A stretch of 64,000 bases of DNA from Myroides odoratimimus (lineage in GTDB: Bacteria; Bacteroidota; Bacteroidia; Flavobacteriales; Flavobacteriaceae). A program made the position numbers and the translations under genes. Location: the NCBI RefSeq assembly GCF_001485415.1, contig NZ_BCMQ01000011.1, forward strand, positions 1-64,000. Reading direction: 5' to 3'. This document shows positions 1 to 64,000 of the stretch, in pieces; the stretch's first letter is position 1, and the number at the start of each line of letters is the position of its first letter. The notes beneath the pieces were generated by a model. It was not told the DNA's origin, ran no database searches, and saw nothing but the letters and a program-made list of their open reading frames with translations.

Positions 1-513
1 AAAGTATTAACTACTAATGCTACAGGTGGAGTAGAGTGGGCACTTAAAAGTGATATTAAACCAACAAAAGCTGATTTAACTACTGATGGTATTATCGTGG
101 TAGGGGATGCTACAACAGGAACTCAGCTAGCCACAGGAGCACTTCTTGAAGGAGTAAATTTGTCGATTAAAAAAGAATCTATTGATAATGATAAGATAGC
201 ACCTAGTACTCTTACAATAGATAAATTAGCTACTGTTCCTGAGAAAAAGAATATGCATTTAGTAACAGATATAAATGGTAAACCACAATGGGAAACTTTG
301 AAAGGTAGCGATATAAAAATTACTACTAAACCAATAGCGACCAATGAAACTGTTGAGGGACAAAGAGTTTATACTGTTAGAATTATAAATGGAGAAGTAG
401 AAACCCCTCCAGGGACAAGCTTAACGTATAATTCAGAAATAAAGGCTATTCCATTGAGTAATATAGATTATTTATTAACAGCTCATATTTATGATAGTAG
501 TAATAAATTATGA
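1..513 (+). CDS. C-terminal part of a secreted repeat protein, 5' end outside window, ends at an in-frame TGA
   Basis: The frame is open from base 1, so the gene starts upstream of the window. The visible part carries two copies of a motif of the form L-x-T-x(3)-G-x(2)-W (LTTNATGGVEW near the start and LVTDINGKPQW near residue 95), and a segment SIDNDKIAPSTL that matches GITPNKIAPGAI in the neighbour at 1134. It is therefore a paralogue of that gene. Such repeat-rich proteins are usually exported or surface-located in Flavobacteria, which is inference here. The frame meets TGA at 511-513 but stays open after it to a TAA at 649-651, so the product as written lacks about 45 C-terminal residues. 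Function unknown. Confidence 0.6.
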   Translation, partial: KVLTTNATGGVEWALKSDIKPTKADLTTDGIIVVGDATTGTQLATGALLEGVNLSIKKESIDNDKIAPSTLTIDKLATVPEKKNMHLVTDINGKPQWETLKGSDIKITTKPIATNETVEGQRVYTVRIINGEVETPPGTSLTYNSEIKAIPLSNIDYLLTAHIYDSSNKL

Positions 514-651
514 ATTAATGGTGTAACTAATAGTAAAAATACATCTGTTAAATTCCGTTTTGGTAGTGGTAATTTTTATAACACTTTGCCAGTGGCTAAA
601 AATTATATTGTTGTACTAAAATATGTATCTACAGAAATAGTTACTCCTTAA
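514..651 (+). pseudogene. Continuation of the preceding frame after an in-frame TGA
   Basis: Reading on in the same frame after the TGA gives about 45 residues beginning INGVTNSKNTSVKFRFG and ending at TAA 649-651. The composition (alternating hydrophobic and polar residues) continues the beta-rich style of the preceding protein, and the intrinsic terminator lies just after the TAA, not after the TGA. This suggests the TAA was the original stop and TGA is a nonsense change (for example from TGG) or a base-call error. Confidence 0.5.
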
Positions 652-1133
652 ATATACAAGTAAGAGAAATAAAAAAAAGCAATAAGAAGAATTCTTCTTA
701 TTGCTTTTTTTATTTAGAAACAAATAGCAGGTAAGGGTTTAAAACAAATAATAGGATTTCATTTATCTCTATATGCATACCATTTATGGTATGATTTTTG
801 GCTTTTTAATAGTAGATCTTTTTAAGATTTGATTAATCGTTAATATACCTAATCTGTGCTGTATCTATATTGATATTTGCTTAAATTAATACGATATGGG
901 TATAAAAGTTTTAAAAATCAAATATTTTTAAAACTAAAAATTAGAAGTAGCTAAACGAAAGTTGATAGTTAAATTTTAAGATTTAATAAATTAATAAAAA
1001 AAGTATTCTATAAACAGTGTAATTGTTGTTAATTATTAAAATCGAATCTTGTAACGATTGTGAAAACGATATTTAATTGCTGTAAAAATTGTTAATAATT
1101 GAGTACTTTTAGGCTAGTTTATAACAAAGAGAT
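652..1133. other. Gene-free AT-rich stretch
   Basis: About 480 bases between the two paralogous repeat proteins. It holds the terminator of the upstream gene at its start. The rest is very AT-rich without a believable ORF. TACTTTTA near 1102-1109 is one base off the Bacteroidota -7 consensus and could belong to the promoter of the gene at 1134, but no good -33 element was found. Confidence 0.5.
676..712 (+). terminator. Intrinsic terminator
   Basis: A perfect palindrome: GCAATAAGAAGAA pairs with TTCTTCTTATTGC with almost no loop, followed by a run of T. It ends the truncated repeat-protein gene and lies about 25 bases after the TAA at 649-651. Confidence 0.85.
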
Positions 1134-2420
1134 ATGAAAAAAAAGGTAATTACTATTGGAGTTTTAATGATGAGTGGATTAGCTTTTTCACAAGTTGGTA
1201 TTGGGATAAGAGCACCGCACAAATCAGCATTATTAGAGTTAAAAGCAGATGCAGGTGAGTATAGAGGGGTATTGATTCCGCGTATTCCTTTAAAAGACTT
1301 AACCGATAAATCACTTATAAACAAAGGGGATGTAGAGACTAGCTTATTGGTGTTTAATACAACAGAGAATAGTGTGGTTACTTCTGGGTTTTACTATTGG
1401 AAAGGAAAAGAATGGGTTAGATTAGTAAATAATCAGGACGTTATTGATAATATAGACAATTTTCCTCGAAATAAAGTATTAGGTGTTAAAGGGGATGACT
1501 TAGTATTAGAAGATACTAAAGGAGGAAAAGTGAACACTCCTATTAAAGACTTGAATATCATTACCACTATTAAGGAAGGTGCAAATGGTATATATACGTA
1601 TACGAATGAGGCAGGTGTAGCACAGGTTATCGATGTGACAGGCAGTGTTATTAATAATATTACAGAGATACTGAAAGACGAACAAGTCGTTAATGAAATA
1701 TATACTAATGTAGCTAATAATGGGAAGGCAGCTACTCCAGCAGATACTTCTATCAAGATCGATAATGGAGGGAAGGCTGTATTAAACCCAATGCAAGTCT
1801 CTGTAGCTGAGAAAGGTATTACACCTAATAAAATAGCACCTGGTGCAATAGGTACTTTTTTAATTACGGCTAAGAATGGAGATGTACAGTGGGTAAGTGC
1901 TACGGATGATTCTATAAAAGAAATCTTGTCACTGAACCAAGCAATTACGCTGTTAAAAGATAATGGTAATGGTACTTTGACATATTATAACGAAGCTTGT
2001 TTTGACAAAGACGGAAAATTTATAGAGGGATCTGTAGGAGAATCTTTTGATTCTAATACCCTACGTATCGAATCGACTAAAGATGGAAAGTATCTTTTCT
2101 TCGATGGAAGAAGTAAGGATATACCAGTGGCTACTATAGATGTGAAGCAGACTGTAGTAGAGAATATCACAGAGATATTAAAAGAGAATACTGTAAAAGA
2201 AGAAATATATAATACTGTAGCTGCACAAGGGAAAAAGGCAACAGGTGTAGATGCTGTGGATATCGTAGGAGGGGATAAGGCTGAGGTCTACTATACTATT
2301 GAAGGGGATAATCGAAGTAATGGAAAAAGAGGTAAGTCTCGTCCTACAGCTATTACTATTGATGGTATTGCTTGTGGAGCTATAGCTAATCCCCAAATTA
2401 GCACTAAAAGTAATCAATAA
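1134..2420 (+). CDS. Secreted repeat protein, paralogue of the gene at the window start
   Basis: 428 residues with a classical signal peptide (MKKKVITIGVLMMSGLAFSQ, cleavage likely after residue 19). The early section (GIGIRAPHKSALLELKADAG, then a V-L-I-P-R-I-P-L stretch and FYYWKGKEWVRL) is typical of flavobacterial surface proteins that begin with a tail-fibre-like or collagen-like head. An internal repeat is visible: INNITEILKDEQVVNEIY near residue 176 and VENITEILKENTVKEEIY near residue 340, each followed by a GKKAT/GKAAT stretch. It also shares the K-I-A-P and D-V-Q-W motifs with the upstream partial gene. The last 40 residues are basic, lack the repeat pattern and lack any C-terminal domain like that upstream, so the gene may be 3'-truncated. 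Specific function unknown. Confidence 0.75.
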   Translation: MKKKVITIGVLMMSGLAFSQVGIGIRAPHKSALLELKADAGEYRGVLIPRIPLKDLTDKSLINKGDVETSLLVFNTTENSVVTSGFYYWKGKEWVRLVNNQDVIDNIDNFPRNKVLGVKGDDLVLEDTKGGKVNTPIKDLNIITTIKEGANGIYTYTNEAGVAQVIDVTGSVINNITEILKDEQVVNEIYTNVANNGKAATPADTSIKIDNGGKAVLNPMQVSVAEKGITPNKIAPGAIGTFLITAKNGDVQWVSATDDSIKEILSLNQAITLLKDNGNGTLTYYNEACFDKDGKFIEGSVGESFDSNTLRIESTKDGKYLFFDGRSKDIPVATIDVKQTVVENITEILKENTVKEEIYNTVAAQGKKATGVDAVDIVGGDKAEVYYTIEGDNRSNGKRGKSRPTAITIDGIACGAIANPQISTKSNQ

Positions 2421-2451
2421 TAATGATTTATAAAGAAATAAAATATAGAAG

Positions 2452-2477
2452 AAGGAAGCTTATAGTTTCCTTTTTTT
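2452..2477 (+). terminator. Weak intrinsic terminator
   Basis: Six-base stem AAGGAA/TTCCTT around a nine-base loop followed by seven T, placed 30 bases after the stop of the repeat protein. Confidence 0.55.
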
Positions 2478-2731
2478 ATTGATAATAATATGCTCATTTG
2501 ATATGCTTTGAGTCTGTTTTTGATCTTTATTATAAGCAATTATAGCCTCATAACTTTAAAGAGGTTATTTGACATGTAAAAGGATGTGGAATATTGATGA
2601 AAATCCTGCAAAATATTCTAAAAAAATGCCAATACTCTCTTCGATAAAAGCTTTTGAAACCTCTTGAATTATCAAATCTGTAAAAGTGCATATTAACAGT
2701 GAATTGGCTTAAAAAAACACCTTTTTGTGTG

Positions 2732-2761
2732 TTGATTTTTTTGTCTTGTAAATTATATTTG
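2732..2761 (+). promoter_or_regulatory. Bacteroidota-type promoter
   Basis: TTG at 2732-2734, 19 bases, then TATATTTG at 2754-2761, matching the -33 TTG and -7 TAnnTTTG consensus. It lies 22 bases before the ATG of the 2OG-Fe(II) oxygenase gene. Confidence 0.6.
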
Positions 2762-2783
2762 TGTACTTTTTATTTGTTAATGT

Positions 2784-3410
2784 ATGGGTGATTTTGAATT
2801 AAATCCATTTTATGAGTTAATAATAGACGATTTAGTGAATCGTAAATACTCGGTGGTTGACTGTTTTTTTTCGGAAGAAGAGATCAACTTGTTAAGAGCA
2901 AATTTGCTTTTAAAACAAGACTTACACAGTTTTAAAAAAGCAGCTATAGGGCAGGCAAGTAGCGAACAAATAGTAGAAGAAATTAGAGGAGACTCTATCT
3001 TATGGTTAGATGAGAAAGAACCTGATGAAGTAGAGCAGATGTATTTCAATAAAGTGAATCACTTCTTAGAATATGTAAACAGAACTTGCTATCTAGGTAT
3101 TCAAGAAGGAGAGTTTCACTATGCGTGTTATCCTCCAGGTACTTGTTATAAGCGTCATTTAGATATTTTCCAATCAGATAGCCGTAGAACGCTGTCTGTA
3201 GTGTTATATTTGAATGATCAAGAATGGACTCCAGCTTATGGCGGAGAGTTAGCACTTTACCTACAAGACGAACATGGAAATGAAAGAGAAGAGATTGTAC
3301 ATGCCTTACCAGGACGCCTTGTCGTGTTTGACAGTAAGAGTATAGAACACGAGGTGAAGATGGTAAATCATACTCGTTATAGCATTACAGGATGGTTAAA
3401 GACTAGATAA
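2784..3410 (+). CDS. 2OG-Fe(II) dioxygenase, prolyl 4-hydroxylase-like
   Basis: 208 residues. The C-terminal half is a prolyl-4-hydroxylase alpha-type double-stranded beta helix: the iron ligands H125-x-D127 (in YKRHLDIF) and H189 (in SIEHEV), and R198 (in RYSITGW) for the 2-oxoglutarate carboxylate, are all present with normal spacing. The family hydroxylates proline using Fe(II), O2 and 2-oxoglutarate; some bacterial members act on translation factors. The substrate here cannot be told. No signal peptide, so cytoplasmic. It stands alone between a promoter at 2732-2761 and a strong terminator. Confidence 0.85.
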   Translation: MGDFELNPFYELIIDDLVNRKYSVVDCFFSEEEINLLRANLLLKQDLHSFKKAAIGQASSEQIVEEIRGDSILWLDEKEPDEVEQMYFNKVNHFLEYVNRTCYLGIQEGEFHYACYPPGTCYKRHLDIFQSDSRRTLSVVLYLNDQEWTPAYGGELALYLQDEHGNEREEIVHALPGRLVVFDSKSIEHEVKMVNHTRYSITGWLKTR

Positions 3411-3412
3411 GT

Positions 3413-3452
3413 AAAAAGCCTTTATATGTTTTATCATATAAAGGCTTTTTCG
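3413..3452. terminator. Bidirectional intrinsic terminator
   Basis: AAAAAGCCTTTATATG pairs with CATATAAAGGCTTTTT around a six-base loop. A-run and T-run on either side let it serve both the oxygenase gene (+) and the converging PepSY gene (-). Confidence 0.9.
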
Positions 3453-3474
3453 ATTTATAGAAATAATGAGTAAA

Positions 3475-5070
3475 CTATTCTACTGCTGTATTTAATTTTT
3501 TCTCTTGCTTATCTTTGACTAGTTTCCACGAGTATAGTGTGATAAGTGGAACGATGATCCAGAATAAATCAATAAGCAGGATATCAGAATAACCTTTAAC
3601 CCAACTTACCCATATCCAGTTACCTGTCATGACACCATTAAAGATAGGAATAGTAAGACCAATAATACTTCCGACTAATAAACAGTCTCTATTGGTTTTA
3701 TAAATATTCTTTCTGATGCTTAATAAGATCGTGATAGCTAACCAAGTCCAGAAATAAAAGGAGTAAACAAAGTTTTGCCCTCCTGTTGGGTTTAGTTTTA
3801 CTGCTATAAAAGCTAATGCCGTTACAGGATACATAGATAAGCAGATAGCCATATAGATATTTGCTAGCCAGAAGTTAAACTTGCGTTTGTGTTCAGGAAC
3901 ATTCTTTTTATCTCTGGCCACTAACCAGATCAGTACTCCAGATATAATGACTATACATCCAGCTATCCCTACTAAGAAGTAAACGATACGAGTCGCTAAA
4001 CCTCCGAAAGAACCAAAGTGAAGTAAATAAACTAAGTTAGAGAATATATAACTATATCCAGGATTTTCATTAGGATTACTTATCTCTTCTACTTCTCCTG
4101 AATGAATGTGATATTTTATTTCTCCACGACTATTTAACTGTTTTTCATTATGCGCTCTACCACTGATGGCTACAGTCATACTTTCATCCCCATAATTAAG
4201 TATAGAGATATTAGAGATATATGGATCATCCCATTTTTCTACTGTTTGAAGAATATAGGCGTTTAGATCTATTTCTTTATCAATGGCTTTATGTTGGTAT
4301 ACGATCTCTTTAGCTCCTCTATCTTGTGTGGTATCACTGCTAAATTTGTCTGCATCACCACCATATCCTAATGCAATGATAGTAGCTGCGACTATTCGAT
4401 AGTTTAATAAGAAATAAGCTCCCGTGATAGCAAAGATTAATTGGAAAGGAAAGGTAATAACACCTAATGCTGTATGTAGGTCAGTCCATACGGTTTTTAG
4501 CTTTTCCCAAGGTCTAAATACATAGAAGTTAGATACTATCTTTTGCCAGTGTACAAGTAAGCCTGTAATAAGTGCAAAAATGTAAATGAAAGAAACTAAC
4601 CCAGCTACAAAGTAACCAAATGGAGAGATATGGATATTAACTAGACCATTTAATTGTGCTAAAAAGTGAAGTCTGTATAAGAATCCTCCTAAAGAATACG
4701 ATTCTTCATATCCGTGTTTTTCTTCTGTAGCAGTGTCATATAGACCGAAGTCACGTTCTTTCGCTTTAGGTAACAAGGTGTCTTGTGAAGTAGAGATATT
4801 ATAGCTCATGACTCTACTTCTATCATTCATTCGGAAGTAAATATTTCTACCCTGTAATCCTATTTGATTGTCTAATGAGTCTAATAAGGTATTGTAGTTG
4901 ATAGATTGAACAGCTATTTTTTCTTGTGGTTTATTACTTTGCCAATTCGCTATTTCATTTTTAAAGAAAGAGAAAGAACCTGCGAAGAAGATAATGTATA
5001 GTAATACTGTAATAATAATCCCACTTATCGTATGTAGGTGGAAGTATTTATTATAATTTCTAATATTCAT
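3475..5070 (-). CDS. PepSY-associated TM domain protein, likely iron-uptake accessory reductase
   Basis: About 531 residues from the ATG at 5070 (MNIRNYNKYFHLHTISG). A start at 5160 would overlap the upstream gene and is not favoured. The layout is that of the PepSY_TM (PiuB-like) family: TM helix with an early H-x-H (residues 9-11) and H-T-I-S-G, a periplasmic PepSY-like region, further helices near residues 150-230, a second extracytoplasmic stretch with YLLHFGSFGG near 350, and four more helices to the end. Family members sit beside TonB siderophore receptors and are thought to reduce or release iron at the inner membrane. It is last in an operon with the two small membrane proteins upstream. 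Confidence 0.8.
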   Translation of the reverse strand: MNIRNYNKYFHLHTISGIIITVLLYIIFFAGSFSFFKNEIANWQSNKPQEKIAVQSINYNTLLDSLDNQIGLQGRNIYFRMNDRSRVMSYNISTSQDTLLPKAKERDFGLYDTATEEKHGYEESYSLGGFLYRLHFLAQLNGLVNIHISPFGYFVAGLVSFIYIFALITGLLVHWQKIVSNFYVFRPWEKLKTVWTDLHTALGVITFPFQLIFAITGAYFLLNYRIVAATIIALGYGGDADKFSSDTTQDRGAKEIVYQHKAIDKEIDLNAYILQTVEKWDDPYISNISILNYGDESMTVAISGRAHNEKQLNSRGEIKYHIHSGEVEEISNPNENPGYSYIFSNLVYLLHFGSFGGLATRIVYFLVGIAGCIVIISGVLIWLVARDKKNVPEHKRKFNFWLANIYMAICLSMYPVTALAFIAVKLNPTGGQNFVYSFYFWTWLAITILLSIRKNIYKTNRDCLLVGSIIGLTIPIFNGVMTGNWIWVSWVKGYSDILLIDLFWIIVPLITLYSWKLVKDKQEKKLNTAVE

Positions 5071-5090
5071 AATAGTGATGTGTCTTGTGT

Positions 5091-5381
5091 TTAGGTATGT
5101 ATTGGAGCGATTAAATAAGGTGAATAAAAAACCAGTGTTAGCACGATATAGGCTAACCATATTTTATATCCGTTGCCAATGATAAAGGCCATAATGAATA
5201 AGATGGTCCATAATACATATCCTGTGACGAACATCGTTGTATAAATAGGATGAGAAGGGAAAAAGTACATTAGAAACATGTGAAATGTTGTACTTACTAA
5301 GAATCCTCCGAATAGACCTGCAGTTATCTTCAGTATACGTTGTATAATTGAACTTTCTAAATGCTTTTTATTTGCGGGCAT
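5091..5381 (-). CDS. Small membrane protein, DUF3649-like by position
   Basis: 96 residues with three hydrophobic segments (about 14-36, 46-66 and 70-90). Similarity cannot be judged safely by eye. In many Gram-negatives a small membrane protein of this size (DUF3649) lies with a PepSY_TM protein and a DUF3325 protein in iron-uptake operons, and this gene fills that place. It starts two bases downstream of the stop of the next gene and is followed by the PepSY gene 20 bases on. Confidence 0.6.
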   Translation of the reverse strand: MPANKKHLESSIIQRILKITAGLFGGFLVSTTFHMFLMYFFPSHPIYTTMFVTGYVLWTILFIMAFIIGNGYKIWLAYIVLTLVFYSPYLIAPIHT

Positions 5382-5383
5382 AA

Positions 5384-5716
5384 TTAAAATATTAGTAGTT
5401 CTAGAAATAATCCTAACCCTATAAAACTAACGATGTGTTTAGTCTTAAATGATAACATAGGATATAATGTTAGAATAGCAGAACCAATAAACATTAAGAA
5501 GATAAAGAACGTTAAGCTTCCTACTCCTAGACCTTCATAAATAGACTCTGTTGTTAAGGCTATTATTAATAGTGAGTAAGCGATAATCTTGGATAATTTA
5601 GTGTTTGACCTAATCCAGGTAGTTAATGTACATTTCTTCTCATATTTTACTTTCTGAGAAGTGTTATATAGCATAAAGAAAGCAAATGCTGTAATTGAAA
5701 ATAATAAGGTATGCAT
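5384..5716 (-). CDS. Small four-helix membrane protein, DUF3325-like
   Basis: 110 residues from the ATG at 5716 (MHTLLFSITAFAFFMLYNTS). A longer frame to 5773 is rejected because a good promoter (5738-5767) would lie inside it. Hydrophobic stretches near residues 2-16, 43-58, 62-83 and 89-108, with a basic K-V-K-Y-E-K-K loop after the first, match the general shape of DUF3325 proteins that accompany PepSY_TM proteins. First gene of a three-gene operon (5716, 5381, 5070) with two-base spacing to the next. Confidence 0.6.
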   Translation of the reverse strand: MHTLLFSITAFAFFMLYNTSQKVKYEKKCTLTTWIRSNTKLSKIIAYSLLIIALTTESIYEGLGVGSLTFFIFLMFIGSAILTLYPMLSFKTKHIVSFIGLGLFLELLIF

Positions 5717-5737
5717 TTTATTTAGATTGAGTATAAA

Positions 5738-5767
5738 CAAATGTATGACATATTTTATAGTTTTCAA
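5738..5767 (-). promoter_or_regulatory. Bacteroidota-type promoter of the PepSY operon
   Basis: On the minus strand TTG (5767-5765), 19 bases, TACATTTG (5745-5738): an exact fit to TTG/TAnnTTTG. It sits 22 bases before the ATG at 5716 and decides that start. No Fur-like operator was recognised. Confidence 0.65.
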
Positions 5768-5864
5768 TAACAAAATATTAAACTTTTTGATATGATAACG
5801 TTGTGTTGTTATTGATTGTTTATTAGGGGTTTAGTGTTTGGTTAACATGCATTATGAGAATTAA

Positions 5865-5894
5865 AAAGACTAATTGTATGGGCAATTAGTCTTA
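5865..5894 (-). terminator. Intrinsic terminator
   Basis: AAGACTAATTG pairs with CAATTAGTCTT around a six-base loop; on the minus strand it is followed by TTTTT. It ends the operon 7543-5938. Confidence 0.8.
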
Positions 5895-5937
5895 GTTGTT
5901 TTTATAATTAACACTTATTAAATGGTCTGAGTCTAAA

Positions 5938-6303
5938 TTACTTTGTTTTGATAACCCCATTTCGATATAGGTTTAAGGCTTCTTGTAGAACATCTATTAT
6001 AGCATCAATAGGTAAATCAGCATTGGCATCTATACTTAATGTTTTCATGCGCTTTCTACTTCCTATTTCTAATAAAGGATGTTCTATACGCATTCCTTCT
6101 ACTATTAATAGATAAGGTGTTTTAGGTTCTTTAGTCAAAGCGAGAAAACAGAACATACGATTCTTATAGCTAAAACAAGGAGTCCCCCACTTTAACGACT
6201 CTGTGACATGATCATCTAACTGCAAGATAATGTTTCTTAATGCCTGTAAGCAACCTCTATTGGGTTCTTCTTGTCGTAAATAGTATTGTTCTGTTTCTTT
6301 CAT
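5938..6303 (-). CDS. DUF1801 (YdhG-like) domain protein
   Basis: 121 residues fitting the DUF1801 family, with the typical L-x-W-G-T-P-x-F-S/x-Y-K-N core (SLKWGTPCFSYKNRMF, residues 37-52) and a following hydrophobic strand. The family is a small cytoplasmic fold of unknown biochemical role. It starts five bases after the GyrI-like gene and is the last gene of an operon led by a WYL regulator, so it may take part in a small-molecule or stress response controlled by that regulator. Confidence 0.8.
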   Translation of the reverse strand: MKETEQYYLRQEEPNRGCLQALRNIILQLDDHVTESLKWGTPCFSYKNRMFCFLALTKEPKTPYLLIVEGMRIEHPLLEIGSRKRMKTLSIDANADLPIDAIIDVLQEALNLYRNGVIKTK

Positions 6304-6308
6304 AATTG

Positions 6309-6767
6309 TTATTTTATAGCTACATAAATGCTTACTTCAGCATCCTGTGGGTTCATGGATTTTTCGTCATATATTTCAAAATCAGCTGTGTATTTTCTAT
6401 CCCACTGTTGTTCCCATATTTGAAACCACTCATTGATAACCAACCCTTTTGTTAGATCTCCAGTAGCAGTTATTTTATTATAAGTACTTGCTTCTATAGT
6501 ATGCCCTGTCATTCCTTCTGGGATATTAGATAGGTCAGATACTTCACAGCCTATTATTGTAGTATAGGGCATCGTATGGTCCCCTTCATAATTCGTGTAC
6601 ATGGAGTAGACAGCAGTACATACTTTATTTGGTATACGGTTTAGCACATCTTCTTTCCAAAAGCGTTCCCATAGTAAGGGAATATCATTAGCTGCTTTGT
6701 TTTGTTCATTGGTAGTGCGTACTTCTATTCCGATGATGTGGAATTTCTTTAAGGTTACTTGATTCAT
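6309..6767 (-). CDS. GyrI-like / AraC effector-binding domain protein
   Basis: 152 residues covering a single GyrI-like small-molecule-binding domain: N-terminal FHIIGIEVRTTN strand, LWERFWKEDVLNRIP helix, the V-Y-S-M-Y-T-N-Y-E-G-D strand, and the C-terminal WEQQWDRKYTADFEIYD segment where family members usually have an acidic residue binding cationic ligands. It has no DNA-binding domain. Such stand-alone proteins are thought to sequester or sense lipophilic cations. Middle gene of the operon 7543-5938, 41 bases after the WYL regulator. Confidence 0.8.
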   Translation of the reverse strand: MNQVTLKKFHIIGIEVRTTNEQNKAANDIPLLWERFWKEDVLNRIPNKVCTAVYSMYTNYEGDHTMPYTTIIGCEVSDLSNIPEGMTGHTIEASTYNKITATGDLTKGLVINEWFQIWEQQWDRKYTADFEIYDEKSMNPQDAEVSIYVAIK

Positions 6768-6808
6768 AATACATGAGTTTAAGATTATGTAGCAAAGTTA
6801 GGTTCCCC

Positions 6809-7543
6809 TTATGACATAGGTATGTCAGGGGTGTTGTCTTGTGGGTAATATTTTTCTCTACACGCTTTTAAGTATTGCTCCATTGTGATTTGATGAGGTT
6901 CGAATGTTTGCAAGGTATCTTTTAAGTGTTGGATACAGTCTAGTCTAAAGGCTCTAAAGTCTAGTCTCAATCTACAGTAGGCTATTAATATCCAGTTGTC
7001 CTGTGTAGTATAGATAGCAAAGGGTTCTATGTCTCGCTGACTCTTTTGGTTTTCTAAAGACAAATAATCAATAACAAGCACCTGATGATTGACAATAGCA
7101 GTCTGTATTTGTATTAAGTAATCACTCGTCTGTGCTTTATCAGGATTATCTCTTACGATTATTCTTTGAGAGAGCAGATCAGCTTTATCTTTTTGGGTGT
7201 AGCGCAGTACAGCTTTTAGTTTGAGAATAGCATTTTGATATTGTTTGATTAGAGAAGCATCTTTATTCTTTAATATCAGTTGCTCAGCAGTGATAAGAGC
7301 ATTCGCCTCTTCTTGTGTAAACATGACAGGAGGTAGAGCATACCCATCTACCAGAGAGTATCCTTTACCTTCTTCTGTATAAATTGGAATACCAGATTGT
7401 TCTAACGTTCTGATATCTCTATACACCGTACGTATACTTACATTGTGTTTTTCGGCTATCTCAGTAGCGGTTACGATACGCTTAGATTGTAACTGGGTCA
7501 CTATAGCTGTTAATCGGTTTAGACGAGGTTTACTTTCTGACAT
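6809..7543 (-). CDS. YafY-type transcriptional regulator with HTH and WYL domains
   Basis: About 244 residues from the ATG at 7543 (MSESKPRLNRL). The longer frame to 7612 is rejected because a -7 promoter element lies at 7571-7578. N-terminal DeoR-type helix-turn-helix (VTATEIAEKHNVSIRTVYRD, residues 24-43) followed by GIPIYTEEGKGYSL wing, then a WYL domain (DYLSLENQKSQRDIEPFAIY near 158 and NWILIAYCRLRLDFRAFRLD near 183). WYL regulators sense a ligand and usually control their own operon; the two genes downstream are the likely targets. Confidence 0.85.
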   Translation of the reverse strand: MSESKPRLNRLTAIVTQLQSKRIVTATEIAEKHNVSIRTVYRDIRTLEQSGIPIYTEEGKGYSLVDGYALPPVMFTQEEANALITAEQLILKNKDASLIKQYQNAILKLKAVLRYTQKDKADLLSQRIIVRDNPDKAQTSDYLIQIQTAIVNHQVLVIDYLSLENQKSQRDIEPFAIYTTQDNWILIAYCRLRLDFRAFRLDCIQHLKDTLQTFEPHQITMEQYLKACREKYYPQDNTPDIPMS

Positions 7544-7570
7544 AAGACTACAGAGAATTAGATTTATTGA

Positions 7571-7578
7571 CAAAGATA
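7571..7578 (-). promoter_or_regulatory. Bacteroidota -7 element of the WYL regulator operon
   Basis: TATCTTTG on the minus strand, an exact TAnnTTTG, 27 bases before the ATG at 7543. No clear TTG was found at -33. Confidence 0.45.
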
Positions 7579-7776
7579 ACATTTCGATAAGCCCAGAATA
7601 AGAGATAGACATATAAATGAAAAGGAATTATACAAATAGGACTGAATTAATGATCAAAGCATATTATAGTGTGGTTTTAGAGCTAATGAAATAGATATGA
7701 AGTAGAATTGCTTTGTAATATTTGGTCAATGCTTAATCTAGGATAAGTATATTTACACCTTCTAAATATTCGCACT

Positions 7777-9867
7777 ATGGCAGAACCAGTAGGAGTCTTT
7801 GCTCAAATACACCTAACAGAGGTTAATTATAAAGCATTTTTTAAAACCAAAGCAATCACTGTGATTAGTGAAGAGATGCACCAATGTATCCTTTATAATT
7901 GTCAAGATAACTATTGTTATCAGTACAATAAAAAGAAAGAAGAACTACTGTGTTTAGCTTTTTATAACCATGGTAATAGAGAGACTATCAGAGGAGATTT
8001 TTATCTAAGTATTCAGACCATTGCACCTTTTGCAAAAGAGGGAAGAACAGGTGTAATAGCACTGACATTAGATGCTTATAATTGGCAGGAAATAGAATGC
8101 TATGAGGTGTTAGTAGATAACCAATGGGAGGTGCAGGCCATCAGTGCTGTAGAGTTAGAAGCATTACGAGTTTTAGTCTTTAGTTGTTTAGAACACTTTG
8201 ATCAGCCTTTTGCGCAGAAAGTGTTTGATTCAAAAATGGTAGATAGTAATGTAGTCAAAAAAATAGCTACACTACAAGGGAAGAACCGCTTGGCTAACTT
8301 AACCGTTTTTGCAAAAGAGGCAACGCCTTTAAACCCGATTCACTTATTCGGAGCTTTTTATTATAATGGCAAGGTGGTGTTTAGTTGTAAAGAGGGAGGG
8401 ATAGTGTACCCTCAGATTGATTTAGCTACTTTTAAGCCAATGGTATATGGGGCTTGTGATCAAGAGCATGTTATTTTTAATGGCAAGTGTATCAAGACCA
8501 ATCCTAAGAAGTTTAAAAGAGTAGCGAAGTATGAGACGGTCTATTATTTATCTGAAGAAGGAGTATTAGATGAGAAGGGCGAATGGATAGAGGGAAGCGA
8601 TGCTACTACCTTTAAGCTGACAGAAGACTACTTAGCAGAAGACAGTATTCATCTGTACTATTGGGGACATGTAGTTTCTAAATCTTCTTTTTCAACTTAC
8701 AGAGTGGAGAGTTATCCCTATCACACAGACTTTTTGATCACAGATACAGCAGTGTATTATACTCAATATAAGCTAGAGGTAGATGCTCAGAGCTTTCGTT
8801 TTTTAAAGAGGTTAGAAGGTTTAGCCTATTCTTATACTGGTTTTGTAGGAGAGGATAAGGAGGGGCTGTTTGTGTACTTGATAGAAGATAATAAAGGTCA
8901 AGTTATTCGTTCAACAGGATTGTCTATTGATCAATTGTTACAATTATTTCAAGATAAGTATGGCAATAAATATTGGCGAATGGAAGAGGATGAACGTATC
9001 TGCCTAGAGAAACCAAGTGCTGCATATTATAAGGAGTTTGCTAAAAAGTGTAAGACTCCATGGGTATTTTATCAAATAAAGGAATTGCGTGACTATGCTA
9101 AATTGATTGTTCAGAAATATGAGGATAAGAAGGACAAGGAAGAGTTAATTCCGTTTTGGAAGATCTATAGTCTAGTAGAACCTTATTTATGGATAGAAGC
9201 AGATAGTTATAAATATGTGATACTGATGTATTGTATAGAAGGAAAACAAGAACATGCATTAGATACTCTGAGAAAAGCGATTATGTATGGAGCATTTGAT
9301 ATGGAAGAGTTCTTTGACCATCCTTTATTAAGCACTATCCAAGAGCATGAGTACTTTTTAGAATTAAAGGAATATGCTACACAGAATAAGCCAATAGGCT
9401 ATAAAATCCCAATGCAATTAGAGATTTTAGAGAAGCTCTTAGCTCTTCCTCAGTCGATGTATACAGATGGGACGATACTGTGGAAGTATCACTTATACGA
9501 TAATGTCGATATAGAAGAAGCTATGCGTGAGCATCCACAGTTGACAGATTATTATACGCGTTATATCACTTTAAATACAGAATTGTTTAATCGATTCTTT
9601 AAGCGTTATAATCTGATAGATATGGATTATACTCCTTATGAAGAATATCACTGTATGCCGATAGAAGCTTCTATCATTATGCTTAAGTATTATATGCGTA
9701 TGGCTGATATACCATCGGGAAGTGTAGCTTATTTTATCCCACAATTAATACAACGTATGGATAAGATAAAAGAGAGAATTCATCGATTAGCAGGAGAAGA
9801 ACATACTCACTACCAAACAGTGTATAATAATAATGAAGTTGTTCAAATATTAGAGCAGTATTTCTAA
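7777..9867 (+). CDS. Large protein with degenerate DKNYY-like repeats, function unknown
   Basis: 696 residues, no signal peptide and no TM segment. Residues about 200-380 contain tyrosine-rich units such as EHVIFNGKCIKTNPKKFKRV and HLYYWGHVVSKSSFSTYRV. They resemble the DKNYY pattern (K-x-x-V-Y-Y-x-G-K-x-I then a D/N-x-x-T/K-F step). The C-terminal half is helical, with a TPR-like stretch around residues 465-530 (YVILMYCIEGKQEHALDTLRKAI followed by LLSTIQEHEYF). This combination occurs in WG/DKNYY-type cytoplasmic proteins of Bacteroidota, some of them near toxin or immunity genes, but nothing here shows a role. It stands alone between gene-poor flanks. Confidence 0.7.
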   Translation: MAEPVGVFAQIHLTEVNYKAFFKTKAITVISEEMHQCILYNCQDNYCYQYNKKKEELLCLAFYNHGNRETIRGDFYLSIQTIAPFAKEGRTGVIALTLDAYNWQEIECYEVLVDNQWEVQAISAVELEALRVLVFSCLEHFDQPFAQKVFDSKMVDSNVVKKIATLQGKNRLANLTVFAKEATPLNPIHLFGAFYYNGKVVFSCKEGGIVYPQIDLATFKPMVYGACDQEHVIFNGKCIKTNPKKFKRVAKYETVYYLSEEGVLDEKGEWIEGSDATTFKLTEDYLAEDSIHLYYWGHVVSKSSFSTYRVESYPYHTDFLITDTAVYYTQYKLEVDAQSFRFLKRLEGLAYSYTGFVGEDKEGLFVYLIEDNKGQVIRSTGLSIDQLLQLFQDKYGNKYWRMEEDERICLEKPSAAYYKEFAKKCKTPWVFYQIKELRDYAKLIVQKYEDKKDKEELIPFWKIYSLVEPYLWIEADSYKYVILMYCIEGKQEHALDTLRKAIMYGAFDMEEFFDHPLLSTIQEHEYFLELKEYATQNKPIGYKIPMQLEILEKLLALPQSMYTDGTILWKYHLYDNVDIEEAMREHPQLTDYYTRYITLNTELFNRFFKRYNLIDMDYTPYEEYHCMPIEASIIMLKYYMRMADIPSGSVAYFIPQLIQRMDKIKERIHRLAGEEHTHYQTVYNNNEVVQILEQYF

Positions 9868-9905
9868 AAGTAAACAAAGATTATGTTTCTTACTTTTTTG
9901 TTAGT

Positions 9906-9935
9906 AAATATATTAGATGAAAATATATTAGATGA
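9906..9935 (+). repeat. Tandem 15-bp duplication
   Basis: AAATATATTAGATGA occurs twice in direct succession (9906-9920, 9921-9935) and a third partial copy follows. The duplication lies in the leader of the next gene and creates extra upstream ATGs. Confidence 0.85.
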
Positions 9936-9949
9936 AAATATATAAAAAA

Positions 9950-10495
9950 ATGAAGAAACTAATTGTTTTGTTAATGTTATTACTGCCATTGTTGATGACT
10001 GCGCAGAAAGAAAATGAGTACAAGAGTAGATTCTATATACAGACTAGTTTTTTAGGAGTAGATGCAGGAAGAGATTTTTTGATAGGTGAGAATATATTCG
10101 TTCAGACGGGTATGGGGATAGGCGCAGGTTATGATGTATGGAATAATAGTATGTCAGTTGTATTTACCTTTAAGAAGCCAATTCCTTATCTGAGAGGGGG
10201 ACTAGATTGGTATTATAATAAGAATAAGAGAATAGAGAAGAATCGTACTTTAGACAATAATTCAGGTAATTATGTAGGGTTTCAAGCTAAGTATAGTTTT
10301 GGTACAGATAGTGAAGAATATATGAATTCCTTAAATAGTGTTCTAGTAAGTGAAGTACATTGGGGAATAAAACGCAAGTTAGTAGGACCAATGTATTATA
10401 AAGTACAGTTAGGTGTAGGACACTTTAATGATTATGATGCGAAGTGCTCAGAAGTATATCCTGTAGTAGGTGTGTTTTTAGGTGCTACGTTCTAA
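9950..10495 (+). CDS. Secreted protein, probable small outer-membrane beta-barrel
   Basis: 181 residues from the ATG at 9950. It opens with a signal peptide (MKKLIVLLMLLLPLLMTAQ, cleavage probably after the final A). An in-frame ATG at 9932 exists but is made by a 15-bp duplication and would add only MKIYKK. The mature part alternates polar and hydrophobic residues and is rich in aromatic residues and glycine (FLGVDAGRDF, GMGIGAGYDVW, YLRGGLDWYY, VGVFLGATF at the end), as in eight-stranded barrels of the OmpW/porin-like kind. No specific family recognised. Confidence 0.65.
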   Translation: MKKLIVLLMLLLPLLMTAQKENEYKSRFYIQTSFLGVDAGRDFLIGENIFVQTGMGIGAGYDVWNNSMSVVFTFKKPIPYLRGGLDWYYNKNKRIEKNRTLDNNSGNYVGFQAKYSFGTDSEEYMNSLNSVLVSEVHWGIKRKLVGPMYYKVQLGVGHFNDYDAKCSEVYPVVGVFLGATF

Positions 10496-10521
10496 GAAAT
10501 AATATAACGATACTTAAAAAG

Positions 10522-10557
10522 ATAAGGCTGTTCAAAAAGGACAGCCTTATTTTTATT
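10522..10557. terminator. Intrinsic terminator between convergent genes
   Basis: ATAAGGCTGT pairs with ACAGCCTTAT around a nine-base loop, T-run on the plus strand and a shorter T-run on the minus strand. Serves the barrel-like gene and probably also the HMA gene. Confidence 0.8.
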
Positions 10558-10753
10558 AAAGTATCTCATACTTTCCAGCAGAAGTTAATATCTTTTGTAC
10601 TTCTTCTTTCGTCACTTCAGGAGTTTTAACCTCTATACTATGTGTATCTAGAGTGACTGTAGCTTCTATATTAGGGTACTTTTTTAGTTCTTCTTGAATC
10701 TTTCCGACACAACTACTGCATCCCATTCCTTTAATTTGATATACTGTTGCCAT
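10556..10753 (-). CDS. Heavy-metal-associated (HMA) domain metallochaperone
   Basis: 65 residues making up one HMA fold. The metal site is G-M-G-C12-S-S-C15 in loop 1, followed by the usual helix (VGKIQEELKKYP) and the strand-helix-strand remainder. Proteins like this carry Cu(I) or another soft metal to P-type ATPases, but no ATPase is adjacent, so the metal is not known. Single-gene unit converging on the terminator at 10522-10557. Confidence 0.85.
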   Translation of the reverse strand: MATVYQIKGMGCSSCVGKIQEELKKYPNIEATVTLDTHSIEVKTPEVTKEEVQKILTSAGKYEIL

Positions 10754-11081
10754 TTCTTTTTTGTTTAATAATTTATATTACAAATGTAGGATAGTGTGTC
10801 ATTATCGTTGTTATACGATTTTAAGGAGTTGTTATATAATTCTTTTAAAGAGTAAGATGAAGTCTTTTTTTTCATCTATGTGATGATCCGTATTCTTTGC
10901 TTATGAAGAAATAAAGGAATCCTTTTTTTGTTTTCAAGTCTTTTTTTCTTTAAATCAAGGAAAATAAACTTTTAAAATCTGTTTTTTTTCTAAATCAGGA
11001 GGATATAAGTCTATTTAGGGGATTATTTTAAAAAAACATAGATACTTTTTTTAAATAGGTTTTATTGTAAAGTGTTGATAT

Positions 11082-11248
11082 TTAAGTTGTTATTTGTTTT
11101 TGACTTTTTTTTAGCCAATATGGATATTGCCTTAACCCCAGTAAAATAGGGCACTTGACTAGAATCCCTCGACAATTCATGGAGAATACCCCATACATAG
11201 TGGAGCAGAGAAGATGTTTGTCGAACAATGCTTCTTCTATTCTCCATG
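11082..11248 (+). repeat. Dispersed intergenic repeat, copy A
   Basis: Aligns with 40870-41050 in the same orientation. Shared blocks in order: TTAAGTTGTT, TTTGTTTTTGACT, CTTTAACCC or CCTTAACCCC then AGTAAA, GACAATTCATGGA followed by AATACC, GTGGAG, GATG then TTTGTCGAA, and ATGCT. T-rich similarity seems to continue upstream to about 11027. In this copy CATGGAGAAT (near 11178) and ATTCTCCATG (near 11239) form a perfect 10-base inverted repeat enclosing a smaller hairpin with TTGT-CGA-ACAA at its tip, so an RNA structure is possible. Confidence 0.7.
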
Positions 11249-11415
11249 TATTCTCCTTCTAATAATGTACATGCTAAAATAAAGAAGGGTATAGTACATA
11301 CGAGTGAATATGTCTATGAAAAAGAGTCATTATAACGAGGGATGAGTTGAGTAGATAATATTTAAGAAATTATCTCCGATGGGGATTAGAAGAGGTATTC
11401 TATTTATAGAAAATA

Positions 11416-11476
11416 AGCAGTAAAACAGAACTCAATATACTCATCCATAAAGGTGATAAGTCCTGCTTACTGCTTA
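11416..11476 (-). terminator. Long-loop inverted repeat, possible terminator
   Basis: TAAGCAGTAA (about 11415-11425) and TTACTGCTTA (about 11467-11476) are perfect 10-base complements separated by roughly 41 bases. On the minus strand the last arm is followed by TTTTCT, so it may end transcription of the racemase-like gene 50 bases upstream. The long loop makes this uncertain. Confidence 0.35.
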
Positions 11477-11522
11477 GTTAAAGATTTGTCTAATGAAGAA
11501 ATATTATCTGTAAGATTACGGA

Positions 11523-12203
11523 TTAGGATATCTTACTAAAAGCGTCTTCACACTGTAATACCATAGTGTCTATAATAGGTATTTTAATATCAAGTGAATT
11601 AAATACTAAAGGCAATTCTGTACAACCCAGAATCACTCCTTCTACAGAGGAATAATTTTCTATTAATGTCATAAAGAATGAACGCATCTCTTCTGTGATG
11701 GCTCCTGTAGCGAGTATAGATTGGAATTGACCTATTTGGGCTATTTCTTCAGTGTTAGGAATGATTACTTCTATCCCTGCTTGCTGTAAAGGAGATTTAA
11801 AATAATCATCTTCCATCGTGAAGGGTGTACCTAGCAGAAGTACTTTCTTCATATTATGCGTTAGTATATGTTTTTTGGTCAGTTCTATACTGTGTGAGAT
11901 TGGAATATTAGTTAGTATTTCCTGTTTGATCTCATCATAAGCTTTGTGTAAGGTGTTGTTTGCTATCAAGAAACAATTTGGTTGTAGCGATAGTAGGATT
12001 TCGATTTCGTGTTTTAAGATATTAGGTACTTCATCCCATTGATTAGCATATCTAGTTTTGATATTGTGATAATCTATACTGTATAAGAGGATAGGGCATG
12101 AGTGATATCCACCCCATTTTTCATTTGCCATTTTGTTTAATAGCGTGTAGTATAACGCTGTAGAAGGGTATGCTGTACCACCTAGTATTCCTATTCGTTT
12201 CAT
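11523..12203 (-). CDS. Aspartate/glutamate racemase family protein (YgeA/RacX-like)
   Basis: 226 residues spanning the whole two-domain Asp/Glu racemase fold. N-terminal G-I-L-G-G-T (5-10) and the C-terminal catalytic cysteine C194 in GCTELP are present. The first catalytic position, Cys in two-base racemases and Thr in E. coli YgeA, falls in IANNTLHK, where N82 or N83 replaces it while T84 and H86 are kept. The enzyme may thus be an asymmetric racemase with altered substrate range. Cytoplasmic, no operon partner, divergent from the LysR gene. Confidence 0.8.
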   Translation of the reverse strand: MKRIGILGGTAYPSTALYYTLLNKMANEKWGGYHSCPILLYSIDYHNIKTRYANQWDEVPNILKHEIEILLSLQPNCFLIANNTLHKAYDEIKQEILTNIPISHSIELTKKHILTHNMKKVLLLGTPFTMEDDYFKSPLQQAGIEVIIPNTEEIAQIGQFQSILATGAITEEMRSFFMTLIENYSSVEGVILGCTELPLVFNSLDIKIPIIDTMVLQCEDAFSKIS

Positions 12204-12385
12204 TGAGTTTGTTTTTTAGTTTTATGGATTGACTTTGTCTAAAAAGGACAGTCAAATATAGGTATAAGTCAGATTTTATCTCTGTGTAAATAGTATAAAA
12301 TACCCATATTAATTCATTAATTTTGTTGTTTAGGGAAAGAGGAGATGTTAAGAGAGAATTACTTCTATGATAAAAAAGAGATGAT

Positions 12386-13282
12386 ATGTTTGACTTTAGA
12401 TTAAAGGTGTTTTATACAGTAGCGAAGAGAGGGAGCTTCACGAAGGCTTCTAAGGAATTGTTGATTTCTCAGCCTGCTGTGACGAAGCATATCCAAGAGA
12501 TAGAGGCTAGCTATCAGACTAAACTTTTTGTACGTGACGGGATGAAGATACACTTGACAGAAGCAGGTGAACTACTCTATACGTATGCAGAAGAGATATT
12601 CTCTATCTATCGCAATCTTGAGTTCGATATACACGCACTGAATGCTAAAATGGACGGAAGCCTTAGAGTAGGAGCGAGTACTACTATATCACAGTATGTA
12701 TTACCTCCCTTATTAGCAGAGTTTAGAAAGAAGGTAAATGATCTGCATCTAGACGTAGTATCTGATAATACGAATGCTATCGAGAATCTTCTGCTGAACA
12801 AAACAATAGATGTAGGTCTAGTAGAAGGGTATTCTAAAAATCCTCAGATAAAGTATATTGACTTTATCAAAGACGAAATCGTCTTGGTGTGTAGTAGCAA
12901 TAATGAATTAGCCAAAAGAGGAAGTATTAAACCTCAAGAGCTAAAGGAGTTGTCTTTTTTATTAAGAGAAACGGGGTCAGGGACACTAGATGTCGTGGAT
13001 ACTACACTTAAAGAGATCGGTATAACTTTAAGTGATTTGACTAATGAAATGAACTTCTCTAGTACAGAGAGTATTAAGATGTATTTAATGCACTCAGATA
13101 GTGTTGCATTCTTATCCGTACACGCTATTCTAAAAGAGTTGAGGTATAATGAGTTGAGCATTGTAGATATAGAGGGATTAGATATCAGTAGAACTTTCTC
13201 TTTAATACAGCGTCAAGGACAAGAAAGCGCTTTGGTAGAACTGTTCATTCGCTTTGTACAGAATCATAACTTAAAGTTATAG
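12386..13282 (+). CDS. LysR-family transcriptional regulator, CysL-like
   Basis: 298 residues. N-terminal winged HTH (residues 1-60: FYTVAKRGSFTKASKELLISQPAVTKHIQEIE) and a LysR substrate-binding domain from about 88. The gene is followed at 62 bases by a YeiH-type transporter on the same strand, an arrangement found in many bacteria where the regulator responds to sulfur metabolites or related anions. It probably controls the transporter; the effector is not visible. Confidence 0.85.
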   Translation: MFDFRLKVFYTVAKRGSFTKASKELLISQPAVTKHIQEIEASYQTKLFVRDGMKIHLTEAGELLYTYAEEIFSIYRNLEFDIHALNAKMDGSLRVGASTTISQYVLPPLLAEFRKKVNDLHLDVVSDNTNAIENLLLNKTIDVGLVEGYSKNPQIKYIDFIKDEIVLVCSSNNELAKRGSIKPQELKELSFLLRETGSGTLDVVDTTLKEIGITLSDLTNEMNFSSTESIKMYLMHSDSVAFLSVHAILKELRYNELSIVDIEGLDISRTFSLIQRQGQESALVELFIRFVQNHNLKL

Positions 13283-13343
13283 GTTATAACAATTATGTAT
13301 TTTCTTTTCCTTAGTGTATGAAGGAAATTTGTATCTGTAAATA

Positions 13344-14297
13344 ATGATACAAATGACAACAGAAAATAACACTCGTGAGACAATAGGTAAAGTGCTTCTA
13401 GTAGGACTCGCTTTGCTTAGTTTATTTCCATTTATTTCATCCGCAGTAGCACTAGTGATAGGGATAGTATATGCACAGCTATTTGAGAACCCGTATGCAA
13501 AACAGACTAAGAAGGCAACAGGGCTATTGTTAAAAGTAGCTGTGATAGGGCTTGGTTTTGGTATGAATGTGTATAGCGCAATATCTGCAGGTAAGGATGG
13601 TTTTATACTTACTATCTTCTCTATCTTTTTGACTCTAGCACTAGGATTCTTATTAGGAAAAGTGTTGAAAATAGACAAAAAAATATCGTATTTGGTTTCT
13701 TCAGGTACTGCAATCTGTGGAGGTAGTGCTATCGCTGCGGTTTCCCCTGTTATTAAAGCAGATGAGAAGCAGATATCAGTAGCTTTAGGAATCGTGTTTA
13801 TCTTAAACTCTGTAGCTTTAATTATATTTCCGCCTATAGGACATGCCTTAGGATTAAGTCAAGTAGATTTCGGGCTATGGTCTGCTATTGCGATACACGA
13901 TACGAGTTCGGTAGTAGGAGCTGCGGCTAAGTATGGTGACCAAGCTCTAGAAGTAGCTACTACTGTGAAGCTAGCTCGTGCATTATGGGTGATCCCTGTA
14001 GCATTCTTATCTATGGTATTCTTTAACAATAAAGGAGGTAAAGTGAAGTTGCCTTACTTTATCGGGTTATTCGTATTAGCAATGCTAGCGAACTCTTATA
14101 TCCCAGCAGTACAGTCTATCGGACCATATATCGTAGAAGCTTCTAAAGCAGCATTGACCTTGACCTTATTCTTAATCGGTACATCTTTATCTTATCGCAC
14201 CGTGAAATCTGTAGGATTTAAACCTCTATTAGAAGGAGTAGGACTGTGGATATTTATTTCTGTGACTTCACTGCTTTATATTATGTATGTGAATTAA
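13344..14297 (+). CDS. YeiH family putative sulfate/anion exporter
   Basis: 317 residues with about ten hydrophobic segments. Family markers are the duplicated half-structure and the conserved loops AVIGLGFGMNV (about 69-79), SSGTAICGGSAIAAVSP (118-134) and AIHDTSSVVGAAAKYG (about 180-195). The family (UPF0324) is annotated as putative sulfate exporter. The ATG at 13353 (MTTENN) is an equally good start, three codons in. Likely controlled by the LysR regulator immediately upstream. Confidence 0.85.
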   Translation: MIQMTTENNTRETIGKVLLVGLALLSLFPFISSAVALVIGIVYAQLFENPYAKQTKKATGLLLKVAVIGLGFGMNVYSAISAGKDGFILTIFSIFLTLALGFLLGKVLKIDKKISYLVSSGTAICGGSAIAAVSPVIKADEKQISVALGIVFILNSVALIIFPPIGHALGLSQVDFGLWSAIAIHDTSSVVGAAAKYGDQALEVATTVKLARALWVIPVAFLSMVFFNNKGGKVKLPYFIGLFVLAMLANSYIPAVQSIGPYIVEASKAALTLTLFLIGTSLSYRTVKSVGFKPLLEGVGLWIFISVTSLLYIMYVN

Positions 14298-14396
14298 AAT
14301 AGATAGGAAACAATGTGTTTAAATTGAAAATCACACTAAATTGGACAAAAGAAATTATCTTTATAGTTTATCAGCAATAAATAGTTAACACTTATC

Positions 14397-14897
14397 ATGA
14401 ATATAAGTACGTATATCGCTTACTACACTAAAGGGTTAAAAGATAGATTAGAAGTAGTAAGACCTACTATGATAGATAGTTTATGTAGTTTATTTGTAAG
14501 GGAATATATACCTTTAGTTGATCCATGTACTGTTAGAGATGTAGATACATTTTATTTTGAATATGACTATGAAACACTTGATATTGTAGTTTGGGCAGAG
14601 GATAAGGCAGAGCAAGTTATTTCAAGTATATCAATGGGTATTCCAGAGAACTTAAGTGATAATTTGTTTCCAAGAGAATTGTACTTTTCTTTACACGATT
14701 TAGAAGAATCATGGACAGAGACTGAAGATGGAGAAGAAATGTATGACGAGTTAATGCAAACTCTATCTGAGCAACAAGAACGAATACTTGAATTTTGGTT
14801 TACTCAATGTTGGTTAGAGGCAAAGACTAAAACAGGTGTATCAATAAAAGGTAAGTTTAGCATACACGATACAACTTATAGAACAGAGCTTCCATAA
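14397..14897 (+). CDS. Hypothetical acidic protein
   Basis: 166 residues, acidic, no signal peptide or TM segment. A run of D/E around residues 30-65 (VDPCTVRDVDTFYFEYDYETLDIVVWAED) and an acidic helix 104-125 are the only marked features. Size and acidity are like those of many immunity or antitoxin-type proteins, but no toxin gene is adjacent, and I do not recognise the family. It is a single-gene unit ended by a strong terminator. Confidence 0.6.
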   Translation: MNISTYIAYYTKGLKDRLEVVRPTMIDSLCSLFVREYIPLVDPCTVRDVDTFYFEYDYETLDIVVWAEDKAEQVISSISMGIPENLSDNLFPRELYFSLHDLEESWTETEDGEEMYDELMQTLSEQQERILEFWFTQCWLEAKTKTGVSIKGKFSIHDTTYRTELP

Positions 14898-14923
14898 TGA
14901 AAAGGAGAAACTCTCAAATAATA

Positions 14924-14957
14924 AAAAGGGCTTTCAAATACATTGAAAGCCCTTTTA
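14924..14957. terminator. Bidirectional intrinsic terminator
   Basis: AAAAGGGCTTTCAA pairs with TTGAAAGCCCTTTT around a five-base loop, between two convergent genes. Confidence 0.9.
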
Positions 14958-14966
14958 AGGTTTTTA

Positions 14967-16595
14967 TTATACTTGAATAACTCCTAAGTTAAACGGTTTT
15001 TCGATAGGAGCGTGATTTGCAGCTTCAATACCCATAGAGATCCACTTACGCGTATCTAATGGATCGATAATAGCATCTGTCCATAGACGAGCTGCTGCGT
15101 AATAAGGCGAAACTTGATTGTCGTATCTCGCTTTAATTTTATTGAATAATTCTTCTTCTTGTTCTTTAGTTAGTTCTTCCCCTTTTGCTTTAAGAGATGA
15201 AGCTTCTATTTGTAATAATACTTTTGCTGCCTGAGCACCTCCCATTACAGCAAGCTCAGCACTAGGCCATGCAAAGATAAGTCTAGGGTCATAAGCCTTA
15301 CCACACATCGCATAGTTACCTGCTCCATAAGAGTTTCCTACTACTACAGTGAATTTAGGTACTACAGAGTTAGATACAGCATTAACCATCTTAGCACCAT
15401 CTTTAATAATACCTCCGTGCTCAGACTTAGACCCTACCATAAATCCTGTTACATCTTGTAAGAATACTAGTGGTATTTTCTTTTGATTACAGTTCGCTAT
15501 AAAACGAGTAGCTTTATCTGCAGAGTCAGAGTATATCACTCCTCCGAATTGCATTTCGCCTTTTTTAGTTTTTACTACTTTGCGTTGGTTCGCTACGATA
15601 CCTACAGCCCATCCATCGATACGAGCGTATCCTGTGATGATCGATTGTCCGTACCCTTCTTTGTACTCTTCGAATTCTGAGTTATCTACTAGACGTTTGA
15701 TAATCTCCATCATATCGTACTGCTCATTACGAGCCTTTGGTAAGATACCATAGATGTCTTCTTGAGCTAAAGTAGGTTTGGCAGCTTTGATACGGTTATA
15801 TCCTGCTTTGTCAAAGTCTCCTATTTTATCAATGATATTTTTGATTGTGTCAAGGGCATCTTTGTCATCTTTAGCTTTATAATCAGTTACACCTGATATT
15901 TCGCAGTGCGTAGTTGCTCCACCTAAAGTTTCGTTGTCAATGCTCTCTCCGATAGCTGCTTTTACTAAATAACTACCTGCTAAGAAGATACTTCCTGTCT
16001 TGTCTACGATAAGTGCTTCATCACTCATAATAGGAAGGTAAGCACCACCGGCTACACAGCTACCCATGACAGCAGCTATCTGTGTGATACCCATACTGCT
16101 CATGACAGCATTATTTCTGAATATACGTCCGAAGTGTTCTTTATCAGGGAAGATTTCGTCTTGTAGAGGTAGATAAACACCTGCACTGTCTACTAGGTAG
16201 ATGATAGGTAGTTTATTTTCTATTGCTATTTCTTGGGCTCTTAGATTCTTTTTTCCTGTAATCGGGAACCAAGCACCTGCTTTTACAGTAGCGTCATTTG
16301 CTACTACGATACACTGTTTTCCTTTTACATAACCTATTTTAACCACTACACCTCCAGAAGGACATCCTCCATGCTCTTCATACATCCCGTCTCCTGCGAA
16401 GGCACCGATCTCTATACTATTGGTCTTATCATCTAGTAAATAGTCGATACGTTCTCTAGCAGTCATTTTGCCTTGCTCGTGTAGTTTAGCTATTCTTTTT
16501 TCGCCACCACCTTGTTTTACTTTTACTAATTTTCTTTTTAAATCAGAAAGCAAAAGCTTATTGTGGTCTTCGTTTTTATTGAAGTTTATATCCAT
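14967..16595 (-). CDS. Acyl-CoA carboxylase carboxyltransferase (beta) subunit, methylcrotonyl-CoA carboxylase-like
   Basis: 542 residues, full length for the biotin-dependent carboxyltransferase family. N-terminal half: GKMTARERIDYLLD (43-56), the acyl-CoA-binding region ending in DSAGVYLPLQ, and MGSCVAGGAYLPIMSDE. C-terminal half: QDVTGFMVGSKSEHGGIIKDGAKMV and NSYGAGNYAMCGKAYDPR. The wording of these blocks is closest to methylcrotonyl-CoA carboxylase beta (leucine breakdown), although propionyl-CoA cannot be excluded. No biotin carboxylase subunit is adjacent, so its partner must be encoded elsewhere. Single-gene unit. Confidence 0.88.
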   Translation of the reverse strand: MDINFNKNEDHNKLLLSDLKRKLVKVKQGGGEKRIAKLHEQGKMTARERIDYLLDDKTNSIEIGAFAGDGMYEEHGGCPSGGVVVKIGYVKGKQCIVVANDATVKAGAWFPITGKKNLRAQEIAIENKLPIIYLVDSAGVYLPLQDEIFPDKEHFGRIFRNNAVMSSMGITQIAAVMGSCVAGGAYLPIMSDEALIVDKTGSIFLAGSYLVKAAIGESIDNETLGGATTHCEISGVTDYKAKDDKDALDTIKNIIDKIGDFDKAGYNRIKAAKPTLAQEDIYGILPKARNEQYDMMEIIKRLVDNSEFEEYKEGYGQSIITGYARIDGWAVGIVANQRKVVKTKKGEMQFGGVIYSDSADKATRFIANCNQKKIPLVFLQDVTGFMVGSKSEHGGIIKDGAKMVNAVSNSVVPKFTVVVGNSYGAGNYAMCGKAYDPRLIFAWPSAELAVMGGAQAAKVLLQIEASSLKAKGEELTKEQEEELFNKIKARYDNQVSPYYAAARLWTDAIIDPLDTRKWISMGIEAANHAPIEKPFNLGVIQV

Positions 16596-17196
16596 AGTTT
16601 GTTGGGTTGATTCACTGTTGTCTGTGGTTTAGTATAAGTTATATTTAGAGAGTAAATAGTGTACTAATCCTTGATCGTTTTCGCTAAAATACAAAATATA
16701 CTAGAATTTTGACTATCCAAAAATGAGGAGATGCGATTTTTAGCATGATACCTATTTTCTTTTGTTCATTTTATTAATATTTATAATGACAGTTGTTGAA
16801 GTAAAAGGAGGTTTAGATTCAGGAGAATAGTTGATAAATGTGTATAATTTGGTGATTTATAAAAGTGTAGTTCTGTAGATTGATGAGTAAGATATAATAA
16901 TGAAATGAAGAGGGATAAAAGTGAGTTAGGTAATGAGGTTATAGTATTGTCTTCTTTTAAAATTATATATCAGGAATGGTGAATAATGAGATAAAAAGAA
17001 GTGAGGGTGTGATGAATTGTAATTAATGAGGGTAATTGTCGTCGCTAAATAAGAATATAAGGGGGAAAGTGTACTTTTATTACATAACATTAAATTAATA
17101 TAGGGAAATAGGTTTATATTTGTAATTCAGATAGTTATGTTTTTATCGTAAAGTAATAGTATTAATAAAGTCGTAAAAATTAACGTTAAGGAAACA
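16596..17196. other. Gene-free AT-rich region
   Basis: About 600 bases between divergent genes. Apart from the phoU/pit promoter at its right end I see no ORF, hairpin or repeat that stands out. GTTTATATTTG near 17110-17120 contains an additional TATATTTG-type -7 element that could mark a second, more distal promoter. Confidence 0.5.
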
Positions 17197-17224
17197 TTGA
17201 GCTAACTTAAAAGGTTTACTTTTG
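17197..17224 (+). promoter_or_regulatory. Bacteroidota-type promoter of the phosphate transport operon
   Basis: TTG at 17197-17199, exactly 17 bases, then TACTTTTG at 17217-17224. It lies 24 bases before the ATG at 17249 and shows that the in-frame TTG at 17222 is part of the promoter and not a start codon. Confidence 0.75.
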
Positions 17225-17248
17225 CGCCCGATTATTATCATTTATAAG

Positions 17249-17893
17249 ATGTCATTAAACAATATTTTTCAGTTTTTAGTGCCTAAGGATAAAGTGTTTT
17301 ATCCATTATTTGAAAAGGCAGCAGGTAAGATTAAGAAAATTTCAGAAACTTTAAACGAAGCAGTAAATGCTCCAGCTAAAGAAAGAGATCAGTTATTAAA
17401 GAATGTAGAAGTATTAAAACAAGAGATAGAAGCAATCGCTCAAACTACACGTGTAGAACTTGGAAAAAACTTCATCACACCTTTTGACCGTGAGGATATC
17501 CACAATTTGATTACAGCTGTAGATGATATAGCGGATCACTTATCGGATGCTGCATCTCGTATGAGATTATATCAAATCGATAAAGTAACAAAACCTTTGC
17601 GCAAATTAACTGAGGCTAATTTAGAAGCTTGTAGTGAAGTGGCTAAGGGGCTTTTAATCTTAAAAGACAATAAAAATTTTACAGCATTAGCAGAAATCAG
17701 TAAAAATATCTCTCGTTTAGAGCGTAAAGCAGATAAAGTATTTGATAAAGCTGTTGCGGACATCTTTGAGAATGAAAGCAATGCTATTGAGATTATTAAA
17801 TATAAAGAGGTAATGATGGCTCTAGAAACAGCAACAGATAGTTGTAAAGACGTTGCTAATGTACTTGAGACAATTACAGTAAAATACGCTTAA
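17249..17893 (+). CDS. DUF47 / PhoU-like protein, Pit accessory
   Basis: 214 residues from the ATG at 17249 (MSLNNIFQFLVPKDKVFYPLFE). All-helical PhoU-like fold of the DUF47 family; the metal-binding E/D-x-x-x-D pattern is visible in FDREDIHNLITAVDDIADHLSDA and in the last helix AL-E-T-A-T-D-SCKDVANVLE. The family is encoded next to Pit transporters and modulates them. Here it lies 19 bases before pit under one promoter. Confidence 0.88.
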   Translation: MSLNNIFQFLVPKDKVFYPLFEKAAGKIKKISETLNEAVNAPAKERDQLLKNVEVLKQEIEAIAQTTRVELGKNFITPFDREDIHNLITAVDDIADHLSDAASRMRLYQIDKVTKPLRKLTEANLEACSEVAKGLLILKDNKNFTALAEISKNISRLERKADKVFDKAVADIFENESNAIEIIKYKEVMMALETATDSCKDVANVLETITVKYA

Positions 17894-17912
17894 TTAATCA
17901 GAAACATTATTT

Positions 17913-19010
17913 ATGGATTTTTTCTTAGGAATGTTTACTAATCAAGCTGGTATTATGCTGATGATCATTATCGTCTTAGCATTAGGGTTTGATTATATTA
18001 ACGGTTTTCACGATGCAGCAAACTCTATTGCGACCATTGTGACTACAAAGGTGTTGACACCATTCCAAGCTGTATTATGGGCAGCAGCATTTAACTTTGC
18101 TGCTTATTTTATCTCTCTTTATATTATTGGAGAGTTTAAAATTGGTAATACGATAGCCAAGTCAGTGAATGAAAACTTTATTAGTTTAGAGGTGATATTC
18201 GCTGGATTAGTAGCTGCTATTATTTGGAACTTATTGACTTGGAAGTTGGGTATTCCTTCTTCTTCTTCGCATACTTTAATTGGAGGATTTATTGGAGCAG
18301 CAGTAGCTCATGCAGGTGGTTTTGCACCTGGAGGAGAGGATGTTATTGTATATTCTAAAGTAATTCCAATTTTCTTATTTATCTTCGGAGCTCCGTTTTT
18401 AGGTATGATATTAGCCTATTTTATAACGGTGGGTATTATGTGGATTTGTAGAAATGGTAATTCTCATAAATGTGATACATGGTTTAAACGTTTGCAGTTA
18501 GTGTCATCTGCAATGTTCTCTTTAGGACATGGTGGTAACGATGCTCAGAAAGTAATGGGTATTATCGGTGCAGCTGTTATCTTCTATCATGTTAATATAG
18601 ATATGGATGAAGCTTATCTAGTGGATGGAGTAGATACATTTAAAGTATTCGTAGAGCACTGGTGGTGGGTTCCGTTAGCATCATTTATATTCATTGGTCT
18701 AGGTACTTTATCAGGAGGATGGAAGATCGTGAAGACTATGGGATCTAAGATTACTAAAGTAACTCCATTAGAAGGGGTGGCTGCTGAGACAGCTGGTGCT
18801 GTTGCGTTATATGTGACTGAGCATTTAGGTATCCCAGTATCGACTACGCATACGATCACAGGTTCTATCATCGGGGTAGGAGTTACTAAACGTATCTCTG
18901 CTGTTAGATGGGGAGTGACTATTAATCTATTATGGGCTTGGATATTAACTATACCTGTATCAGCTATTATAGCAATGGTAGTATATTATTTGATTACATT
19001 CTTTATGTAA
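17913..19010 (+). CDS. pit: Low-affinity inorganic phosphate transporter, PiT family
   Basis: 365 residues with about ten TM helices and the two PiT signature repeats: FDYINGFHDAANSIATIV (about 25-42) with GIPSSSSHTLIGGFIGAAV in the first half, and LGHGGNDAQKVMGIIGAAV with GIPVSTTHTITGSIIGVGV in the second. Imports phosphate (usually as metal-phosphate with H+ or Na+) across the inner membrane. Second gene of the DUF47-pit operon, ended by the terminator at 19035. Confidence 0.92.
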   Translation: MDFFLGMFTNQAGIMLMIIIVLALGFDYINGFHDAANSIATIVTTKVLTPFQAVLWAAAFNFAAYFISLYIIGEFKIGNTIAKSVNENFISLEVIFAGLVAAIIWNLLTWKLGIPSSSSHTLIGGFIGAAVAHAGGFAPGGEDVIVYSKVIPIFLFIFGAPFLGMILAYFITVGIMWICRNGNSHKCDTWFKRLQLVSSAMFSLGHGGNDAQKVMGIIGAAVIFYHVNIDMDEAYLVDGVDTFKVFVEHWWWVPLASFIFIGLGTLSGGWKIVKTMGSKITKVTPLEGVAAETAGAVALYVTEHLGIPVSTTHTITGSIIGVGVTKRISAVRWGVTINLLWAWILTIPVSAIIAMVVYYLITFFM

Positions 19011-19034
19011 GCATATAGTTTAAAAGATATATAG

Positions 19035-19063
19035 AGTGGTACAGCGATGTGCCACTTTTTTTA
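19035..19063 (+). terminator. Intrinsic terminator of the pit operon
   Basis: AGTGGTAC pairs with GTGCCACT (one G-U) around AGCGAT, followed by seven T. Confidence 0.8.
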
Positions 19064-19090
19064 TTGCGGGAAGTTGATGTGTTAATGAAG

Positions 19091-19119
19091 CAAAAAAGGA
19101 GCTGCTAGCTCCTTTTTTT
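19091..19119. terminator. Bidirectional terminator overlapping the prfB stop codon
   Basis: AAAAAAGGAGCT pairs with AGCTCCTTTTTT around GCT. The prfB stop codon (19118-19120, minus strand) lies at the base of the stem. Confidence 0.8.
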
Positions 19120-20216
19120 ATTCTTCTTCTTTTTGTCCCATCATCATTAGATATGCTTTTAAGAAGTTGTCAATCTCTCCATTCATTACAGAATCTACAT
19201 CAGTAGTTTCGAATTGTGTACGGACATCTTTAACTAGTTTATAAGGATGCATCACGTAGTTACGGATTTGCGAACCCCATTCTATTTTCTTCTTATTTGC
19301 TTCTATTTCATCACGCATTGCTTGTTTCTTCTTAAGCTCAATTTCATATAATTGAGACTTTAAAAGTTGCATTGCTTTTGTTTTGTTGTCTAATTGAGAA
19401 CGCGTTTCAGAGTTCTCAATAATAATACCAGTAGGGTGGTGACGCAATCGTACTGCTGTCTCTACTTTATTAACGTTCTGTCCACCTGCACCACTAGATC
19501 GCATAGTCTCCCAAGAGATATCTGATGGGCTAATTTCGATTTCGATAGTATCATCTGCTAATGGATAAACATAAACAGATACGAATGAGGTATGACGCTT
19601 AGCATTGCTGTCAAATGGTGAGATACGCACTAAACGGTGAACTCCGTTTTCGCCTTTTAAGTATCCGAACGCAAATTCTCCATCGAACTCTAAGGTTACT
19701 GTTTTTACACCAGCAACTTCTCCTTCTTGGTAGTTTAGTTCTTTTACATTAACGCCGTTCTTCTCTCCCCACATGATGTACATACGCATCAGCATAGCTG
19801 CCCAATCGCAACTCTCTGTACCTCCTGCACCTGCCGTAATCTGTAGTACAGCACTCATATTATCTCCTTCGTCAGAAAGCATGTTTTTAAACTCTAGTTC
19901 TTCTATAATCTGAAGCGTTTTTTCATACTGTTCTACTACTTCTTCTTCTGTGTATTCACCTTCTGCATAGAATTCTAAAAGAATCTTTAATTCCTCTAGG
20001 TTAGATATAGCAGATTCATAGCCTTCTACCCATTTCTTTTTGGACTTCAGGGCTTTAACGATAACTTCTGCTTCTTTAGGATTATTCCAAAAGTCTGGAG
20101 CAAAAGTTTTTTCTTCCTCGTTTGTTATTTCGATAAGCTTCTTATCGATGTCAAAGATACCTCCTTAACGCACCAAGGCGATCAATAATATCCTTCTGTT
20201 GTTCTGTGGTTACCAT
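19118..20216 (-). CDS. prfB: Peptide chain release factor 2, with programmed +1 frameshift
   Basis: Two frames joined: codons 1-21 from ATG 20216 to CTT 20156-20154, then after skipping one T the frame continues from GAC at 20152 to the stop at 19118-19120. The total of about 365 residues equals the usual RF2 length. The second part has the stop-recognition tripeptide S-P-F in [12 protein letters not shown] and the catalytic G-G-Q in [15 protein letters not shown]2 releases peptides at UGA and UAA. The UGA at codon 22 gives the classical autoregulation: low RF2 favours the shift and more RF2 is made. Without the shift only a 21-residue peptide results. Confidence 0.93.
20151..20167 (-). promoter_or_regulatory. 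RF2 programmed frameshift site
   Basis: Minus strand reads AAGGAGGTATCTTTGAC. It combines the internal Shine-Dalgarno-like AGGAGG, the short spacer TAT, the slippery CTT codon, the in-frame UGA (20153-20151) and the following C: all elements of the E. coli-type prfB recoding signal. Confidence 0.92.
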
Positions 20217-20263
20217 AATTTTTAATACTTTTATAGCACAAAAATACTTATTCCTATCAATTT

Positions 20264-21289
20264 ATGGAAATTAATTTAATCAGTGATACAATCACTAAGC
20301 CTACACCTGAAATGTTGAATTACATGATGAAAGCGAGGGTAGGAGATGATGTTTACAAGCAAGATGGAAGTACCAATGAATTAGAAATTGCTGTTGCTGA
20401 GTTGTTTGGGATGGAAGCAGCCCTTTTTTTTCCTTCAGGAACAATGGCAAATCAAGTCGCTATAAAATTGCATACTCAACCTGGAGATCATTTAATTTGT
20501 GATAAAAGTTCTCATATCAATATGTTTGAAGGGGGAGGGATAGCAGTGCACAGTGGAGTGAGTTGTGCATTAATAGATGGAGATAGAGGACGTATTACAG
20601 CAGAGCAAGTCTTGGAAAACTATAATGACCCCAATAATATTCACTTGCCAATCACTAAATTAGTTTGTATAGAAAATACGACAAATTTAGGTGGAGGAGC
20701 TTGTTATGAGCTAAGTGAGATAGAGCGTATTCGTGAGGTGTGTAATGAAAAGGGATTAAAGATGCACTTAGACGGAGCTAGATTATGGAATGCATTGGTG
20801 GCTAAATCACAACATCCAAGTCAGTTCGGTGCTTTATTTAATACGATATCAGTGTGTTTCTCTAAAGGACTTGGAGCTCCAGTGGGTTCTGTGTTGTTAG
20901 GATCGAAAGAAGATATCAAAAAAGCTATTCGCCTACGTAAATTAATGGGGGGAGGAATGCGTCAGATTGGGTATTTAACTTCGGCTGCTTTGTTCGCTTT
21001 AAAAAATAATGTTGGTCGCCTGCAAAGAGATCATTTCAGAGCGAAGCAAATAGAGATGGTTTTAAGTAAGAAAATATGGGTTAAGGAGGTTTTGCCTGTT
21101 CAAACTAATATCGTCGTTTTTAGGCTGCAAGAAATAGCTCAAAACAAAGTCTTTATAGATAAGTTGAAACAAAAGAATATATTTATCAGTGATATGGGAG
21201 GGGGATGGCTTCGTATGGTGACACATTTAGATTATCGCGAAGTAATGCATGAATATGTAATAGAAGCTCTTACTAAACTAGAATTGTAG
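20264..21289 (+). CDS. ltaE: Low-specificity L-threonine aldolase
   Basis: 341 residues, PLP-dependent fold type I. The N-terminal LISDTITKPTPEML is typical of threonine aldolases, with GDDVYKQDGSTNELE near 28-42. The PLP lysine is in VCFSKGLGAPVGS (about residue 198), the cofactor aspartate in HLDGARLWNA (about 169). It cleaves L-threonine or allo-threonine to glycine and acetaldehyde. Full length and cytoplasmic. Divergent from prfB with a 47-base gap. Confidence 0.9.
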   Translation: MEINLISDTITKPTPEMLNYMMKARVGDDVYKQDGSTNELEIAVAELFGMEAALFFPSGTMANQVAIKLHTQPGDHLICDKSSHINMFEGGGIAVHSGVSCALIDGDRGRITAEQVLENYNDPNNIHLPITKLVCIENTTNLGGGACYELSEIERIREVCNEKGLKMHLDGARLWNALVAKSQHPSQFGALFNTISVCFSKGLGAPVGSVLLGSKEDIKKAIRLRKLMGGGMRQIGYLTSAALFALKNNVGRLQRDHFRAKQIEMVLSKKIWVKEVLPVQTNIVVFRLQEIAQNKVFIDKLKQKNIFISDMGGGWLRMVTHLDYREVMHEYVIEALTKLEL

Positions 21290-21358
21290 AGGTAGAGGTA
21301 AGACGATGTAAATCGTTTATTTAGTAATATTTATGTTTTTAGATCAGGGAAATTGACT

Positions 21359-21366
21359 TACCTTTG
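21359..21366 (+). promoter_or_regulatory. Bacteroidota -7 element
   Basis: TACCTTTG matches TAnnTTTG and lies 19 bases before the ATG at 21386. No TTG is seen at the right distance. Confidence 0.4.
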
Positions 21367-21385
21367 TTTAGATTTAAATTAAATA

Positions 21386-21697
21386 ATGGAAAAATTAAAA
21401 CAACGTTGGGGTATTACATCAAATTGGCAAATGGGTGTAATCTTATTAGTTTTTGCAATTACAGGTTCTACTGCAGCTTACATATCGAAACCTATTTTAA
21501 CTAGCATAGGGCTAGACAGAGCTACAACTAATCCGTTTATATATTGGGTTCTGTATATTGTGCTAATTCTGCCCGTTTATAAAGTTATTTTGATTTGTGT
21601 GGGTACTATATTTGGACAACATCGCTTTTTTTGGAATTTCGTGATGAAAATGCTAAGAAGAATGGGTTTTGGTTCTTTAGTGCCAAAAGATAAATAA
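21386..21697 (+). CDS. DUF6787-like small membrane protein
   Basis: 103 residues with two strong hydrophobic segments (about 16-36 and 50-74). The start MEKLKQRWGITSNWQMGVILLVFAITGS is conserved among Flavobacteriaceae proteins that databases call DUF6787, sometimes misnamed diacylglyceryl transferase; it is far too short for that enzyme. Function unknown. Single-gene unit between a -7 element and a bidirectional terminator. Confidence 0.7.
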   Translation: MEKLKQRWGITSNWQMGVILLVFAITGSTAAYISKPILTSIGLDRATTNPFIYWVLYIVLILPVYKVILICVGTIFGQHRFFWNFVMKMLRRMGFGSLVPKDK

Positions 21698-21722
21698 GAA
21701 GTTTACCAATTATTATATTTAT

Positions 21723-21765
21723 AAAAAAGCTGAAAGTATTAGTTAATACTTTCAGCTTTTTTTGT
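21723..21765. terminator. Bidirectional intrinsic terminator
   Basis: AAAAAAGCTGAAAGTATTA pairs with its complement across a two-base loop; 19 pairs, flanked by A and T runs, between convergent genes. Confidence 0.92.
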
Positions 21766-21770
21766 TCTAT

Positions 21771-22496
21771 TTAGTTCTTGTGAATGATAAAGATACAAGG
21801 TCTTTTGTGTAAGTCTTCTTTTGTGTTTTTCCATTGAGAAGCTGGTTTAGTCTGTATAAACTCTGTCTCTAAGGTTATATCACAAGCTACGCAGATAAGA
21901 GTGTTTGGATTTAATATCTGTACCATATCTTGTAACAGTTGATTATTTCTATATGGAGTTTCTATAAATAACTGTGATTGGTTTTTCTCTTGAGAAGTTC
22001 TCTCTAAAGCTTTAAGAGCACTCTTTTTATCACTTTTATCTATAGGTAGGTATCCATTGAAAGCAAAGCTTTGTCCGTTCATTCCTGAAGCCATAACGGA
22101 TAATAAGATAGAAGAGGGACCTACTAAAGGAGTTACTTTAATATTTCTTTTATGAGCTATGTCTACAATAACTGCTCCAGGGTCTGCGACACCAGGACAA
22201 CCTGCTTCACTCATTACACCAACGCTTTTGCCTTCTAATAATGGTTTAATATATTCTTTGTATTCACTTACTTCAGTGTGTTTATTTAAAGGAAAAAGAA
22301 TAAGTTCTGATTGTTTTTTTTCAGGACATATGCTTTTAATAAAATGTCTTGCTGTTTTTTCATTTTCAACTATGAATATGTCAAGCATTTCGATAGCGCG
22401 TTTTACAGTTTGTGGCAAAACGTCTATAGGATTTGTAGTGTCTCCTAGGGTGATAGGGATTAGGTATAGTGTACCTGTAGGTATATTATTTGTCAT
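21771..22496 (-). CDS. SAM-dependent methyltransferase, RsmI-like (tetrapyrrole methylase fold)
   Basis: 241 residues. GTLYLIPITLGD at the start, IFIVENEKTARHFIK, SEAGCPGVADPGAVIVDIAH (about 95-115) and PLVGPSSILLSVMASG (about 123-138) are the SAM-binding motifs of the tetrapyrrole methylase superfamily branch that holds RsmI, the 16S rRNA C1402 2'-O-methyltransferase. Bacteroidota often have two such proteins, so this may be a second, divergent member with another substrate. Single gene, converging on the terminator at 21723. Confidence 0.8.
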   Translation of the reverse strand: MTNNIPTGTLYLIPITLGDTTNPIDVLPQTVKRAIEMLDIFIVENEKTARHFIKSICPEKKQSELILFPLNKHTEVSEYKEYIKPLLEGKSVGVMSEAGCPGVADPGAVIVDIAHKRNIKVTPLVGPSSILLSVMASGMNGQSFAFNGYLPIDKSDKKSALKALERTSQEKNQSQLFIETPYRNNQLLQDMVQILNPNTLICVACDITLETEFIQTKPASQWKNTKEDLHKRPCIFIIHKN

Positions 22497-22554
22497 TTGT
22501 CAAATTTCTCTCAAATAGAGTACAAAGGTAAAGATAAAGTATAGTACAAAAAAG

Positions 22555-22583
22555 AAAAGGAAGAAAATGACTTTCTTCCTTTT
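22555..22583 (-). terminator. Intrinsic terminator of the dnaA-phosphatase operon
   Basis: AAAAGGAAGAA pairs with TTCTTCCTTTT, followed on the minus strand by CTTTTTTG. Confidence 0.7.
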
Positions 22584-22595
22584 ACTTACATATAT

Positions 22596-23051
22596 CTAAG
22601 ATTTTAAATCTTTGGCTATTACATTACAAACTTCATCTAAAAGATGAAAAACATGTTCAAAACCATCATCTCCTCCAAAATATGGATCAGGTACTTCTAG
22701 GTTTTGACCAGGTGTGTTCTCATTAAGAATTAACTTTACTTTATTTTTAGCTTCTTGATTAGGTGCTAACTTAATTACATTTTCGTAATTAGATTTGTCC
22801 ATCACATAGATGCGATCAAAATTAGTAAAGTCACTTACTTTAAACTGTCTTGCTCGTTGTGTAGTTAAATCAATATTGTATTTTTTAGCAACAGCTATTG
22901 ATCGTTTGTCTGGTTGACTACCTATATGCCAATCTCCAGTACCAGCTGAATCAACAAAAAAACTTTCTGTAGAAAGCTTTGATTGTAATATCCCTTTTGC
23001 TAAAGGCGAACGGCAAATATTGCCTAAACAAACCATCAATACTTTTGTCAT
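22596..23051 (-). CDS. Low-molecular-weight protein tyrosine phosphatase
   Basis: 151 residues, complete LMW-PTP. The P-loop C8-L-G-N-I-C13-R14-S15 (C-x5-R) gives the catalytic cysteine and arginine, and D122 in D-P-Y-F-G-G is the general acid. It removes phosphate from tyrosine residues or small substrates; in Bacteroidota its target is unknown. The start codon overlaps the dnaA stop by one base (TAATG), so the two are translationally coupled. Confidence 0.9.
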   Translation of the reverse strand: MTKVLMVCLGNICRSPLAKGILQSKLSTESFFVDSAGTGDWHIGSQPDKRSIAVAKKYNIDLTTQRARQFKVSDFTNFDRIYVMDKSNYENVIKLAPNQEAKNKVKLILNENTPGQNLEVPDPYFGGDDGFEHVFHLLDEVCNVIAKDLKS

Positions 23052-24490
23052 TACATACTGAATTTAATATTTATATCATCGTGGAATTTCTTAAACTCCT
23101 TATCCGTTTCTAATAAATTATCCACAGTTTTGCAAGCGTGTAATACTGTAGCGTGATCTCTATCTCCTATTTGTGAACCAATAGAAGCTAAAGAAGCTTT
23201 AGTGTATTTTTTAGCAAAGAACATCGCTAGTTGTCTAGCTTGAACTATGTTTCTTTTTCTTGTCTTAGAACGCAATGTTTCTGTGTCCATTTGGAAATAA
23301 TCAGAAACAATTTTTTGAATATAATCGATAGAGATTTCTCTCTTCACACTCTTCACAAATTTCTCAACAACTTGTCTTGCTAAGTCAATTGTTACTTCAC
23401 GCTTATTAAATGAAGATTGAGCGATTAATGAAATGATAGCTCCTTCTAATTCTCTAATATTAGAGTTTACATTTTTAGCTACATATTCGATTATTTCTTT
23501 TGGCATATCTACTCCATCACGGAATAATATTCCTTCAACAATTTTTACTCTTGTTTCAAAATCTGGGTGTGATATCTCTGCAGATAATCCCCATTTAAAA
23601 CGAGATAAAAGACGTTGTTCGATATCTTGAATATCTACTGGTGCTTTATCAGAAGTAAGAATTACTTGTTTACCATTTTGGTGTAAATGGTTGAAGATAT
23701 GGAAAAACACATCTTGTGTACCTGATTTACCTGATAAGAATTGAATATCATCGACGATAAGTACATCTATTAATTGATAGAAGTAGATAAAGTCATTACG
23801 CGTATTCTTACGTACAGAGTCGATATACTGTTGAGTAAAGACTTCTGCAGAAATGTACAAGACAGTTTTTTCTGGATAAAGATCTTTAATTTCAACACCG
23901 ATAGCGTGTGCTAAGTGAGTCTTTCCTAATCCAACTCCTCCAAAAATAAGAAGTGGGTTAAAAGAAGTACCACCTGGTTTATTCGCAACAGCCATACCAG
24001 CAGAACGTGCCAATCTATTTGAATCACCTTCTAAGAAGTTATCAAATGAATAGTTTGAATTTAACTGAGATTCGATTTTTACGTTTCTGATTCCAGGAAT
24101 TACAAAAGGGTTTTTTAATTCTGGATTCTTGTTTTGAATAGGTACATCTAACTCTTGAGGTTTTACTGGACCTCTTTGTGTACTTGGTAATTGTTCTGTA
24201 TAAGGTTGTTTGTTTCCAGAAGGAGTTTCCATCTGAATCTTATACAATAACTTTGCTTCAGCTCCTAACTGTTTTGTTAGGGCTACTTTTAGGATTTTTA
24301 CATAGTGTTCTTCCAACCACTCGTAAAAAAACTTACTAGGCACCTGAATATAAAGAGCATTCTCTGTAAGCTCAATAGCCTTAATAGGCATGAACCATGT
24401 CTTGAATGCTTGTTCTTGGATGTTATCCTTTATGAATTCAAGACAATTATTCCATACAGATTCTGCTGTCTTAATTGTATTATCGTGCAT
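23051..24490 (-). CDS. dnaA: Chromosomal replication initiator DnaA
   Basis: 479 residues with all four DnaA domains: domain I (1-85, WNNCLEFIKDNIQEQAFKTWF), linker 90-145, AAA+ domain with Walker A GGVGLGKT (184-191) and Walker B VLIVDDIQ (243-250), and domain IV with the DnaA signature around 436-452 (SIGSQIGDRDHATVLHA). It binds DnaA boxes and melts oriC. First gene of a dnaA-phosphatase operon, divergent from a thioesterase gene. Confidence 0.96.
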   Translation of the reverse strand: MHDNTIKTAESVWNNCLEFIKDNIQEQAFKTWFMPIKAIELTENALYIQVPSKFFYEWLEEHYVKILKVALTKQLGAEAKLLYKIQMETPSGNKQPYTEQLPSTQRGPVKPQELDVPIQNKNPELKNPFVIPGIRNVKIESQLNSNYSFDNFLEGDSNRLARSAGMAVANKPGGTSFNPLLIFGGVGLGKTHLAHAIGVEIKDLYPEKTVLYISAEVFTQQYIDSVRKNTRNDFIYFYQLIDVLIVDDIQFLSGKSGTQDVFFHIFNHLHQNGKQVILTSDKAPVDIQDIEQRLLSRFKWGLSAEISHPDFETRVKIVEGILFRDGVDMPKEIIEYVAKNVNSNIRELEGAIISLIAQSSFNKREVTIDLARQVVEKFVKSVKREISIDYIQKIVSDYFQMDTETLRSKTRKRNIVQARQLAMFFAKKYTKASLASIGSQIGDRDHATVLHACKTVDNLLETDKEFKKFHDDINIKFSM

Positions 24491-24573
24491 TTTAGGTTAG
24501 AATTATAAAAACAGTTACTACTTTTGAGGGATTTTCAAGGGGAGAAAATGACCTCTTATTTCAGTGGCAAATA

Positions 24574-24594
24574 TGTGAACAATTTTTGGGATAA
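24574..24594. promoter_or_regulatory. Two degenerate DnaA-box-like sites upstream of dnaA
   Basis: On the minus strand TTATCCCAA (24594-24586) and TTGTTCACA (24582-24574), each 7 of 9 bases identical to TTATCCACA and four bases apart. They could mediate autoregulation. One perfect TTATCCACA lies inside dnaA at 23118-23126, on the plus strand. There is no cluster that would make this an evident oriC. Confidence 0.3.
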
Positions 24595-24677
24595 AAAAAC
24601 CTTTTTGTCATTGCAAAGTATAAAATAATTTGTTAAGTATAAGAAAAAAAATAACTCACAAGTTTATTAGAAAGATT

Positions 24678-25085
24678 ATGAAATATTTTGATTATAAGGT
24701 TCGCGTACGTTATGCGGAGACAGATAAAATGGGCGTTGTATATCACGGTAACTATGCGCAATACTTTGAAATTGGGAGAGTTGAGTGGTTGAGGAACTTA
24801 GGTATATCGTATAAGAAAATGGAGGAACTTGGTGTTATGTTACCTGTGGTATCGTTAACTATGAATTATAAGAAATCAGCCTTCTACGATGACGATTTAA
24901 CCATACGTACAATCTTTAAAAAACTTAGTTCTGTGAAGATAGAATTTGATTATGAACTATATAACGAAAAAGGCGATTTATTAACAACAGGTAATTCCGT
25001 TTTAGTGTTTGTGAATATGGAAACAGGAAGACCAATGGCTGCACCAGATTATGTTGTTGATAAAATACAAATGTTAGAAAAATAG
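24678..25085 (+). CDS. Acyl-CoA thioesterase, YbgC/4HBT family
   Basis: 135 residues from the ATG at 24678 (MKYFDYKVRVRYAETDKMG); an upstream TTG start at 24630 is unlikely. Hot-dog fold with the 4HBT signature RYAETDKMGVVYHGNYAQYFEIGR, in which the aspartate D16 and the Y-H-G-N-Y segment form the active site. Hydrolyses acyl-CoA thioesters. A promoter-like TTG, 18 bases, TAATTTG (near 24606-24634) precedes it. Confidence 0.88.
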   Translation: MKYFDYKVRVRYAETDKMGVVYHGNYAQYFEIGRVEWLRNLGISYKKMEELGVMLPVVSLTMNYKKSAFYDDDLTIRTIFKKLSSVKIEFDYELYNEKGDLLTTGNSVLVFVNMETGRPMAAPDYVVDKIQMLEK

Positions 25086-25221
25086 CAGTCATTTTAGAGT
25101 GAATAAAAATAATCTAGTTGAACAATTGTTTTTGTTAGTTGTCTTTTAATGGTAAAAAAGACAAATTAGGTACAGCATTACTTAAAACAAATATTTATAT
25201 TTACACAAAAGATTATAAATT

Positions 25222-25962
25222 ATGAAACCAATATATTGGCTGATGAGCCTAGGTACACTTTTATCAATAGGGACGTATGCACAAGAACCAAAGTTGTTAG
25301 ATGGTCGTGTACGTTTATATGATGGAAATGTAGTTCCTGTTACTATTGAAAATAAAAGAAGTAAAGAAGTGACTAAAGCTGATGGACGTGGGTATTTTAT
25401 CATGGATGCAGCTGTAGGGGATACTATTCGTTTTTCTGATAAGAAGTTAGCTTCTGTTAATTATATCATTGGCAAAGAAGATTTGAATGCCAGTAGGTTT
25501 AATGTACTAATGACTAAAAAAGGGCAGTCCTTAGATGAGATTATCATTGTTCGCAAAGATTTTGGTGATGACTTCTTTGAAGGTGTTCCTAATAAAAACC
25601 TTACAGCAGCAGAGAAACGTTATAAAAAGAATAATACTGTTTTTTCCTCAACATCTAACTATGGAATGGGAATTAGTTTAGATGCCTTAGTTAATATGAT
25701 ATCTGGTCAAAAGAAAAGAGATAAACAGGCGATTCTTTATGAAAAATTAGATATAAAAGTGCAGCAGTTCTTAGATGACTACACTAGAGAAGAACTGTTA
25801 GAGGATTTTAAAATTCCTGAAGAACGTTTAGAGGCATTTCTTTACTACGTAGTAGCTCAGCCTAGTTTTGAAAAAATAAAAGTAGAGCGCACAGAAGGTT
25901 TTAAACTTTATTTAGCTCAAGAATATATTGATTTCTTAGGGTTTATGGATTTAGAAGAATAA
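25222..25962 (+). CDS. Secreted protein with a carboxypeptidase-like regulatory domain
   Basis: 246 residues with a signal peptide (MKPIYWLMSLGTLLSIGTYAQ). Residues 26-95 form a CarboxypepD_reg-like beta sandwich (LLDGRVRLYDGNVVPVTIEN, TKADGRGYFIM, AVGDTIRFS), as in TonB receptors and other flavobacterial envelope proteins. The remainder is helical (about 150-245: DKQAILYEKLDIKVQQFL and onward). Related flavobacterial proteins are uncharacterised. Single-gene unit ended by the terminator at 26001. Confidence 0.75.
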   Translation: MKPIYWLMSLGTLLSIGTYAQEPKLLDGRVRLYDGNVVPVTIENKRSKEVTKADGRGYFIMDAAVGDTIRFSDKKLASVNYIIGKEDLNASRFNVLMTKKGQSLDEIIIVRKDFGDDFFEGVPNKNLTAAEKRYKKNNTVFSSTSNYGMGISLDALVNMISGQKKRDKQAILYEKLDIKVQQFLDDYTREELLEDFKIPEERLEAFLYYVVAQPSFEKIKVERTEGFKLYLAQEYIDFLGFMDLEE

Positions 25963-26000
25963 TGATTTTAATGTAGAATCATATCATGATATTATTATAG

Positions 26001-26038
26001 AAACTGAGTAATAGTACGCTATTATTCAGTTTTTTTAT
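26001..26038 (+). terminator. Intrinsic terminator overlapping the end of the opposite gene
   Basis: AAACTGAGTAATAG pairs with CTATTATTCAGTTT (one G-U) around TACG, followed by six T. The stop codon of the convergent hydrolase gene (26022-26024) lies within the 3' arm. Confidence 0.8.
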
Positions 26039-27056
26039 TGGTCTTAAGTATAAAAGTAGAGATATCAAATAAAGCATCTTTACTATAAGCTTTACGACCT
26101 TGGAAGACAAATAACCACTTTTTCCATTCAGGCCATTGCGCATCTAATTGATAGTTGAATAACTTTGCATTTAGTAGACCATGTGTACTTCTTGGATATA
26201 CTTTGATAGTGGTAGTGTCTGATTCTCTATTAGAAGTATATTGTTGATAAAGTTGAGCATTGGTACCAGCAGGGACATTAAGATCATCACTTCCCCATAA
26301 GGCTAATAGAGGACCTTGCATATTTTGTAAATCAACAGAAGAATCAGCTTTGAGATTTCTAGCAATGAATAAGAATCTATCTTTTTCTATTTCTGATTCT
26401 TTAATTGTACAATCATTAAAATCAGTGAATAGTTTATAATCTGCTTGCTGTATAGAGTCTGCTTTTCGTTTTATTTCTTGTTCTGAGTATCCTTCTTCCT
26501 CTAAGCGTTTAGTTGTATAGTAATAACCTTGATCCATCCAATTAACGGCTCCTCCGATGATAACAGAGAAAGCAGGCTTAGTAAGGATAGCTGCTTTTGG
26601 AATGACCCAGCCTCCTTGAGAGAAACCTAGATATCCAATTCTATTCGGAGCAATTCCTTTGTCATGTACTAGAAAGTCAAAAGCATCTTTAGCTTCTACA
26701 GCTCTGTCCGTGATGGATTGGTTTAACCAATTTCCTTTGCTTTTATCTATACCTTTCTTGTCCCAGGTAAATACAGCAATTCCTTGATCTACTAGATGAT
26801 GTATTAAAGGAAGGTAGCCTGAGTTAGAGGTCTTGTTTTGTGGGCCATCTCCATGAATAAAAATAGCGATAGGAGCAGTTTTAAAAAACTCTTTTTTAGG
26901 TAGAAATAAAGTGGCAGACAATTCCTCTCCTTGTGAAGTAAAGATTACTTCCTTTTGTGTAATCGTCGTGTCATCAAAATCTTGACTTCCTAAGAAGAAA
27001 AAATAAAGAAAAATAATGAGAAAGGTAGTAAAGATTGCTGCAAGTATTTTCCAAAG
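26022..27056 (-). CDS. Membrane-anchored alpha/beta hydrolase
   Basis: 344 residues from the ATG at 27056 (MLWKILAAIFTTFLIIFLYFF). The in-frame TTG at 27077 belongs to a -7 promoter element. After the single N-terminal TM helix comes an alpha/beta hydrolase: oxyanion region FIHGDGPQNK, nucleophile elbow G-F-S-Q-G-G (about residue 150), acid region LLALWGSDDLNVP, and a late histidine in YPRSTHGLLN. It is likely an esterase or peptidase facing the periplasm. Substrate unknown. Confidence 0.82.
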   Translation of the reverse strand, partial: LWKILAAIFTTFLIIFLYFFFLGSQDFDDTTITQKEVIFTSQGEELSATLFLPKKEFFKTAPIAIFIHGDGPQNKTSNSGYLPLIHHLVDQGIAVFTWDKKGIDKSKGNWLNQSITDRAVEAKDAFDFLVHDKGIAPNRIGYLGFSQGGWVIPKAAILTKPAFSVIIGGAVNWMDQGYYYTTKRLEEEGYSEQEIKRKADSIQQADYKLFTDFNDCTIKESEIEKDRFLFIARNLKADSSVDLQNMQGPLLALWGSDDLNVPAGTNAQLYQQYTSNRESDTTTIKVYPRSTHGLLNAKLFNYQLDAQWPEWKKWLFVFQGRKAYSKDALFDISTFILKTNKKTE

Positions 27057-27074
27057 CATAGCTGTATTTTTAGC

Positions 27075-27082
27075 CAAATATA
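27075..27082 (-). promoter_or_regulatory. Bacteroidota -7 element of the hydrolase gene
   Basis: TATATTTG on the minus strand, 18 bases before the ATG at 27056; supports that start. Confidence 0.45.
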
Positions 27083-27210
27083 AGCAGGTACGCGAATAGA
27101 AAAATAATATATTTAACTCAACAGTATTTTTTCAGTACTGAAACTACAAATAAAGGAGAAAAAGCTAATTGTATCTAAAATAGACTATTGAGTGAAAGTA
27201 AAGAACGAAA

Positions 27211-27837
27211 CTAATATGCTTCGTCCGTTTCTTCGACAACTTTTACTTCATAAAATGGAACAAAAGCAGCTAGCGCTTGTTCATATTCATTTTTGCGTAT
27301 AGATAACTCTATTTCACAGCTCATTTCCATTTTTTGACTTAGAATGTTTAAGTCTTTTTCTTTGATTACACGCATGACATTGTTCATGTCTTTGTATTCA
27401 AAGCGAACTTTAAACTTCTTATCAATTGTTTTTTCTATAATTTCCGCTTCTTCCATGGCCATCTGAGCTGCTGCACGATAGGCAGTGATGAGTCCTCCTA
27501 CGCCCAGCTTTATACCACCGAAATAACGTACCACTACGATTAGAATATCTGTGACCTCATAAGATTGTATTTGTCCATAGATAGGAGCGCCTGCAGTATT
27601 ACTAGGTTCTCCATCATCATTAGCACGATAGTATACCTGTTCTGCTCCAAGTTGAAAGGCATAGCACCAGTGGCGCGCATTATAATGCTCTTTCTTGATG
27701 CGATCGATGATTTCTTTTACTTCTTCTTCGCGTTGAATAGGAAAAGCATAGCCAAAAAACTTACTATTCTTTTCTTTATACAATACTTCTTCTGTCGGTT
27801 TACTTATTGTTTTATATGAATCTAATGCTTCTGCCAT
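27211..27837 (-). CDS. YigZ / IMPACT family protein
   Basis: 208 residues. N-terminal IMPACT domain with KKNSKFFGYAFPI-like start (KEKNSKFFGYAFPIQ), HWCYAFQLG and DDGEPSNTAGAPIYGQI (about 75-91), followed by VVRYFGGIKLGVGGLITAYR; C-terminal DUF1949 ferredoxin-like domain. Family thought to act in translation or proteolysis control; exact role unknown. The start overlaps the ribD stop by one base (TAATG), giving a coupled two-gene operon. Confidence 0.88.
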   Translation of the reverse strand: MAEALDSYKTISKPTEEVLYKEKNSKFFGYAFPIQREEEVKEIIDRIKKEHYNARHWCYAFQLGAEQVYYRANDDGEPSNTAGAPIYGQIQSYEVTDILIVVVRYFGGIKLGVGGLITAYRAAAQMAMEEAEIIEKTIDKKFKVRFEYKDMNNVMRVIKEKDLNILSQKMEMSCEIELSIRKNEYEQALAAFVPFYEVKVVEETDEAY

Positions 27838-28880
27838 TATTTGCGATATACTATTCTTAATTCGTTGTCTAAAATACGATGTTTTACTACTTTATCAAAT
27901 CCTGAAAGATGTGGAGAAGGGATACCTTCTGTTATTGGAGTACTTCCAATAAATACTCTTGCTTCATCCCATAACTCTGCATCAATAAAATGCTGAAGTG
28001 TATGCGTACCACCTTCTACTACAACAGACATAATCTGATGTCTGTATAAAATATCTAGAATCTGTGGTACTAGAGATTGACTAAAATCTGCATGCTCATA
28101 GATTAGATTATCAGTAGAGACTAAGTCTTGATTAGCCGTGATACAGATTGTTTTGACATTATTATCTTTAATGCTAAAGGAATTGTCTATTTTGCCAATT
28201 CTATCAATAAATACACGGATAGGGCTTTTGCCGTACCAATCTCTTGTAGTAAGAGAAGGATTATCACTAAGAACTGTTTGTGTACCTACTAAGAAAGCCA
28301 TTTCTTCACTTCTCCATTGATGTACTAATTGTTTAGAATAGGCATTCGATATCCAGAAAGGTCTATTAGTAGTTCTTTGTATAGGAGCGATAAAGTGATC
28401 TATAGACTCAGCCCATTTTAGGATAATATAAGGGCGTTTTTGATTGTGAAATGTAAAAAAACGCTTGTTACTATCTTGGCATTCTTTTTCTAATACACCT
28501 ACTATTACTTCTATTCCTGCATCACGCATTTTTTGAATTCCTCTGCCACATACTTTTGCAAAGGGATCTACAGTACCGATAACGACTTTAGGTATCTTCT
28601 TTTCGATTACCAAGTCACAGCACGGAGGAGTCTTACCAAAGTGACTACATGGCTCTAGACTGACATATAAAGTACTTTCTTTAAGGAGCTCTTGATTCTG
28701 AACAGATGCTATTGCATTAGGCTCAGCATGAGGACCTCCATAAGGAGAAGTGAAGCCTTCTCCGATAATGCGATTGTTGTGTACTACCACAGCTCCTACA
28801 GAAGGATTAGGCATAGCAGCATAAGTTCCTTGTAGTGCTAACTGAATACAGCGAGAAATATATAATTCGTGTCTTTCCAA
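27837..28880 (-). CDS. ribD: Bifunctional riboflavin biosynthesis deaminase/reductase RibD
   Basis: About 347 residues. Deaminase domain: H-A-E-P-N-A zinc site (PHAEPNAIASV) with the P-C-S-H-F-G-K-T-P-P-C-C motif; reductase domain from about 150 (RPYIILKWAESIDHFIAP, IRVFIDRIGKI, VVEGGTHTLQHFI). It catalyses the second and third steps of riboflavin synthesis. There is no ATG at the N-terminus: the frame can begin with TTG at 28880 (giving MERHELYISRCIQLAL, like other RibD starts) or TTG at 28907. The first in-frame ATG (MPNPSVG) would remove the first helix. Start therefore uncertain. Confidence 0.85.
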   Translation of the reverse strand: MERHELYISRCIQLALQGTYAAMPNPSVGAVVVHNNRIIGEGFTSPYGGPHAEPNAIASVQNQELLKESTLYVSLEPCSHFGKTPPCCDLVIEKKIPKVVIGTVDPFAKVCGRGIQKMRDAGIEVIVGVLEKECQDSNKRFFTFHNQKRPYIILKWAESIDHFIAPIQRTTNRPFWISNAYSKQLVHQWRSEEMAFLVGTQTVLSDNPSLTTRDWYGKSPIRVFIDRIGKIDNSFSIKDNNVKTICITANQDLVSTDNLIYEHADFSQSLVPQILDILYRHQIMSVVVEGGTHTLQHFIDAELWDEARVFIGSTPITEGIPSPHLSGFDKVVKHRILDNELRIVYRK

Positions 28881-28894
28881 AATTGATAATAATG

Positions 28895-28902
28895 TATCTT
28901 TG
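28895..28902 (+). promoter_or_regulatory. Bacteroidota -7 element before prmC
   Basis: TATCTTTG matches TAnnTTTG, 39 bases before the prmC ATG at 28942, in the divergent ribD-prmC gap. Confidence 0.4.
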
Positions 28903-28941
28903 AACAAAATTAAACTAAAACATTTGTTTTTAAAGAATATT

Positions 28942-29784
28942 ATGCAGATAAAGTACTACCAATCCTATTTTAAAGAGAGTTTAACTCCTATTTATGATGC
29001 TGTGGAAGCGGAGCAATTATTTTTGATTGCTTTAGAAGAAATAGAAGGGAAGACTAGAATTGATCTAGTTATGAATCCAACGATGCAGACAGATAAGGTA
29101 GCAGTATGGGAATCTGTATTAGAAGAATTAAAACAAGAAAAACCAATTCAATATATCTTTGGGCAAGCCTATTTTTACGGATTGACCTTTAAGGTGAATG
29201 AATTTACTCTTATTCCAAGGGCAGAAACAGAAGAATTAGTAGAATGGATAATAAATAGTGTCAATCCATCTAAACCTGTTAGAATATTAGACATCGGAAC
29301 AGGAAGTGGATGTATAGGGATAACACTAGCGAATGAATTACCTCTAGCTAGAGTTACTTTAATGGATGTTTCTGATAAAGCTTTAGAGATAGCAAAACAG
29401 AATGCAGTAAGTAATGGAGTGGCTGTAGAAACGGTATTACAAGATGTATTACAACTAGAGAAGTTGAAGAGTCAGTACGATATTATAGTGTCTAATCCTC
29501 CTTATGTACGCAACTTAGAAAAAGTAGAAATAAAAAAGAATGTATTAGATTATGAACCTCATCTAGCTTTATTCGTAGAAGATAATGATCCACTGATATT
29601 TTATAGAAAGATAGCTCTTCTAGCCAATAACAACTTACAAACAGGAGGTATGTTGTTCTATGAAATTAACCAGTATTTAGGAGAGGAGACTAAAACATTG
29701 TTTGAATCTCTTGATTTCACAGGTGTAGAGTTAAGAAAAGATATGGTAGGAAATGATAGAATGATTAAAGCTGTTAAACGATAA
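28942..29784 (+). CDS. prmC: Release factor glutamine N5-methyltransferase PrmC
   Basis: 280 residues from the ATG at 28942 (MQIKYYQSYFKESL). N-terminal helical domain that docks the release factor (KPIQYIFGQAYFYGL, TLIPRAETEELVEW), then a Rossmann methyltransferase with the SAM loop LDIGTGSGCIGITLA and the catalytic N-P-P-Y (IIVSNPPYVRN). Methylates the GGQ glutamine of RF1 and RF2; prfB is encoded 9 kb away in this window. Confidence 0.93.
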   Translation: MQIKYYQSYFKESLTPIYDAVEAEQLFLIALEEIEGKTRIDLVMNPTMQTDKVAVWESVLEELKQEKPIQYIFGQAYFYGLTFKVNEFTLIPRAETEELVEWIINSVNPSKPVRILDIGTGSGCIGITLANELPLARVTLMDVSDKALEIAKQNAVSNGVAVETVLQDVLQLEKLKSQYDIIVSNPPYVRNLEKVEIKKNVLDYEPHLALFVEDNDPLIFYRKIALLANNNLQTGGMLFYEINQYLGEETKTLFESLDFTGVELRKDMVGNDRMIKAVKR

Positions 29785-29941
29785 GTGAGTAGAGTAATTA
29801 ACGTCATAGAGATAAAAGCTTTTTCCTGCTGTAGTAGCTGAATTTATGGAATATTCTATTTCTAGTAGTAACACCTCACAAGTATTGTAAGCAATTCTCA
29901 TGAACTTATAATTAAGAATTTATTGAATAAGGACATATAAA

Positions 29942-29977
29942 CTAATAAAGGCTATCACTAGGATAGCCTTTATTAGT
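29942..29977. terminator. Hairpin terminator downstream of the metal efflux operon
   Basis: CTAATAAAGGCTATC pairs with GATAGCCTTTATTAG around a short loop, 10 bases beyond the adaptor-gene stop and 157 after prmC. Only short T-runs follow on either strand. Confidence 0.6.
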
Positions 29978-29987
29978 TATAATTAGA

Positions 29988-31199
29988 TTAATGAGCGTGT
30001 CCTCCGCCTCCTTCGTTTTTGATCAAGTGACTTTGAATATAGTAAGCGCCAGATAGTACAATCTCACTATCTTTAGGAATGTCTTGTAAGACTGTTACCT
30101 GTGAGTATCCTAATTCTGATACTCCTGCTTTGACTTCTATTCTTTGGAAGTGATATGACATACCGCTTTCTTCTTTATGAGCATCTTCTAGAATGAAAAT
30201 AAACTCACGTCCATCTGCTTTGACAATCGCGTCATTAGGCAGAGCATCTACTGTTCTCTCTCCGATATGTACTAATGCATTAACATAAAGTCCCGGTATC
30301 AGAGTCTCAGGTACATTGTCAATATTAGCATGTACGATTACGGTTTTAGTACCAGGTTCAAAAGATTTATTGATACTAAAAATAGTAGCAGTTACCTCTG
30401 AATTATTGATATTAGTAAAGTTAAAAGAGACCTTTTGTCCTATTTTGATAAAAGGCATGTCTTTTTCATACACTAATAAATCTAAGTGAATTCTAGAGTT
30501 ATCTACAATAGTAAATAGAGACTGCCCCGCCATAACATTAGTACCTATTTTGACTGGTATAGTAGCTATATTACCAGATATAGGAGATACTATTCTCAGC
30601 GATTTAGAAATAGACCCAGGAGCTGTATTAACTAAGCTTAGTCTATTGCTTAAAGATTGGTATCTCGCGCGTTCTATATTTAAGTCTGATTTAGTCTTCT
30701 GATATGTCTTTTCAGAGTTGACATTCTCTGCTCTTAGAGTTTGTTGACGTTTATACTCTAGCTCTAAATATTCTAATGTGTTTTTAGAAACGAGGTATTC
30801 CTCTTGTAGCTGAATATATTTAGGACTATCTATAGTTGCTATTGTTTGCCCTTTTTTTACATAGTCTCCTAGATTCACATTGATATTTGTGATTGTACCA
30901 CTTAAAAAAGAAGATACATCAGCCTGACTTTGAGCAGGAAGCTCAGTATTACCATTTACTCTAATGACATCACTTAAGTTTTTTTGCTGTATTTGTCCTA
31001 GTTGAATGTTAGAAGCAGTGTATTGAGCTTGGTTGAGCTCTACCTCTTTATTAGCAGATTCTTCTTTCGCTTCTGTTTTTGTAGTACTCTCTGTTTTTTC
31101 GTTTTCGTGATCATGACCAGAATGGTCTTCTTCAGCATTTTTACAGCTAAAGAATAGAATACTTGTAGCTATTGATAAAAATATAATCGACTTTTTCAT
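29988..31199 (-). CDS. RND efflux periplasmic adaptor lipoprotein, CusB/CzcB type
   Basis: 403 residues. Lipobox I-L-F-F-S-C (Cys 19) predicts an inner-membrane-linked lipoprotein. A histidine-rich stretch D-H-S-G-H-D-H-E follows at 25-32 and the protein ends in GGGGHAH, both fit for binding metal ions. Then the membrane-fusion fold: barrel-sandwich half (ADVSSFLSGTITNINVNLGDYVKKGQ), helical hairpin (about 130-190), second lipoyl half (SPISGNIATIPVKIGTNVMAGQ) and beta-barrel domain. It links the pump to the outer-membrane channel, both of which are one polypeptide encoded 10 bases upstream. Confidence 0.9.
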   Translation of the reverse strand: MKKSIIFLSIATSILFFSCKNAEEDHSGHDHENEKTESTTKTEAKEESANKEVELNQAQYTASNIQLGQIQQKNLSDVIRVNGNTELPAQSQADVSSFLSGTITNINVNLGDYVKKGQTIATIDSPKYIQLQEEYLVSKNTLEYLELEYKRQQTLRAENVNSEKTYQKTKSDLNIERARYQSLSNRLSLVNTAPGSISKSLRIVSPISGNIATIPVKIGTNVMAGQSLFTIVDNSRIHLDLLVYEKDMPFIKIGQKVSFNFTNINNSEVTATIFSINKSFEPGTKTVIVHANIDNVPETLIPGLYVNALVHIGERTVDALPNDAIVKADGREFIFILEDAHKEESGMSYHFQRIEVKAGVSELGYSQVTVLQDIPKDSEIVLSGAYYIQSHLIKNEGGGGHAH

Positions 31200-31209
31200 T
31201 TCTCTGATA

Positions 31210-34200
31210 TTATTGGTTTACTAAATAATGTAGGGTATTGTGACTTAGGTTATACTGTAGAATAGCATCTAAGTAATTCATCTGAATCGCTAGTGCTGTT
31301 TCTACAGATTGAATGTATTCTACATAAGAGATATCCCCATTATTATAAGATTTCTTAGCGTGATCTTTGATAAGCGCAGCATTTTTTAAAGCGTTTTCTT
31401 GATAGTAATCGATTACTTTTTCTTGTGCTTTGATAATGTCAAATTGTTGTTGGACATTTTCTTCTAACTGTTTGTGCAGGTATTCTTTTTGCACTGTAGC
31501 TTGTTGTATTTCATACTTCATCGCTTTTACCTTAGCGTTTTGACTACCAAAGAAGATAGGTATAGAAATCCCAACAGTATAACTTGGTACACGCAATTCT
31601 TTACCATAAGTGATAGGTAGTCCATTACTCCCTGTTACAGTTCCTGAATCTGATTTTATATTATAACCTAATGAGAAGTCAGGTAAGAAGTTTGCCTTCT
31701 CTAGTCTTCTATTTGCTTCTATTGTTTCGATCTCTTTTTCTGCTAGCTGAATAGTGTTGTTTAAACTCAAATCAAAGTCAACATCCGCCTCGTGTTTGTC
31801 ATACACAATATCAGTGTTCATAGGGATGAAATCTTCCTCTAAGTTTAATAGAGCTTTTAGCTTAGAAGTTTCGTTGTCTATCCCTGTTTTATTTTGTGTG
31901 ATAAGTACTCTTAACTCTTGTTCTTTAGCAGAAGCTACATTACTTTCCATCAGTGTAGTTTCACCTGTTTCATAGCGAAGCTTAGCTGATTTAGAAAAAT
32001 CCTTTAACAAGTCTGCTTGTTCTTTAAGTAGTACTTCTTTTGAAAGTGCATACAATAAGTTTTCCCAAGCTTGTCTTACTGCATATTCTGTAACATTAAC
32101 AGCTCCTTGCTGTTGGATAACAGCGGTCTCGTAAGCCTTATTTAGAACAGACTTTTTCTTTCCATAGGTAAACGGTGAGAAAGATTGAGAAATAGACAAG
32201 GTAATGTCCTTTTTCTCTTTAGTGTCTAAATACCCAAAACCTGTTGAGATATCTGTTTTAGCTAGGTCAAAGTATGTTCCTATCATTTGCTTTTGAGCAA
32301 TTGTATTATACTCTGCCGCTTTTATTCCTTTATTATTTGCTACGCTTAGTTCTAAAGCCTCTTGTAATGTAAGCTTTTTGACTTCTTGTGCTTGTGTACC
32401 TATCCCCATTAGTAATAATAGAGTAGAGGCTACTATAGTTTTATTTTTTTTGCCTATACCCAATCCTTTTTCTTCATAGTAATAGATAATAGGCAAGACG
32501 ATTAACGTTAAGATAGTAGCAGATATTAACCCTCCGATAACTACTGTAGCTAGGGGTTTTTGTACTTCTGCTCCAGCACTAGTGCTCAGTGCCATTGGTA
32601 AGAAACCTAGAGAAGCTACAGCTGCTGTAAGTAATACAGGGCGTAGACGTATTTTAGTTCCTTCTATAATTCTTTCGTATAAATCCATACCTTCTTTTTT
32701 AAGTGAGTTAAACTGACCGATTAGTACGATACCATTTAATACAGCGACTCCGAAAAGTGCGATAAATCCAACTCCTGCTGAGATACTAAATGGCATATCT
32801 CTAAGCCATAATGCAGCTACTCCACCGATAGCAGAAAGAGGAATAGCAGTAAAGATCATCAAGGACTGTTTTCCTGATTTAAAAGTAAAGTATAACAACA
32901 CAAATATTAATGCTAGAGCTACTGGTACAGCTACCATTAATCGGTTTGTTGCTTCCACTAAGTTTTCAAATTGTCCTCCATAAGTGATAAAGTATCCATC
33001 AGGCATATCTAGTTTTTTATCTAAGATGGCTTGAATGTCATTCACCACACTTTTTACATCTCGTTCGCGGACATTAAATCCTAATACAATACGTCTTTTA
33101 CCATCTTCTCTACTGATCTGTTGAGGACCGTCTTCATAGTCGATATTAGCGATTTGCCCTAAGGGAATTTGTTGCCCATTCGCTAATGGGATAAACATAT
33201 TTCTTAGGTTTTCAATATCTTGTCTAGAATTGCTTTCTAAGCGCACGACTAGGTCAAATCTCTTTTCTCCTTCATAAACTACTCCTGCAGTTTCTCCTGC
33301 AAAACCAGCTCTTACGACTTGACTGATTTCAGATATGGTAAGCCCATATAGCGCAAGTTTATCTTGATTATACTTAATCGATATCTGTGGCAATCCGCTT
33401 ACTCTTTCTAGTTTAGGACTAGCTACACCAGGTACACCTGAGATTAGACCACTTATTTCATCTCCTATACTCGCTAGGCGATCTAGATCGTCTCCAAATA
33501 CTTTAATCGCTACATCACTTCTTACTCCGGTCATTAGTTCGTTAAAACGCATTTGGATAGGCTGAGAGAATTCTGTCGTTACTCCCGGTATTTCTTCTAG
33601 TGCTTCTTCCATTAGAGAGATAAGTTCCTCTTTGGTTTTAGCTGATGTCCATTCTTTTTTCTCTTTTAAAATAATAATCATATCGGCAGCTTCCATAGGC
33701 ATAGGATCTGTTGGAATCTCTGCACTACCTATTTTTGAGATGACCATTTTCACTTCAGGGAAGCGCTCCATTAGAATCTGTTCTGCCTTAGTTGTAGTCT
33801 CTATTTCTTGAGATAGTGAACTACCAGAAGAGATAATAATATGTGTAGCTAAATCTCCTTCGTCTAGAGTAGGAATAAACTCACCTCCCATACGACCGAA
33901 GACAAATAAAGCAATAGCAAATAATCCAAAAGCAATAGCTAGAACGATTCTTTTTATTTTAAAAGCACCTTCTAATACAGGCTTATACCAACTGTATAAC
34001 TTGTCAATAATCTTATCACTAAAGTTTGGTTTTTCTTTGCCTGCTTTCTTCGATAAGAATAACGAAGAAGCCATAGGTACATAAGTAAGCGAAAGAATGA
34101 AAGCTCCTAGAATAGCAAATGACACAGTCATCGCCATAGGGCCAAACATTTTTCCTTCGATACCTGTTAAAGCTAATATAGGCAAGTACACGATTAGAAT

Positions 34201-35559
34201 AATAATTTCTCCAAACGAAGCACTTGTTCTTATTTTAGACGAAGCAGTATATACTTCAGTGTTCATTTCGTCTTGGGTGAGCACCCTATTTTTACCTGCG
34301 TGGAGTCGATGTACTATGGCTTCTACAATAATAACAGCTCCATCGACTATTAATCCGAAATCAATTGCTCCTAAACTCATTAAGTTACCACTTACACCGA
34401 ATAACTTCATCATAGAGATAGCGAATAATAAGGCTAGAGGTATCACAGAGGCTACGATTAGCCCTGCTCTCCAGTTTCCTAAAAGCAATACTAGTACAAA
34501 TACGACAATCAATGCTCCTTCGATAAGGTTTGTTTGTATTGTACTAACTGTTTTATCTATTAACTTAGTTCTATCTATAAAAGGTTCTATTGCTACCCCT
34601 TCAGGTAGTGTTTTTTCTATTTGAGTGATTCTTTCTTTTACCGCTTTGACCACTTCTTGTGTATTGGCATCTTTTAGCATCATCACCATACCACTCACAT
34701 CTTCACCTTTTCCATCTTTAGTCACAGCACCATATCGAATACTGCTCCCGATGCGTACTTCTGCCACATCGCGTACTAATACAGGTGTACCGTTGTTAGA
34801 CTTTACTACGATTCGCTCTATATCTTCTATGCTTTTTACCATTCCCACACTTCGGATGAAGTAAGCATAAGGTTTTTTGTCAATATAAGCTCCTCCAGTA
34901 TTCTCATTATTGGCTTCTAGTGCGTTAAATATCTCCAGGATAGAGGTGTTCATACTGTTAAGCAAGTCAGGTTTTATTGCTATTTCGTATTGTTTTAATT
35001 CACCTCCTAGGGTGTTTACTTCAGCCACTCCTTTTACACCTACCAGTTGCGGTTTGATAATCCAGTCTTGTATAGTACGTAGATCCATACTATTGTATCT
35101 TTCTTCGTAGCCATCTTTAGGGTAGACTACATATTGGTATATTTCGCCTAGCCCTGTACTCACAGGAGCTAACTCAGGTGTTCCTACTCCTTTAGGAATG
35201 ACTTCTTCAGCAGTTTTTAGTTTTTCTGATATTTGATTACGAGCCCAGTATATATCCGTGTCTTCTGTAAATACTACAGTGATCACACTTAGTCCAAACC
35301 TACTGATAGAGCGAAGTTCCGTTATATTAGGAATGGGCTTTACAGCCTGCTCGATAGGATAGGTGATGAATTGTTCCACTTCTTGTGTTGCTAGTGTAGG
35401 AGAACTAGTGATAATTTGAACTTGATTATTGGTTATATCAGGTTGAGTATCCATTGGTAAATTAAGGAGAGAATAAGTCCCAAGCGTGATTAACCCTAGA
35501 ACAAATAGTCCAATAATAAACTTGTTGCGGATACTAAAATGTATGATTTTATCTAACAT
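31210..35559 (-). CDS. CusA/CzcA heavy-metal RND pump fused to a TolC-like outer-membrane factor
   Basis: 1449 residues. Residues 1 to about 1030 are a full CusA/CzcA pump: N-terminal helix, IEQAVKPIPNITELRSIS porter region, and the proton-relay helix 4 motif LGAIDFGLIVDGAVIIVE (D-F-G-x-I-V-D-G). The last pump helices end in LPIIYYYEEKG. From about 1034 comes a hydrophobic stretch ending in GTQAQ that looks like a signal peptide. The remaining 395 residues are a TolC/CzcC outer-membrane factor (LTLQEALELSVANNKGIKAAEYN, two long helical hairpins). Pump and channel are thus made as one chain, perhaps cut at the internal signal. Exports divalent or monovalent metal ions; which one is not evident. 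Confidence 0.92.
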   Translation of the reverse strand: MLDKIIHFSIRNKFIIGLFVLGLITLGTYSLLNLPMDTQPDITNNQVQIITSSPTLATQEVEQFITYPIEQAVKPIPNITELRSISRFGLSVITVVFTEDTDIYWARNQISEKLKTAEEVIPKGVGTPELAPVSTGLGEIYQYVVYPKDGYEERYNSMDLRTIQDWIIKPQLVGVKGVAEVNTLGGELKQYEIAIKPDLLNSMNTSILEIFNALEANNENTGGAYIDKKPYAYFIRSVGMVKSIEDIERIVVKSNNGTPVLVRDVAEVRIGSSIRYGAVTKDGKGEDVSGMVMMLKDANTQEVVKAVKERITQIEKTLPEGVAIEPFIDRTKLIDKTVSTIQTNLIEGALIVVFVLVLLLGNWRAGLIVASVIPLALLFAISMMKLFGVSGNLMSLGAIDFGLIVDGAVIIVEAIVHRLHAGKNRVLTQDEMNTEVYTASSKIRTSASFGEIIILIVYLPILALTGIEGKMFGPMAMTVSFAILGAFILSLTYVPMASSLFLSKKAGKEKPNFSDKIIDKLYSWYKPVLEGAFKIKRIVLAIAFGLFAIALFVFGRMGGEFIPTLDEGDLATHIIISSGSSLSQEIETTTKAEQILMERFPEVKMVISKIGSAEIPTDPMPMEAADMIIILKEKKEWTSAKTKEELISLMEEALEEIPGVTTEFSQPIQMRFNELMTGVRSDVAIKVFGDDLDRLASIGDEISGLISGVPGVASPKLERVSGLPQISIKYNQDKLALYGLTISEISQVVRAGFAGETAGVVYEGEKRFDLVVRLESNSRQDIENLRNMFIPLANGQQIPLGQIANIDYEDGPQQISREDGKRRIVLGFNVRERDVKSVVNDIQAILDKKLDMPDGYFITYGGQFENLVEATNRLMVAVPVALALIFVLLYFTFKSGKQSLMIFTAIPLSAIGGVAALWLRDMPFSISAGVGFIALFGVAVLNGIVLIGQFNSLKKEGMDLYERIIEGTKIRLRPVLLTAAVASLGFLPMALSTSAGAEVQKPLATVVIGGLISATILTLIVLPIIYYYEEKGLGIGKKNKTIVASTLLLLMGIGTQAQEVKKLTLQEALELSVANNKGIKAAEYNTIAQKQMIGTYFDLAKTDISTGFGYLDTKEKKDITLSISQSFSPFTYGKKKSVLNKAYETAVIQQQGAVNVTEYAVRQAWENLLYALSKEVLLKEQADLLKDFSKSAKLRYETGETTLMESNVASAKEQELRVLITQNKTGIDNETSKLKALLNLEEDFIPMNTDIVYDKHEADVDFDLSLNNTIQLAEKEIETIEANRRLEKANFLPDFSLGYNIKSDSGTVTGSNGLPITYGKELRVPSYTVGISIPIFFGSQNAKVKAMKYEIQQATVQKEYLHKQLEENVQQQFDIIKAQEKVIDYYQENALKNAALIKDHAKKSYNNGDISYVEYIQSVETALAIQMNYLDAILQYNLSHNTLHYLVNQ

Positions 35560-35772
35560 AGTAGTAATAGTCTTAAAAATGATTTGTGATGTGTTGTATG
35601 GGCTAAGTAATACGCCATAACAAGAGTTAACTTTATGATTCTATAAGCCTGTATAGGATAACTACAATCTTGTTCTCTGTTAGAATATGTCTACAGAAAT
35701 AAGTAGCTCTAAAGGTTCATTGAACAATATTATAGCTCAATGAATAGATAGAAATAAAAAGTTAAAAGGGTA

Positions 35773-36117
35773 TTAAGCAACTATCTTAGGTGGTTGCCAA
35801 ATAGGATACTCCATTCTAATCACAGCATCTTTGTGATATGAAGGGATTTTGTGATTGTGTTTTACAGAAGAAAGGTCTATTACATTAATAACTTCTGCCA
35901 CAGTTAAAGAAACTGCACAACAAGAACAGCTACACAATGGAGAACACACATCTAAGTGGTCTATATCAGAGTCAGCCTGTTGTAAAGAAGTTAAGTGTAT
36001 AGATTCTGTACTTTGAGTAATATTCAAATCAACATAACTATCCGCACAAGGATAGAAACTTATCGCTAGAAAAACTAACGAAAGAAATAAGTTTAATATG
36101 TTGTTGAATTGTTTCAT
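35773..36117 (-). CDS. DUF6660-like small secreted cysteine-rich protein
   Basis: 114 residues from the ATG at 36117 (MKQFNNILNLFLSLVFLAISFYPCADS); a longer start at 36156 would add 13 residues. Signal peptide or N-terminal TM helix, then a cysteine-rich motif C-S-P-L-C-S-C-S-C-C near residues 63-72 and several His residues near the C-terminus. Proteins of this kind regularly precede CusA/CzcA operons in Bacteroidota. The motif suggests metal binding in the periplasm (inference). It lies 213 bases upstream of the pump gene on the same strand. Confidence 0.7.
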   Translation of the reverse strand: MKQFNNILNLFLSLVFLAISFYPCADSYVDLNITQSTESIHLTSLQQADSDIDHLDVCSPLCSCSCCAVSLTVAEVINVIDLSSVKHNHKIPSYHKDAVIRMEYPIWQPPKIVA

Positions 36118-36374
36118 AAGGCAAATATAGTAGAAAGAGATGAGATGATAAAACATAGACTATGTCTTTGCAACAGTGTTGCATAGCTAAATATGGAATA
36201 CAATAGACTCATACTACTGTTTATTATAGTACAACAGTTCTTGTTCTTATGAGATCCTTGTGTTATTCAGACTCACATTTGTTATATTTTCTTCGCTTAT
36301 AGGGATTTAACATAAGTTTTTAAGTGTTTCATTTTCAATTAAGTAAATTAGTGGGAACTTAAAAAAATATAATT

Positions 36375-37775
36375 ATGAGTACACAGATAAAATCAAGTAT
36401 TAAAACAATTAACCCAACTACGGGAAAAGAAGAAAAAGTGTATCCAGTGATGTCACCTGAAGAAATAGATAAGATCTTAGCTAAAGCAGATAAGACCTTT
36501 CTGACATGGGGAAAGACAACGATAAAAGAAAGAGCAGCTATTATTCATAAAGTAGCAGAAGCTTTCAGAGCACGTAAGGAAGAGCTAGGAGCCTTAATCA
36601 CTCGTGAGATGGGTAAACTACACAGTGAAGGGATAGGAGAAGTGCTATTATGTGCGGATATCTTTGACTTCTATGCTACTAATGCAGAAACCTTATTAGC
36701 AGATGAAAAGATAAAAACACCTCACGGAGAAGCATTTATTAGTAAAGAACCCATAGGTACTATCCTTAGTGTACAGCCGTGGAACTTCCCATTCTATCAG
36801 ATTACACGTTCTGCTGCTCCTAATCTTATGGCAGGGAATACAATGGTGTTAAAACACGCTTCTAATATTCCTCAATGTGCAGAGATTATGGAGATAATCT
36901 TTAAAGAATGTGGTCTACCTGATGGGGTATACACTAACTTATTTGTGCCAGGAGCATCTATAGAAGCGATTATCGGTGATCCTAGAGTGAAAGCTGTAGC
37001 ATTCACAGGAAGTGAGCCAGCAGGATCGAGTGTAGCTGCTGCTGCAGGTAAGCACATTAAGAAAACGACATTAGAGTTAGGAGGTAGTGATGCTTTCGTG
37101 GTACTAGATGATGCAGATCTTAATAAAGCTATCAAAGGAGCCGTGGAAGGTCGACTATGGAATGCTGGTCAAGTATGTGTATCGCCTAAACGTCTTATAA
37201 TAGATAAGAAATTAGCTAAGGCGTTTATTGAAGGAGTGACTGAACAAGTAAAGCAAACAAAAGTAGGAGATCCTATGTCAGCCGATACTCAGTTAGCACC
37301 TCTAAGTAGTGAGAAAGCTAGAGAAGATGTATTAAAACAAGTGAAGAAAGCTGTAGAACAAGGCGCTAAGTTAGTCTATGGTGGAAATAAATTAGATAGA
37401 GAGGGATGGTTTATGGAACCAACTATTCTAACTGGTATCAAGAAAGGGATGGATGCCTATAGTGAAGAGATCTTCGGGCCTGTATTTATGATTTATGAAG
37501 TAGAGAACGAGGCAGAGGCTATCGCATTAGCTAATGATACAGATTATGGATTAGGTGGTAGTGTATTCACAGAGAATAAAGAAAGAGGAGTGAAGGTCGC
37601 TCGTCAGATCGCTACCGGAATGGTGTATATCAACCATGTGACAGGTATCTCACCAGAATTACCTTTTGGTGGTACGAAGAAGTCAGGGTATGGTAGAGAA
37701 CAAGCGAAATACGGTATCCATGAATTCGTCAATGAAAAACTGATCAGAGTAACTGATATAGATAAAGCTTATTAG
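36375..37775 (+). CDS. NAD(P)-dependent aldehyde dehydrogenase, succinate-semialdehyde type
   Basis: 466 residues, complete ALDH fold. The substrate and cofactor residues are present: PWNFPFYQ (about 135-142), FTGSEPAGSSVA, the general base glutamate in LELGGSDAFVV (about 237) and the nucleophilic cysteine in NAGQVCVSPKR (about 271). SPKR and PELPFGGTKKSGYGRE at the end resemble Sad/YneI and GabD-like succinate-semialdehyde dehydrogenases. Substrate is inferred only from this. Single gene with its own terminator. Confidence 0.87.
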   Translation: MSTQIKSSIKTINPTTGKEEKVYPVMSPEEIDKILAKADKTFLTWGKTTIKERAAIIHKVAEAFRARKEELGALITREMGKLHSEGIGEVLLCADIFDFYATNAETLLADEKIKTPHGEAFISKEPIGTILSVQPWNFPFYQITRSAAPNLMAGNTMVLKHASNIPQCAEIMEIIFKECGLPDGVYTNLFVPGASIEAIIGDPRVKAVAFTGSEPAGSSVAAAAGKHIKKTTLELGGSDAFVVLDDADLNKAIKGAVEGRLWNAGQVCVSPKRLIIDKKLAKAFIEGVTEQVKQTKVGDPMSADTQLAPLSSEKAREDVLKQVKKAVEQGAKLVYGGNKLDREGWFMEPTILTGIKKGMDAYSEEIFGPVFMIYEVENEAEAIALANDTDYGLGGSVFTENKERGVKVARQIATGMVYINHVTGISPELPFGGTKKSGYGREQAKYGIHEFVNEKLIRVTDIDKAY

Positions 37776-37804
37776 TAGTAATAAGTACTTTTAATTGTTT
37801 AAGT

Positions 37805-37838
37805 GGAGGGTGTTCTTTATAGAACATCCTCTTTTTTT
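37805..37838 (+). terminator. Intrinsic terminator
   Basis: GAGGGTGTTCT pairs with AGAACATCCTC (one G-U) followed by eight T, 30 bases after the aldehyde dehydrogenase stop. Confidence 0.88.
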
Positions 37839-37881
37839 TATATTCATTGGTTAATGAATTTTATATGACAAAGAATGTTCT

Positions 37882-37907
37882 GTAGAGGCACAATACATTG
37901 TATCTAA
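37882..37907 (+). repeat. REP element 1 (degenerate)
   Basis: GTAG head followed by an imperfect hairpin AGGCACAAT-AC-ATTGTATCT. It lies within a 50-55 bp unit that is repeated directly after it (AATGTTCTGTAGAG begins both units). Confidence 0.7.
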
Positions 37908-37935
37908 CGTGTAGTGTGTCTACCAGTAATGTTCT

Positions 37936-37961
37936 GTAGAGACGCAATACATTGCGTCTAC
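37936..37961 (+). repeat. REP element 2
   Basis: GTAG head and a perfect 9-base hairpin AGACGCAAT-AC-ATTGCGTCT. Head tetranucleotide plus palindrome is the standard REP layout recognised by REP-associated tyrosine transposases; the transposase gene ends 26 bases further on. Confidence 0.85.
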
Positions 37962-37986
37962 CGTATAGTATGTCCATCAATATGAT

Positions 37987-38508
37987 TTATAGGTTATTAT
38001 AGAATTTGTCTTGTTTCCATGTAATAGGATTCATTATAATATAATTAGCAATCTTAATATAAGATTCTGCAGTTCGTATGATATGATCATGATATCTTGG
38101 TTGCCAGAAAAAAGGAATATTTAGTGTGTAAGCATCTTTCTTTACTCCTACTTTAAATCCTCTTATTATAGAGCCTAAACTACCAGAAGTAACTTTGCAT
38201 TCCTTTTTTAATGTGCTGTTGTCATTAAATGTGTTACTGTTGTTAATATGTAAAATACCATGTATATGATTAGGCATTATGATAAAAGCATCAAAGATGA
38301 CATAAGGATGATATGAAGGAATATTATTCCAACATTTTAATACGCTATGTCCTAATGGGCTCAAGATTATTTCTTCTTGTTGAATTGTACCAAAGTAATT
38401 GATTCTATCTTTTGTACATATTGTAATAAAGTAAGTACCATTATTACTATAATCCCACCATTGAGCCCTGTTAGTAGGACTTCTATATATTTTATTGTTT
38501 TGATTCAT
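37987..38508 (-). CDS. REP-associated tyrosine transposase (RAYT), Y1/IS200-like
   Basis: 173 residues, complete Y1 transposase-like domain. N-terminal YFITICTKDR strand, the HUH metal site in MPNHIHGIL (H-x-H, about residues 79-87), a FWQPRYHDHIIR segment and the presumed catalytic tyrosine in R-T-A-E-S-Y-I-K-I-A-N-Y (Y146). RAYTs are domesticated IS200/IS605 relatives that bind and cleave REP hairpins. Two REPs lie on each side in inverted orientation. No stop or frameshift, so the enzyme looks intact. Confidence 0.88.
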   Translation of the reverse strand: MNQNNKIYRSPTNRAQWWDYSNNGTYFITICTKDRINYFGTIQQEEIILSPLGHSVLKCWNNIPSYHPYVIFDAFIIMPNHIHGILHINNSNTFNDNSTLKKECKVTSGSLGSIIRGFKVGVKKDAYTLNIPFFWQPRYHDHIIRTAESYIKIANYIIMNPITWKQDKFYNNL

Positions 38509-38578
38509 TGTTTTTGGTTTAAGTAATATCTACAAAAAGTATTCCTGTTTTTTTTAATGCATTTAAATACTGGGTGTT

Positions 38579-38602
38579 AGACGCAAAGTGTTGCGTCTCT
38601 AC
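38579..38602 (-). repeat. REP element 3
   Basis: Minus strand: GTAG head, then stem AGACGCAA paired with TTGCGTCT across CACT. Opposite orientation to elements 1 and 2. Confidence 0.85.
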
Positions 38603-38631
38603 ATGACCTTGATTGTGTGTATTATTCTGTT

Positions 38632-38655
38632 AGGCGCAAAGTATTGCGTCTCTCC
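38632..38655 (-). repeat. REP element 4
   Basis: Minus strand: GGAG head, then AGACGCAA paired with TTGCGCCT (one mismatch). Orientation as element 3; both lie upstream of the transposase start. GTAG and GGAG heads are the two known REP head variants. Confidence 0.8.
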
Positions 38656-38688
38656 TTATATCATTCGTGTAATTATCCCTCATTTCCT

Positions 38689-38722
38689 TTGCTATTTAAA
38701 TAATGTATCGTAATATTGCGAT
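38689..38722 (+). promoter_or_regulatory. ars operon promoter with overlapping ArsR operator
   Basis: TTG at 38689-38691, 19 bases, then TAATATTG at 38711-38718 (one base off TAnnTTTG). The palindrome ATCGTAATATTGCGAT (38707-38722) covers the -7 element, so a bound repressor would block RNA polymerase. The same palindrome recurs at 39092. Confidence 0.7.
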
Positions 38723-38740
38723 GTATTAAATGAAGAGATT

Positions 38741-39070
38741 ATGGGAATTACAAAAGCAGAATTGTTTAGCGAGAAAAAGAATCGGTTAGCTAGTATGTTT
38801 AAAGTACTAGCGCATCCTGCTAGATTAGCTATTCTTCAATACATCATTAATCAGAAAGCCTGTATCTGTAATGACTTAGTAGAAGAATTAGGTCTTGCAC
38901 AAGCAACTATATCTCAACATCTGAAAGAGTTAAAAAAAAGTGGTCTTATTAAGGGAAGTATAGAAGGGAAGTCTGTCTGTTATTGTATAGATGATACTGT
39001 ATGGAATGAATTTGCTCAAGAATTTGGGTTATTCTTTGCACAATCTATTCAAAACAACGAATGCTGCTAA
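38741..39070 (+). CDS. arsR: ArsR-family metalloregulatory repressor
   Basis: 109 residues. Winged HTH with the classical ArsR text KVLAHPARLAILQYI, then the As(III) site in helix 3, A-C41-I-C43-N-D-L, and the recognition helix LAQATISQHLKELKKSGLI. Extra C-terminal cysteines (N-E-C-C) may provide further ligands. Represses the operon until arsenite or antimonite binds. First gene of arsR-DUF6428-ACR3, preceded by the operator at 38707-38722. Confidence 0.92.
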   Translation: MGITKAELFSEKKNRLASMFKVLAHPARLAILQYIINQKACICNDLVEELGLAQATISQHLKELKKSGLIKGSIEGKSVCYCIDDTVWNEFAQEFGLFFAQSIQNNECC

Positions 39071-39091
39071 AGCATTTTTTTAAACCAACGT

Positions 39092-39107
39092 ATCGTAATA
39101 TTACGAT
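39092..39107 (+). promoter_or_regulatory. Second ArsR-type operator, inside the operon
   Basis: Perfect 16-base palindrome ATCGTAATATTACGAT between arsR and the DUF6428 gene. The surrounding GTATCGTAATATT and CGATGTATTAA are shared with the promoter site, so it is a copy of the same operator. Confidence 0.75.
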
Positions 39108-39135
39108 GTATTAATGAGCATTAAAATTTAGAAAT

Positions 39136-39621
39136 ATGAAATTATCAGAAGTAAAACAAGTGTTAGCAACCATGCAAGACGTGGTATTTAAATTAGAAGA
39201 CGGTAATAGTGTACCCTCGCATTTTCATATTACAGAAGTAGGTCAGATTGATAAAAACTTTATTGACTGTGGAGGTACTGTACGAAAAGAGCAGAAAGTG
39301 AGTTTCCAGTTGTGGTTAGCAGATGATTACGATCATCAACTGAAAGCTGAGAAGCTATTGCACATTATTAATTTGTCTGAGCGTTTATTACAGATCCAAG
39401 ATGCTGAAGTAGAGGTAGAGTATCAACAGGCTACTATAGGTAAGTATAATCTTGGTTTTGATACAACTAATAAGCACTTTGTATTACAAAATACCTTGAC
39501 AGCGTGTTTAGCAGAAGATGCATGTGGTATACCTGTATCTAAACCTAAAGTAGCTCTGTCTTCTTTAAAAGCAGAATCTTGTTGTTCACCTAGTAGCGAG
39601 TGTTGTTCGGATGAGAAATAA
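39136..39621 (+). CDS. DUF6428 family protein, arsenic operon accessory
   Basis: 161 residues, cytoplasmic. Opens MKLSEVKQVLATMQDVVFKLEDG and contains VPSHFHITEVGQIDKNFIDCGG, a text found in Bacteroidota proteins encoded between arsR and arsenite pumps. The C-terminus carries two vicinal cysteine pairs (E-S-C-C-S-P-S-S-E-C-C-S), well suited to binding As(III); this is inference. Follows the internal operator by 28 bases, and the ACR3 gene begins 4 bases after its stop. Confidence 0.78.
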   Translation: MKLSEVKQVLATMQDVVFKLEDGNSVPSHFHITEVGQIDKNFIDCGGTVRKEQKVSFQLWLADDYDHQLKAEKLLHIINLSERLLQIQDAEVEVEYQQATIGKYNLGFDTTNKHFVLQNTLTACLAEDACGIPVSKPKVALSSLKAESCCSPSSECCSDEK

Positions 39622-39625
39622 AAGG

Positions 39626-40648
39626 ATGAAATTTTTAGATCGCTACCTTACCCTTTGGATATTTTTGGCCATGATATTAGGTGTTGGCGTCGGTTATTTC
39701 TTTCCCCGCATTCAAGATCTTATGGCATCGGTGTCTATTGGGAGTACGAATATCCCTCTAGCGATAGGGTTGATTGTGATGATGTATCCTCCATTAGCTA
39801 AGGTGGATTATAACTTATTACCAAAAGTGTTTGAAGATAAAAAGGCATTGACTTCATCCTTACTACTGAATTGGGTGATTGGTCCTGTTCTTATGTTTGT
39901 GTTGGCTATTATTTTTTTGAGGGATCAGCCTGACTATATGATAGGAGTGATTCTAATCGGATTGGCTAGGTGTATAGCGATGGTGCTAGTATGGAATGAT
40001 TTGGCAAAAGGAAATAAAGAATATGCTGCTATGTTAGTAGCTCTGAATAGTGTGTTTCAAGTACTTTTTTACAGTGTATATGTATGGCTTTTTATCAATG
40101 TACTACCTGCCAAATTAGGTTTGGCTACTTATGATGTACATATAGAGATAAGTGATGTGATACAAAGTGTCTTGATCTACTTAGGAATTCCCTTTTTAGC
40201 AGGCTTCTTAAGCCGAAAATACTTGGTGAAATACAAAGGAGAGCAGTGGTATAATCACAGGTTTATTCCACGCATATCACCTTTTACCTTGTATGCTTTA
40301 TTGTTTACGATACTGTTGATGTTCTCTTTTAAAGGACAGCAAGTAGTAGAATTACCGATGGAAGTGATACAAGTAGGTATTCCTTTAGTCATTTATTTTG
40401 TATTGATGTTTGCCATCAGTTTTTGGCTGAATTATCGTATGAAATTACCTTATGATCACAATGCTGCTATCGCTTTCACTGCTTCAGGAAACAACTTTGA
40501 ATTAGCTATTGCCATTGCTATTGCAGTCTTTGGAATACATTCTCCCCAAGCTTTTGTTGGAGTAATCGGGCCTTTGGTAGAAGTACCTGTTTTAATTGCT
40601 CTTGTGAGATTAAGCTTGTATTGGCAAAAGAAATATTATCAAAAATAA
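39626..40648 (+). CDS. Arsenite efflux pump, ACR3 family
   Basis: 340 residues from the ATG at 39626 (MKFLDRYLTLWIFLAMILG), preceded by AAAAGG; the ATG at 39611 would overlap DUF6428. Ten TM segments of the BASS/ACR3 type. The essential conserved cysteine is C116 in GLARCIAMVLVWNDLAKG, and ASGNNFELAIAIAIAVFG is the other ACR3 signature. Expels As(III) from the cytoplasm. No arsenate reductase gene is in the operon; the LMW phosphatase at 22.6 kb is not close enough to be called ArsC. Confidence 0.92.
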   Translation: MKFLDRYLTLWIFLAMILGVGVGYFFPRIQDLMASVSIGSTNIPLAIGLIVMMYPPLAKVDYNLLPKVFEDKKALTSSLLLNWVIGPVLMFVLAIIFLRDQPDYMIGVILIGLARCIAMVLVWNDLAKGNKEYAAMLVALNSVFQVLFYSVYVWLFINVLPAKLGLATYDVHIEISDVIQSVLIYLGIPFLAGFLSRKYLVKYKGEQWYNHRFIPRISPFTLYALLFTILLMFSFKGQQVVELPMEVIQVGIPLVIYFVLMFAISFWLNYRMKLPYDHNAAIAFTASGNNFELAIAIAIAVFGIHSPQAFVGVIGPLVEVPVLIALVRLSLYWQKKYYQK

Positions 40649-40658
40649 ATATAGATAG

Positions 40659-40691
40659 AGACGTAGTTCACCACAGAACTGCGTCTTTTTG
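40659..40691 (+). terminator. Intrinsic terminator of the ars operon
   Basis: GACGTAGTTC pairs with GAACTGCGTC (one G-U) around ACCACA, followed by five T. Confidence 0.8.
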
Positions 40692-40869
40692 TTACTGTAT
40701 CTATTCGAGAAAACTACCTGTACTTTTTTTGTTTTCTCTCTTCTTTTTACTGTTTTTTAATGGTAAATAGCTTTTTTTACTCTTATTTTTTTAGTTAAAG
40801 CAGTTGTTTTGACCTTTATACAACCAATATATTAAAAAAAGCTATCATTTTTTTGAAGGATATTTTATC

Positions 40870-41050
40870 TTAAGTTGTTGATTGTTAGTGTTTTGTTTGT
40901 TTTTGACTGTTTTTTATACTTTACTCATACCTGCTTTAACCCTAGTAAATACGAGGCATACAGCAAAATCCTTGGACAATTCATGGACAATACCTAGAGA
41001 ATGGTGGAGGAAAGCGATGGTTTGTCGAAGGATGCTCCTTTTATTATCCA
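40870..41050 (+). repeat. Dispersed intergenic repeat, copy B
   Basis: Aligns with 11082-11248 over nearly the whole length, same orientation, with blocks TTAAGTTGTT, TTTGTTTTTGACT, CTTTAACCC, GGACAATTCATGGA, CAATACC, GTGGAG, TTTGTCGAA and GATGCT. TGGACAATA and TATTATCCA at its ends keep most of the pairing seen in copy A (one mismatch). A-rich and T-rich similarity continues to the left (TTAAAAAAAGCTAT against TTAAAAAAACATAGAT). Confidence 0.7.
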
Positions 41051-41327
41051 GCTATTGTTCTAGGATTAGCTCTTGTGATTCTATTGAGGTGGAAGAGAAT
41101 TGTATAGAGAAAAAGTTATTAAGATGTGTCAGGGTATTTTTAGGAGAATAGAATAATACTAGAACTATTGAATGTGTGCTTATAATGAACTATAGGTTTA
41201 ATTATGTTATTCAGATTTTATAATTCTTTAGAATAAGCTATTTGTTTGATTAATAGTATAACTTTTTGATTATTAAGGGGTTGTTTTTTATTATCTTGTA
41301 ACTTATTAAACATACCTATACTATATT

Positions 41328-42737
41328 ATGAAAAAAGCATATTTGCTAGTACTGATCTTCCTTACATCAATGTATTTGTTTGCTCAAGAAAATGCACCTT
41401 TAATCACGGGAAAAGTTAATATTTCTATTAAAGAGGGAACCTTTGAATGTGACTTGACTTTATCAGATATTCCGCAGTTAAAGAACTATTATATTCGTTT
41501 AAACTCAGGCATGAACCCTTTACACTTTAGAAGTAAGGAACCAAATGACTTTTTAATCTATGCAGATAAATCAGTTACAGATTCAACTTCAACAGGAGAA
41601 ACATTAGCTTACTATTTTGCAGATAATACTAAGAGTGGCAAGTTTCTACCTAAATCTTTGCAGATAAGATATGTAGGTAAATTTCCTGTAGCTACTGATA
41701 CTATTGAGAATTATAGTAGAGAGGATTGGAAAGGGAATATAGCTTTTAATAATTATTCTGTTAGAGCAGATGGGAATCAATCAGGTTGGTATCCTGTTTT
41801 ATACGATATAGATAAGGATAAGGCTTATGATAGGGTAAAATATGATATTGAATTAACATGTAAGGACTGTACTACGCTTTATATCAATGGGAATATACCA
41901 GTGAAGAGCCAAACTCATCGATTTAAAAGTGATGTACCTCAAGAACTAGCTATTTTTAGTGGAGATTACAAATATTCAAAAGTTGATAATACCTATTTAT
42001 TAAATCCAGATATTGAAGAAAGTCAAATAAAAGAATTCGGCCATTTGATAGAATCATTTAAAAAATATTATACTACTAATATCGGTATTCCATTTGAACA
42101 AGAAACAGTATTTATAAATACTACACCTACTTCTAAGAATAATTCTTGGATGTTTGTATCTTATCCTAGTATATATACTATTGGTTGGGGAAATAATGGA
42201 TTGAAAAGTATTTTTAAGCCTAAGACACAGAATTGGTTTAGACCTTTTATAGCACATGAATTAGGACATTATTACTTTGGGACTTATAAGGTGTTTAATT
42301 CAGAGTTAGGAGATATGATGAGTGAAGGATTTGCAGAATATCTATCTTGGCAATTAACTAAGGATGTCTTAGGTAAGGATATTTATAAAGGGATAGTATC
42401 TAGAAAGATAGAGGCATTAGATAAGTTTAAAGAAGCTGTTATTCCGTTTGGTAAAATAAAGTCTCAAGAAGAGTATTTGGATAGAGAGTTATATGTGTAT
42501 TACTATGCACCTTTGTTATTCGAGGCGATACGAAAAGAAATCGGAGATAAACAGATGTGGAGTTGGTTAAGAAATATTCTTATGACAAAAACTGATTTTA
42601 CAAACTATGATTTTCTATGTTCTACGTTAAAGGAGACAATTAAGGATGATAAGAAGTTTGAAGAAATAAAAACAAAGTATTTTGAAGGAAAAAACTCTAT
42701 AAATGATGCTGTTGAATTAGTAAAAAAAGAGTTCTAA
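41328..42737 (+). CDS. Secreted M1-like zinc metallopeptidase
   Basis: 469 residues with a signal peptide (MKKAYLLVLIFLTSMYLFAQ). The zinc site H310-E-L-G-H314 is followed after exactly 18 residues by E333 in SEGFAEYLSW, the H-E-x-x-H-x18-E pattern of gluzincin/M1 peptidases. Upstream there is a beta-rich region (about 20-215) standing in for the M1 N-terminal domain. The family's G-A-M-E-N motif is not seen, so an unusual or inactive aminopeptidase remains possible. Acts in periplasm or outside. Single gene. Confidence 0.82.
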   Translation: MKKAYLLVLIFLTSMYLFAQENAPLITGKVNISIKEGTFECDLTLSDIPQLKNYYIRLNSGMNPLHFRSKEPNDFLIYADKSVTDSTSTGETLAYYFADNTKSGKFLPKSLQIRYVGKFPVATDTIENYSREDWKGNIAFNNYSVRADGNQSGWYPVLYDIDKDKAYDRVKYDIELTCKDCTTLYINGNIPVKSQTHRFKSDVPQELAIFSGDYKYSKVDNTYLLNPDIEESQIKEFGHLIESFKKYYTTNIGIPFEQETVFINTTPTSKNNSWMFVSYPSIYTIGWGNNGLKSIFKPKTQNWFRPFIAHELGHYYFGTYKVFNSELGDMMSEGFAEYLSWQLTKDVLGKDIYKGIVSRKIEALDKFKEAVIPFGKIKSQEEYLDRELYVYYYAPLLFEAIRKEIGDKQMWSWLRNILMTKTDFTNYDFLCSTLKETIKDDKKFEEIKTKYFEGKNSINDAVELVKKEF

Positions 42738-42853
42738 TTTTAAAATTATACTAATGGTCTCTGTATCTCCTTAAAATACACCATCTCTGTAGATGATTTA
42801 TAAATGGGAATTATTATTTTTAGCTTTCTTAAAATAGAAAGAGTAAACTAATC

Positions 42854-43651
42854 ATGGACACAAATAATAACTATATAGAGATCAATAAAAAAACTTGGAA
42901 TGAGAAGGTGGCTTTGCATGTAGATTCTGAGTTCTATAATATGAAAGATTTTTTGGCAGGGGAGACTTCTCTAAATGAGATAGAGTTAAACTTGTTAGGA
43001 GATGTTAGAGGGAAAAAGGTTCTTCATTTACAATGTCACTTTGGACAAGATACGCTTTCGTTAGCTAGAATGGGGGCAGATGTAACAGGTGTAGATCTGT
43101 CTGATAAAGCTGTAGAAAAAGGGAGTGAACTAGCTCAGCAGTTAGGACTAGATGTTCGTTTTATTTGCAGTGATGTGTATCAACTGCCAGAGGTGTTAGA
43201 AGAGCAGTTTGATATCGTATATACCAGTTATGGAGTGATAGGTTGGTTACCTGATATGAATAAATGGGCTGAAGTAGTATCTAAGTTTGTCAAACCAGGA
43301 GGTAAATTTGTATTCGTAGAGTTTCATCCTTTCATTTGGATGTATGACTACGATTTTACTAAGATTGAGTACTCTTATTTTAATATAGAGCCTATTGTAG
43401 AGACAGAGACAGGTACCTACGCAGATAAGACTGCTGATGCCGAGTTTGGTAGTGTAAGTTGGAATCACAGTATTGCTGATGTTGTGCAGGGATTGGTTAA
43501 TAATCAATTGCAAATAAAGGCCTTCGAAGAACATAATTATTCTCCTTATCCTTGTTTTAATCAGGTGGTAGAGATAGCACCTAAGAAGTATCAGATTAAA
43601 CCTTTTGGAGATAAAGCTCCTTTAGTATATGCTATCGTAGCAGGAAAGTAA
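42854..43651 (+). CDS. Class I SAM-dependent methyltransferase
   Basis: 265 residues. Rossmann methyltransferase with motif I VLHLQCHFGQDTLSLARMGADVTGVDLSDKAVEKG (starting near 56), motif II near FICSDVYQLPEVLEEQFDIVYTSYGVIGWLPDM and post-motif FVFVEFHPFIW. The acidic residue ending strand 2 (G-V-D) would bind the SAM ribose. The substrate cannot be predicted; relatives are small-molecule methyltransferases. Single gene. Confidence 0.83.
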   Translation: MDTNNNYIEINKKTWNEKVALHVDSEFYNMKDFLAGETSLNEIELNLLGDVRGKKVLHLQCHFGQDTLSLARMGADVTGVDLSDKAVEKGSELAQQLGLDVRFICSDVYQLPEVLEEQFDIVYTSYGVIGWLPDMNKWAEVVSKFVKPGGKFVFVEFHPFIWMYDYDFTKIEYSYFNIEPIVETETGTYADKTADAEFGSVSWNHSIADVVQGLVNNQLQIKAFEEHNYSPYPCFNQVVEIAPKKYQIKPFGDKAPLVYAIVAGK

Positions 43652-43995
43652 GCATGACGCGGCTTATATATATGAGATAACAGAGTATAATCCGTGCCTA
43701 TAGTTGAGTCTATATATAGCGTATATTATAGTATAGAGTGAATAGAATATGAGGTGTATATCTATATCCATAGTGAGGCGGTAATGCGTTTGTTTTTTGG
43801 GATTAGGATATTTTGAGTAAATTTGCCTTACTACATTAAGTTTATCTTCTATCTTAATGACTTCATTTTTAGAAAAGTGTGTAGGTACTACTACAGTGAT
43901 TGCTTTTCGTTTTTCCTAAGAATACAAGTATCAGTAACAACAGTTTTGCTCTTGTTGAGATTATCAATAAGAGTGAGTAATACCATATTTTATAC
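43652..43995. other. Gene-free stretch
   Basis: 344 bases with no believable ORF on either strand; every frame is broken. Short open pieces on the minus strand around 43800-43980 could be decayed coding sequence, but no family was recognised. Confidence 0.4.
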
Positions 43996-44562
43996 ATGAA
44001 CATACCACCATTCTATATATTTACAGGAGGCCCAGGTAGCGGAAAAACGACGTTACTTCATGCCTTAGAAGCTCAAGGATATACCGTAATGCCTGAAGTG
44101 GGGAGGGCTATTATCCAGCGCGAACAAGCATTGGGTAGCGATGTACTGCCTTGGGAGAATAAACAATTATTTTATGAAGCGATGCTATCTCAGTCTGTTT
44201 ATGATTACGAACATTGTATAACGGATGAGGTTATATTATGGGACAGAGGGATACTCGATAGCATAGGCTATGCCGTATTAGAAGGATTAGATATAAGTGA
44301 GGCACAGCATAGTATCGCCTCCAGTCTTCCCTATATGCCAACTGTCTTTATCTTACCTCCGTGGGGAGAAATCTATACGCAAGACAAAGAACGCAAACAG
44401 GATATGGAGGTAGCTAGGGCAACTTATGAGACAATGAAAACAACGTATCAACGATATGGTTATACTCTAATAGAGGTGCCTAAAGGGACAGTAGATGAAC
44501 GCGTAACCTTCGTAATGAATCAATTAAAGAAAGAAGAAAATGAAAGAAATAATAGAGACTGA
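43996..44562 (+). CDS. P-loop ATPase (AAA_28-like)
   Basis: 188 residues. Walker A G-G-P-G-S-G-K-T-T at 11-19 right after the first strand, EVGRAIIQREQALGSD, and ILWDRGILDSIGY in the Walker B position. The size and layout are those of the small AAA_28 family of kinase-like NTPases, function unknown. It overlaps the next gene by 23 bases, implying coupled translation with the acetyltransferase. Confidence 0.8.
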   Translation: MNIPPFYIFTGGPGSGKTTLLHALEAQGYTVMPEVGRAIIQREQALGSDVLPWENKQLFYEAMLSQSVYDYEHCITDEVILWDRGILDSIGYAVLEGLDISEAQHSIASSLPYMPTVFILPPWGEIYTQDKERKQDMEVARATYETMKTTYQRYGYTLIEVPKGTVDERVTFVMNQLKKEENERNNRD

Positions 44563-45061
44563 TAGAGTAATAATTCGCCCTTTAGAAGAAGGAGATGTAG
44601 AGGGGATATTGGCTTTAGACGGAGATATCCGAGTGTTAGAGTTCTTAGGTAAGAAACCGATAGGGAGTAAAGAAGAGGCGCTCGGCGTAATCAGATTTAT
44701 TCGTCAGCAATACGAAGACTTCGGTATCGGAAGATGGGCTGTGATAGAGAAAGAAACGAATACTTTTATCGGGTGGACAGGCTTTAAGTATTTAAAAGAC
44801 GGTCCTAGTGGAGTCGCAGAATACTTAGATTTAGGATACCGCTTTATCTACGAGGCATGGGGTAAGGGATATGCTACTGAGACTGCGAAAGCATGCTTAG
44901 TATATGCAGACAAACATTTGACAACGTTACCGATACATGCTAGTTCTGAAGTAGGTAATGATGGCTCTAGACATGTGTTAGAAAAAGTAGGTTTTAAAGT
45001 AGTCGATACATTTTTAGATGAAGGTGTGCCAAATTTTTGGTATATTAGACTTAAGAAATAA
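44540..45061 (+). CDS. GNAT acetyltransferase, RimJ/RimL type
   Basis: 173 residues. The N-terminal TDRVIIRPLEEGDVEGIL strand-helix and the acetyl-CoA loop in LGYRFIYEAWGKGYATETAKA (G-K-G-Y-A, about residues 107-120) define a GNAT of the RimJ/RimL group. Acetylates amines of small molecules or protein N-termini; target unknown. Second gene of a run with the ATPase upstream (23-base overlap) and a Crp/Fnr regulator 23 bases downstream. Confidence 0.85.
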   Translation: MKEIIETDRVIIRPLEEGDVEGILALDGDIRVLEFLGKKPIGSKEEALGVIRFIRQQYEDFGIGRWAVIEKETNTFIGWTGFKYLKDGPSGVAEYLDLGYRFIYEAWGKGYATETAKACLVYADKHLTTLPIHASSEVGNDGSRHVLEKVGFKVVDTFLDEGVPNFWYIRLKK

Positions 45062-45084
45062 AAAGGCTATAACGAAGGAACGCT

Positions 45085-45645
45085 ATGAATATGTTAATTA
45101 GATTATTCGAGCAATACGGGTATTTATCACCAATGTGTAAAGAGGCTTTGGAAAAAAATACTCAGATATTTTATAAGAGAAAAGGGGAGTACCTACTAAA
45201 AAAAGGACAACTATCAGGTAGTCTTTATGTTTTAGAAGAAGGCTTTGTGCGTGGATTCTATATGCATAATGATCAAGAGATAGATGTATGGTTTGCTTTT
45301 GAACAAACCATCATGGGGTCTACTTATCAGATGTATAAGAGCAAAGCTTCTCTTGAGTTTATACAATGTATGGAAGACTGTGTGGTACATGCGATTCCAA
45401 ACCAAGTTATATTTCGTTTTTTTAAAGAGTATCCTGAGTTAAACTTGATTTTAAGACGCTCTACAGAAGACTATTGTTTACAGTTAGAAGATAGAGCTTT
45501 TCAACTTCAGACCATGTCTGCTACAGAGCGATACCACAGATTATTAAAAGATCTAGGGAGTGATGTGAATAGAATCCCTTTAGGAAATATCGCATCTTAT
45601 CTAGGGATCTCCCAAGAAACACTTAGTAGAATCAGAAGAATTTGA
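45085..45645 (+). CDS. Crp/Fnr family transcriptional regulator
   Basis: 186 residues. N-terminal cyclic-nucleotide-binding-like beta roll (about 20-110: FYKRKGEYLLKKGQLSGSLYVLEEGFVRGF) and a C-terminal helix-turn-helix (PLGNIASYLGISQETLSRIRRI) that ends only a few residues after the recognition helix. The usual C-terminal wing strands are shortened, which is common in small Bacteroidota members. It may govern the SMR pump directly downstream. Confidence 0.83.
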   Translation: MNMLIRLFEQYGYLSPMCKEALEKNTQIFYKRKGEYLLKKGQLSGSLYVLEEGFVRGFYMHNDQEIDVWFAFEQTIMGSTYQMYKSKASLEFIQCMEDCVVHAIPNQVIFRFFKEYPELNLILRRSTEDYCLQLEDRAFQLQTMSATERYHRLLKDLGSDVNRIPLGNIASYLGISQETLSRIRRI

Positions 45646-45660
45646 CATATATCAAAAAAG

Positions 45661-45686
45661 TAGCCCTCAACAGAGGGCTATTTTTG
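45661..45686 (+). terminator. Intrinsic terminator
   Basis: TAGCCCTC pairs with GAGGGCTA around AACA, followed by TTTTTG; 15 bases after the Crp/Fnr stop. Confidence 0.85.
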
Positions 45687-45705
45687 TGGCGTAAATAAAT
45701 GATAT

Positions 45706-46038
45706 ATGAAGAATTTTATCTTTTTAGCAGTAGCTATTGTGTGTGAAGTAATAGGTACAAGTGCTTTAAAAGCATCAGAACAATTTTCTAAATTAGGAGC
45801 TAGTGTATTGACTGTATTGATGTATGCGGCTGCATTTTATTGTTTAAGTCAGACTCTTCGCACTATTCCCGTAGGGATAGCGTATGCGATATGGTCAGGA
45901 GTAGGTATCGTTTTAGTAACTTTGATAGCGATAGTACTGTATAACCAAAAACCAGATGTTCCTGCTGTATTAGGGCTGGGATTGATTATAGCGGGGGTAG
46001 TTGTAATCAATGTGTTCTCTAAGATGAGTGCGCATTAA
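45706..46038 (+). CDS. Small multidrug resistance (SMR) efflux protein
   Basis: 110 residues with four TM helices, EmrE/QacE/Gdx type. The essential membrane glutamate is E14 in AIVCEVIGTSALKAS, and the helix 3 signature is AYAIWSGVGIVLVTLI. Exchanges protons for cationic drugs or guanidinium-type compounds at the inner membrane. It follows a Crp/Fnr regulator and precedes a DUF4269 gene by 15 bases. Confidence 0.9.
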   Translation: MKNFIFLAVAIVCEVIGTSALKASEQFSKLGASVLTVLMYAAAFYCLSQTLRTIPVGIAYAIWSGVGIVLVTLIAIVLYNQKPDVPAVLGLGLIIAGVVVINVFSKMSAH

Positions 46039-46053
46039 ATAACAGATAGAAGA

Positions 46054-46590
46054 ATGAGTGATATTAATTTTAAAGAGCTGAGTTATCTAAGAGAAGGAAA
46101 TAAGGTACAACAGCGAATAGCTGAGGTACTAGAACAAGGATTAGTAATGGATAAGTTACGTAAGTTTGATCCAGTATTAATCGGTACTTTTCCGATAGAT
46201 ATTGCCGTTGAAGGGAGTGATTTAGATATTGCTTGTTGTTATCAGAATAAAGAGGAGTTTATACAAACAGTACAACTTTCGTTTTCGTTTATAGAAGATT
46301 ATACTTTGACAGAAGTAGAGATAGGAGGTATACCTACTGTAGTAGTCAACTTTACGTTAGAAGAATTTTCTGTAGAGTTATTTGCTCAACCTAGACCTGT
46401 AGAAGAACAAAATGGTTATCGACATATGCTCATCGAATATGCTATCTTAAACGAGAAAGGTGATAGCTTCAAGCAAGAAGTAATAAAGCTGAAAAAAGCA
46501 GGGGTAAAAACAGAGCCTGCTTTTGCACAGTTATTAGGGTTAACTGGCAATCCTTATGATAGTTTATTAGCTTATGGCAATAAGGAGTAA
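46054..46590 (+). CDS. DUF4269 nucleotidyltransferase-like protein
   Basis: 178 residues. The segment LIGTFPIDIAVEGSDLDIAC (about 42-61) is the DUF4269 version of a nucleotidyltransferase active site, with D-x-D in S-D-L-D-I. A late E-L-F-A-Q-P-R-P segment and a helical C-terminus complete the family pattern. Catalytic activity is unproven in the family. Likely cotranscribed with the SMR pump. Confidence 0.82.
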   Translation: MSDINFKELSYLREGNKVQQRIAEVLEQGLVMDKLRKFDPVLIGTFPIDIAVEGSDLDIACCYQNKEEFIQTVQLSFSFIEDYTLTEVEIGGIPTVVVNFTLEEFSVELFAQPRPVEEQNGYRHMLIEYAILNEKGDSFKQEVIKLKKAGVKTEPAFAQLLGLTGNPYDSLLAYGNKE

Positions 46591-46655
46591 GATAGGGTTA
46601 AATAGAGGAATTGTGGGGTTGATGTATTAGTGTATAGTACCTTTTTAAACATAAA

Positions 46656-46692
46656 ATTACCCACTATAGGTACTAACACTTATAGTGGGTAA
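46656..46692. terminator. Strong hairpin between convergent genes
   Basis: ATTACCCACTATA pairs perfectly with TATAGTGGGTAAT around 11 bases. On the minus strand it is followed by TTTTATGTTT, so it best suits the lipoprotein gene at 46786, though it may stop both. Confidence 0.65.
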
Positions 46693-46785
46693 TCGTTAAC
46701 AAACATCTCATGTAAACATCTTAGACAACTAATAATAAAGATGTTCTAGTAACTAAACAATACTTGAGAAAGTAATAAGAATGTG

Positions 46786-47262
46786 TTAGAAAGCGTATTG
46801 TTTAGAGAAGTCTTTACCATCTCCTGATAAAGTTAGTTCTTCATTAACCAATACTTTTCCTTCTTTTTCTATTTTATAGTTGATTGGCAAACTCTCTCCA
46901 TAGTTAATAATCTGTACACTATTAGCAAAAGCGTTGATTGGCTCAGTAGTTTCGATTACATACGTTTTAGTACCAGCACCGAAGTCGTTCTTCGCTAGAC
47001 TAATAGCAGACTCACCTGTTCTAACTTTACCATTTACTTTCCATACATCTGTCTTTCCGCTAAGTGTTCCTCCAGCATAAGTTAGAGAAACGAAATCATT
47101 CTCACCAACATTAGTTAAGGATACTGTGACTTTGTAAGTATTCTTTTCTAAAGCTGGGCTGTCAGTGCTATTATCATCACTACTACAAGCTGTAGTAGCT
47201 AAGCCTAATGTTAAAACGGCTAATACACTTAAAAAAGCAGTTCTTAATTTTGAGTTTTTCAT
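46786..47262 (-). CDS. Lipoprotein of unknown function
   Basis: 158 residues. Signal peptide with lipobox L-A-T-T-A-C (Cys 26) followed by S-S-D-D-N-S, typical of exported flavobacterial lipoproteins. The mature part is a compact all-beta domain without known motif (TYKVTVSLTNVGENDFVSLTYAG onward). Single gene, divergent from the histidine kinase gene with 165 bases between them. Confidence 0.75.
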   Translation of the reverse strand: MKNSKLRTAFLSVLAVLTLGLATTACSSDDNSTDSPALEKNTYKVTVSLTNVGENDFVSLTYAGGTLSGKTDVWKVNGKVRTGESAISLAKNDFGAGTKTYVIETTEPINAFANSVQIINYGESLPINYKIEKEGKVLVNEELTLSGDGKDFSKQYAF

Positions 47263-47427
47263 GTTTTTTGTTTTGTTTTATATGTGAGTTACAAATATCA
47301 GTAGATTGGCTTTTTATGACAATCACAGAATACCATGAATCTGTTTCTAATGGTTTACCATTAATTTTAGAATAGTAAATGATGAATGTGTTTTTATTGT
47401 GATATTTGTACTTTAATACATGATTCT

Positions 47428-49389
47428 ATGTTGAAAAAACTTTATCTACTTGTTTCCTTTACTTTATTCATTTCTTTTAGTTATGGTCAGCAGCTATTAC
47501 CTTTAGATGAAGAAGGTTACTTCAGAGAAATAAATGAACAAATCAAGACTAGTAAGAGTGAAAAAAATCGTTTAGAGCATTATTTGCTTTTAGCAGAGTT
47601 TTATGCTCCTACAGATAGTGTGAAAAGTAAGGAAGCGCTGACTAAGGTATTGTCTTCGCCTCATAAGCATTTGTTATCTAAAGGCGTGATAGCGTATTAT
47701 CAAGGGATTTATGAGACTAATCAAGGGAGTAAAAGCAAAGCGAAACAATATTATGAAGAGGCGATTAAAGAGCTGAAGGAGGATAAGGAAAATGTAGATG
47801 TTTTAATTCGAAGTTGGTATAACTACGCATATGTGCAAGTAGAGGATATGGGGTATGAAGTCTTATTAAAAATACTGACAGAGAAGTGTATTCCATTAAG
47901 TGAAAAGGCAGGAAATAAGTTATATCTAGCTTATGCTAATACGCAAGTAGGGTTGACCTTTATGTCAGTGGGACAATTTGATAAAGCAGAAGAGTACCAC
48001 TTTAAAGCTTTAGAGGTATTAAAAGAATTGCCTGAAGAGGAAACTATTCACTTGATTACTTATTTTAATTTAGTGAGTAATTATTGTTATCAAGCTAATA
48101 GCACTGCAGCTAAGATCTATTTAGATAAAGCGACTCAACTGTTAGAACACTACCCTAATTCGAGACAGTATCCCAATTATTATTATCAATTAGCAATGTA
48201 TCACACCACTAGACAGGAATATAAACCTGCTCTAGTGAGTTTAAATAAAGGAATAGAACTCTCTAAGCAAATGAAGCAACCTAAGCTTACTCAAATGCTT
48301 TATTTCCGCGTTTATAATGTGTATTTGATGCAGAGTGATTACGAGGGAGCTAAACTTATCTTAGAGCAGATCTTAAAGGATAATATCTTGAGTAAAGAAG
48401 CTGTTAATCGCAAAATAACTTTTACACAGTTAGCAGCCGTTAATGAGGTGTTAGGCGATTATAAAGAAGCTTATCAATGGATGAAAAAATCAAGTGTATT
48501 AGGAGATAGCCTCCAACAACAAAAGCTGTTGGAAAAGATGAACGAATTAGAGATTATACACGATACTCATGATAAGGAGCAGACAATTAATCAATTAATA
48601 CAAGAGAAAAAGGAAGATGCTTTGATGGCTAAAAATAGAAATATGCGTATGCTGTTTTTAGCAATAGGCCTAGTACTAAGTGTAATCATAGCTATATTAG
48701 CTTTTAGAAATTATAAAAATCAACAAAAGCTAAATCAACAGATCAACATAAGCCATCAACAAGAATTGATAAACTTAGAGAATAAGCGAAAATATGAAGC
48801 TTCTCAGGCTGTATTAAAAGGGGAAGAGCAAGAAAGACAACGCATTGCTCAAGATCTGCATGACAGCATGGGAGGAATGTTAGCGAATATAAGGATGTCT
48901 ATTTCTTCTACAGAGACGAGTGAGTCTAGTGGGCTATTAGCTAAAATAGATAAGTCTATCATAGAAATGAGGAGGATATCTAGAAACCTAATGCCTGAGA
49001 CACTAAAGAATTTAGGATTAGAAATTGCTTTAAAAGAATTGTGTGAATCTATGACGTATGAAAAAATGAGTATTCAGTTCGAAGCATTTACTATAAGTAC
49101 GACTATTCCTTTTCAGACACAATTAGCTTTGTATCGCATAGCACAGGAAGGATTGAGTAATATAATTAAATATGCTCAAGCAGATAATGTGATTGTACAG
49201 ATTAGTCAAAACGAAGACTTGTTGACTCTGACAATAGAGGATGATGGAGTAGGATTTGACACTACTAAGGTAGTATATGGATTAGGGATTAAAAATATGG
49301 AAAGTAGAGTACAGTTAATCAATGGAACATTAAGTATAGACTCTCAAAAAGGACAAGGAACAACGATAAATGTAGAATGTAATGTGTAA
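47428..49389 (+). CDS. TPR-containing sensor histidine kinase, NarX/DesK type
   Basis: 653 residues from the ATG at 47428 (MLKKLYLLVSFTLFISFSYGQ, signal peptide). Periplasmic TPR array from about 60 to 370 (for example KAEEYHFKALEVLKELPEEE), one TM helix at about 405-425, a coiled coil, then HisKA_3 with phospho-acceptor H478 in RIAQDLHDSMGG and a HATPase with EDDGVGFD and GLGIKNMESRV. This layout is frequent in Bacteroidota. It senses an unknown signal and phosphorylates the regulator whose gene overlaps its end by 8 bases. Confidence 0.92.
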   Translation: MLKKLYLLVSFTLFISFSYGQQLLPLDEEGYFREINEQIKTSKSEKNRLEHYLLLAEFYAPTDSVKSKEALTKVLSSPHKHLLSKGVIAYYQGIYETNQGSKSKAKQYYEEAIKELKEDKENVDVLIRSWYNYAYVQVEDMGYEVLLKILTEKCIPLSEKAGNKLYLAYANTQVGLTFMSVGQFDKAEEYHFKALEVLKELPEEETIHLITYFNLVSNYCYQANSTAAKIYLDKATQLLEHYPNSRQYPNYYYQLAMYHTTRQEYKPALVSLNKGIELSKQMKQPKLTQMLYFRVYNVYLMQSDYEGAKLILEQILKDNILSKEAVNRKITFTQLAAVNEVLGDYKEAYQWMKKSSVLGDSLQQQKLLEKMNELEIIHDTHDKEQTINQLIQEKKEDALMAKNRNMRMLFLAIGLVLSVIIAILAFRNYKNQQKLNQQINISHQQELINLENKRKYEASQAVLKGEEQERQRIAQDLHDSMGGMLANIRMSISSTETSESSGLLAKIDKSIIEMRRISRNLMPETLKNLGLEIALKELCESMTYEKMSIQFEAFTISTTIPFQTQLALYRIAQEGLSNIIKYAQADNVIVQISQNEDLLTLTIEDDGVGFDTTKVVYGLGIKNMESRVQLINGTLSIDSQKGQGTTINVECNV

Positions 49390-50014
49390 TAAGGATATAA
49401 TCACGTTAGCGATAGTAGATGATCATCCAATGATATTAGAAGGCTTAAAATCATTGTTTCAAGTAGATGAGAAATATCAATTATTCTTTTTCAGTAGTGG
49501 AGAGGCAATAGTAGATTTTGTACAGAAGAATAAAGTAGATGTGGTATTACTAGATATAGTACTCAACGATGGCAGTGGATTAGATTTCTGTAAGATGATT
49601 AAACAGAAATCCCCTAATATTGTTGTGATAGGGATAAGTAATCAGGAAGAGAGAAGTATTATCTTTCAATTTTTAGAGAATGGAGGTAATGGATATATTC
49701 TGAAGAATGCTGACGCTAAAGAAATAGTCGAATGTGTAGAAAGAGCTATTAATGGAGAGTTAGCATTGAGTAAGAAAGTACAAGAGATTATGTTGACTCA
49801 ATTATCTAATCCTATAGAATTGCCTCGTTTGACTAAAAGAGAACAGCAGGTACTACAAGCTATATCTAATGGATTGACTTCTGCAGAAATAGCGGATAAA
49901 CTGTTTATTTCAATAATTACTGTGGAGACGCATAGACGAAATCTGTTACAGAAATTTAAAGCAAAGAATATGTTTGAACTTGTAAAAATAGCTACGGAGA
50001 ATAAGTTAATCTGA
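49382..50014 (+). CDS. Response regulator, NarL/FixJ family
   Basis: 210 residues. Receiver domain with acidic pocket D13-D14, phosphorylation site D58 (VVLLDIVLNDGSG) and the usual K (YILKNADAKE), then a LuxR-type HTH (LTKREQQVLQAISNGLTSAEIADKLFISIITVETHRRNLLQKF). Cognate partner of the TPR histidine kinase, given the 8-base overlap. Confidence 0.93.
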   Translation: MCNKDIITLAIVDDHPMILEGLKSLFQVDEKYQLFFFSSGEAIVDFVQKNKVDVVLLDIVLNDGSGLDFCKMIKQKSPNIVVIGISNQEERSIIFQFLENGGNGYILKNADAKEIVECVERAINGELALSKKVQEIMLTQLSNPIELPRLTKREQQVLQAISNGLTSAEIADKLFISIITVETHRRNLLQKFKAKNMFELVKIATENKLI

Positions 50015-50028
50015 TTTATTCTCCGTAG
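49992..50028 (+). terminator. Hairpin overlapping the response regulator stop codon
   Basis: CTACGGAGAATAA pairs with TTATTCTCCGTAG; the TGA stop (50012-50014) sits in the loop. The following T-run is weak. Confidence 0.6.
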
Positions 50029-50061
50029 CAGTTGTTTATTGAGTTAGTTAGATTTGTCATT

Positions 50062-50790
50062 TTATAAGCCTATTTTTCCTTCTACCCAGAAAGGCTGCGT
50101 AATGATATTGTTAGAAGAGACTCCTTTTGCTCGTAGTGCCTTTCTAAACTTCTGAATACTCTTTCCATTACCCATTAAATAGAACTGTCCATGAACTAGT
50201 TTATTCCAACGATAAGTATCTATAGATTCTAAATAATCTACTGCAGGGTATACTTCTTTATCATCTGATTTTTCAATATATTCCATATGAGGTAGATGGT
50301 CATTGGCATAAGGGATAGAATGATCACTTAACTCAAGCAGACCTTCTAGTTTGTGGTTATTCTTTTTCATTTCTTCTTGTAATGCCTGACAGAAGCCAAT
50401 ACAGGTATCGTCTCCATAGAAGAAGTGATAATAGGTGTTCTCATTATAGATATTTAGACCTCTAGGTAAACTAGAAGTGAGTTCAGTACCTACTGTTATA
50501 TTCTTGAAAAAAGTAGTGCCAGGACCTTTTGCTTTTTGATGAAATATTACATCAAAGTACCCTTCTTCTTTATTAAAAATGCTAGGAGTGTAATTGCGAT
50601 ATTCTGTGTCTGATATTTGCATTAATATGGCTTGTCCTATTTCATATTTAGCATTAGAAAGGTCAGCTTCAAAACGTATTCTCAATAAGCCATTAGCTAG
50701 CTGTTCTTTTTGTGTAACTACTACAGTAACAAACATCTTACTCCATGCAGTCTTTACTATTGTACCTATTAGTTTTGGAATCTTTGGCAT
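50062..50790 (-). CDS. Siderophore-interacting protein (ferric-siderophore reductase)
   Basis: 242 residues of the SIP/ViuB family. FAD-binding domain with the R-x-Y-T-P-S motif (YRNYTPSIFNKEEG, about 62-75) and a P-G-T-T-F-F segment, then an NAD(P)H-domain (YYHFFYGDDTCIGFCQAL, QFYLMGNGKSIQKFRKALR). It reduces iron in imported siderophores in the cytoplasm. Single gene; the AraC regulator immediately upstream on the same strand may control it. Confidence 0.85.
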   Translation of the reverse strand: MPKIPKLIGTIVKTAWSKMFVTVVVTQKEQLANGLLRIRFEADLSNAKYEIGQAILMQISDTEYRNYTPSIFNKEEGYFDVIFHQKAKGPGTTFFKNITVGTELTSSLPRGLNIYNENTYYHFFYGDDTCIGFCQALQEEMKKNNHKLEGLLELSDHSIPYANDHLPHMEYIEKSDDKEVYPAVDYLESIDTYRWNKLVHGQFYLMGNGKSIQKFRKALRAKGVSSNNIITQPFWVEGKIGL

Positions 50791-50960
50791 TTTCTTCTCT
50801 TTTAGTTTTAAGCAAAATTCATTAAAAAGAAGGAATAGGATGTAAAACTAAAATAGGAGAAGATTGGATAAAAGAGGGGAAAGTGTAGAATTAAGAATTA
50901 GGAGTTATGTACATCTCTAAATTTAGTTGACTGCTCCCTGTTTTATGTTCTCTTTTTCCT

Positions 50961-51000
50961 TATAAAAAAGAGCTTAATTCACAGTATAGAATTAAGCTCT
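50961..51000 (-). terminator. Intrinsic terminator overlapping the AraC gene stop
   Basis: AGAGCTTAATTC pairs with GAATTAAGCTCT; on the minus strand CTTTTTTAT follows. The TAA stop (50994-50992) lies inside the stem. Confidence 0.82.
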
Positions 51001-51849
51001 TACAGTATCTCTAAATTGTAGAGGAGTCTGATAGGTTAGTTTTTTAAACATACGAGAAAAATACGTATGGTCTTCAAAACCTAGGTTAAAGGCAATTTCT
51101 TTAACAGGTTTGTTGGTGTAATATAGTAAGCGTTTCGCTTCATCTAGTATTGATTTCTTTAACCAATAACTAACTGTTTGTCCTGTGGTTTTCTTTACAC
51201 AGTCATTCAGATGCGCTGTTGTAATGCTTAATTTATTTGCAAAATAAGAAGGTAGGTTTAGATGTGTCTGGTGTGTGATCAGGCGTTTAAAGTTGCTTGT
51301 AATCACTGTTGGTTGTGACTGAGTCCCTAACTCTTTGTTTTGCAAGTTATGCGTCGTTTGAGAACAAATGCTATATAATGCAGTAGAGAATAGCCCATTA
51401 ATGATCTGCATCTTATGTTGGCTATTGGTAGCCGTATGTTTCTTCATTAACTCAAAAGTAGTAGCAAGCATTTGCATCTCTTCTTCTTTTATGTTTAGAA
51501 GTTGTTGACTTTCTGGTAAAGTATAAAGCAAGTCATTGAGATCATTAGGTATTCTATACTCTTGTATGCCTAAAAGATAACCCGTGAAGTCATCGCTAAT
51601 GTGTCTAACGTTGTGTATTTGGTAAGGTTTGACAATAAGTATGTTATTGCGTAAGGCAGTGAATGTCTCCATTTCACAGTCCATTCTCATCTCTCCATTA
51701 GTTACAATAGAAATTACATAGTAATCATCTCTATGCGTGTGGTTAATGATAGACTTTTTTTGTTCTATATGTGTATGATCCTTTATATAAATACCTCCTA
51801 ATGCTTTAGGAGACTGGCTATAAGTGATAATATCATTAGTATGAGTCAT
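50992..51849 (-). CDS. AraC-family transcriptional regulator
   Basis: 285 residues. N-terminal cupin-like sensing domain (about 20-110: HRDDYYVISIVTNGEMRMD, ILIVKPYQIHNV) and a C-terminal double HTH (ANKLSITTAHLNDCVKKTTGQTVSYWL and KEIAFNLGFEDHTYFSRMFKKLTYQTPLQFR). Activates or represses unknown targets, possibly the siderophore-interacting gene located 200 bases downstream. Terminated by a hairpin that includes its own stop codon. Confidence 0.88.
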   Translation of the reverse strand: MTHTNDIITYSQSPKALGGIYIKDHTHIEQKKSIINHTHRDDYYVISIVTNGEMRMDCEMETFTALRNNILIVKPYQIHNVRHISDDFTGYLLGIQEYRIPNDLNDLLYTLPESQQLLNIKEEEMQMLATTFELMKKHTATNSQHKMQIINGLFSTALYSICSQTTHNLQNKELGTQSQPTVITSNFKRLITHQTHLNLPSYFANKLSITTAHLNDCVKKTTGQTVSYWLKKSILDEAKRLLYYTNKPVKEIAFNLGFEDHTYFSRMFKKLTYQTPLQFRDTVRA

Positions 51850-51968
51850 TATATTGTTATTTAATAGACTACAAATATACTGTAATTATTTAGAATCTAT
51901 TTAAATAGAGGGTAAGTACTTTTGTAAAGGGGTGTGAAATAAGGCAATATGTATAAGTTATGATATAC

Positions 51969-52004
51969 AAAAAGGGCATAAACTGTCAAAAGTTTATGCT
52001 CTTT
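51969..52004 (-). terminator. Intrinsic terminator of the tpiA operon
   Basis: AAAGGGCATAAACT pairs with AGTTTATGCTCTTT (one G-U) around GTCAAA; on the minus strand TTTTTGTA follows. Confidence 0.8.
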
Positions 52005-52021
52005 AATATTATGAAATACTA

Positions 52022-52777
52022 TTAATTAGCAGCATTTACGATAGCGACAAAGTCATCAGCTACAAGAGCAGCTCCACCGATAAGACCACCGTCTACATCA
52101 GGTTTAGAGAAGATTTCTTGAGCATTGCTAGGTTTAACACTTCCTCCATAAAGAATAGAAGTATTCTCAGCAACAGATTTATCATACTTTCTATCAATTT
52201 CTTGACGGATAAAAGCATGTATTTCTTGTGCTTGCTCTGGAGTAGCTGTCATTCCTGTACCAATAGCCCAAACAGGCTCATAAGCAATAACGATATTGCT
52301 CCATTGCTCTTTAGTAAGGTGGAATAACCCATCTCTTAATTGATTAAAGATAACGTTTAAGAACTGTTTATTCTCTCTATCTTTTAGCTCTTCTCCTATA
52401 CAGTAGATAACACGCATATTATGACGTAATGCAGTATTTACTTTATCAGCTAATACAGCATCAGTTTCATTAAAGTAATGTCTTCTTTCAGAGTGTCCAA
52501 TGATCACAGTCTCTACACCAATGCTAGTAAGCATTTGAGCAGATATTTCACCTGTGAATGCTCCACCTTCAGCTTGATGCATATTTTGTGCAGCTACTTG
52601 TACATTAGTTCCTTCTAAATGTGCTACAGCACTAGCAAGGTTTACAAAAGTAGGAGCTACAATTACTTCAACTTCTTTCCCTGAAGGTAATTTTTCAATT
52701 AACTCATCTAATAGAGTATGCGTTTCAGAATATGTCTTGTGCATCTTCCAGTTACCAGCAACGATTGAATGTCTCAT
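52022..52777 (-). CDS. tpiA: Triosephosphate isomerase
   Basis: 251 residues, full-length TIM barrel. Catalytic K11 in AGNWKMHK, H95 in IGHSERRHYF, E167 in AYEPVWAIGTG (flexible loop 6), and the phosphate loop ILYGGSVKPSN. Interconverts dihydroxyacetone phosphate and glyceraldehyde 3-phosphate. Last gene of an operon 56151-52022, one base after the TlpA-like gene. Confidence 0.95.
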   Translation of the reverse strand: MRHSIVAGNWKMHKTYSETHTLLDELIEKLPSGKEVEVIVAPTFVNLASAVAHLEGTNVQVAAQNMHQAEGGAFTGEISAQMLTSIGVETVIIGHSERRHYFNETDAVLADKVNTALRHNMRVIYCIGEELKDRENKQFLNVIFNQLRDGLFHLTKEQWSNIVIAYEPVWAIGTGMTATPEQAQEIHAFIRQEIDRKYDKSVAENTSILYGGSVKPSNAQEIFSKPDVDGGLIGGAALVADDFVAIVNAAN

Positions 52778-52778
52778 A

Positions 52779-53363
52779 TTATTGAATTTTTTTAAGTAAG
52801 TCTTTTATTTGATCGAAGTTCTTTTCAGTAGCATTGTATAGTGCTATTTTTCCTTCTTTATCTACTACGATATAACGAGGAATCCAGTTTAAATCTAGTG
52901 ATTTACCAAAGTCTCCTTTCATTCCTTTTCCTTCTTTAGAGTAGTAGTGAAGTCCTTCAATACCATATTTTTCAATTGCTTCTTTCCAAGATTCTTCTGT
53001 TTTATCAAGAGAAAGATTAACGAATGCTACATTTGTAAATTCTGCTTTAATCTCTTTCATAGTAGGAACCGCTTTGATACAATCAGGACACCAAGCAGCC
53101 CATACATCTATAAGGATAGCTTTTCCTTTTTGTTGATCAAGGATTTGTTGAAGTGTAATTGACTTCCCATCTAATTCAGCAAAGTCTTGTTCTAATGCTC
53201 TAGAAGCAAATACAGTTGTATCTTTTACTTGTTCTACTTCTGGTGTAGCAGAAGTCTCCTCTTGTAATGTAGTTGAGATTTCTTCTGTAGTTGTTTCTGC
53301 TTTTTCTTTACAAGAAGTAAATACTGCAGCAGCTAGTGCTAATGTTATGAATATTTTTTTCAT
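52779..53363 (-). CDS. TlpA-like thioredoxin-fold lipoprotein
   Basis: 194 residues. Lipobox A-V-F-T-S-C (Cys 18), a T/E-rich linker, then a thioredoxin fold with the redox motif W-C92-P-D-C95 and cis-proline near W-I-P-R-Y-I. Such proteins reduce or form disulfides in the periplasm or act in envelope stress. The neighbour encoding the DoxX/BT_3928 protein, which also has cysteine-rich features, suggests a shared redox task (inference). Confidence 0.85.
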   Translation of the reverse strand: MKKIFITLALAAAVFTSCKEKAETTTEEISTTLQEETSATPEVEQVKDTTVFASRALEQDFAELDGKSITLQQILDQQKGKAILIDVWAAWCPDCIKAVPTMKEIKAEFTNVAFVNLSLDKTEESWKEAIEKYGIEGLHYYSKEGKGMKGDFGKSLDLNWIPRYIVVDKEGKIALYNATEKNFDQIKDLLKKIQ

Positions 53364-53387
53364 TGATTCTATTTCTGTTTTATTGTT

Positions 53388-54464
53388 TTAATTTAACTTG
53401 ATTCTAGGGTCTAAATAAGCATATATCAAATCTACTAAAATAGTAATGATTACGAAAGAAGAAGAGATAATAAGTACTGCGCCCATAATCACAGGTAAGT
53501 CTAGTGTATTCAGTGCATCTACTATTTCTTTACCTAGGCCATTCCACCCAAAGATATATTCAACAAAGACTGCTCCTGCCAGCATTGAGGCAAACCATCC
53601 TGATAATGCTGTAACTACAGGATTCAGAGAGTTTTTTAAAGCGTGTTTATAGATAACCTGTGTAGTGCTTAATCCTTTAGCTTTGGCTGTGCGTATATAA
53701 TCTTGATTAAGTACTTCTAATAGTGTATTTCTCATTAACTGAATTACAACAGCTAATGGTCTTATTCCAAGTACTATCGAAGGTAATATAGCATTCTTTA
53801 GCACTAAATGTCTTCCTTCTCCGAAATCATCAACCTCATAGAGACTTCCTGTCATCGGTAGTCCAGTGTAACTATGCAGTACGTACCCGAATATCCAAGC
53901 AAATAAAATAGCACTGAAGAACGAAGGAATACTCATCCCAAAAGTACTTATAATAGCTATTGTTTTGTCTAGCCATGTGTTTTTAAATAGAGCTGAAACA
54001 ACACCTAGTAGTACACCAATACCAAGCGCAATACTAATAGCTAATGTTGCTAATAGAATAGTGTTTGGCAAGGTTTCTCCTAATATGGTACTTACTTTCT
54101 TACCACTTTTTTGGAAGCTTTCTCTTAAGTATGGTGTCTTCAGCATCAAGTTGTATTGCCCTGTGCTAAATAGGACTGTTCCATTGTACTTTTGATCGGT
54201 ATTAAAACTGTAATCTCCTTCTGTTTCACTATGTACAGAGATAGGAGATAAGTCATTTAAGTAAAGCAGATATTGCTTTCCTTTAGGTTGATCAAAACCA
54301 TACTTTTTTTTGATAGCTAATAGTTGTTCTGAGTTTTCATTCTGGTCAAGCATCATCCTAGCTGGATCTCCAGGAAGAATATTAAATAGAAAGAAGACAA
54401 CAGTAACTACACCAAACAAGGTGAAGAATGCGTATAATAATTTCTTTAAAAAATAACTTAACAA
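53388..54464 (-). CDS. ABC transporter permease, oligopeptide DppB/OppB type, orphan
   Basis: 358 residues with six TM helices of the BPD_transp_1 fold, N-terminal motif GDPARMMLDQN and the EAA loop (YIRTAKAKGLSTTQVIYKHALKNSLNPVVTAL). A soluble insert of about 60 residues (75-135) separates helix 1 from the rest, as usual for DppB. The second permease, ATPases and binding protein are missing nearby, so its partners lie elsewhere. It sits in the tpiA operon, 13 bases after the DoxX gene. Confidence 0.85.
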   Translation of the reverse strand: MLSYFLKKLLYAFFTLFGVVTVVFFLFNILPGDPARMMLDQNENSEQLLAIKKKYGFDQPKGKQYLLYLNDLSPISVHSETEGDYSFNTDQKYNGTVLFSTGQYNLMLKTPYLRESFQKSGKKVSTILGETLPNTILLATLAISIALGIGVLLGVVSALFKNTWLDKTIAIISTFGMSIPSFFSAILFAWIFGYVLHSYTGLPMTGSLYEVDDFGEGRHLVLKNAILPSIVLGIRPLAVVIQLMRNTLLEVLNQDYIRTAKAKGLSTTQVIYKHALKNSLNPVVTALSGWFASMLAGAVFVEYIFGWNGLGKEIVDALNTLDLPVIMGAVLIISSSFVIITILVDLIYAYLDPRIKLN

Positions 54465-54476
54465 GGTCGTGTAGGC

Positions 54477-55577
54477 TTATTTTAAGTTTACAGATTCTCT
54501 GTCATTCCAATGTTTCTTCTCTACAATAACACCATTTTCTATTACTACTATACTTGGGTTACCACGCTCTATTGTTTTTAGTGTAGTCCCATCACATGTA
54601 TAGTAGTCAAAAGGAAGTTTGTATTTACTAACTACAGATTCTATTAAGTCTTGATTCGAAGCAGTCATACCAGCTACTACATATCCTTTAACAATAGCTT
54701 TGTTAGCAAAGTCTTTCATTGCTTCTAGGCCTTTTTCATCAGCTCTAGTTAGGTCATAAGAGATAAGCATTACTAATTTCGGTTCTGCCATCATCATAGA
54801 TAGGTGGTCAATACCGTCTTTATCCATAGTCAAATCATGAATAGGAGGTTGGTATCCTTCAGAGATAAGTTTCTCTTCTCTTCTTAGGTATTTAGCACCT
54901 TCAGGTAATTTAGTTAACTCTTTATCAGAGAACTTGCGCTCTTCACCATTTACATCATAGTAGAACGTAATCTCATAAACTGCTTTTGGAGCGTCTTCAG
55001 GAATCTCCATTCCTTTTACGATATCAGTACCTACTTTATAAACTCTGAAGTCTTTTAAAGGTAAATGGTTCAATACCCAGTATCCCATAAAACTACATAG
55101 TACTAAAGACAGAATCATTATAATATTGTTAATCTTACCAGAGAAGATAGGTTTTATTACTTGATTATATTTCATGATAATAAGAATCAAGATAAGTAAT
55201 ACAATATCCTTTGTGAAAGATCCCCAAGGTGTTAATGGAACAGCATCCCCAAAACATCCACAATCTGTTACTTTGTTAAAGAATGCAGAGTAGAATGTAA
55301 GGAATGTGAAGAATACAATCATTAAGAACAGTAAAAGAATTGTCAACTTTCGCATATACCCTATTAACAGAGCAACTCCTAATAGTACCTCAGCAATCAC
55401 AAGAGTCACTGCCAATCCTACAGCATACGGAGCTAGGAAAGGAATATTTAATACAGCTTCAGAAAAGTATTCTTCTAACTTATATGAGAACCCCATAGGG
55501 TCATTTAGTTTCACTAATCCAGAAAGGATAAATAGTATTCCTACAAATATTCGAGATAATTGAGCAATTATTTTCAT
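54477..55577 (-). CDS. BT_3928 family protein: DoxX/MauE-like membrane domain plus soluble C-terminus
   Basis: 366 residues. The first 140 are a four-helix DoxX/MauE-like domain (FVGILFILSGLVKLNDPMGF at the start) with a vicinal cysteine motif D-C-G-C-F-G-D. A fifth helix near 150-170 leads to a thioredoxin-like C-terminal half (about 180-366: LVMLISYDLTRADEKGLEAM, FDYYTCDGTTLKTIERGNPSIVV). MauE relatives handle disulfide electrons across the membrane. Together with the TlpA-like lipoprotein of the same operon this suggests a periplasmic redox pathway. Confidence 0.8.
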   Translation of the reverse strand: MKIIAQLSRIFVGILFILSGLVKLNDPMGFSYKLEEYFSEAVLNIPFLAPYAVGLAVTLVIAEVLLGVALLIGYMRKLTILLLFLMIVFFTFLTFYSAFFNKVTDCGCFGDAVPLTPWGSFTKDIVLLILILIIMKYNQVIKPIFSGKINNIIMILSLVLCSFMGYWVLNHLPLKDFRVYKVGTDIVKGMEIPEDAPKAVYEITFYYDVNGEERKFSDKELTKLPEGAKYLRREEKLISEGYQPPIHDLTMDKDGIDHLSMMMAEPKLVMLISYDLTRADEKGLEAMKDFANKAIVKGYVVAGMTASNQDLIESVVSKYKLPFDYYTCDGTTLKTIERGNPSIVVIENGVIVEKKHWNDRESVNLK

Positions 55578-55605
55578 AGTTATTTGATTGTATTAGAACA
55601 GTGAT

Positions 55606-56151
55606 TTATTGGTTTGGTAAATCTAAGTGTATCAATGCGAATACAGAATAGTTTAGCATATCTTGATAGTTAGCAGCTATTCCTTCTGATACAATAGTTT
55701 TTCCTTTGTTATCTTCAATTTGCTTTACACGCAATAGTTTCTGTAAGATAAGATCTGTTAATGAACTAACTCTTAAATCACGCCAAGCTTCTCCATAGTC
55801 ATGGTTTTTATCTTCCATTAATTGCTTTGTCTCAGCTACTTTTTGATCGTATAAAGCAATTGCTTCTTCAGTAGATAAGTCAGGTTGGTTCGCAACTCCT
55901 ATCTCTAAATTGATAAGCGCCATCACACAATAATTGATAATACCAATGAACTCAGGGATTTCTCCTTCATCTACTTTTCTAACTTCATTCTCTTGAATAC
56001 TTCTAAGGCGTTGTGCTTTTATAAATATTTGATCAGTCAATGAAGGCATTCTAAGGATTCTCCATGCACATCCATAGTCTTTCATTTTCTTGGTATATAA
56101 ATCTCTGCATATCGCAATTACTTGATCAAATTGAGTAGAAGTCGTATTCAT
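55606..56151 (-). CDS. DUF1599 protein with two tandem domains
   Basis: 181 residues from the ATG at 56151 (MNTTSTQFDQVIAICRDL); the ATG at 56181 is less likely. Two copies of the DUF1599 / nucleotide-modification-associated domain: residues about 10-80 (KMKDYGCAWRILRMPSLTDQIFIKAQRLRSIQ) and 100-175 (KNHDYGEAWRDLRVSSLTDLILQKLLRVKQIE). Named after association with modified-nucleotide systems; its job in Bacteroidota is unknown. First gene of the operon down to tpiA, divergent from folP. Confidence 0.82.
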   Translation of the reverse strand: MNTTSTQFDQVIAICRDLYTKKMKDYGCAWRILRMPSLTDQIFIKAQRLRSIQENEVRKVDEGEIPEFIGIINYCVMALINLEIGVANQPDLSTEEAIALYDQKVAETKQLMEDKNHDYGEAWRDLRVSSLTDLILQKLLRVKQIEDNKGKTIVSEGIAANYQDMLNYSVFALIHLDLPNQ

Positions 56152-56276
56152 TTGGATTATATTTGTGTAATATTTTTTCAAAAATACTAATAATACTAAC
56201 CCTTTGAAAGAGGTAGAAGTATTTTAGCTGTTTTTAATTATATAAAACTACATAAAAAAGTAACGCATTACACACA

Positions 56277-57101
56277 ATGACAATAAATTGTAAAGGAGAA
56301 TTGATTGATTTAAGTTCTCCAAAAATAATGGGAATATTAAATATCACTCCTAATTCTTTTTTTGATGGAGGAAAGTATAAGTCTGATCTAGCTTTTTTAA
56401 ATCATGCAGAGCAGATGATAAAGCAAGGTGCTGACTTTATCGATGTAGGGGCGTATTCTAGTAAACCTAGTGCAGAGTATGTCAGTGAAGAAGAAGAGAT
56501 AGAACGTATCGTACCTATTGTAGAGTTACTTCAAAAAGAGTTCCCGACTATGCATCTTTCTATAGATACCTTTAGAGCGGGTGTGGCTAGAGCTACAGTA
56601 GCTGCTGGAGCTTCTATTATAAATGATATTGCCGCAGGGCATTTAGACGAGCAGATGTTGCCTACTGTAGGGGAGTTGCAAGTGCCTTATATTATGATGC
56701 ACATGAGAGGAACTCCTCAGACGATGCAGACGATGACTACATATAATGATTTAGTAAAAGAAGTGAAAATATACTTCTCAGAACGAGTAGCAAAAGCAAG
56801 AGAATATAAGATTAACGATATCATACTAGACCTAGGCTTTGGCTTTGCTAAAACATTGGAACAAAATTATGAGCTGATGAGTAAAATGGAGTTGTTATCT
56901 TCTTTTGAATTGCCTATTTTAGTAGGTATATCTAGGAAATCTATGATCTATAAGTTATTTGATATTACTCCTCAAGAGGCATTAAACGGAACGACAGTAT
57001 TAAATACAGTAGCTTTACAAAAAGGAGCTCATATCTTAAGAGTTCACGATGTGAAAGAGGCTGTACAAACAAGAGAAATAATAAAACAATTGAGTATATG
57101 A
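56277..57101 (+). CDS. folP: Dihydropteroate synthase
   Basis: 274 residues, complete DHPS TIM barrel. MGILNITPNSFFDGGKY (loop 1), DVGAYSSKPSAEYVSEEEE (loop 2), SIDTFRAGVA, IINDIAAG, MHMRGTPQTMQ and LVGISRKSMI are all present. Joins p-aminobenzoate with the pterin diphosphate in folate synthesis; target of sulfonamides. Overlaps the downstream lipoprotein gene by four bases (ATGA). Confidence 0.95.
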   Translation: MTINCKGELIDLSSPKIMGILNITPNSFFDGGKYKSDLAFLNHAEQMIKQGADFIDVGAYSSKPSAEYVSEEEEIERIVPIVELLQKEFPTMHLSIDTFRAGVARATVAAGASIINDIAAGHLDEQMLPTVGELQVPYIMMHMRGTPQTMQTMTTYNDLVKEVKIYFSERVAKAREYKINDIILDLGFGFAKTLEQNYELMSKMELLSSFELPILVGISRKSMIYKLFDITPQEALNGTTVLNTVALQKGAHILRVHDVKEAVQTREIIKQLSI

Positions 57102-57706
57102 AAAAAGTGCTACTATTAATACCTGCTTTACTATTATTAGTGAGCTGTAATAAGAAAGAAATGCAATTAAGTAGAGCTTCTTTTATTGTTGAAGAAGGAA
57201 TAGACGATCATTCACCTATTTACTTTGAAACCGGAGAAGAAGGAAAGAGCTTTAATTTAAATGATGCCAACAGAATTGCTGGTACGAACTATATTGTTTC
57301 TGTTCAACGTGATTTGAATGCTAAAGAAGTATTACAAGAGATAAAGAGAATTAAAGATCACAAATATGCAGAAGACAATATGCATAGAGATGAGAAGGGA
57401 GTATATCTAAGTTATGCTGATACACTACACAAGCATCTTTCTCTTTTTCCAATTAAAGACTTAGACTTTGGTTTCGTAGGACCTACTTCTCTAGATAAAG
57501 TAGTATATCTAAAAGATGCTAATAACTTCTTAGTAGAAGGTAAGTCAGTGACTAAAGACCAATTAATAGAGGCTATAAAAGATAAAGATAGTCTACAACT
57601 AGGAGTGAATAAAGACGTAACATACGAAACTTATTTACAGACTCGTATTTTCTTTGTTGAAAAAGAAGTAGTAGACCAGTTTTTAAAGACAGATTTAATT
57701 TATTAG
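57098..57706 (+). CDS. Lipoprotein cotranslated with folP, function unknown
   Basis: 202 residues. Lipobox L-L-L-V-S-C (Cys 17), then a soluble domain without recognised motif. The four-base ATGA overlap with folP shows translational coupling, but a functional link to folate is not evident. The domain (RASFIVEEGIDDHSPIYFETG) is known to me only as conserved flavobacterial sequence. Confidence 0.75.
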   Translation: MKKVLLLIPALLLLVSCNKKEMQLSRASFIVEEGIDDHSPIYFETGEEGKSFNLNDANRIAGTNYIVSVQRDLNAKEVLQEIKRIKDHKYAEDNMHRDEKGVYLSYADTLHKHLSLFPIKDLDFGFVGPTSLDKVVYLKDANNFLVEGKSVTKDQLIEAIKDKDSLQLGVNKDVTYETYLQTRIFFVEKEVVDQFLKTDLIY

Positions 57707-57712
57707 TCGAAT

Positions 57713-57857
57713 CGTGAAACTGTGAAATCGTTAGTTTGTGAAACCGTGAAACCGTTTTTTTGTGAAACTGTCCACTGTAAACCGATTAACTGAAAATGTT
57801 AACCGTAAACTGTTCACTGATTACTGTAAACTGTTCACCGTTCACCGTTAACTAAAA
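57713..57857. repeat. Degenerate short tandem repeats between folP operon and rlmH
   Basis: The gap is almost filled with variants of two short words: GTGAAACYGT (six or so copies in the left half) and GTAAACTGTTCACYG (right half, with ACTGTAAACTGTTCACCG and TTCACCGTTCACCG). The words overlap in sense, since GTGAA and TTCAC are complements, so folding is possible. No coding frame. Confidence 0.6.
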
Positions 57858-57859
57858 AC

Positions 57860-58333
57860 CTATTCGTGATGATAAGGTTCATTGCGCAGGATAGTGAATC
57901 CTCTATAAGTCTGTTCGATAATAAATAAACGAATCATCTGATGGGAAAATGTCATTCTAGAAAGTGATATTTTCCCTTTTGCATTTTTATACACGTCCTC
58001 TGAGAAACCATAAGGCCCTCCGATAACGAATACTAAGGTCTTGATACCAGAGTTCATCTTCTTTTGTAGCTCATCAGCGAAGCCGATGCTCGTAAACTCC
58101 TTTCCTTTATCATCTAGTAAGATTAGCTGATCAGTAGGGCCTATCTTAGATAAGATTAGTTCCCCTTCTTTTTGTTTCTGCTGATCTTCAGACATATTCT
58201 TCGCATTCTTGATATCAGGAATTACCTCTAGGTTAAACTTTACATAAAAAGACAATCTCTTCATATATTCATCCATTAACGTTTGTAATGGTTTACTGTC
58301 TGTCTTTCCTATTGCAAGTAATTTGATATTCAT
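57860..58333 (-). CDS. rlmH: 23S rRNA pseudouridine-1915 N3-methyltransferase RlmH
   Basis: 157 residues, full length. SPOUT fold with the SAM-binding knot: LILLDDKGKEFTS, VFVIGGPYGFSEDVY (about 103-117) and the C-terminal LSRMTFSHQMIRLFIIEQTYRGFTILRNEPYHHE that ends exactly as in other RlmH proteins. Methylates 23S rRNA on the 70S ribosome. Single gene. Confidence 0.95.
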   Translation of the reverse strand: MNIKLLAIGKTDSKPLQTLMDEYMKRLSFYVKFNLEVIPDIKNAKNMSEDQQKQKEGELILSKIGPTDQLILLDDKGKEFTSIGFADELQKKMNSGIKTLVFVIGGPYGFSEDVYKNAKGKISLSRMTFSHQMIRLFIIEQTYRGFTILRNEPYHHE

Positions 58334-58352
58334 CTGTCTGATTTATTTTTTG

Positions 58353-58360
58353 CAAAAGTA
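58353..58360 (-). promoter_or_regulatory. Bacteroidota -7 element of rlmH
   Basis: TACTTTTG on the minus strand, exact TAnnTTTG, 19 bases before the rlmH ATG. Confidence 0.45.
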
Positions 58361-58473
58361 GTTTTTTTATAGAAAATAGCACACTGTCTAAGGTGTATTT
58401 ATAGCCAATGTAATACTAGGTTGCAGATATACAACGCAATTTTAGTGATTAATGCGATCATAGTAAGGTGTGT

Positions 58474-59175
58474 TTAAGTTAGTTGGTGTCGTTGAATAGA
58501 ATGGTGTATCTCTTTGCGCATAAAGGGTATAAATACAAAAAGAGATATATAAACCCACAGTATTAATAAGGTTATCAAAAAGGAGGTTAGAATGAGAAAG
58601 CTAATCGATGAAATATAGTTTTGTAATAGATTAATCAGATTAAAAGAAGGAGCTATAACTAGTATTATAGGGCCTCCGAGAGCCATAGTAGCCACTCTAG
58701 TTAAATACCACTTCTTATTGCTTTCTTTATTGATCTTTTTGAGTTCTATCTGCCATCTGATCCCCATACCTATAAAGCCTAAAAGAAGTATAAAAGAGGT
58801 AATTATAAATATTTCTAAATAGTAATTAGGCAGAGTTAAACCAATAGCAAAACTCAATAAGAATATAGCTAGTGAAACAATTATTTTAGGAATAGTGAAG
58901 AAACTTAATAAGACCTTATACATCTGTTTTAAGTAACTATTCGTTGCCAGTTTTATTTTAGAGTCCACTACATCACTAAACCCAAATATCCCAAACTTCT
59001 TAAACTCTCTGTCTAGTGCTGTTTCAAAAGGAAGTGAACCATCCTCTCTCCATTGAGACTCTATTCCATTAGCTAAGTGATCGACTAGCTCCAGTTCGAT
59101 ATCATAATATTCTACATAGTGCTTCTTTACGAAAGTGTGTAGAGCTTGTATTTGGTCAGTAGTTAGAGTTTTCAT
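58474..59175 (-). CDS. Array member 8 (type A): soluble N-terminal module plus four-helix membrane domain
   Basis: 233 residues; last gene of the paralogue operon. Residues 1-68 are the type A module (DQIQALHTFVKKHYVEYYDI, then ELVDHLANGIESQW and a helix ending FGIFGF). This module is nearly identical, at protein and DNA level, to that of the next gene (59184). After an amphipathic stretch (about 75-90) come four TM segments at about 90-112, 118-140, 160-185 and 190-218, with a conserved K-K-W-Y-L-x-R between helices 2 and 3. The module pattern D-H-x-A-x-x-I-E is reminiscent of HAAS/DUF1700-type N-terminal domains of small membrane proteins. Function unknown. Confidence 0.8.
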   Translation of the reverse strand: MKTLTTDQIQALHTFVKKHYVEYYDIELELVDHLANGIESQWREDGSLPFETALDREFKKFGIFGFSDVVDSKIKLATNSYLKQMYKVLLSFFTIPKIIVSLAIFLLSFAIGLTLPNYYLEIFIITSFILLLGFIGMGIRWQIELKKINKESNKKWYLTRVATMALGGPIILVIAPSFNLINLLQNYISSISFLILTSFLITLLILWVYISLFVFIPFMRKEIHHSIQRHQLT

Positions 59176-59183
59176 AATAGTAG

Positions 59184-59873
59184 TTATAGGGTGTTAAACT
59201 TCTTTATAGTAGCTTCTTTTTCTAGTTTGAGCTTAGGAGATATAACATTGTATGTAATGTATATCCAGAGTCCTACGAATAAGATAAGTACACTTGATAA
59301 CACAATAGACTTATCAGCTATAAATCTTGCAAAATAATACGTGGTGTATAGAGCAGATAAAGGAAATGCTATTACGGATAATCTTATTCTATCCATAAAC
59401 CACTTCTTTTGAGTTGCTTTATGAAGTTTTTTAACTAGAGTCGCCTCTATGATATAATAAATGAAAACTAGAGGCATTAGACTCCATATAATCACAGAGA
59501 TTATATCTCTATTCTCAAATATCGTTGATAGATAATTAAGTGATGTATATATGATATAAAAGAGCGCACTCGTTAAGAGTAATTTAGGCCAATGCAGGAA
59601 GCGCAGAACTTCTTTTAGAATAATGCCAAGATAAAAATACGTAAGACTATTCTCCTTCTTCTCAATGATTGTACTAAACCCAAATACCCCAAACTTCTTA
59701 AACTCTCTGTCTAATGCTGTTTCAAAAGTAAGTGAACCATCCTCTCTCCATTGAGATTCTATTCCATTGGCTAAGTGATCGACTAGCTCCAATTCGATAT
59801 CATAGTATTCTACATAGTGCTTCTTTACAAAAGTGTGTAGAGCTTGTATTTGGTCAGTAGTAAGTGTTTTCAT
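59184..59873 (-). CDS. Array member 7 (type A)
   Basis: 229 residues. Its first about 68 residues differ from member 8 at only about two positions (T for P in the SLTFE segment, V for I near the end), yet the four-helix membrane half is clearly different in sequence. The connecting K-K-W-F-M-D-R motif and a C-terminal S-P-K-x-x-x-E-K-E are kept. Eight bases separate its stop from the member 8 start. Likely inner-membrane protein with a cytoplasmic N-terminal module; role unknown. Confidence 0.8.
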   Translation of the reverse strand: MKTLTTDQIQALHTFVKKHYVEYYDIELELVDHLANGIESQWREDGSLTFETALDREFKKFGVFGFSTIIEKKENSLTYFYLGIILKEVLRFLHWPKLLLTSALFYIIYTSLNYLSTIFENRDIISVIIWSLMPLVFIYYIIEATLVKKLHKATQKKWFMDRIRLSVIAFPLSALYTTYYFARFIADKSIVLSSVLILFVGLWIYITYNVISPKLKLEKEATIKKFNTL

Positions 59874-59879
59874 AAAGAC

Positions 59880-60530
59880 TTAATTAAATTGTTGTTTGTA
59901 AGATTTATAAGTAAGTAGTGTCCAGGTTAATGAAAAAGGAATAAATAAAGCCCCTCCAATTATAAAACCTTGAGTGAAGCCTAGCAAATCTCCTTTTTTA
60001 AGTAAATGTTGAAAGAGTAGGATACTTATGAATAGCACTACTATTAATGCATTATAAGAAGTTATCTTCTTAATTCTCTTCTTTAGATAAACAGCGTGTT
60101 CACTTACTATCGTTTTGATATAGTGTCTAAGTATAAATACTATATTCAATGAAACTAGAGCTAATAACATTGAAACTATAAAGTATAAACTATCTGAAAA
60201 CACTAGAACTGTCATTTGACAAACAGCAATAATTATCCCCAATAAGATAGAGTTGTTCTTTATTCTACTATCTTTTTCAATCCAGTTTTTAGAGATAAAG
60301 TAGGGTGTGTTTTTATAGAAATGATAAGGATCTGTTTTTAATAAATCCTTCCAGTTTATAAAAGTCTGTCTAAAAGCATCTTCATATTCATACCCTTCAT
60401 TCATCAATTCTTCTATTTCACAGGCAATATGATCCAATACTTCATCACGAGTATCTTGATACTTGATATTGTATTGAGTGATTAAGGTCTCTTCTATATG
60501 TTTTATTTGGCCAGTAGATAGTGTTTTCAT
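59880..60530 (-). CDS. Array member 6 (type B)
   Basis: 216 residues. Type B module in residues 1-45 (QIKHIEETLITQYNIKYQDT, then EVLDHIACEIEELMNEG), virtually the same as in member 4 at 61238. It is followed by a W-K-D-L-L helix, P-Y-F-I-S-K-N-W, and four hydrophobic segments at about 90-108, 112-130, 155-173 and 185-205. The C-terminal end is short and basic. Six bases from the neighbouring gene. Confidence 0.8.
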   Translation of the reverse strand: MKTLSTGQIKHIEETLITQYNIKYQDTRDEVLDHIACEIEELMNEGYEYEDAFRQTFINWKDLLKTDPYHFYKNTPYFISKNWIEKDSRIKNNSILLGIIIAVCQMTVLVFSDSLYFIVSMLLALVSLNIVFILRHYIKTIVSEHAVYLKKRIKKITSYNALIVVLFISILLFQHLLKKGDLLGFTQGFIIGGALFIPFSLTWTLLTYKSYKQQFN

Positions 60531-60536
60531 AAGTGC

Positions 60537-61235
60537 CTAGTTAATAGTTTTTAATATTCTATCTCTTTCATTTTGGTAGGTTGGTTTGATGATATTAAGA
60601 CCTACATAGATACTAAGTATAGTTAAGGTAATACCCGAAGCCATTAATAAACAATCCCCTATAGAGTCATAAGTAGTAGGTAGGTTAAAGAGCCTTTTAC
60701 CCTGCATAATGATATTAAAGAAGATTGTATTCGAGAGTAACGAAAAACTCATAACAGATGAATAAGTTCTGTCTAATAGTAGTTTTGTCTTCACTTTTTT
60801 GCGTAACACTAAATCTTTTGCATAGCTATAAAAGAATACAATAACTGGGCTCATTATAAATATCATTGTTAAGAATTTAAATTCTTGACCTATCCAATGA
60901 AGTAATGCGGCAATTAGTAATATTATAGCTATAACTGTAACTATTAAAGGAAATGTGAAAAACTCTTTTAAAGATTTAAAAAACATATGTTTATATTCTC
61001 TGAACTTTTGTTTCTCTCTACTTTCTTGAATAGATAAGAATTTATAAGAACCAAAGTTTTCATATTCTTTAGCTAAAAGATATTCTAAGTTATTATTGTC
61101 ACCTTCAGACCATTTCTCTTCTATAGAAGAAGCTAGATGATCAGTAAGTTCTTCTATTATTTCGTAATACTTCACATCTTTACTGATGATAAAATCTTTT
61201 ATCTCTTTTATTTGATCAATAGTAAGTGTTTTCAT
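60537..61235 (-). CDS. Array member 5 (type A)
   Basis: 232 residues. A more diverged type A module (KYYEIIEELTDHLASSIEEKW, with FGSYKF at its end), K-E-F-F-T-F-P before helix 1, K-T-K-L-L-L-D-R between helices 2 and 3, and the C-terminal I-K-P-T-Y-Q-N-E. It stands between two type B genes, so the types are interleaved in the operon. Six-base gap to member 6, two-base gap to member 4. Confidence 0.8.
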   Translation of the reverse strand: MKTLTIDQIKEIKDFIISKDVKYYEIIEELTDHLASSIEEKWSEGDNNNLEYLLAKEYENFGSYKFLSIQESREKQKFREYKHMFFKSLKEFFTFPLIVTVIAIILLIAALLHWIGQEFKFLTMIFIMSPVIVFFYSYAKDLVLRKKVKTKLLLDRTYSSVMSFSLLSNTIFFNIIMQGKRLFNLPTTYDSIGDCLLMASGITLTILSIYVGLNIIKPTYQNERDRILKTIN

Positions 61236-61237
61236 AA

Positions 61238-61885
61238 TTACAATATTTTAGATGAAACACTGTTGTATTCTTGGTTGTGTTTTAAGGTCAAATACATGGC
61301 TATACTCGATAAGAATATAGCTAGTAGTAAGAATATTAGGTTTAAGTAAACTATCGAAAAAGTACTCGTGAAACTGTAATATAAAGCTACCATGCCATCT
61401 AAAACAAATAAACTAAACCAAGCAACACCTTTGATATGTTCGGTGTAGTAATCCTGTTTAAAGTTCGCGTAACGATTCTTTTTATACTTGAGGTACCCCA
61501 TTACTAACATAGGAAAAGCTGTGATAGCTAAAGCTAGGCCTAAGATGAATAATTGATCTTTGATAAAGACATGGATTATAGAAGTAGTGAATACAGCCAA
61601 AACAAATAGTAGCCCAATACTCTGCATATCTTTTACAATTAATGGACTGACTATAAATCTAGGCGTTTTGTTGATCACCCAATTAGAAGGCTTTAGTTGA
61701 CTATTCCATTTAGCTATTGTTATTTTACTAGCTTCGTGAAAATAAGCACCTTCATTCATCAGCTCTTCTATCTCACAGGCAATATGATCCAATACTTCAT
61801 CACGAGTATCTTGATACTTGATATTGTATTGAGTGATTAAGGTCTCTTCTATATGTTTTATTTGGTCAGTAATAAGTGTTGTCAT
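61238..61885 (-). CDS. Array member 4 (type B)
   Basis: 215 residues. Type B module identical to member 6 from residue 8 to the N-E-G at about 46, then immediate divergence (AYFHEASKITIAKWNSQLKP). Four hydrophobic segments at about 78-95, 99-118, 150-168 and 172-195. The D-T-R-D-E-V-L-D-H-I-A-C core holds one cysteine conserved in all type B members. Confidence 0.8.
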   Translation of the reverse strand: MTTLITDQIKHIEETLITQYNIKYQDTRDEVLDHIACEIEELMNEGAYFHEASKITIAKWNSQLKPSNWVINKTPRFIVSPLIVKDMQSIGLLFVLAVFTTSIIHVFIKDQLFILGLALAITAFPMLVMGYLKYKKNRYANFKQDYYTEHIKGVAWFSLFVLDGMVALYYSFTSTFSIVYLNLIFLLLAIFLSSIAMYLTLKHNQEYNSVSSKIL

Positions 61886-61904
61886 AATAGTGTTGAGTTA
61901 ATAG

Positions 61905-62540
61905 TTAAGAGGTGCTTACTTGACCTTTTTTTATCAAGTTTCTGAATAAATAGATATGATACCAAGTAATTGTAAAGTGATACATAACAACAGAATCTAT
62001 ACTACTATAATTTAATTGTAGTAAGTTATCTAAAAAGGTCATTAGAACAAATAATAGAACACTTACACTGATCTCCATAACCAATAATCGTTTGTATATA
62101 TCTAAGTAGTACCCCTTTAGTCTTTTAGTGTTGTATAGAGAGATTGTAGCTACTGTTATTGTAATTGTGAGTATTGACACAAAAGCTGTAACAGCACTTA
62201 TTTTCTGTATGCTAAAAAAAACAGTAAGTCCAATTGATACAAAGAAAGTTAAGAGATATACAGTCCAATTAGGCTGTGTTACAAGCTTAACTATTGGACG
62301 AGATATAAACTTTGGGATACCTTTATAGACTCCAAAATGCTCTAGTAGTAGTTTTGAATGCCATTTATTAAATACAATATTGTATGCCTCTCTATGTCCA
62401 AAACCCTCATTTATCAGTTCTTCTATCTCACAGGCAATATGATCTAGTACCTCATAACGAGTATCTTGATACTTGATATTGTATTTAGAGATTAGAGTAT
62501 CTTCTATCTGTGTTATTTGGTTAGTAGATAGTGTTGTCAT
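61905..62540 (-). CDS. Array member 3 (type B)
   Basis: 211 residues. Module TQIEDTLISKYNIKYQDTRYEVLDHIACEIEELINEG, then W-H-S-K-L-L and P-K-F-I-S-R-P before the membrane half (segments at about 90-108, 113-132, 150-170 and 180-200). The C-terminus is cut short after the last helix. 19 bases from member 4, the largest gap of the array. Confidence 0.8.
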   Translation of the reverse strand: MTTLSTNQITQIEDTLISKYNIKYQDTRYEVLDHIACEIEELINEGFGHREAYNIVFNKWHSKLLLEHFGVYKGIPKFISRPIVKLVTQPNWTVYLLTFFVSIGLTVFFSIQKISAVTAFVSILTITITVATISLYNTKRLKGYYLDIYKRLLVMEISVSVLLFVLMTFLDNLLQLNYSSIDSVVMYHFTITWYHIYLFRNLIKKGQVSTS

Positions 62541-62546
62541 AAGTAC

Positions 62547-63152
62547 CTAGTTAATAGTTCGAATGTTTAACTTGCTTATTTCTAATATGTAATATAGTTG
62601 ATATAAGGATATAATGAATAGTAGAGGAATCAATTTATACGTAAAACCTCCCCAAAAAAACACAAGATAGAATAAAGAAATACCACTATAACCCAATATA
62701 TCTTTTTTTAGTTGACTTATTCTATACCCTTTGACTCCATAGTACTTAATAGTTATAAATAATGCTGTCATTATACTAGTCAAGGATATAAATATTCCTA
62801 TTGTATTCGCTAAATGATAATCTTCTATTACATTTTTAAAGATATAGGGTACTCCTATACCTATTAGCATGGCTAGGATGATATTGAGCACATCTCTTTT
62901 TACCCATTGACGACCTAAATAATAAGGTACATTATTGTATCTTATAAACGGGTGTGGTTTTAAGTCATTATGCCATTTATTAAATGTCTTTTTAAAAGCA
63001 ATCTCATAGCCAAAATCCTCATTCATCAGTTCTTCTATCTCACAAGCAATGTGATCTAGTACTTCCTCACGAGTATCTTGATACTTGATATTGTATTGAG
63101 TGATTAAGAACTCTTCTATTTCTTCTATTTGGTCAGTAGATAGTGTTGTCAT
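62547..63152 (-). CDS. Array member 2 (type B)
   Basis: 201 residues, shortest complete member. Module with YQDTREEVLDHIACEIEELMNED, then W-H-N-D-L-K-P-H-P-F, P-Y-Y-L-G-R-Q-W and four hydrophobic segments (about 85-103, 110-130, 150-167 and 170-188). Same order of elements as the other type B members. Confidence 0.8.
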   Translation of the reverse strand: MTTLSTDQIEEIEEFLITQYNIKYQDTREEVLDHIACEIEELMNEDFGYEIAFKKTFNKWHNDLKPHPFIRYNNVPYYLGRQWVKRDVLNIILAMLIGIGVPYIFKNVIEDYHLANTIGIFISLTSIMTALFITIKYYGVKGYRISQLKKDILGYSGISLFYLVFFWGGFTYKLIPLLFIISLYQLYYILEISKLNIRTIN

Positions 63153-63163
63153 GGTTCAGATAA

Positions 63164-63877
63164 TTAGAAATTATAATGCTTAGATAGGACATCCTTTTCT
63201 TTAAGATACTTTGGCTTCAATGTATAGAATGTACTGTACTGTAATACAAAAATTAAAGTATATAGAGCACTCTTAACAGCATAGCCCAGATTTACAAATG
63301 AGTATCCATAAGTGTTTAGACTACTTAAGTCTATATGAAAGACAAGTAGGTAGGTGTACAAAGAAATTATACAAACCACAATAAAGTATGTTTCGCTTAA
63401 GAGTAGTCTGTTTTTACCTTTGTTTTTTAAATAAACCTGAATACTATCATATACTAATATTCCATTGCTTGTTGCAAAGACACCTAAGATTATAGTATTA
63501 ACTCCAGAATTGATTAATGGCGATATAGTAGCTATACTTAGTAGTGTATATATACTTAAACAAATCGCAAGTATAATTATTAGTACACTAGATGTACAAT
63601 AGCTTTGTAAAGCATTTATTAGTGATAGAATATACTCTTTAGATTTAGCAAGGTATATCTCAGATTGAATCTTTTTTAATCCTTTCTTTCCAATTATATT
63701 TAATTCTTTATCTAACGCCTCTTCAAAAGATATGTGAGTATTAGACTCTCTCCATTGTTGCTCAATACCATTAGCGATATGGTCTGTCAGTTCTTCTATT
63801 ACCTCTATGTATTCAACCTTGTGGTTGATTAGTTCTTGTCTGATTTTATCTAGTTCTAGTGGTTGTAGTGTTTTCAT
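63164..63877 (-). CDS. Array member 1 (type A)
   Basis: 237 residues. Diverged type A module (VEYIEVIEELTDHIANGIEQQW, then SFEEALDKELNIIG), helices at about 95-115, 120-140, 162-180 and 195-215, a K-N-K-G-K-N-R-L-L-L-S-E link between helices 2 and 3, and the C-terminal L-K-P-K-Y-L-K-E-K-D. Eleven bases downstream of the next, partial gene. Confidence 0.8.
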   Translation of the reverse strand: MKTLQPLELDKIRQELINHKVEYIEVIEELTDHIANGIEQQWRESNTHISFEEALDKELNIIGKKGLKKIQSEIYLAKSKEYILSLINALQSYCTSSVLIIILAICLSIYTLLSIATISPLINSGVNTIILGVFATSNGILVYDSIQVYLKNKGKNRLLLSETYFIVVCIISLYTYLLVFHIDLSSLNTYGYSFVNLGYAVKSALYTLIFVLQYSTFYTLKPKYLKEKDVLSKHYNF

Positions 63878-63888
63878 AGTGTAATTAA

Positions 63889-64000
63889 TTAGATTACTTT
63901 AGATTGTGATAGTTCATTCTTTTTTTTAAGTACCATAGGTCTCAGTTTATTGAGAATGATGAAAGGGATAATCAGCAAGAGTGTAAATAGAATACTTTTA
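63889..64000 (-). CDS. Partial ninth array member, 3' end only
   Basis: The last 36 residues before the window edge, reading ILFTLLLIIPFIILNKLRP and then a lysine-rich tail to TAA at 63889-63891. A hydrophobic helix followed by L-R-P-M-V-L-K-K-K-N matches the type A ending of the other members (for example L-K-P-K-Y-L-K-E-K). The operon therefore extends beyond 64 kb. Confidence 0.75.
   Translation of the reverse strand, partial: KSILFTLLLIIPFIILNKLRPMVLKKKNELSQSKVI

Follow-up and report, generated by a model that had tools for sequence, protein, structure and literature searches.

A PadR-headed tandem array in Myroides odoratimimus: a possible set of exchangeable membrane sensors acting on one genetic switch

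Why would a bacterium keep, in a single row, many related membrane proteins that are nearly identical at their 5' ends and diverge abruptly afterwards? We analysed a window of 64,000 nucleotides (contig C11, positions 1-64000) from the genome of Myroides odoratimimus (4.23 Mb in 63 contigs), at the edge of which such a row is located. The pattern is real, and its earlier observation is confirmed and extended here; it suggests that exchangeable membrane sensors are kept in store and act together on one genetic switch. A paper describing an array of this kind was not found in the literature searched (open-licence PMC papers).

The array and its proteins

The original prediction described nine genes in the window, eight complete and one partial, all on the minus strand and arranged head to tail with gaps of 2-19 bases, and it expected the row to continue past 64 kb towards a regulator, of the PadR type if the N-terminal modules were HAAS-like. 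Both parts hold (Table 1). Reading past the window edge adds the remainder of the partial gene 3 and two further paralogues, so that the full array comprises 11 tandem paralogues of 201-239 residues each (all 11 frames open, with the same range of gaps), and a PadR gene heads the array, 26 bases before its first gene. A profile built from the 11 proteins gave 11 matches at E<=0.001 in the own genome, every one inside the array; the nearest named relatives of the array are found in Myroides sp. N17-2 and M. marinus. Because a one-piece assembly of 4.06 Mb (G138) contains 9 collinear array genes, we infer that it did not arise from misassembly of the own genome. Neither a tRNA nor an Rfam match at gathering score was found in the window.

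Table 1. Positions of the array genes reaching into the window, the PadR gene and the dyads (contig coordinates; within the window these equal window positions).
Feature	Position	Strand	Protein length (aa)	Observation
Dyad copy 2	66318-66338			about 40 bases upstream of PadR start codon
Dyad copy 1	66275-66295			overlaps PadR start codon
PadR gene (coding region)	65941-66276			ahead of array, outside window; Pfam PadR 3.6e-21
Gene 3 (type A), 3' part	63889-64000	-		remainder outside window, to contig position 64608
Gene 4 (type A)	63164-63877	-	237	vs gene 3: module 92-95% nucleotide identity, rest 47%
Gene 5 (type B)	62547-63152	-	201	vs G138 counterpart: module 95%, body 53%
Gene 6 (type B)	61905-62540	-	211	vs G138 counterpart: body 98%, module 83%
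Gene 7 (type B)	61238-61885	-	215	AlphaFold model, mean pLDDT 90.2
Gene 8 (type A)	60537-61235	-	232	
Gene 9 (type B)	59880-60530	-	216	without counterpart body in G138; body 93% vs G173.5
Gene 10 (type A)	59184-59873	-	229	module 95% vs gene 11
Gene 11 (type A), last gene	58474-59175	-	233	AlphaFold model, mean pLDDT 85.6

Each array protein consists of a soluble three-helix N-terminal module and about four membrane helices. The motif D-H-x-A-x-x-I-E is present in all nine window genes, as originally described, and the two extra genes upstream of the window carry DHIFCEIE and DHVICEIE at this site; nine alignment positions (M1, T3, L4, Y23, E29, D32, H33, I38 and E39) are invariant in all 11 proteins. 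The two module types, A and B, are homologous (hhalign profile-profile probability 99.5%). Judged by eye on the alignment, their order in the direction of transcription is B,B,A,A,B,B,B,A,B,A,A, the window order A,A,B,B,B,A,B,A,A having been correctly called. A regular expression for the module type was imperfect (genes 3 and 4 were miscalled as B), and it is with this expression that the last gene is of type A in 43 of the 46 classified loci.

Structure prediction and fold search, suggested at the outset as a check, gave a three-helix module and no whole-protein match. AlphaFold models of genes 11 and 7, built from alignments of 18 and 26 sequences, place the three module helices at residues 6-19, 24-44 and 50-92 (gene 11) and 6-18, 25-44 and 49-64 (gene 7). 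A known fold for the whole protein is rejected, as neither model had a Foldseek match in the PDB at E<=0.001, and the gene 7 model had none among viral models. The matches from VIA-align remain within the range of unspecific helical matches, and that of the gene 7 module to 2apl (PG0816; Z 7.4, rmsd 2.3 over 63 residues) was not used. A sequence search against solved structures returned no match for type A and six weak ones for type B (best E 0.037). Hydropathy gave three or four membrane segments in 136 of 161 array genes and one or two in the other 25. Positive residues in the four-segment genes of the own array lie mainly in the inner loops.

Exchange of modules and membrane bodies

Shuffling or conversion of 5' modules had been proposed from two gene pairs, and both pairs bear it out. 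Genes 10 and 11 (members 7 and 8 of the original prediction) share their module at 95% nucleotide identity and show about 45% thereafter, the change being abrupt at about nucleotide 185 (30-base windows: 93-97% as far as base 180, 73% in the window after it, then 40%), and genes 7 and 9 (members 4 and 6) share about 120 bases at 83-100%, after which similarity is lost. Synonymous sites behave alike: genes 10 and 11 differ at 8/39 in the module (codons 1-64) versus 81/105 in the rest (Fisher 8.6e-10), genes 3 and 4 at about 6/38 versus 67/114 (Fisher 3.9e-6), and gene 5 shows the same step against G138.4 (Fisher 3.2e-8); past the break, synonymous sites are saturated. Equal divergence of the 5' and 3' parts, which would have spoken against shuffling, was thus not seen, and purifying selection on the module as the sole cause of the contrast is rejected. 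Because synonymous sites step at the break, the shared 5' modules reflect recombination and not selection alone. A module identity of >=80% combined with a body identity of <=60% was found in 21 of 306 within-array gene pairs, distributed over 13 of the 41 arrays with at least two genes.

Comparisons between genomes were read against the nucleotide identity of the flanks, which is 98.0% for own/G138, 84.4% for own/G173 and 92.4% for G173/N17-2; the PadR gene is 99.1% identical between the own genome and G138. Six of the 11 genes (2, 3, 7, 8, 10 and 11) match G138 at 94-99% in both module and body. The other five differ from it: the counterpart bodies of genes 4 and 9 are absent in G138, one body is replaced, one is divergent, and in gene 6, compared with G138.5, the module is replaced. 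The body of gene 5 is closer to G173.3 (77%) than to its G138 counterpart, whose module it shares, and the body of G138.4 is closer to N17-2.4 (78%). Gene 1 has a module 97% and a body 82% identical to G138, its body being 96% identical to G173.1. Genes 8 and 9 each have a body 93% identical to one in G173, and all three values lie above the flank baseline of own/G173. The 96% body identity of G173.2 and N17-2.3 was not counted as transfer, since it fits their flank baseline. These comparisons show that bodies and modules moved separately, within and between species.

The original prediction also held that the membrane half changes fast. This was not upheld for point changes, as the bodies of own/G138 counterparts are under purifying selection (omega 0.04-0.42). 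Positive selection on the membrane domains was not seen, the pooled omega by topological region being at most 0.58 in the sets examined; single pairs above this value are gene 6/G138.5, with 0.66 for its replaced module, and genes 3/4, with 0.73 for their bodies, which are saturated. Since selection inside the cassettes is purifying, change proceeds by cassette exchange rather than by rapid point evolution. Substitutions over 14 pairs were lowest in the module (0.21) and higher in the linker (0.28), the cytoplasmic loop (0.33), the cytoplasmic helix half (0.41), the periplasmic half (0.46) and the periplasmic loops (0.60), but the C-terminal tail (0.44) is as variable as the membrane helices, and therefore a simple inside-to-outside gradient does not fit. 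The rise toward the periplasmic face fits looser constraint or a mild change of specificity outside, not diversifying selection. A large outward recognition part was not seen: the outer loops measure 3-6 residues in both models.

Two rival explanations of the pattern were weighed. That the array is one old family without recombination, its module strongly constrained and its membrane part free to diverge, agrees with the module being the least substituted region, but it is contradicted by the synonymous step and by the reverse contrast of gene 6 and G138.5, and we regard it as very improbable. A nearly neutral history of tandem duplication, in which the 5' ends evolve in concert and the copies have little separate function, would account for a copy number of 1 to 11 and for the short or stop-containing copies in some relatives; however, all frames of the own array are open, the bodies show the low omega reported above, and they are too diverged for recent duplication, which makes this account unlikely.

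The PadR gene, an operator-like dyad and family membership

The association with PadR, predicted from the HAAS-likeness of the modules, recurs among 47 distinct loci, which were picked because they matched, with best scores favoured: PadR lies <=60 bp from the first array gene on the same strand in 44. In two others the distance is 571 and 619 bp, and in the last, on a cut-off contig, PadR is absent. Copy number, proposed earlier as a point of comparison, varies among these loci from one gene (six loci) through two (11), three (six), four (11), five (nine), six (two) and nine (one) to eleven (one). Matches were present in 26/61 genomes of the genus in one draw, which was fully scored and in which the highest count after 11 was six, and in 164/398 in another draw, which scored seven candidates per genome and so gives presence, not copy number. 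A draw of relatives gave a match in 14/40 genomes, including 4/15 from other families in the order.

Upstream of PadR, a dyad ATACMTAA-N5-TTAKGTAT was found with <=3 mismatches in 44/46 loci, compared with 189/9200 shuffles (2.1%) and 0/46 among the first 203 coding bases; the count is descriptive, because the consensus was drawn from the same upstream sequences. At least two sites at <=4 mismatches occur in 41 loci. In the own genome the dyad with zero mismatches occurs in a single place, and a regulon in trans was rejected, the search giving two other places at one mismatch (backward control: two forward and two reverse).

Whether the module belongs to a named family was examined with curated models, and no family cut-off was passed by it in the own genome. 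The closest model is perm_prefix_1 (NF038403), whose cut-off is 30 bits; the best score in the own genome was 25.5 bits (gene 9), and five of the eight matches at E<=10 lie within the array. Among type B proteins, 17/26 match this model at E<=0.1 (best 3.2e-6); for the type A consensus there was no match. Aligned by hhalign with genuine permease-prefix members, the modules reached probabilities of 51.5% (B) and 60.4% (A) over the full module and collinearly, against 10.5% and 0.7% for reversed controls. PadR adjoins these members in 22/29 loci from other Bacteroidota (short flank), and some stand in tandem rows; they are mostly open frames of about 870-960 aa with large permease parts, unlike the short array proteins. 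Pfam HAAS_TM (PF08006, DUF1700) gave no match at E<=10 in the own genome, a weak negative because the model passed its cut-off in 0/14 control genomes. Weak matches such as DUF2207_C in Pfam (1.3e-4) were under cut-off and not common to most members, and gene 11 had no match among phage and plasmid records.

HAAS-PadR dyads have been proposed as kinase-free signalling, according to PMC11237479, PMC6624303 and PMC12419801. The work of Ravi et al. (2024, PMC11237479) describes a three-helix core with a kinked third helix and a conserved GxP motif, and proposes a sensor-to-repressor relay in which a small alpha-helical module on multi-helix membrane proteins adjoins a stand-alone PadR repressor gene. 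The array likewise has a small helical module on multi-helix membrane proteins next to a PadR gene, but differs in having up to 11 tandem proteins per PadR, exchange of bodies and modules, and no HAAS_TM match. By column frequencies GxP is not conserved: type A ends in an invariant FG followed by x-F, and type B is mostly without glycine. A formal claim of HAAS-PadR membership fails because of the GxP motif and the curated cut-offs; the predicted HAAS-likeness persists as a sub-threshold resemblance with a PadR neighbour, and we suggest by analogy that the array works like a HAAS-PadR system, membership itself not being claimed. The Listeria LltR/lmo0600 pair is likewise a PadR repressor with a downstream multi-spanning protein containing a DUF1700 domain, strongly derepressed in a repressor mutant; in the part of Hauf et al. 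(2019, PMC6624303) available, it is single-copy, with another membrane part and no shuffling reported.

Sensors or effectors

The evolutionary pattern is real, unusual and well supported, and a signalling role is plausible but unproven. The best reading, to which we give about an even chance, is that of a HAAS-PadR-like array of sensors in which many inputs converge on one output and which diversifies by cassette exchange, its function and ligands being inferred. The locus would form a single autoregulated operon of a PadR repressor and 11 membrane proteins; in each protein a constant cytoplasmic module of the HAAS/permease-prefix kind would be joined to an anciently diverged, mostly four-helix body. 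PadR would bind the dyads and repress the operon, and each module would touch PadR at the membrane; each body may answer its own membrane-linked stimulus and then release or retain PadR, so that all the inputs end in a common output. Being homologous, the 5' modules would also serve as in-frame recombination seams, at which membrane specificities are gained, lost and imported. A conserved 5' part is also the seam for swapping variable 3' parts in the constant-core/variable-tip systems Rhs and CDI; in contrast to these, the array encodes small integral membrane proteins in one operon, with no toxin or tip features seen. A narrower form, which we hold only tentatively, takes each body as a distinct intramembrane receptor (or receptor and immunity protein) for a rival product that acts on the membrane; the common module would connect every body to one PadR, and bodies would be traded across species at the module seam. 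If true, the locus would amount to a kinase-free combinatorial sensory array in which many inputs lead to one output. HAAS-PadR dyads, for which few sensed signals are known, are a proposed alternative to two-component systems, and an array in which the presumed transmitter is constant and the membrane part is swapped makes the proposal testable by body swaps. That whole cassettes have been exchanged where the surroundings are 98% identical points to strong ecological pressure on recognition or resistance by the membrane part.

The array could be an effector instead of a sensor. PadR itself would then sense the inducer, and the membrane proteins would provide, e.g., membrane protection or immunity against pore-forming or membrane-inserted rival products, their variety reflecting many rivals; we consider this somewhat doubtful. 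Cassette gain, loss and transfer, which are known from immunity arrays, occur here at a locus otherwise 98% identical, and colicin immunity proteins have four membrane helices and short loops that recall the array bodies. However, plain immunity would not need the common module that every protein has kept, and Pfam and NCBIfam scans gave no match to an immunity-model family. The operon can carry an effector, as in 20/47 distinct loci the strand of the array also encodes, downstream of it, a permease of the DUF5687 type and an ABC ATPase (as named by Pfam for one representative). The own DUF5687/ABC pair is located away from the array, on contig C2, where the 10 kb read contain no dyad at <=3 mismatches, and the array is followed by rlmH instead in five genomes of the Myroides group, the own included.

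Genes flanking the array

On its 3' side the array is followed by genes for a DUF5687-type permease and an ABC ATPase, at loci L064, L086, L087 and L089 and at 16 further loci, the gap between them and the array being mostly 43-70 bases; an ABC output may have been a member of the ancestral operon. Upstream of the PadR gene, the close relative G138, Myroides sp. N17-2 and M. marinus carry a divergent gene of 143-150 residues without a Pfam match, and the gene listing of GCF_001485415.1 has no such gene at the corresponding place.

An additional gene within the array

The more distant relative G173 has a 298-residue gene between the last two array genes, for which no Pfam match was found at E up to 0.001.

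Other genes at array loci
Feature	Position	Strand	Similar genes
Divergent gene upstream of PadR	L114:3338-3769	minus	L080, L081
298-residue gene (G173)	L115:8471-9367		

Tandem rows in other Bacteroidota

Permease-prefix proteins (NF038403) also stand in tandem rows, spaced by ~2.6 kb, in two other genomes, G473 and G545 (loci L142, L144, L152, L154, L157 and L158), suggesting that tandem expansion may be more general among PadR-linked prefix proteins.
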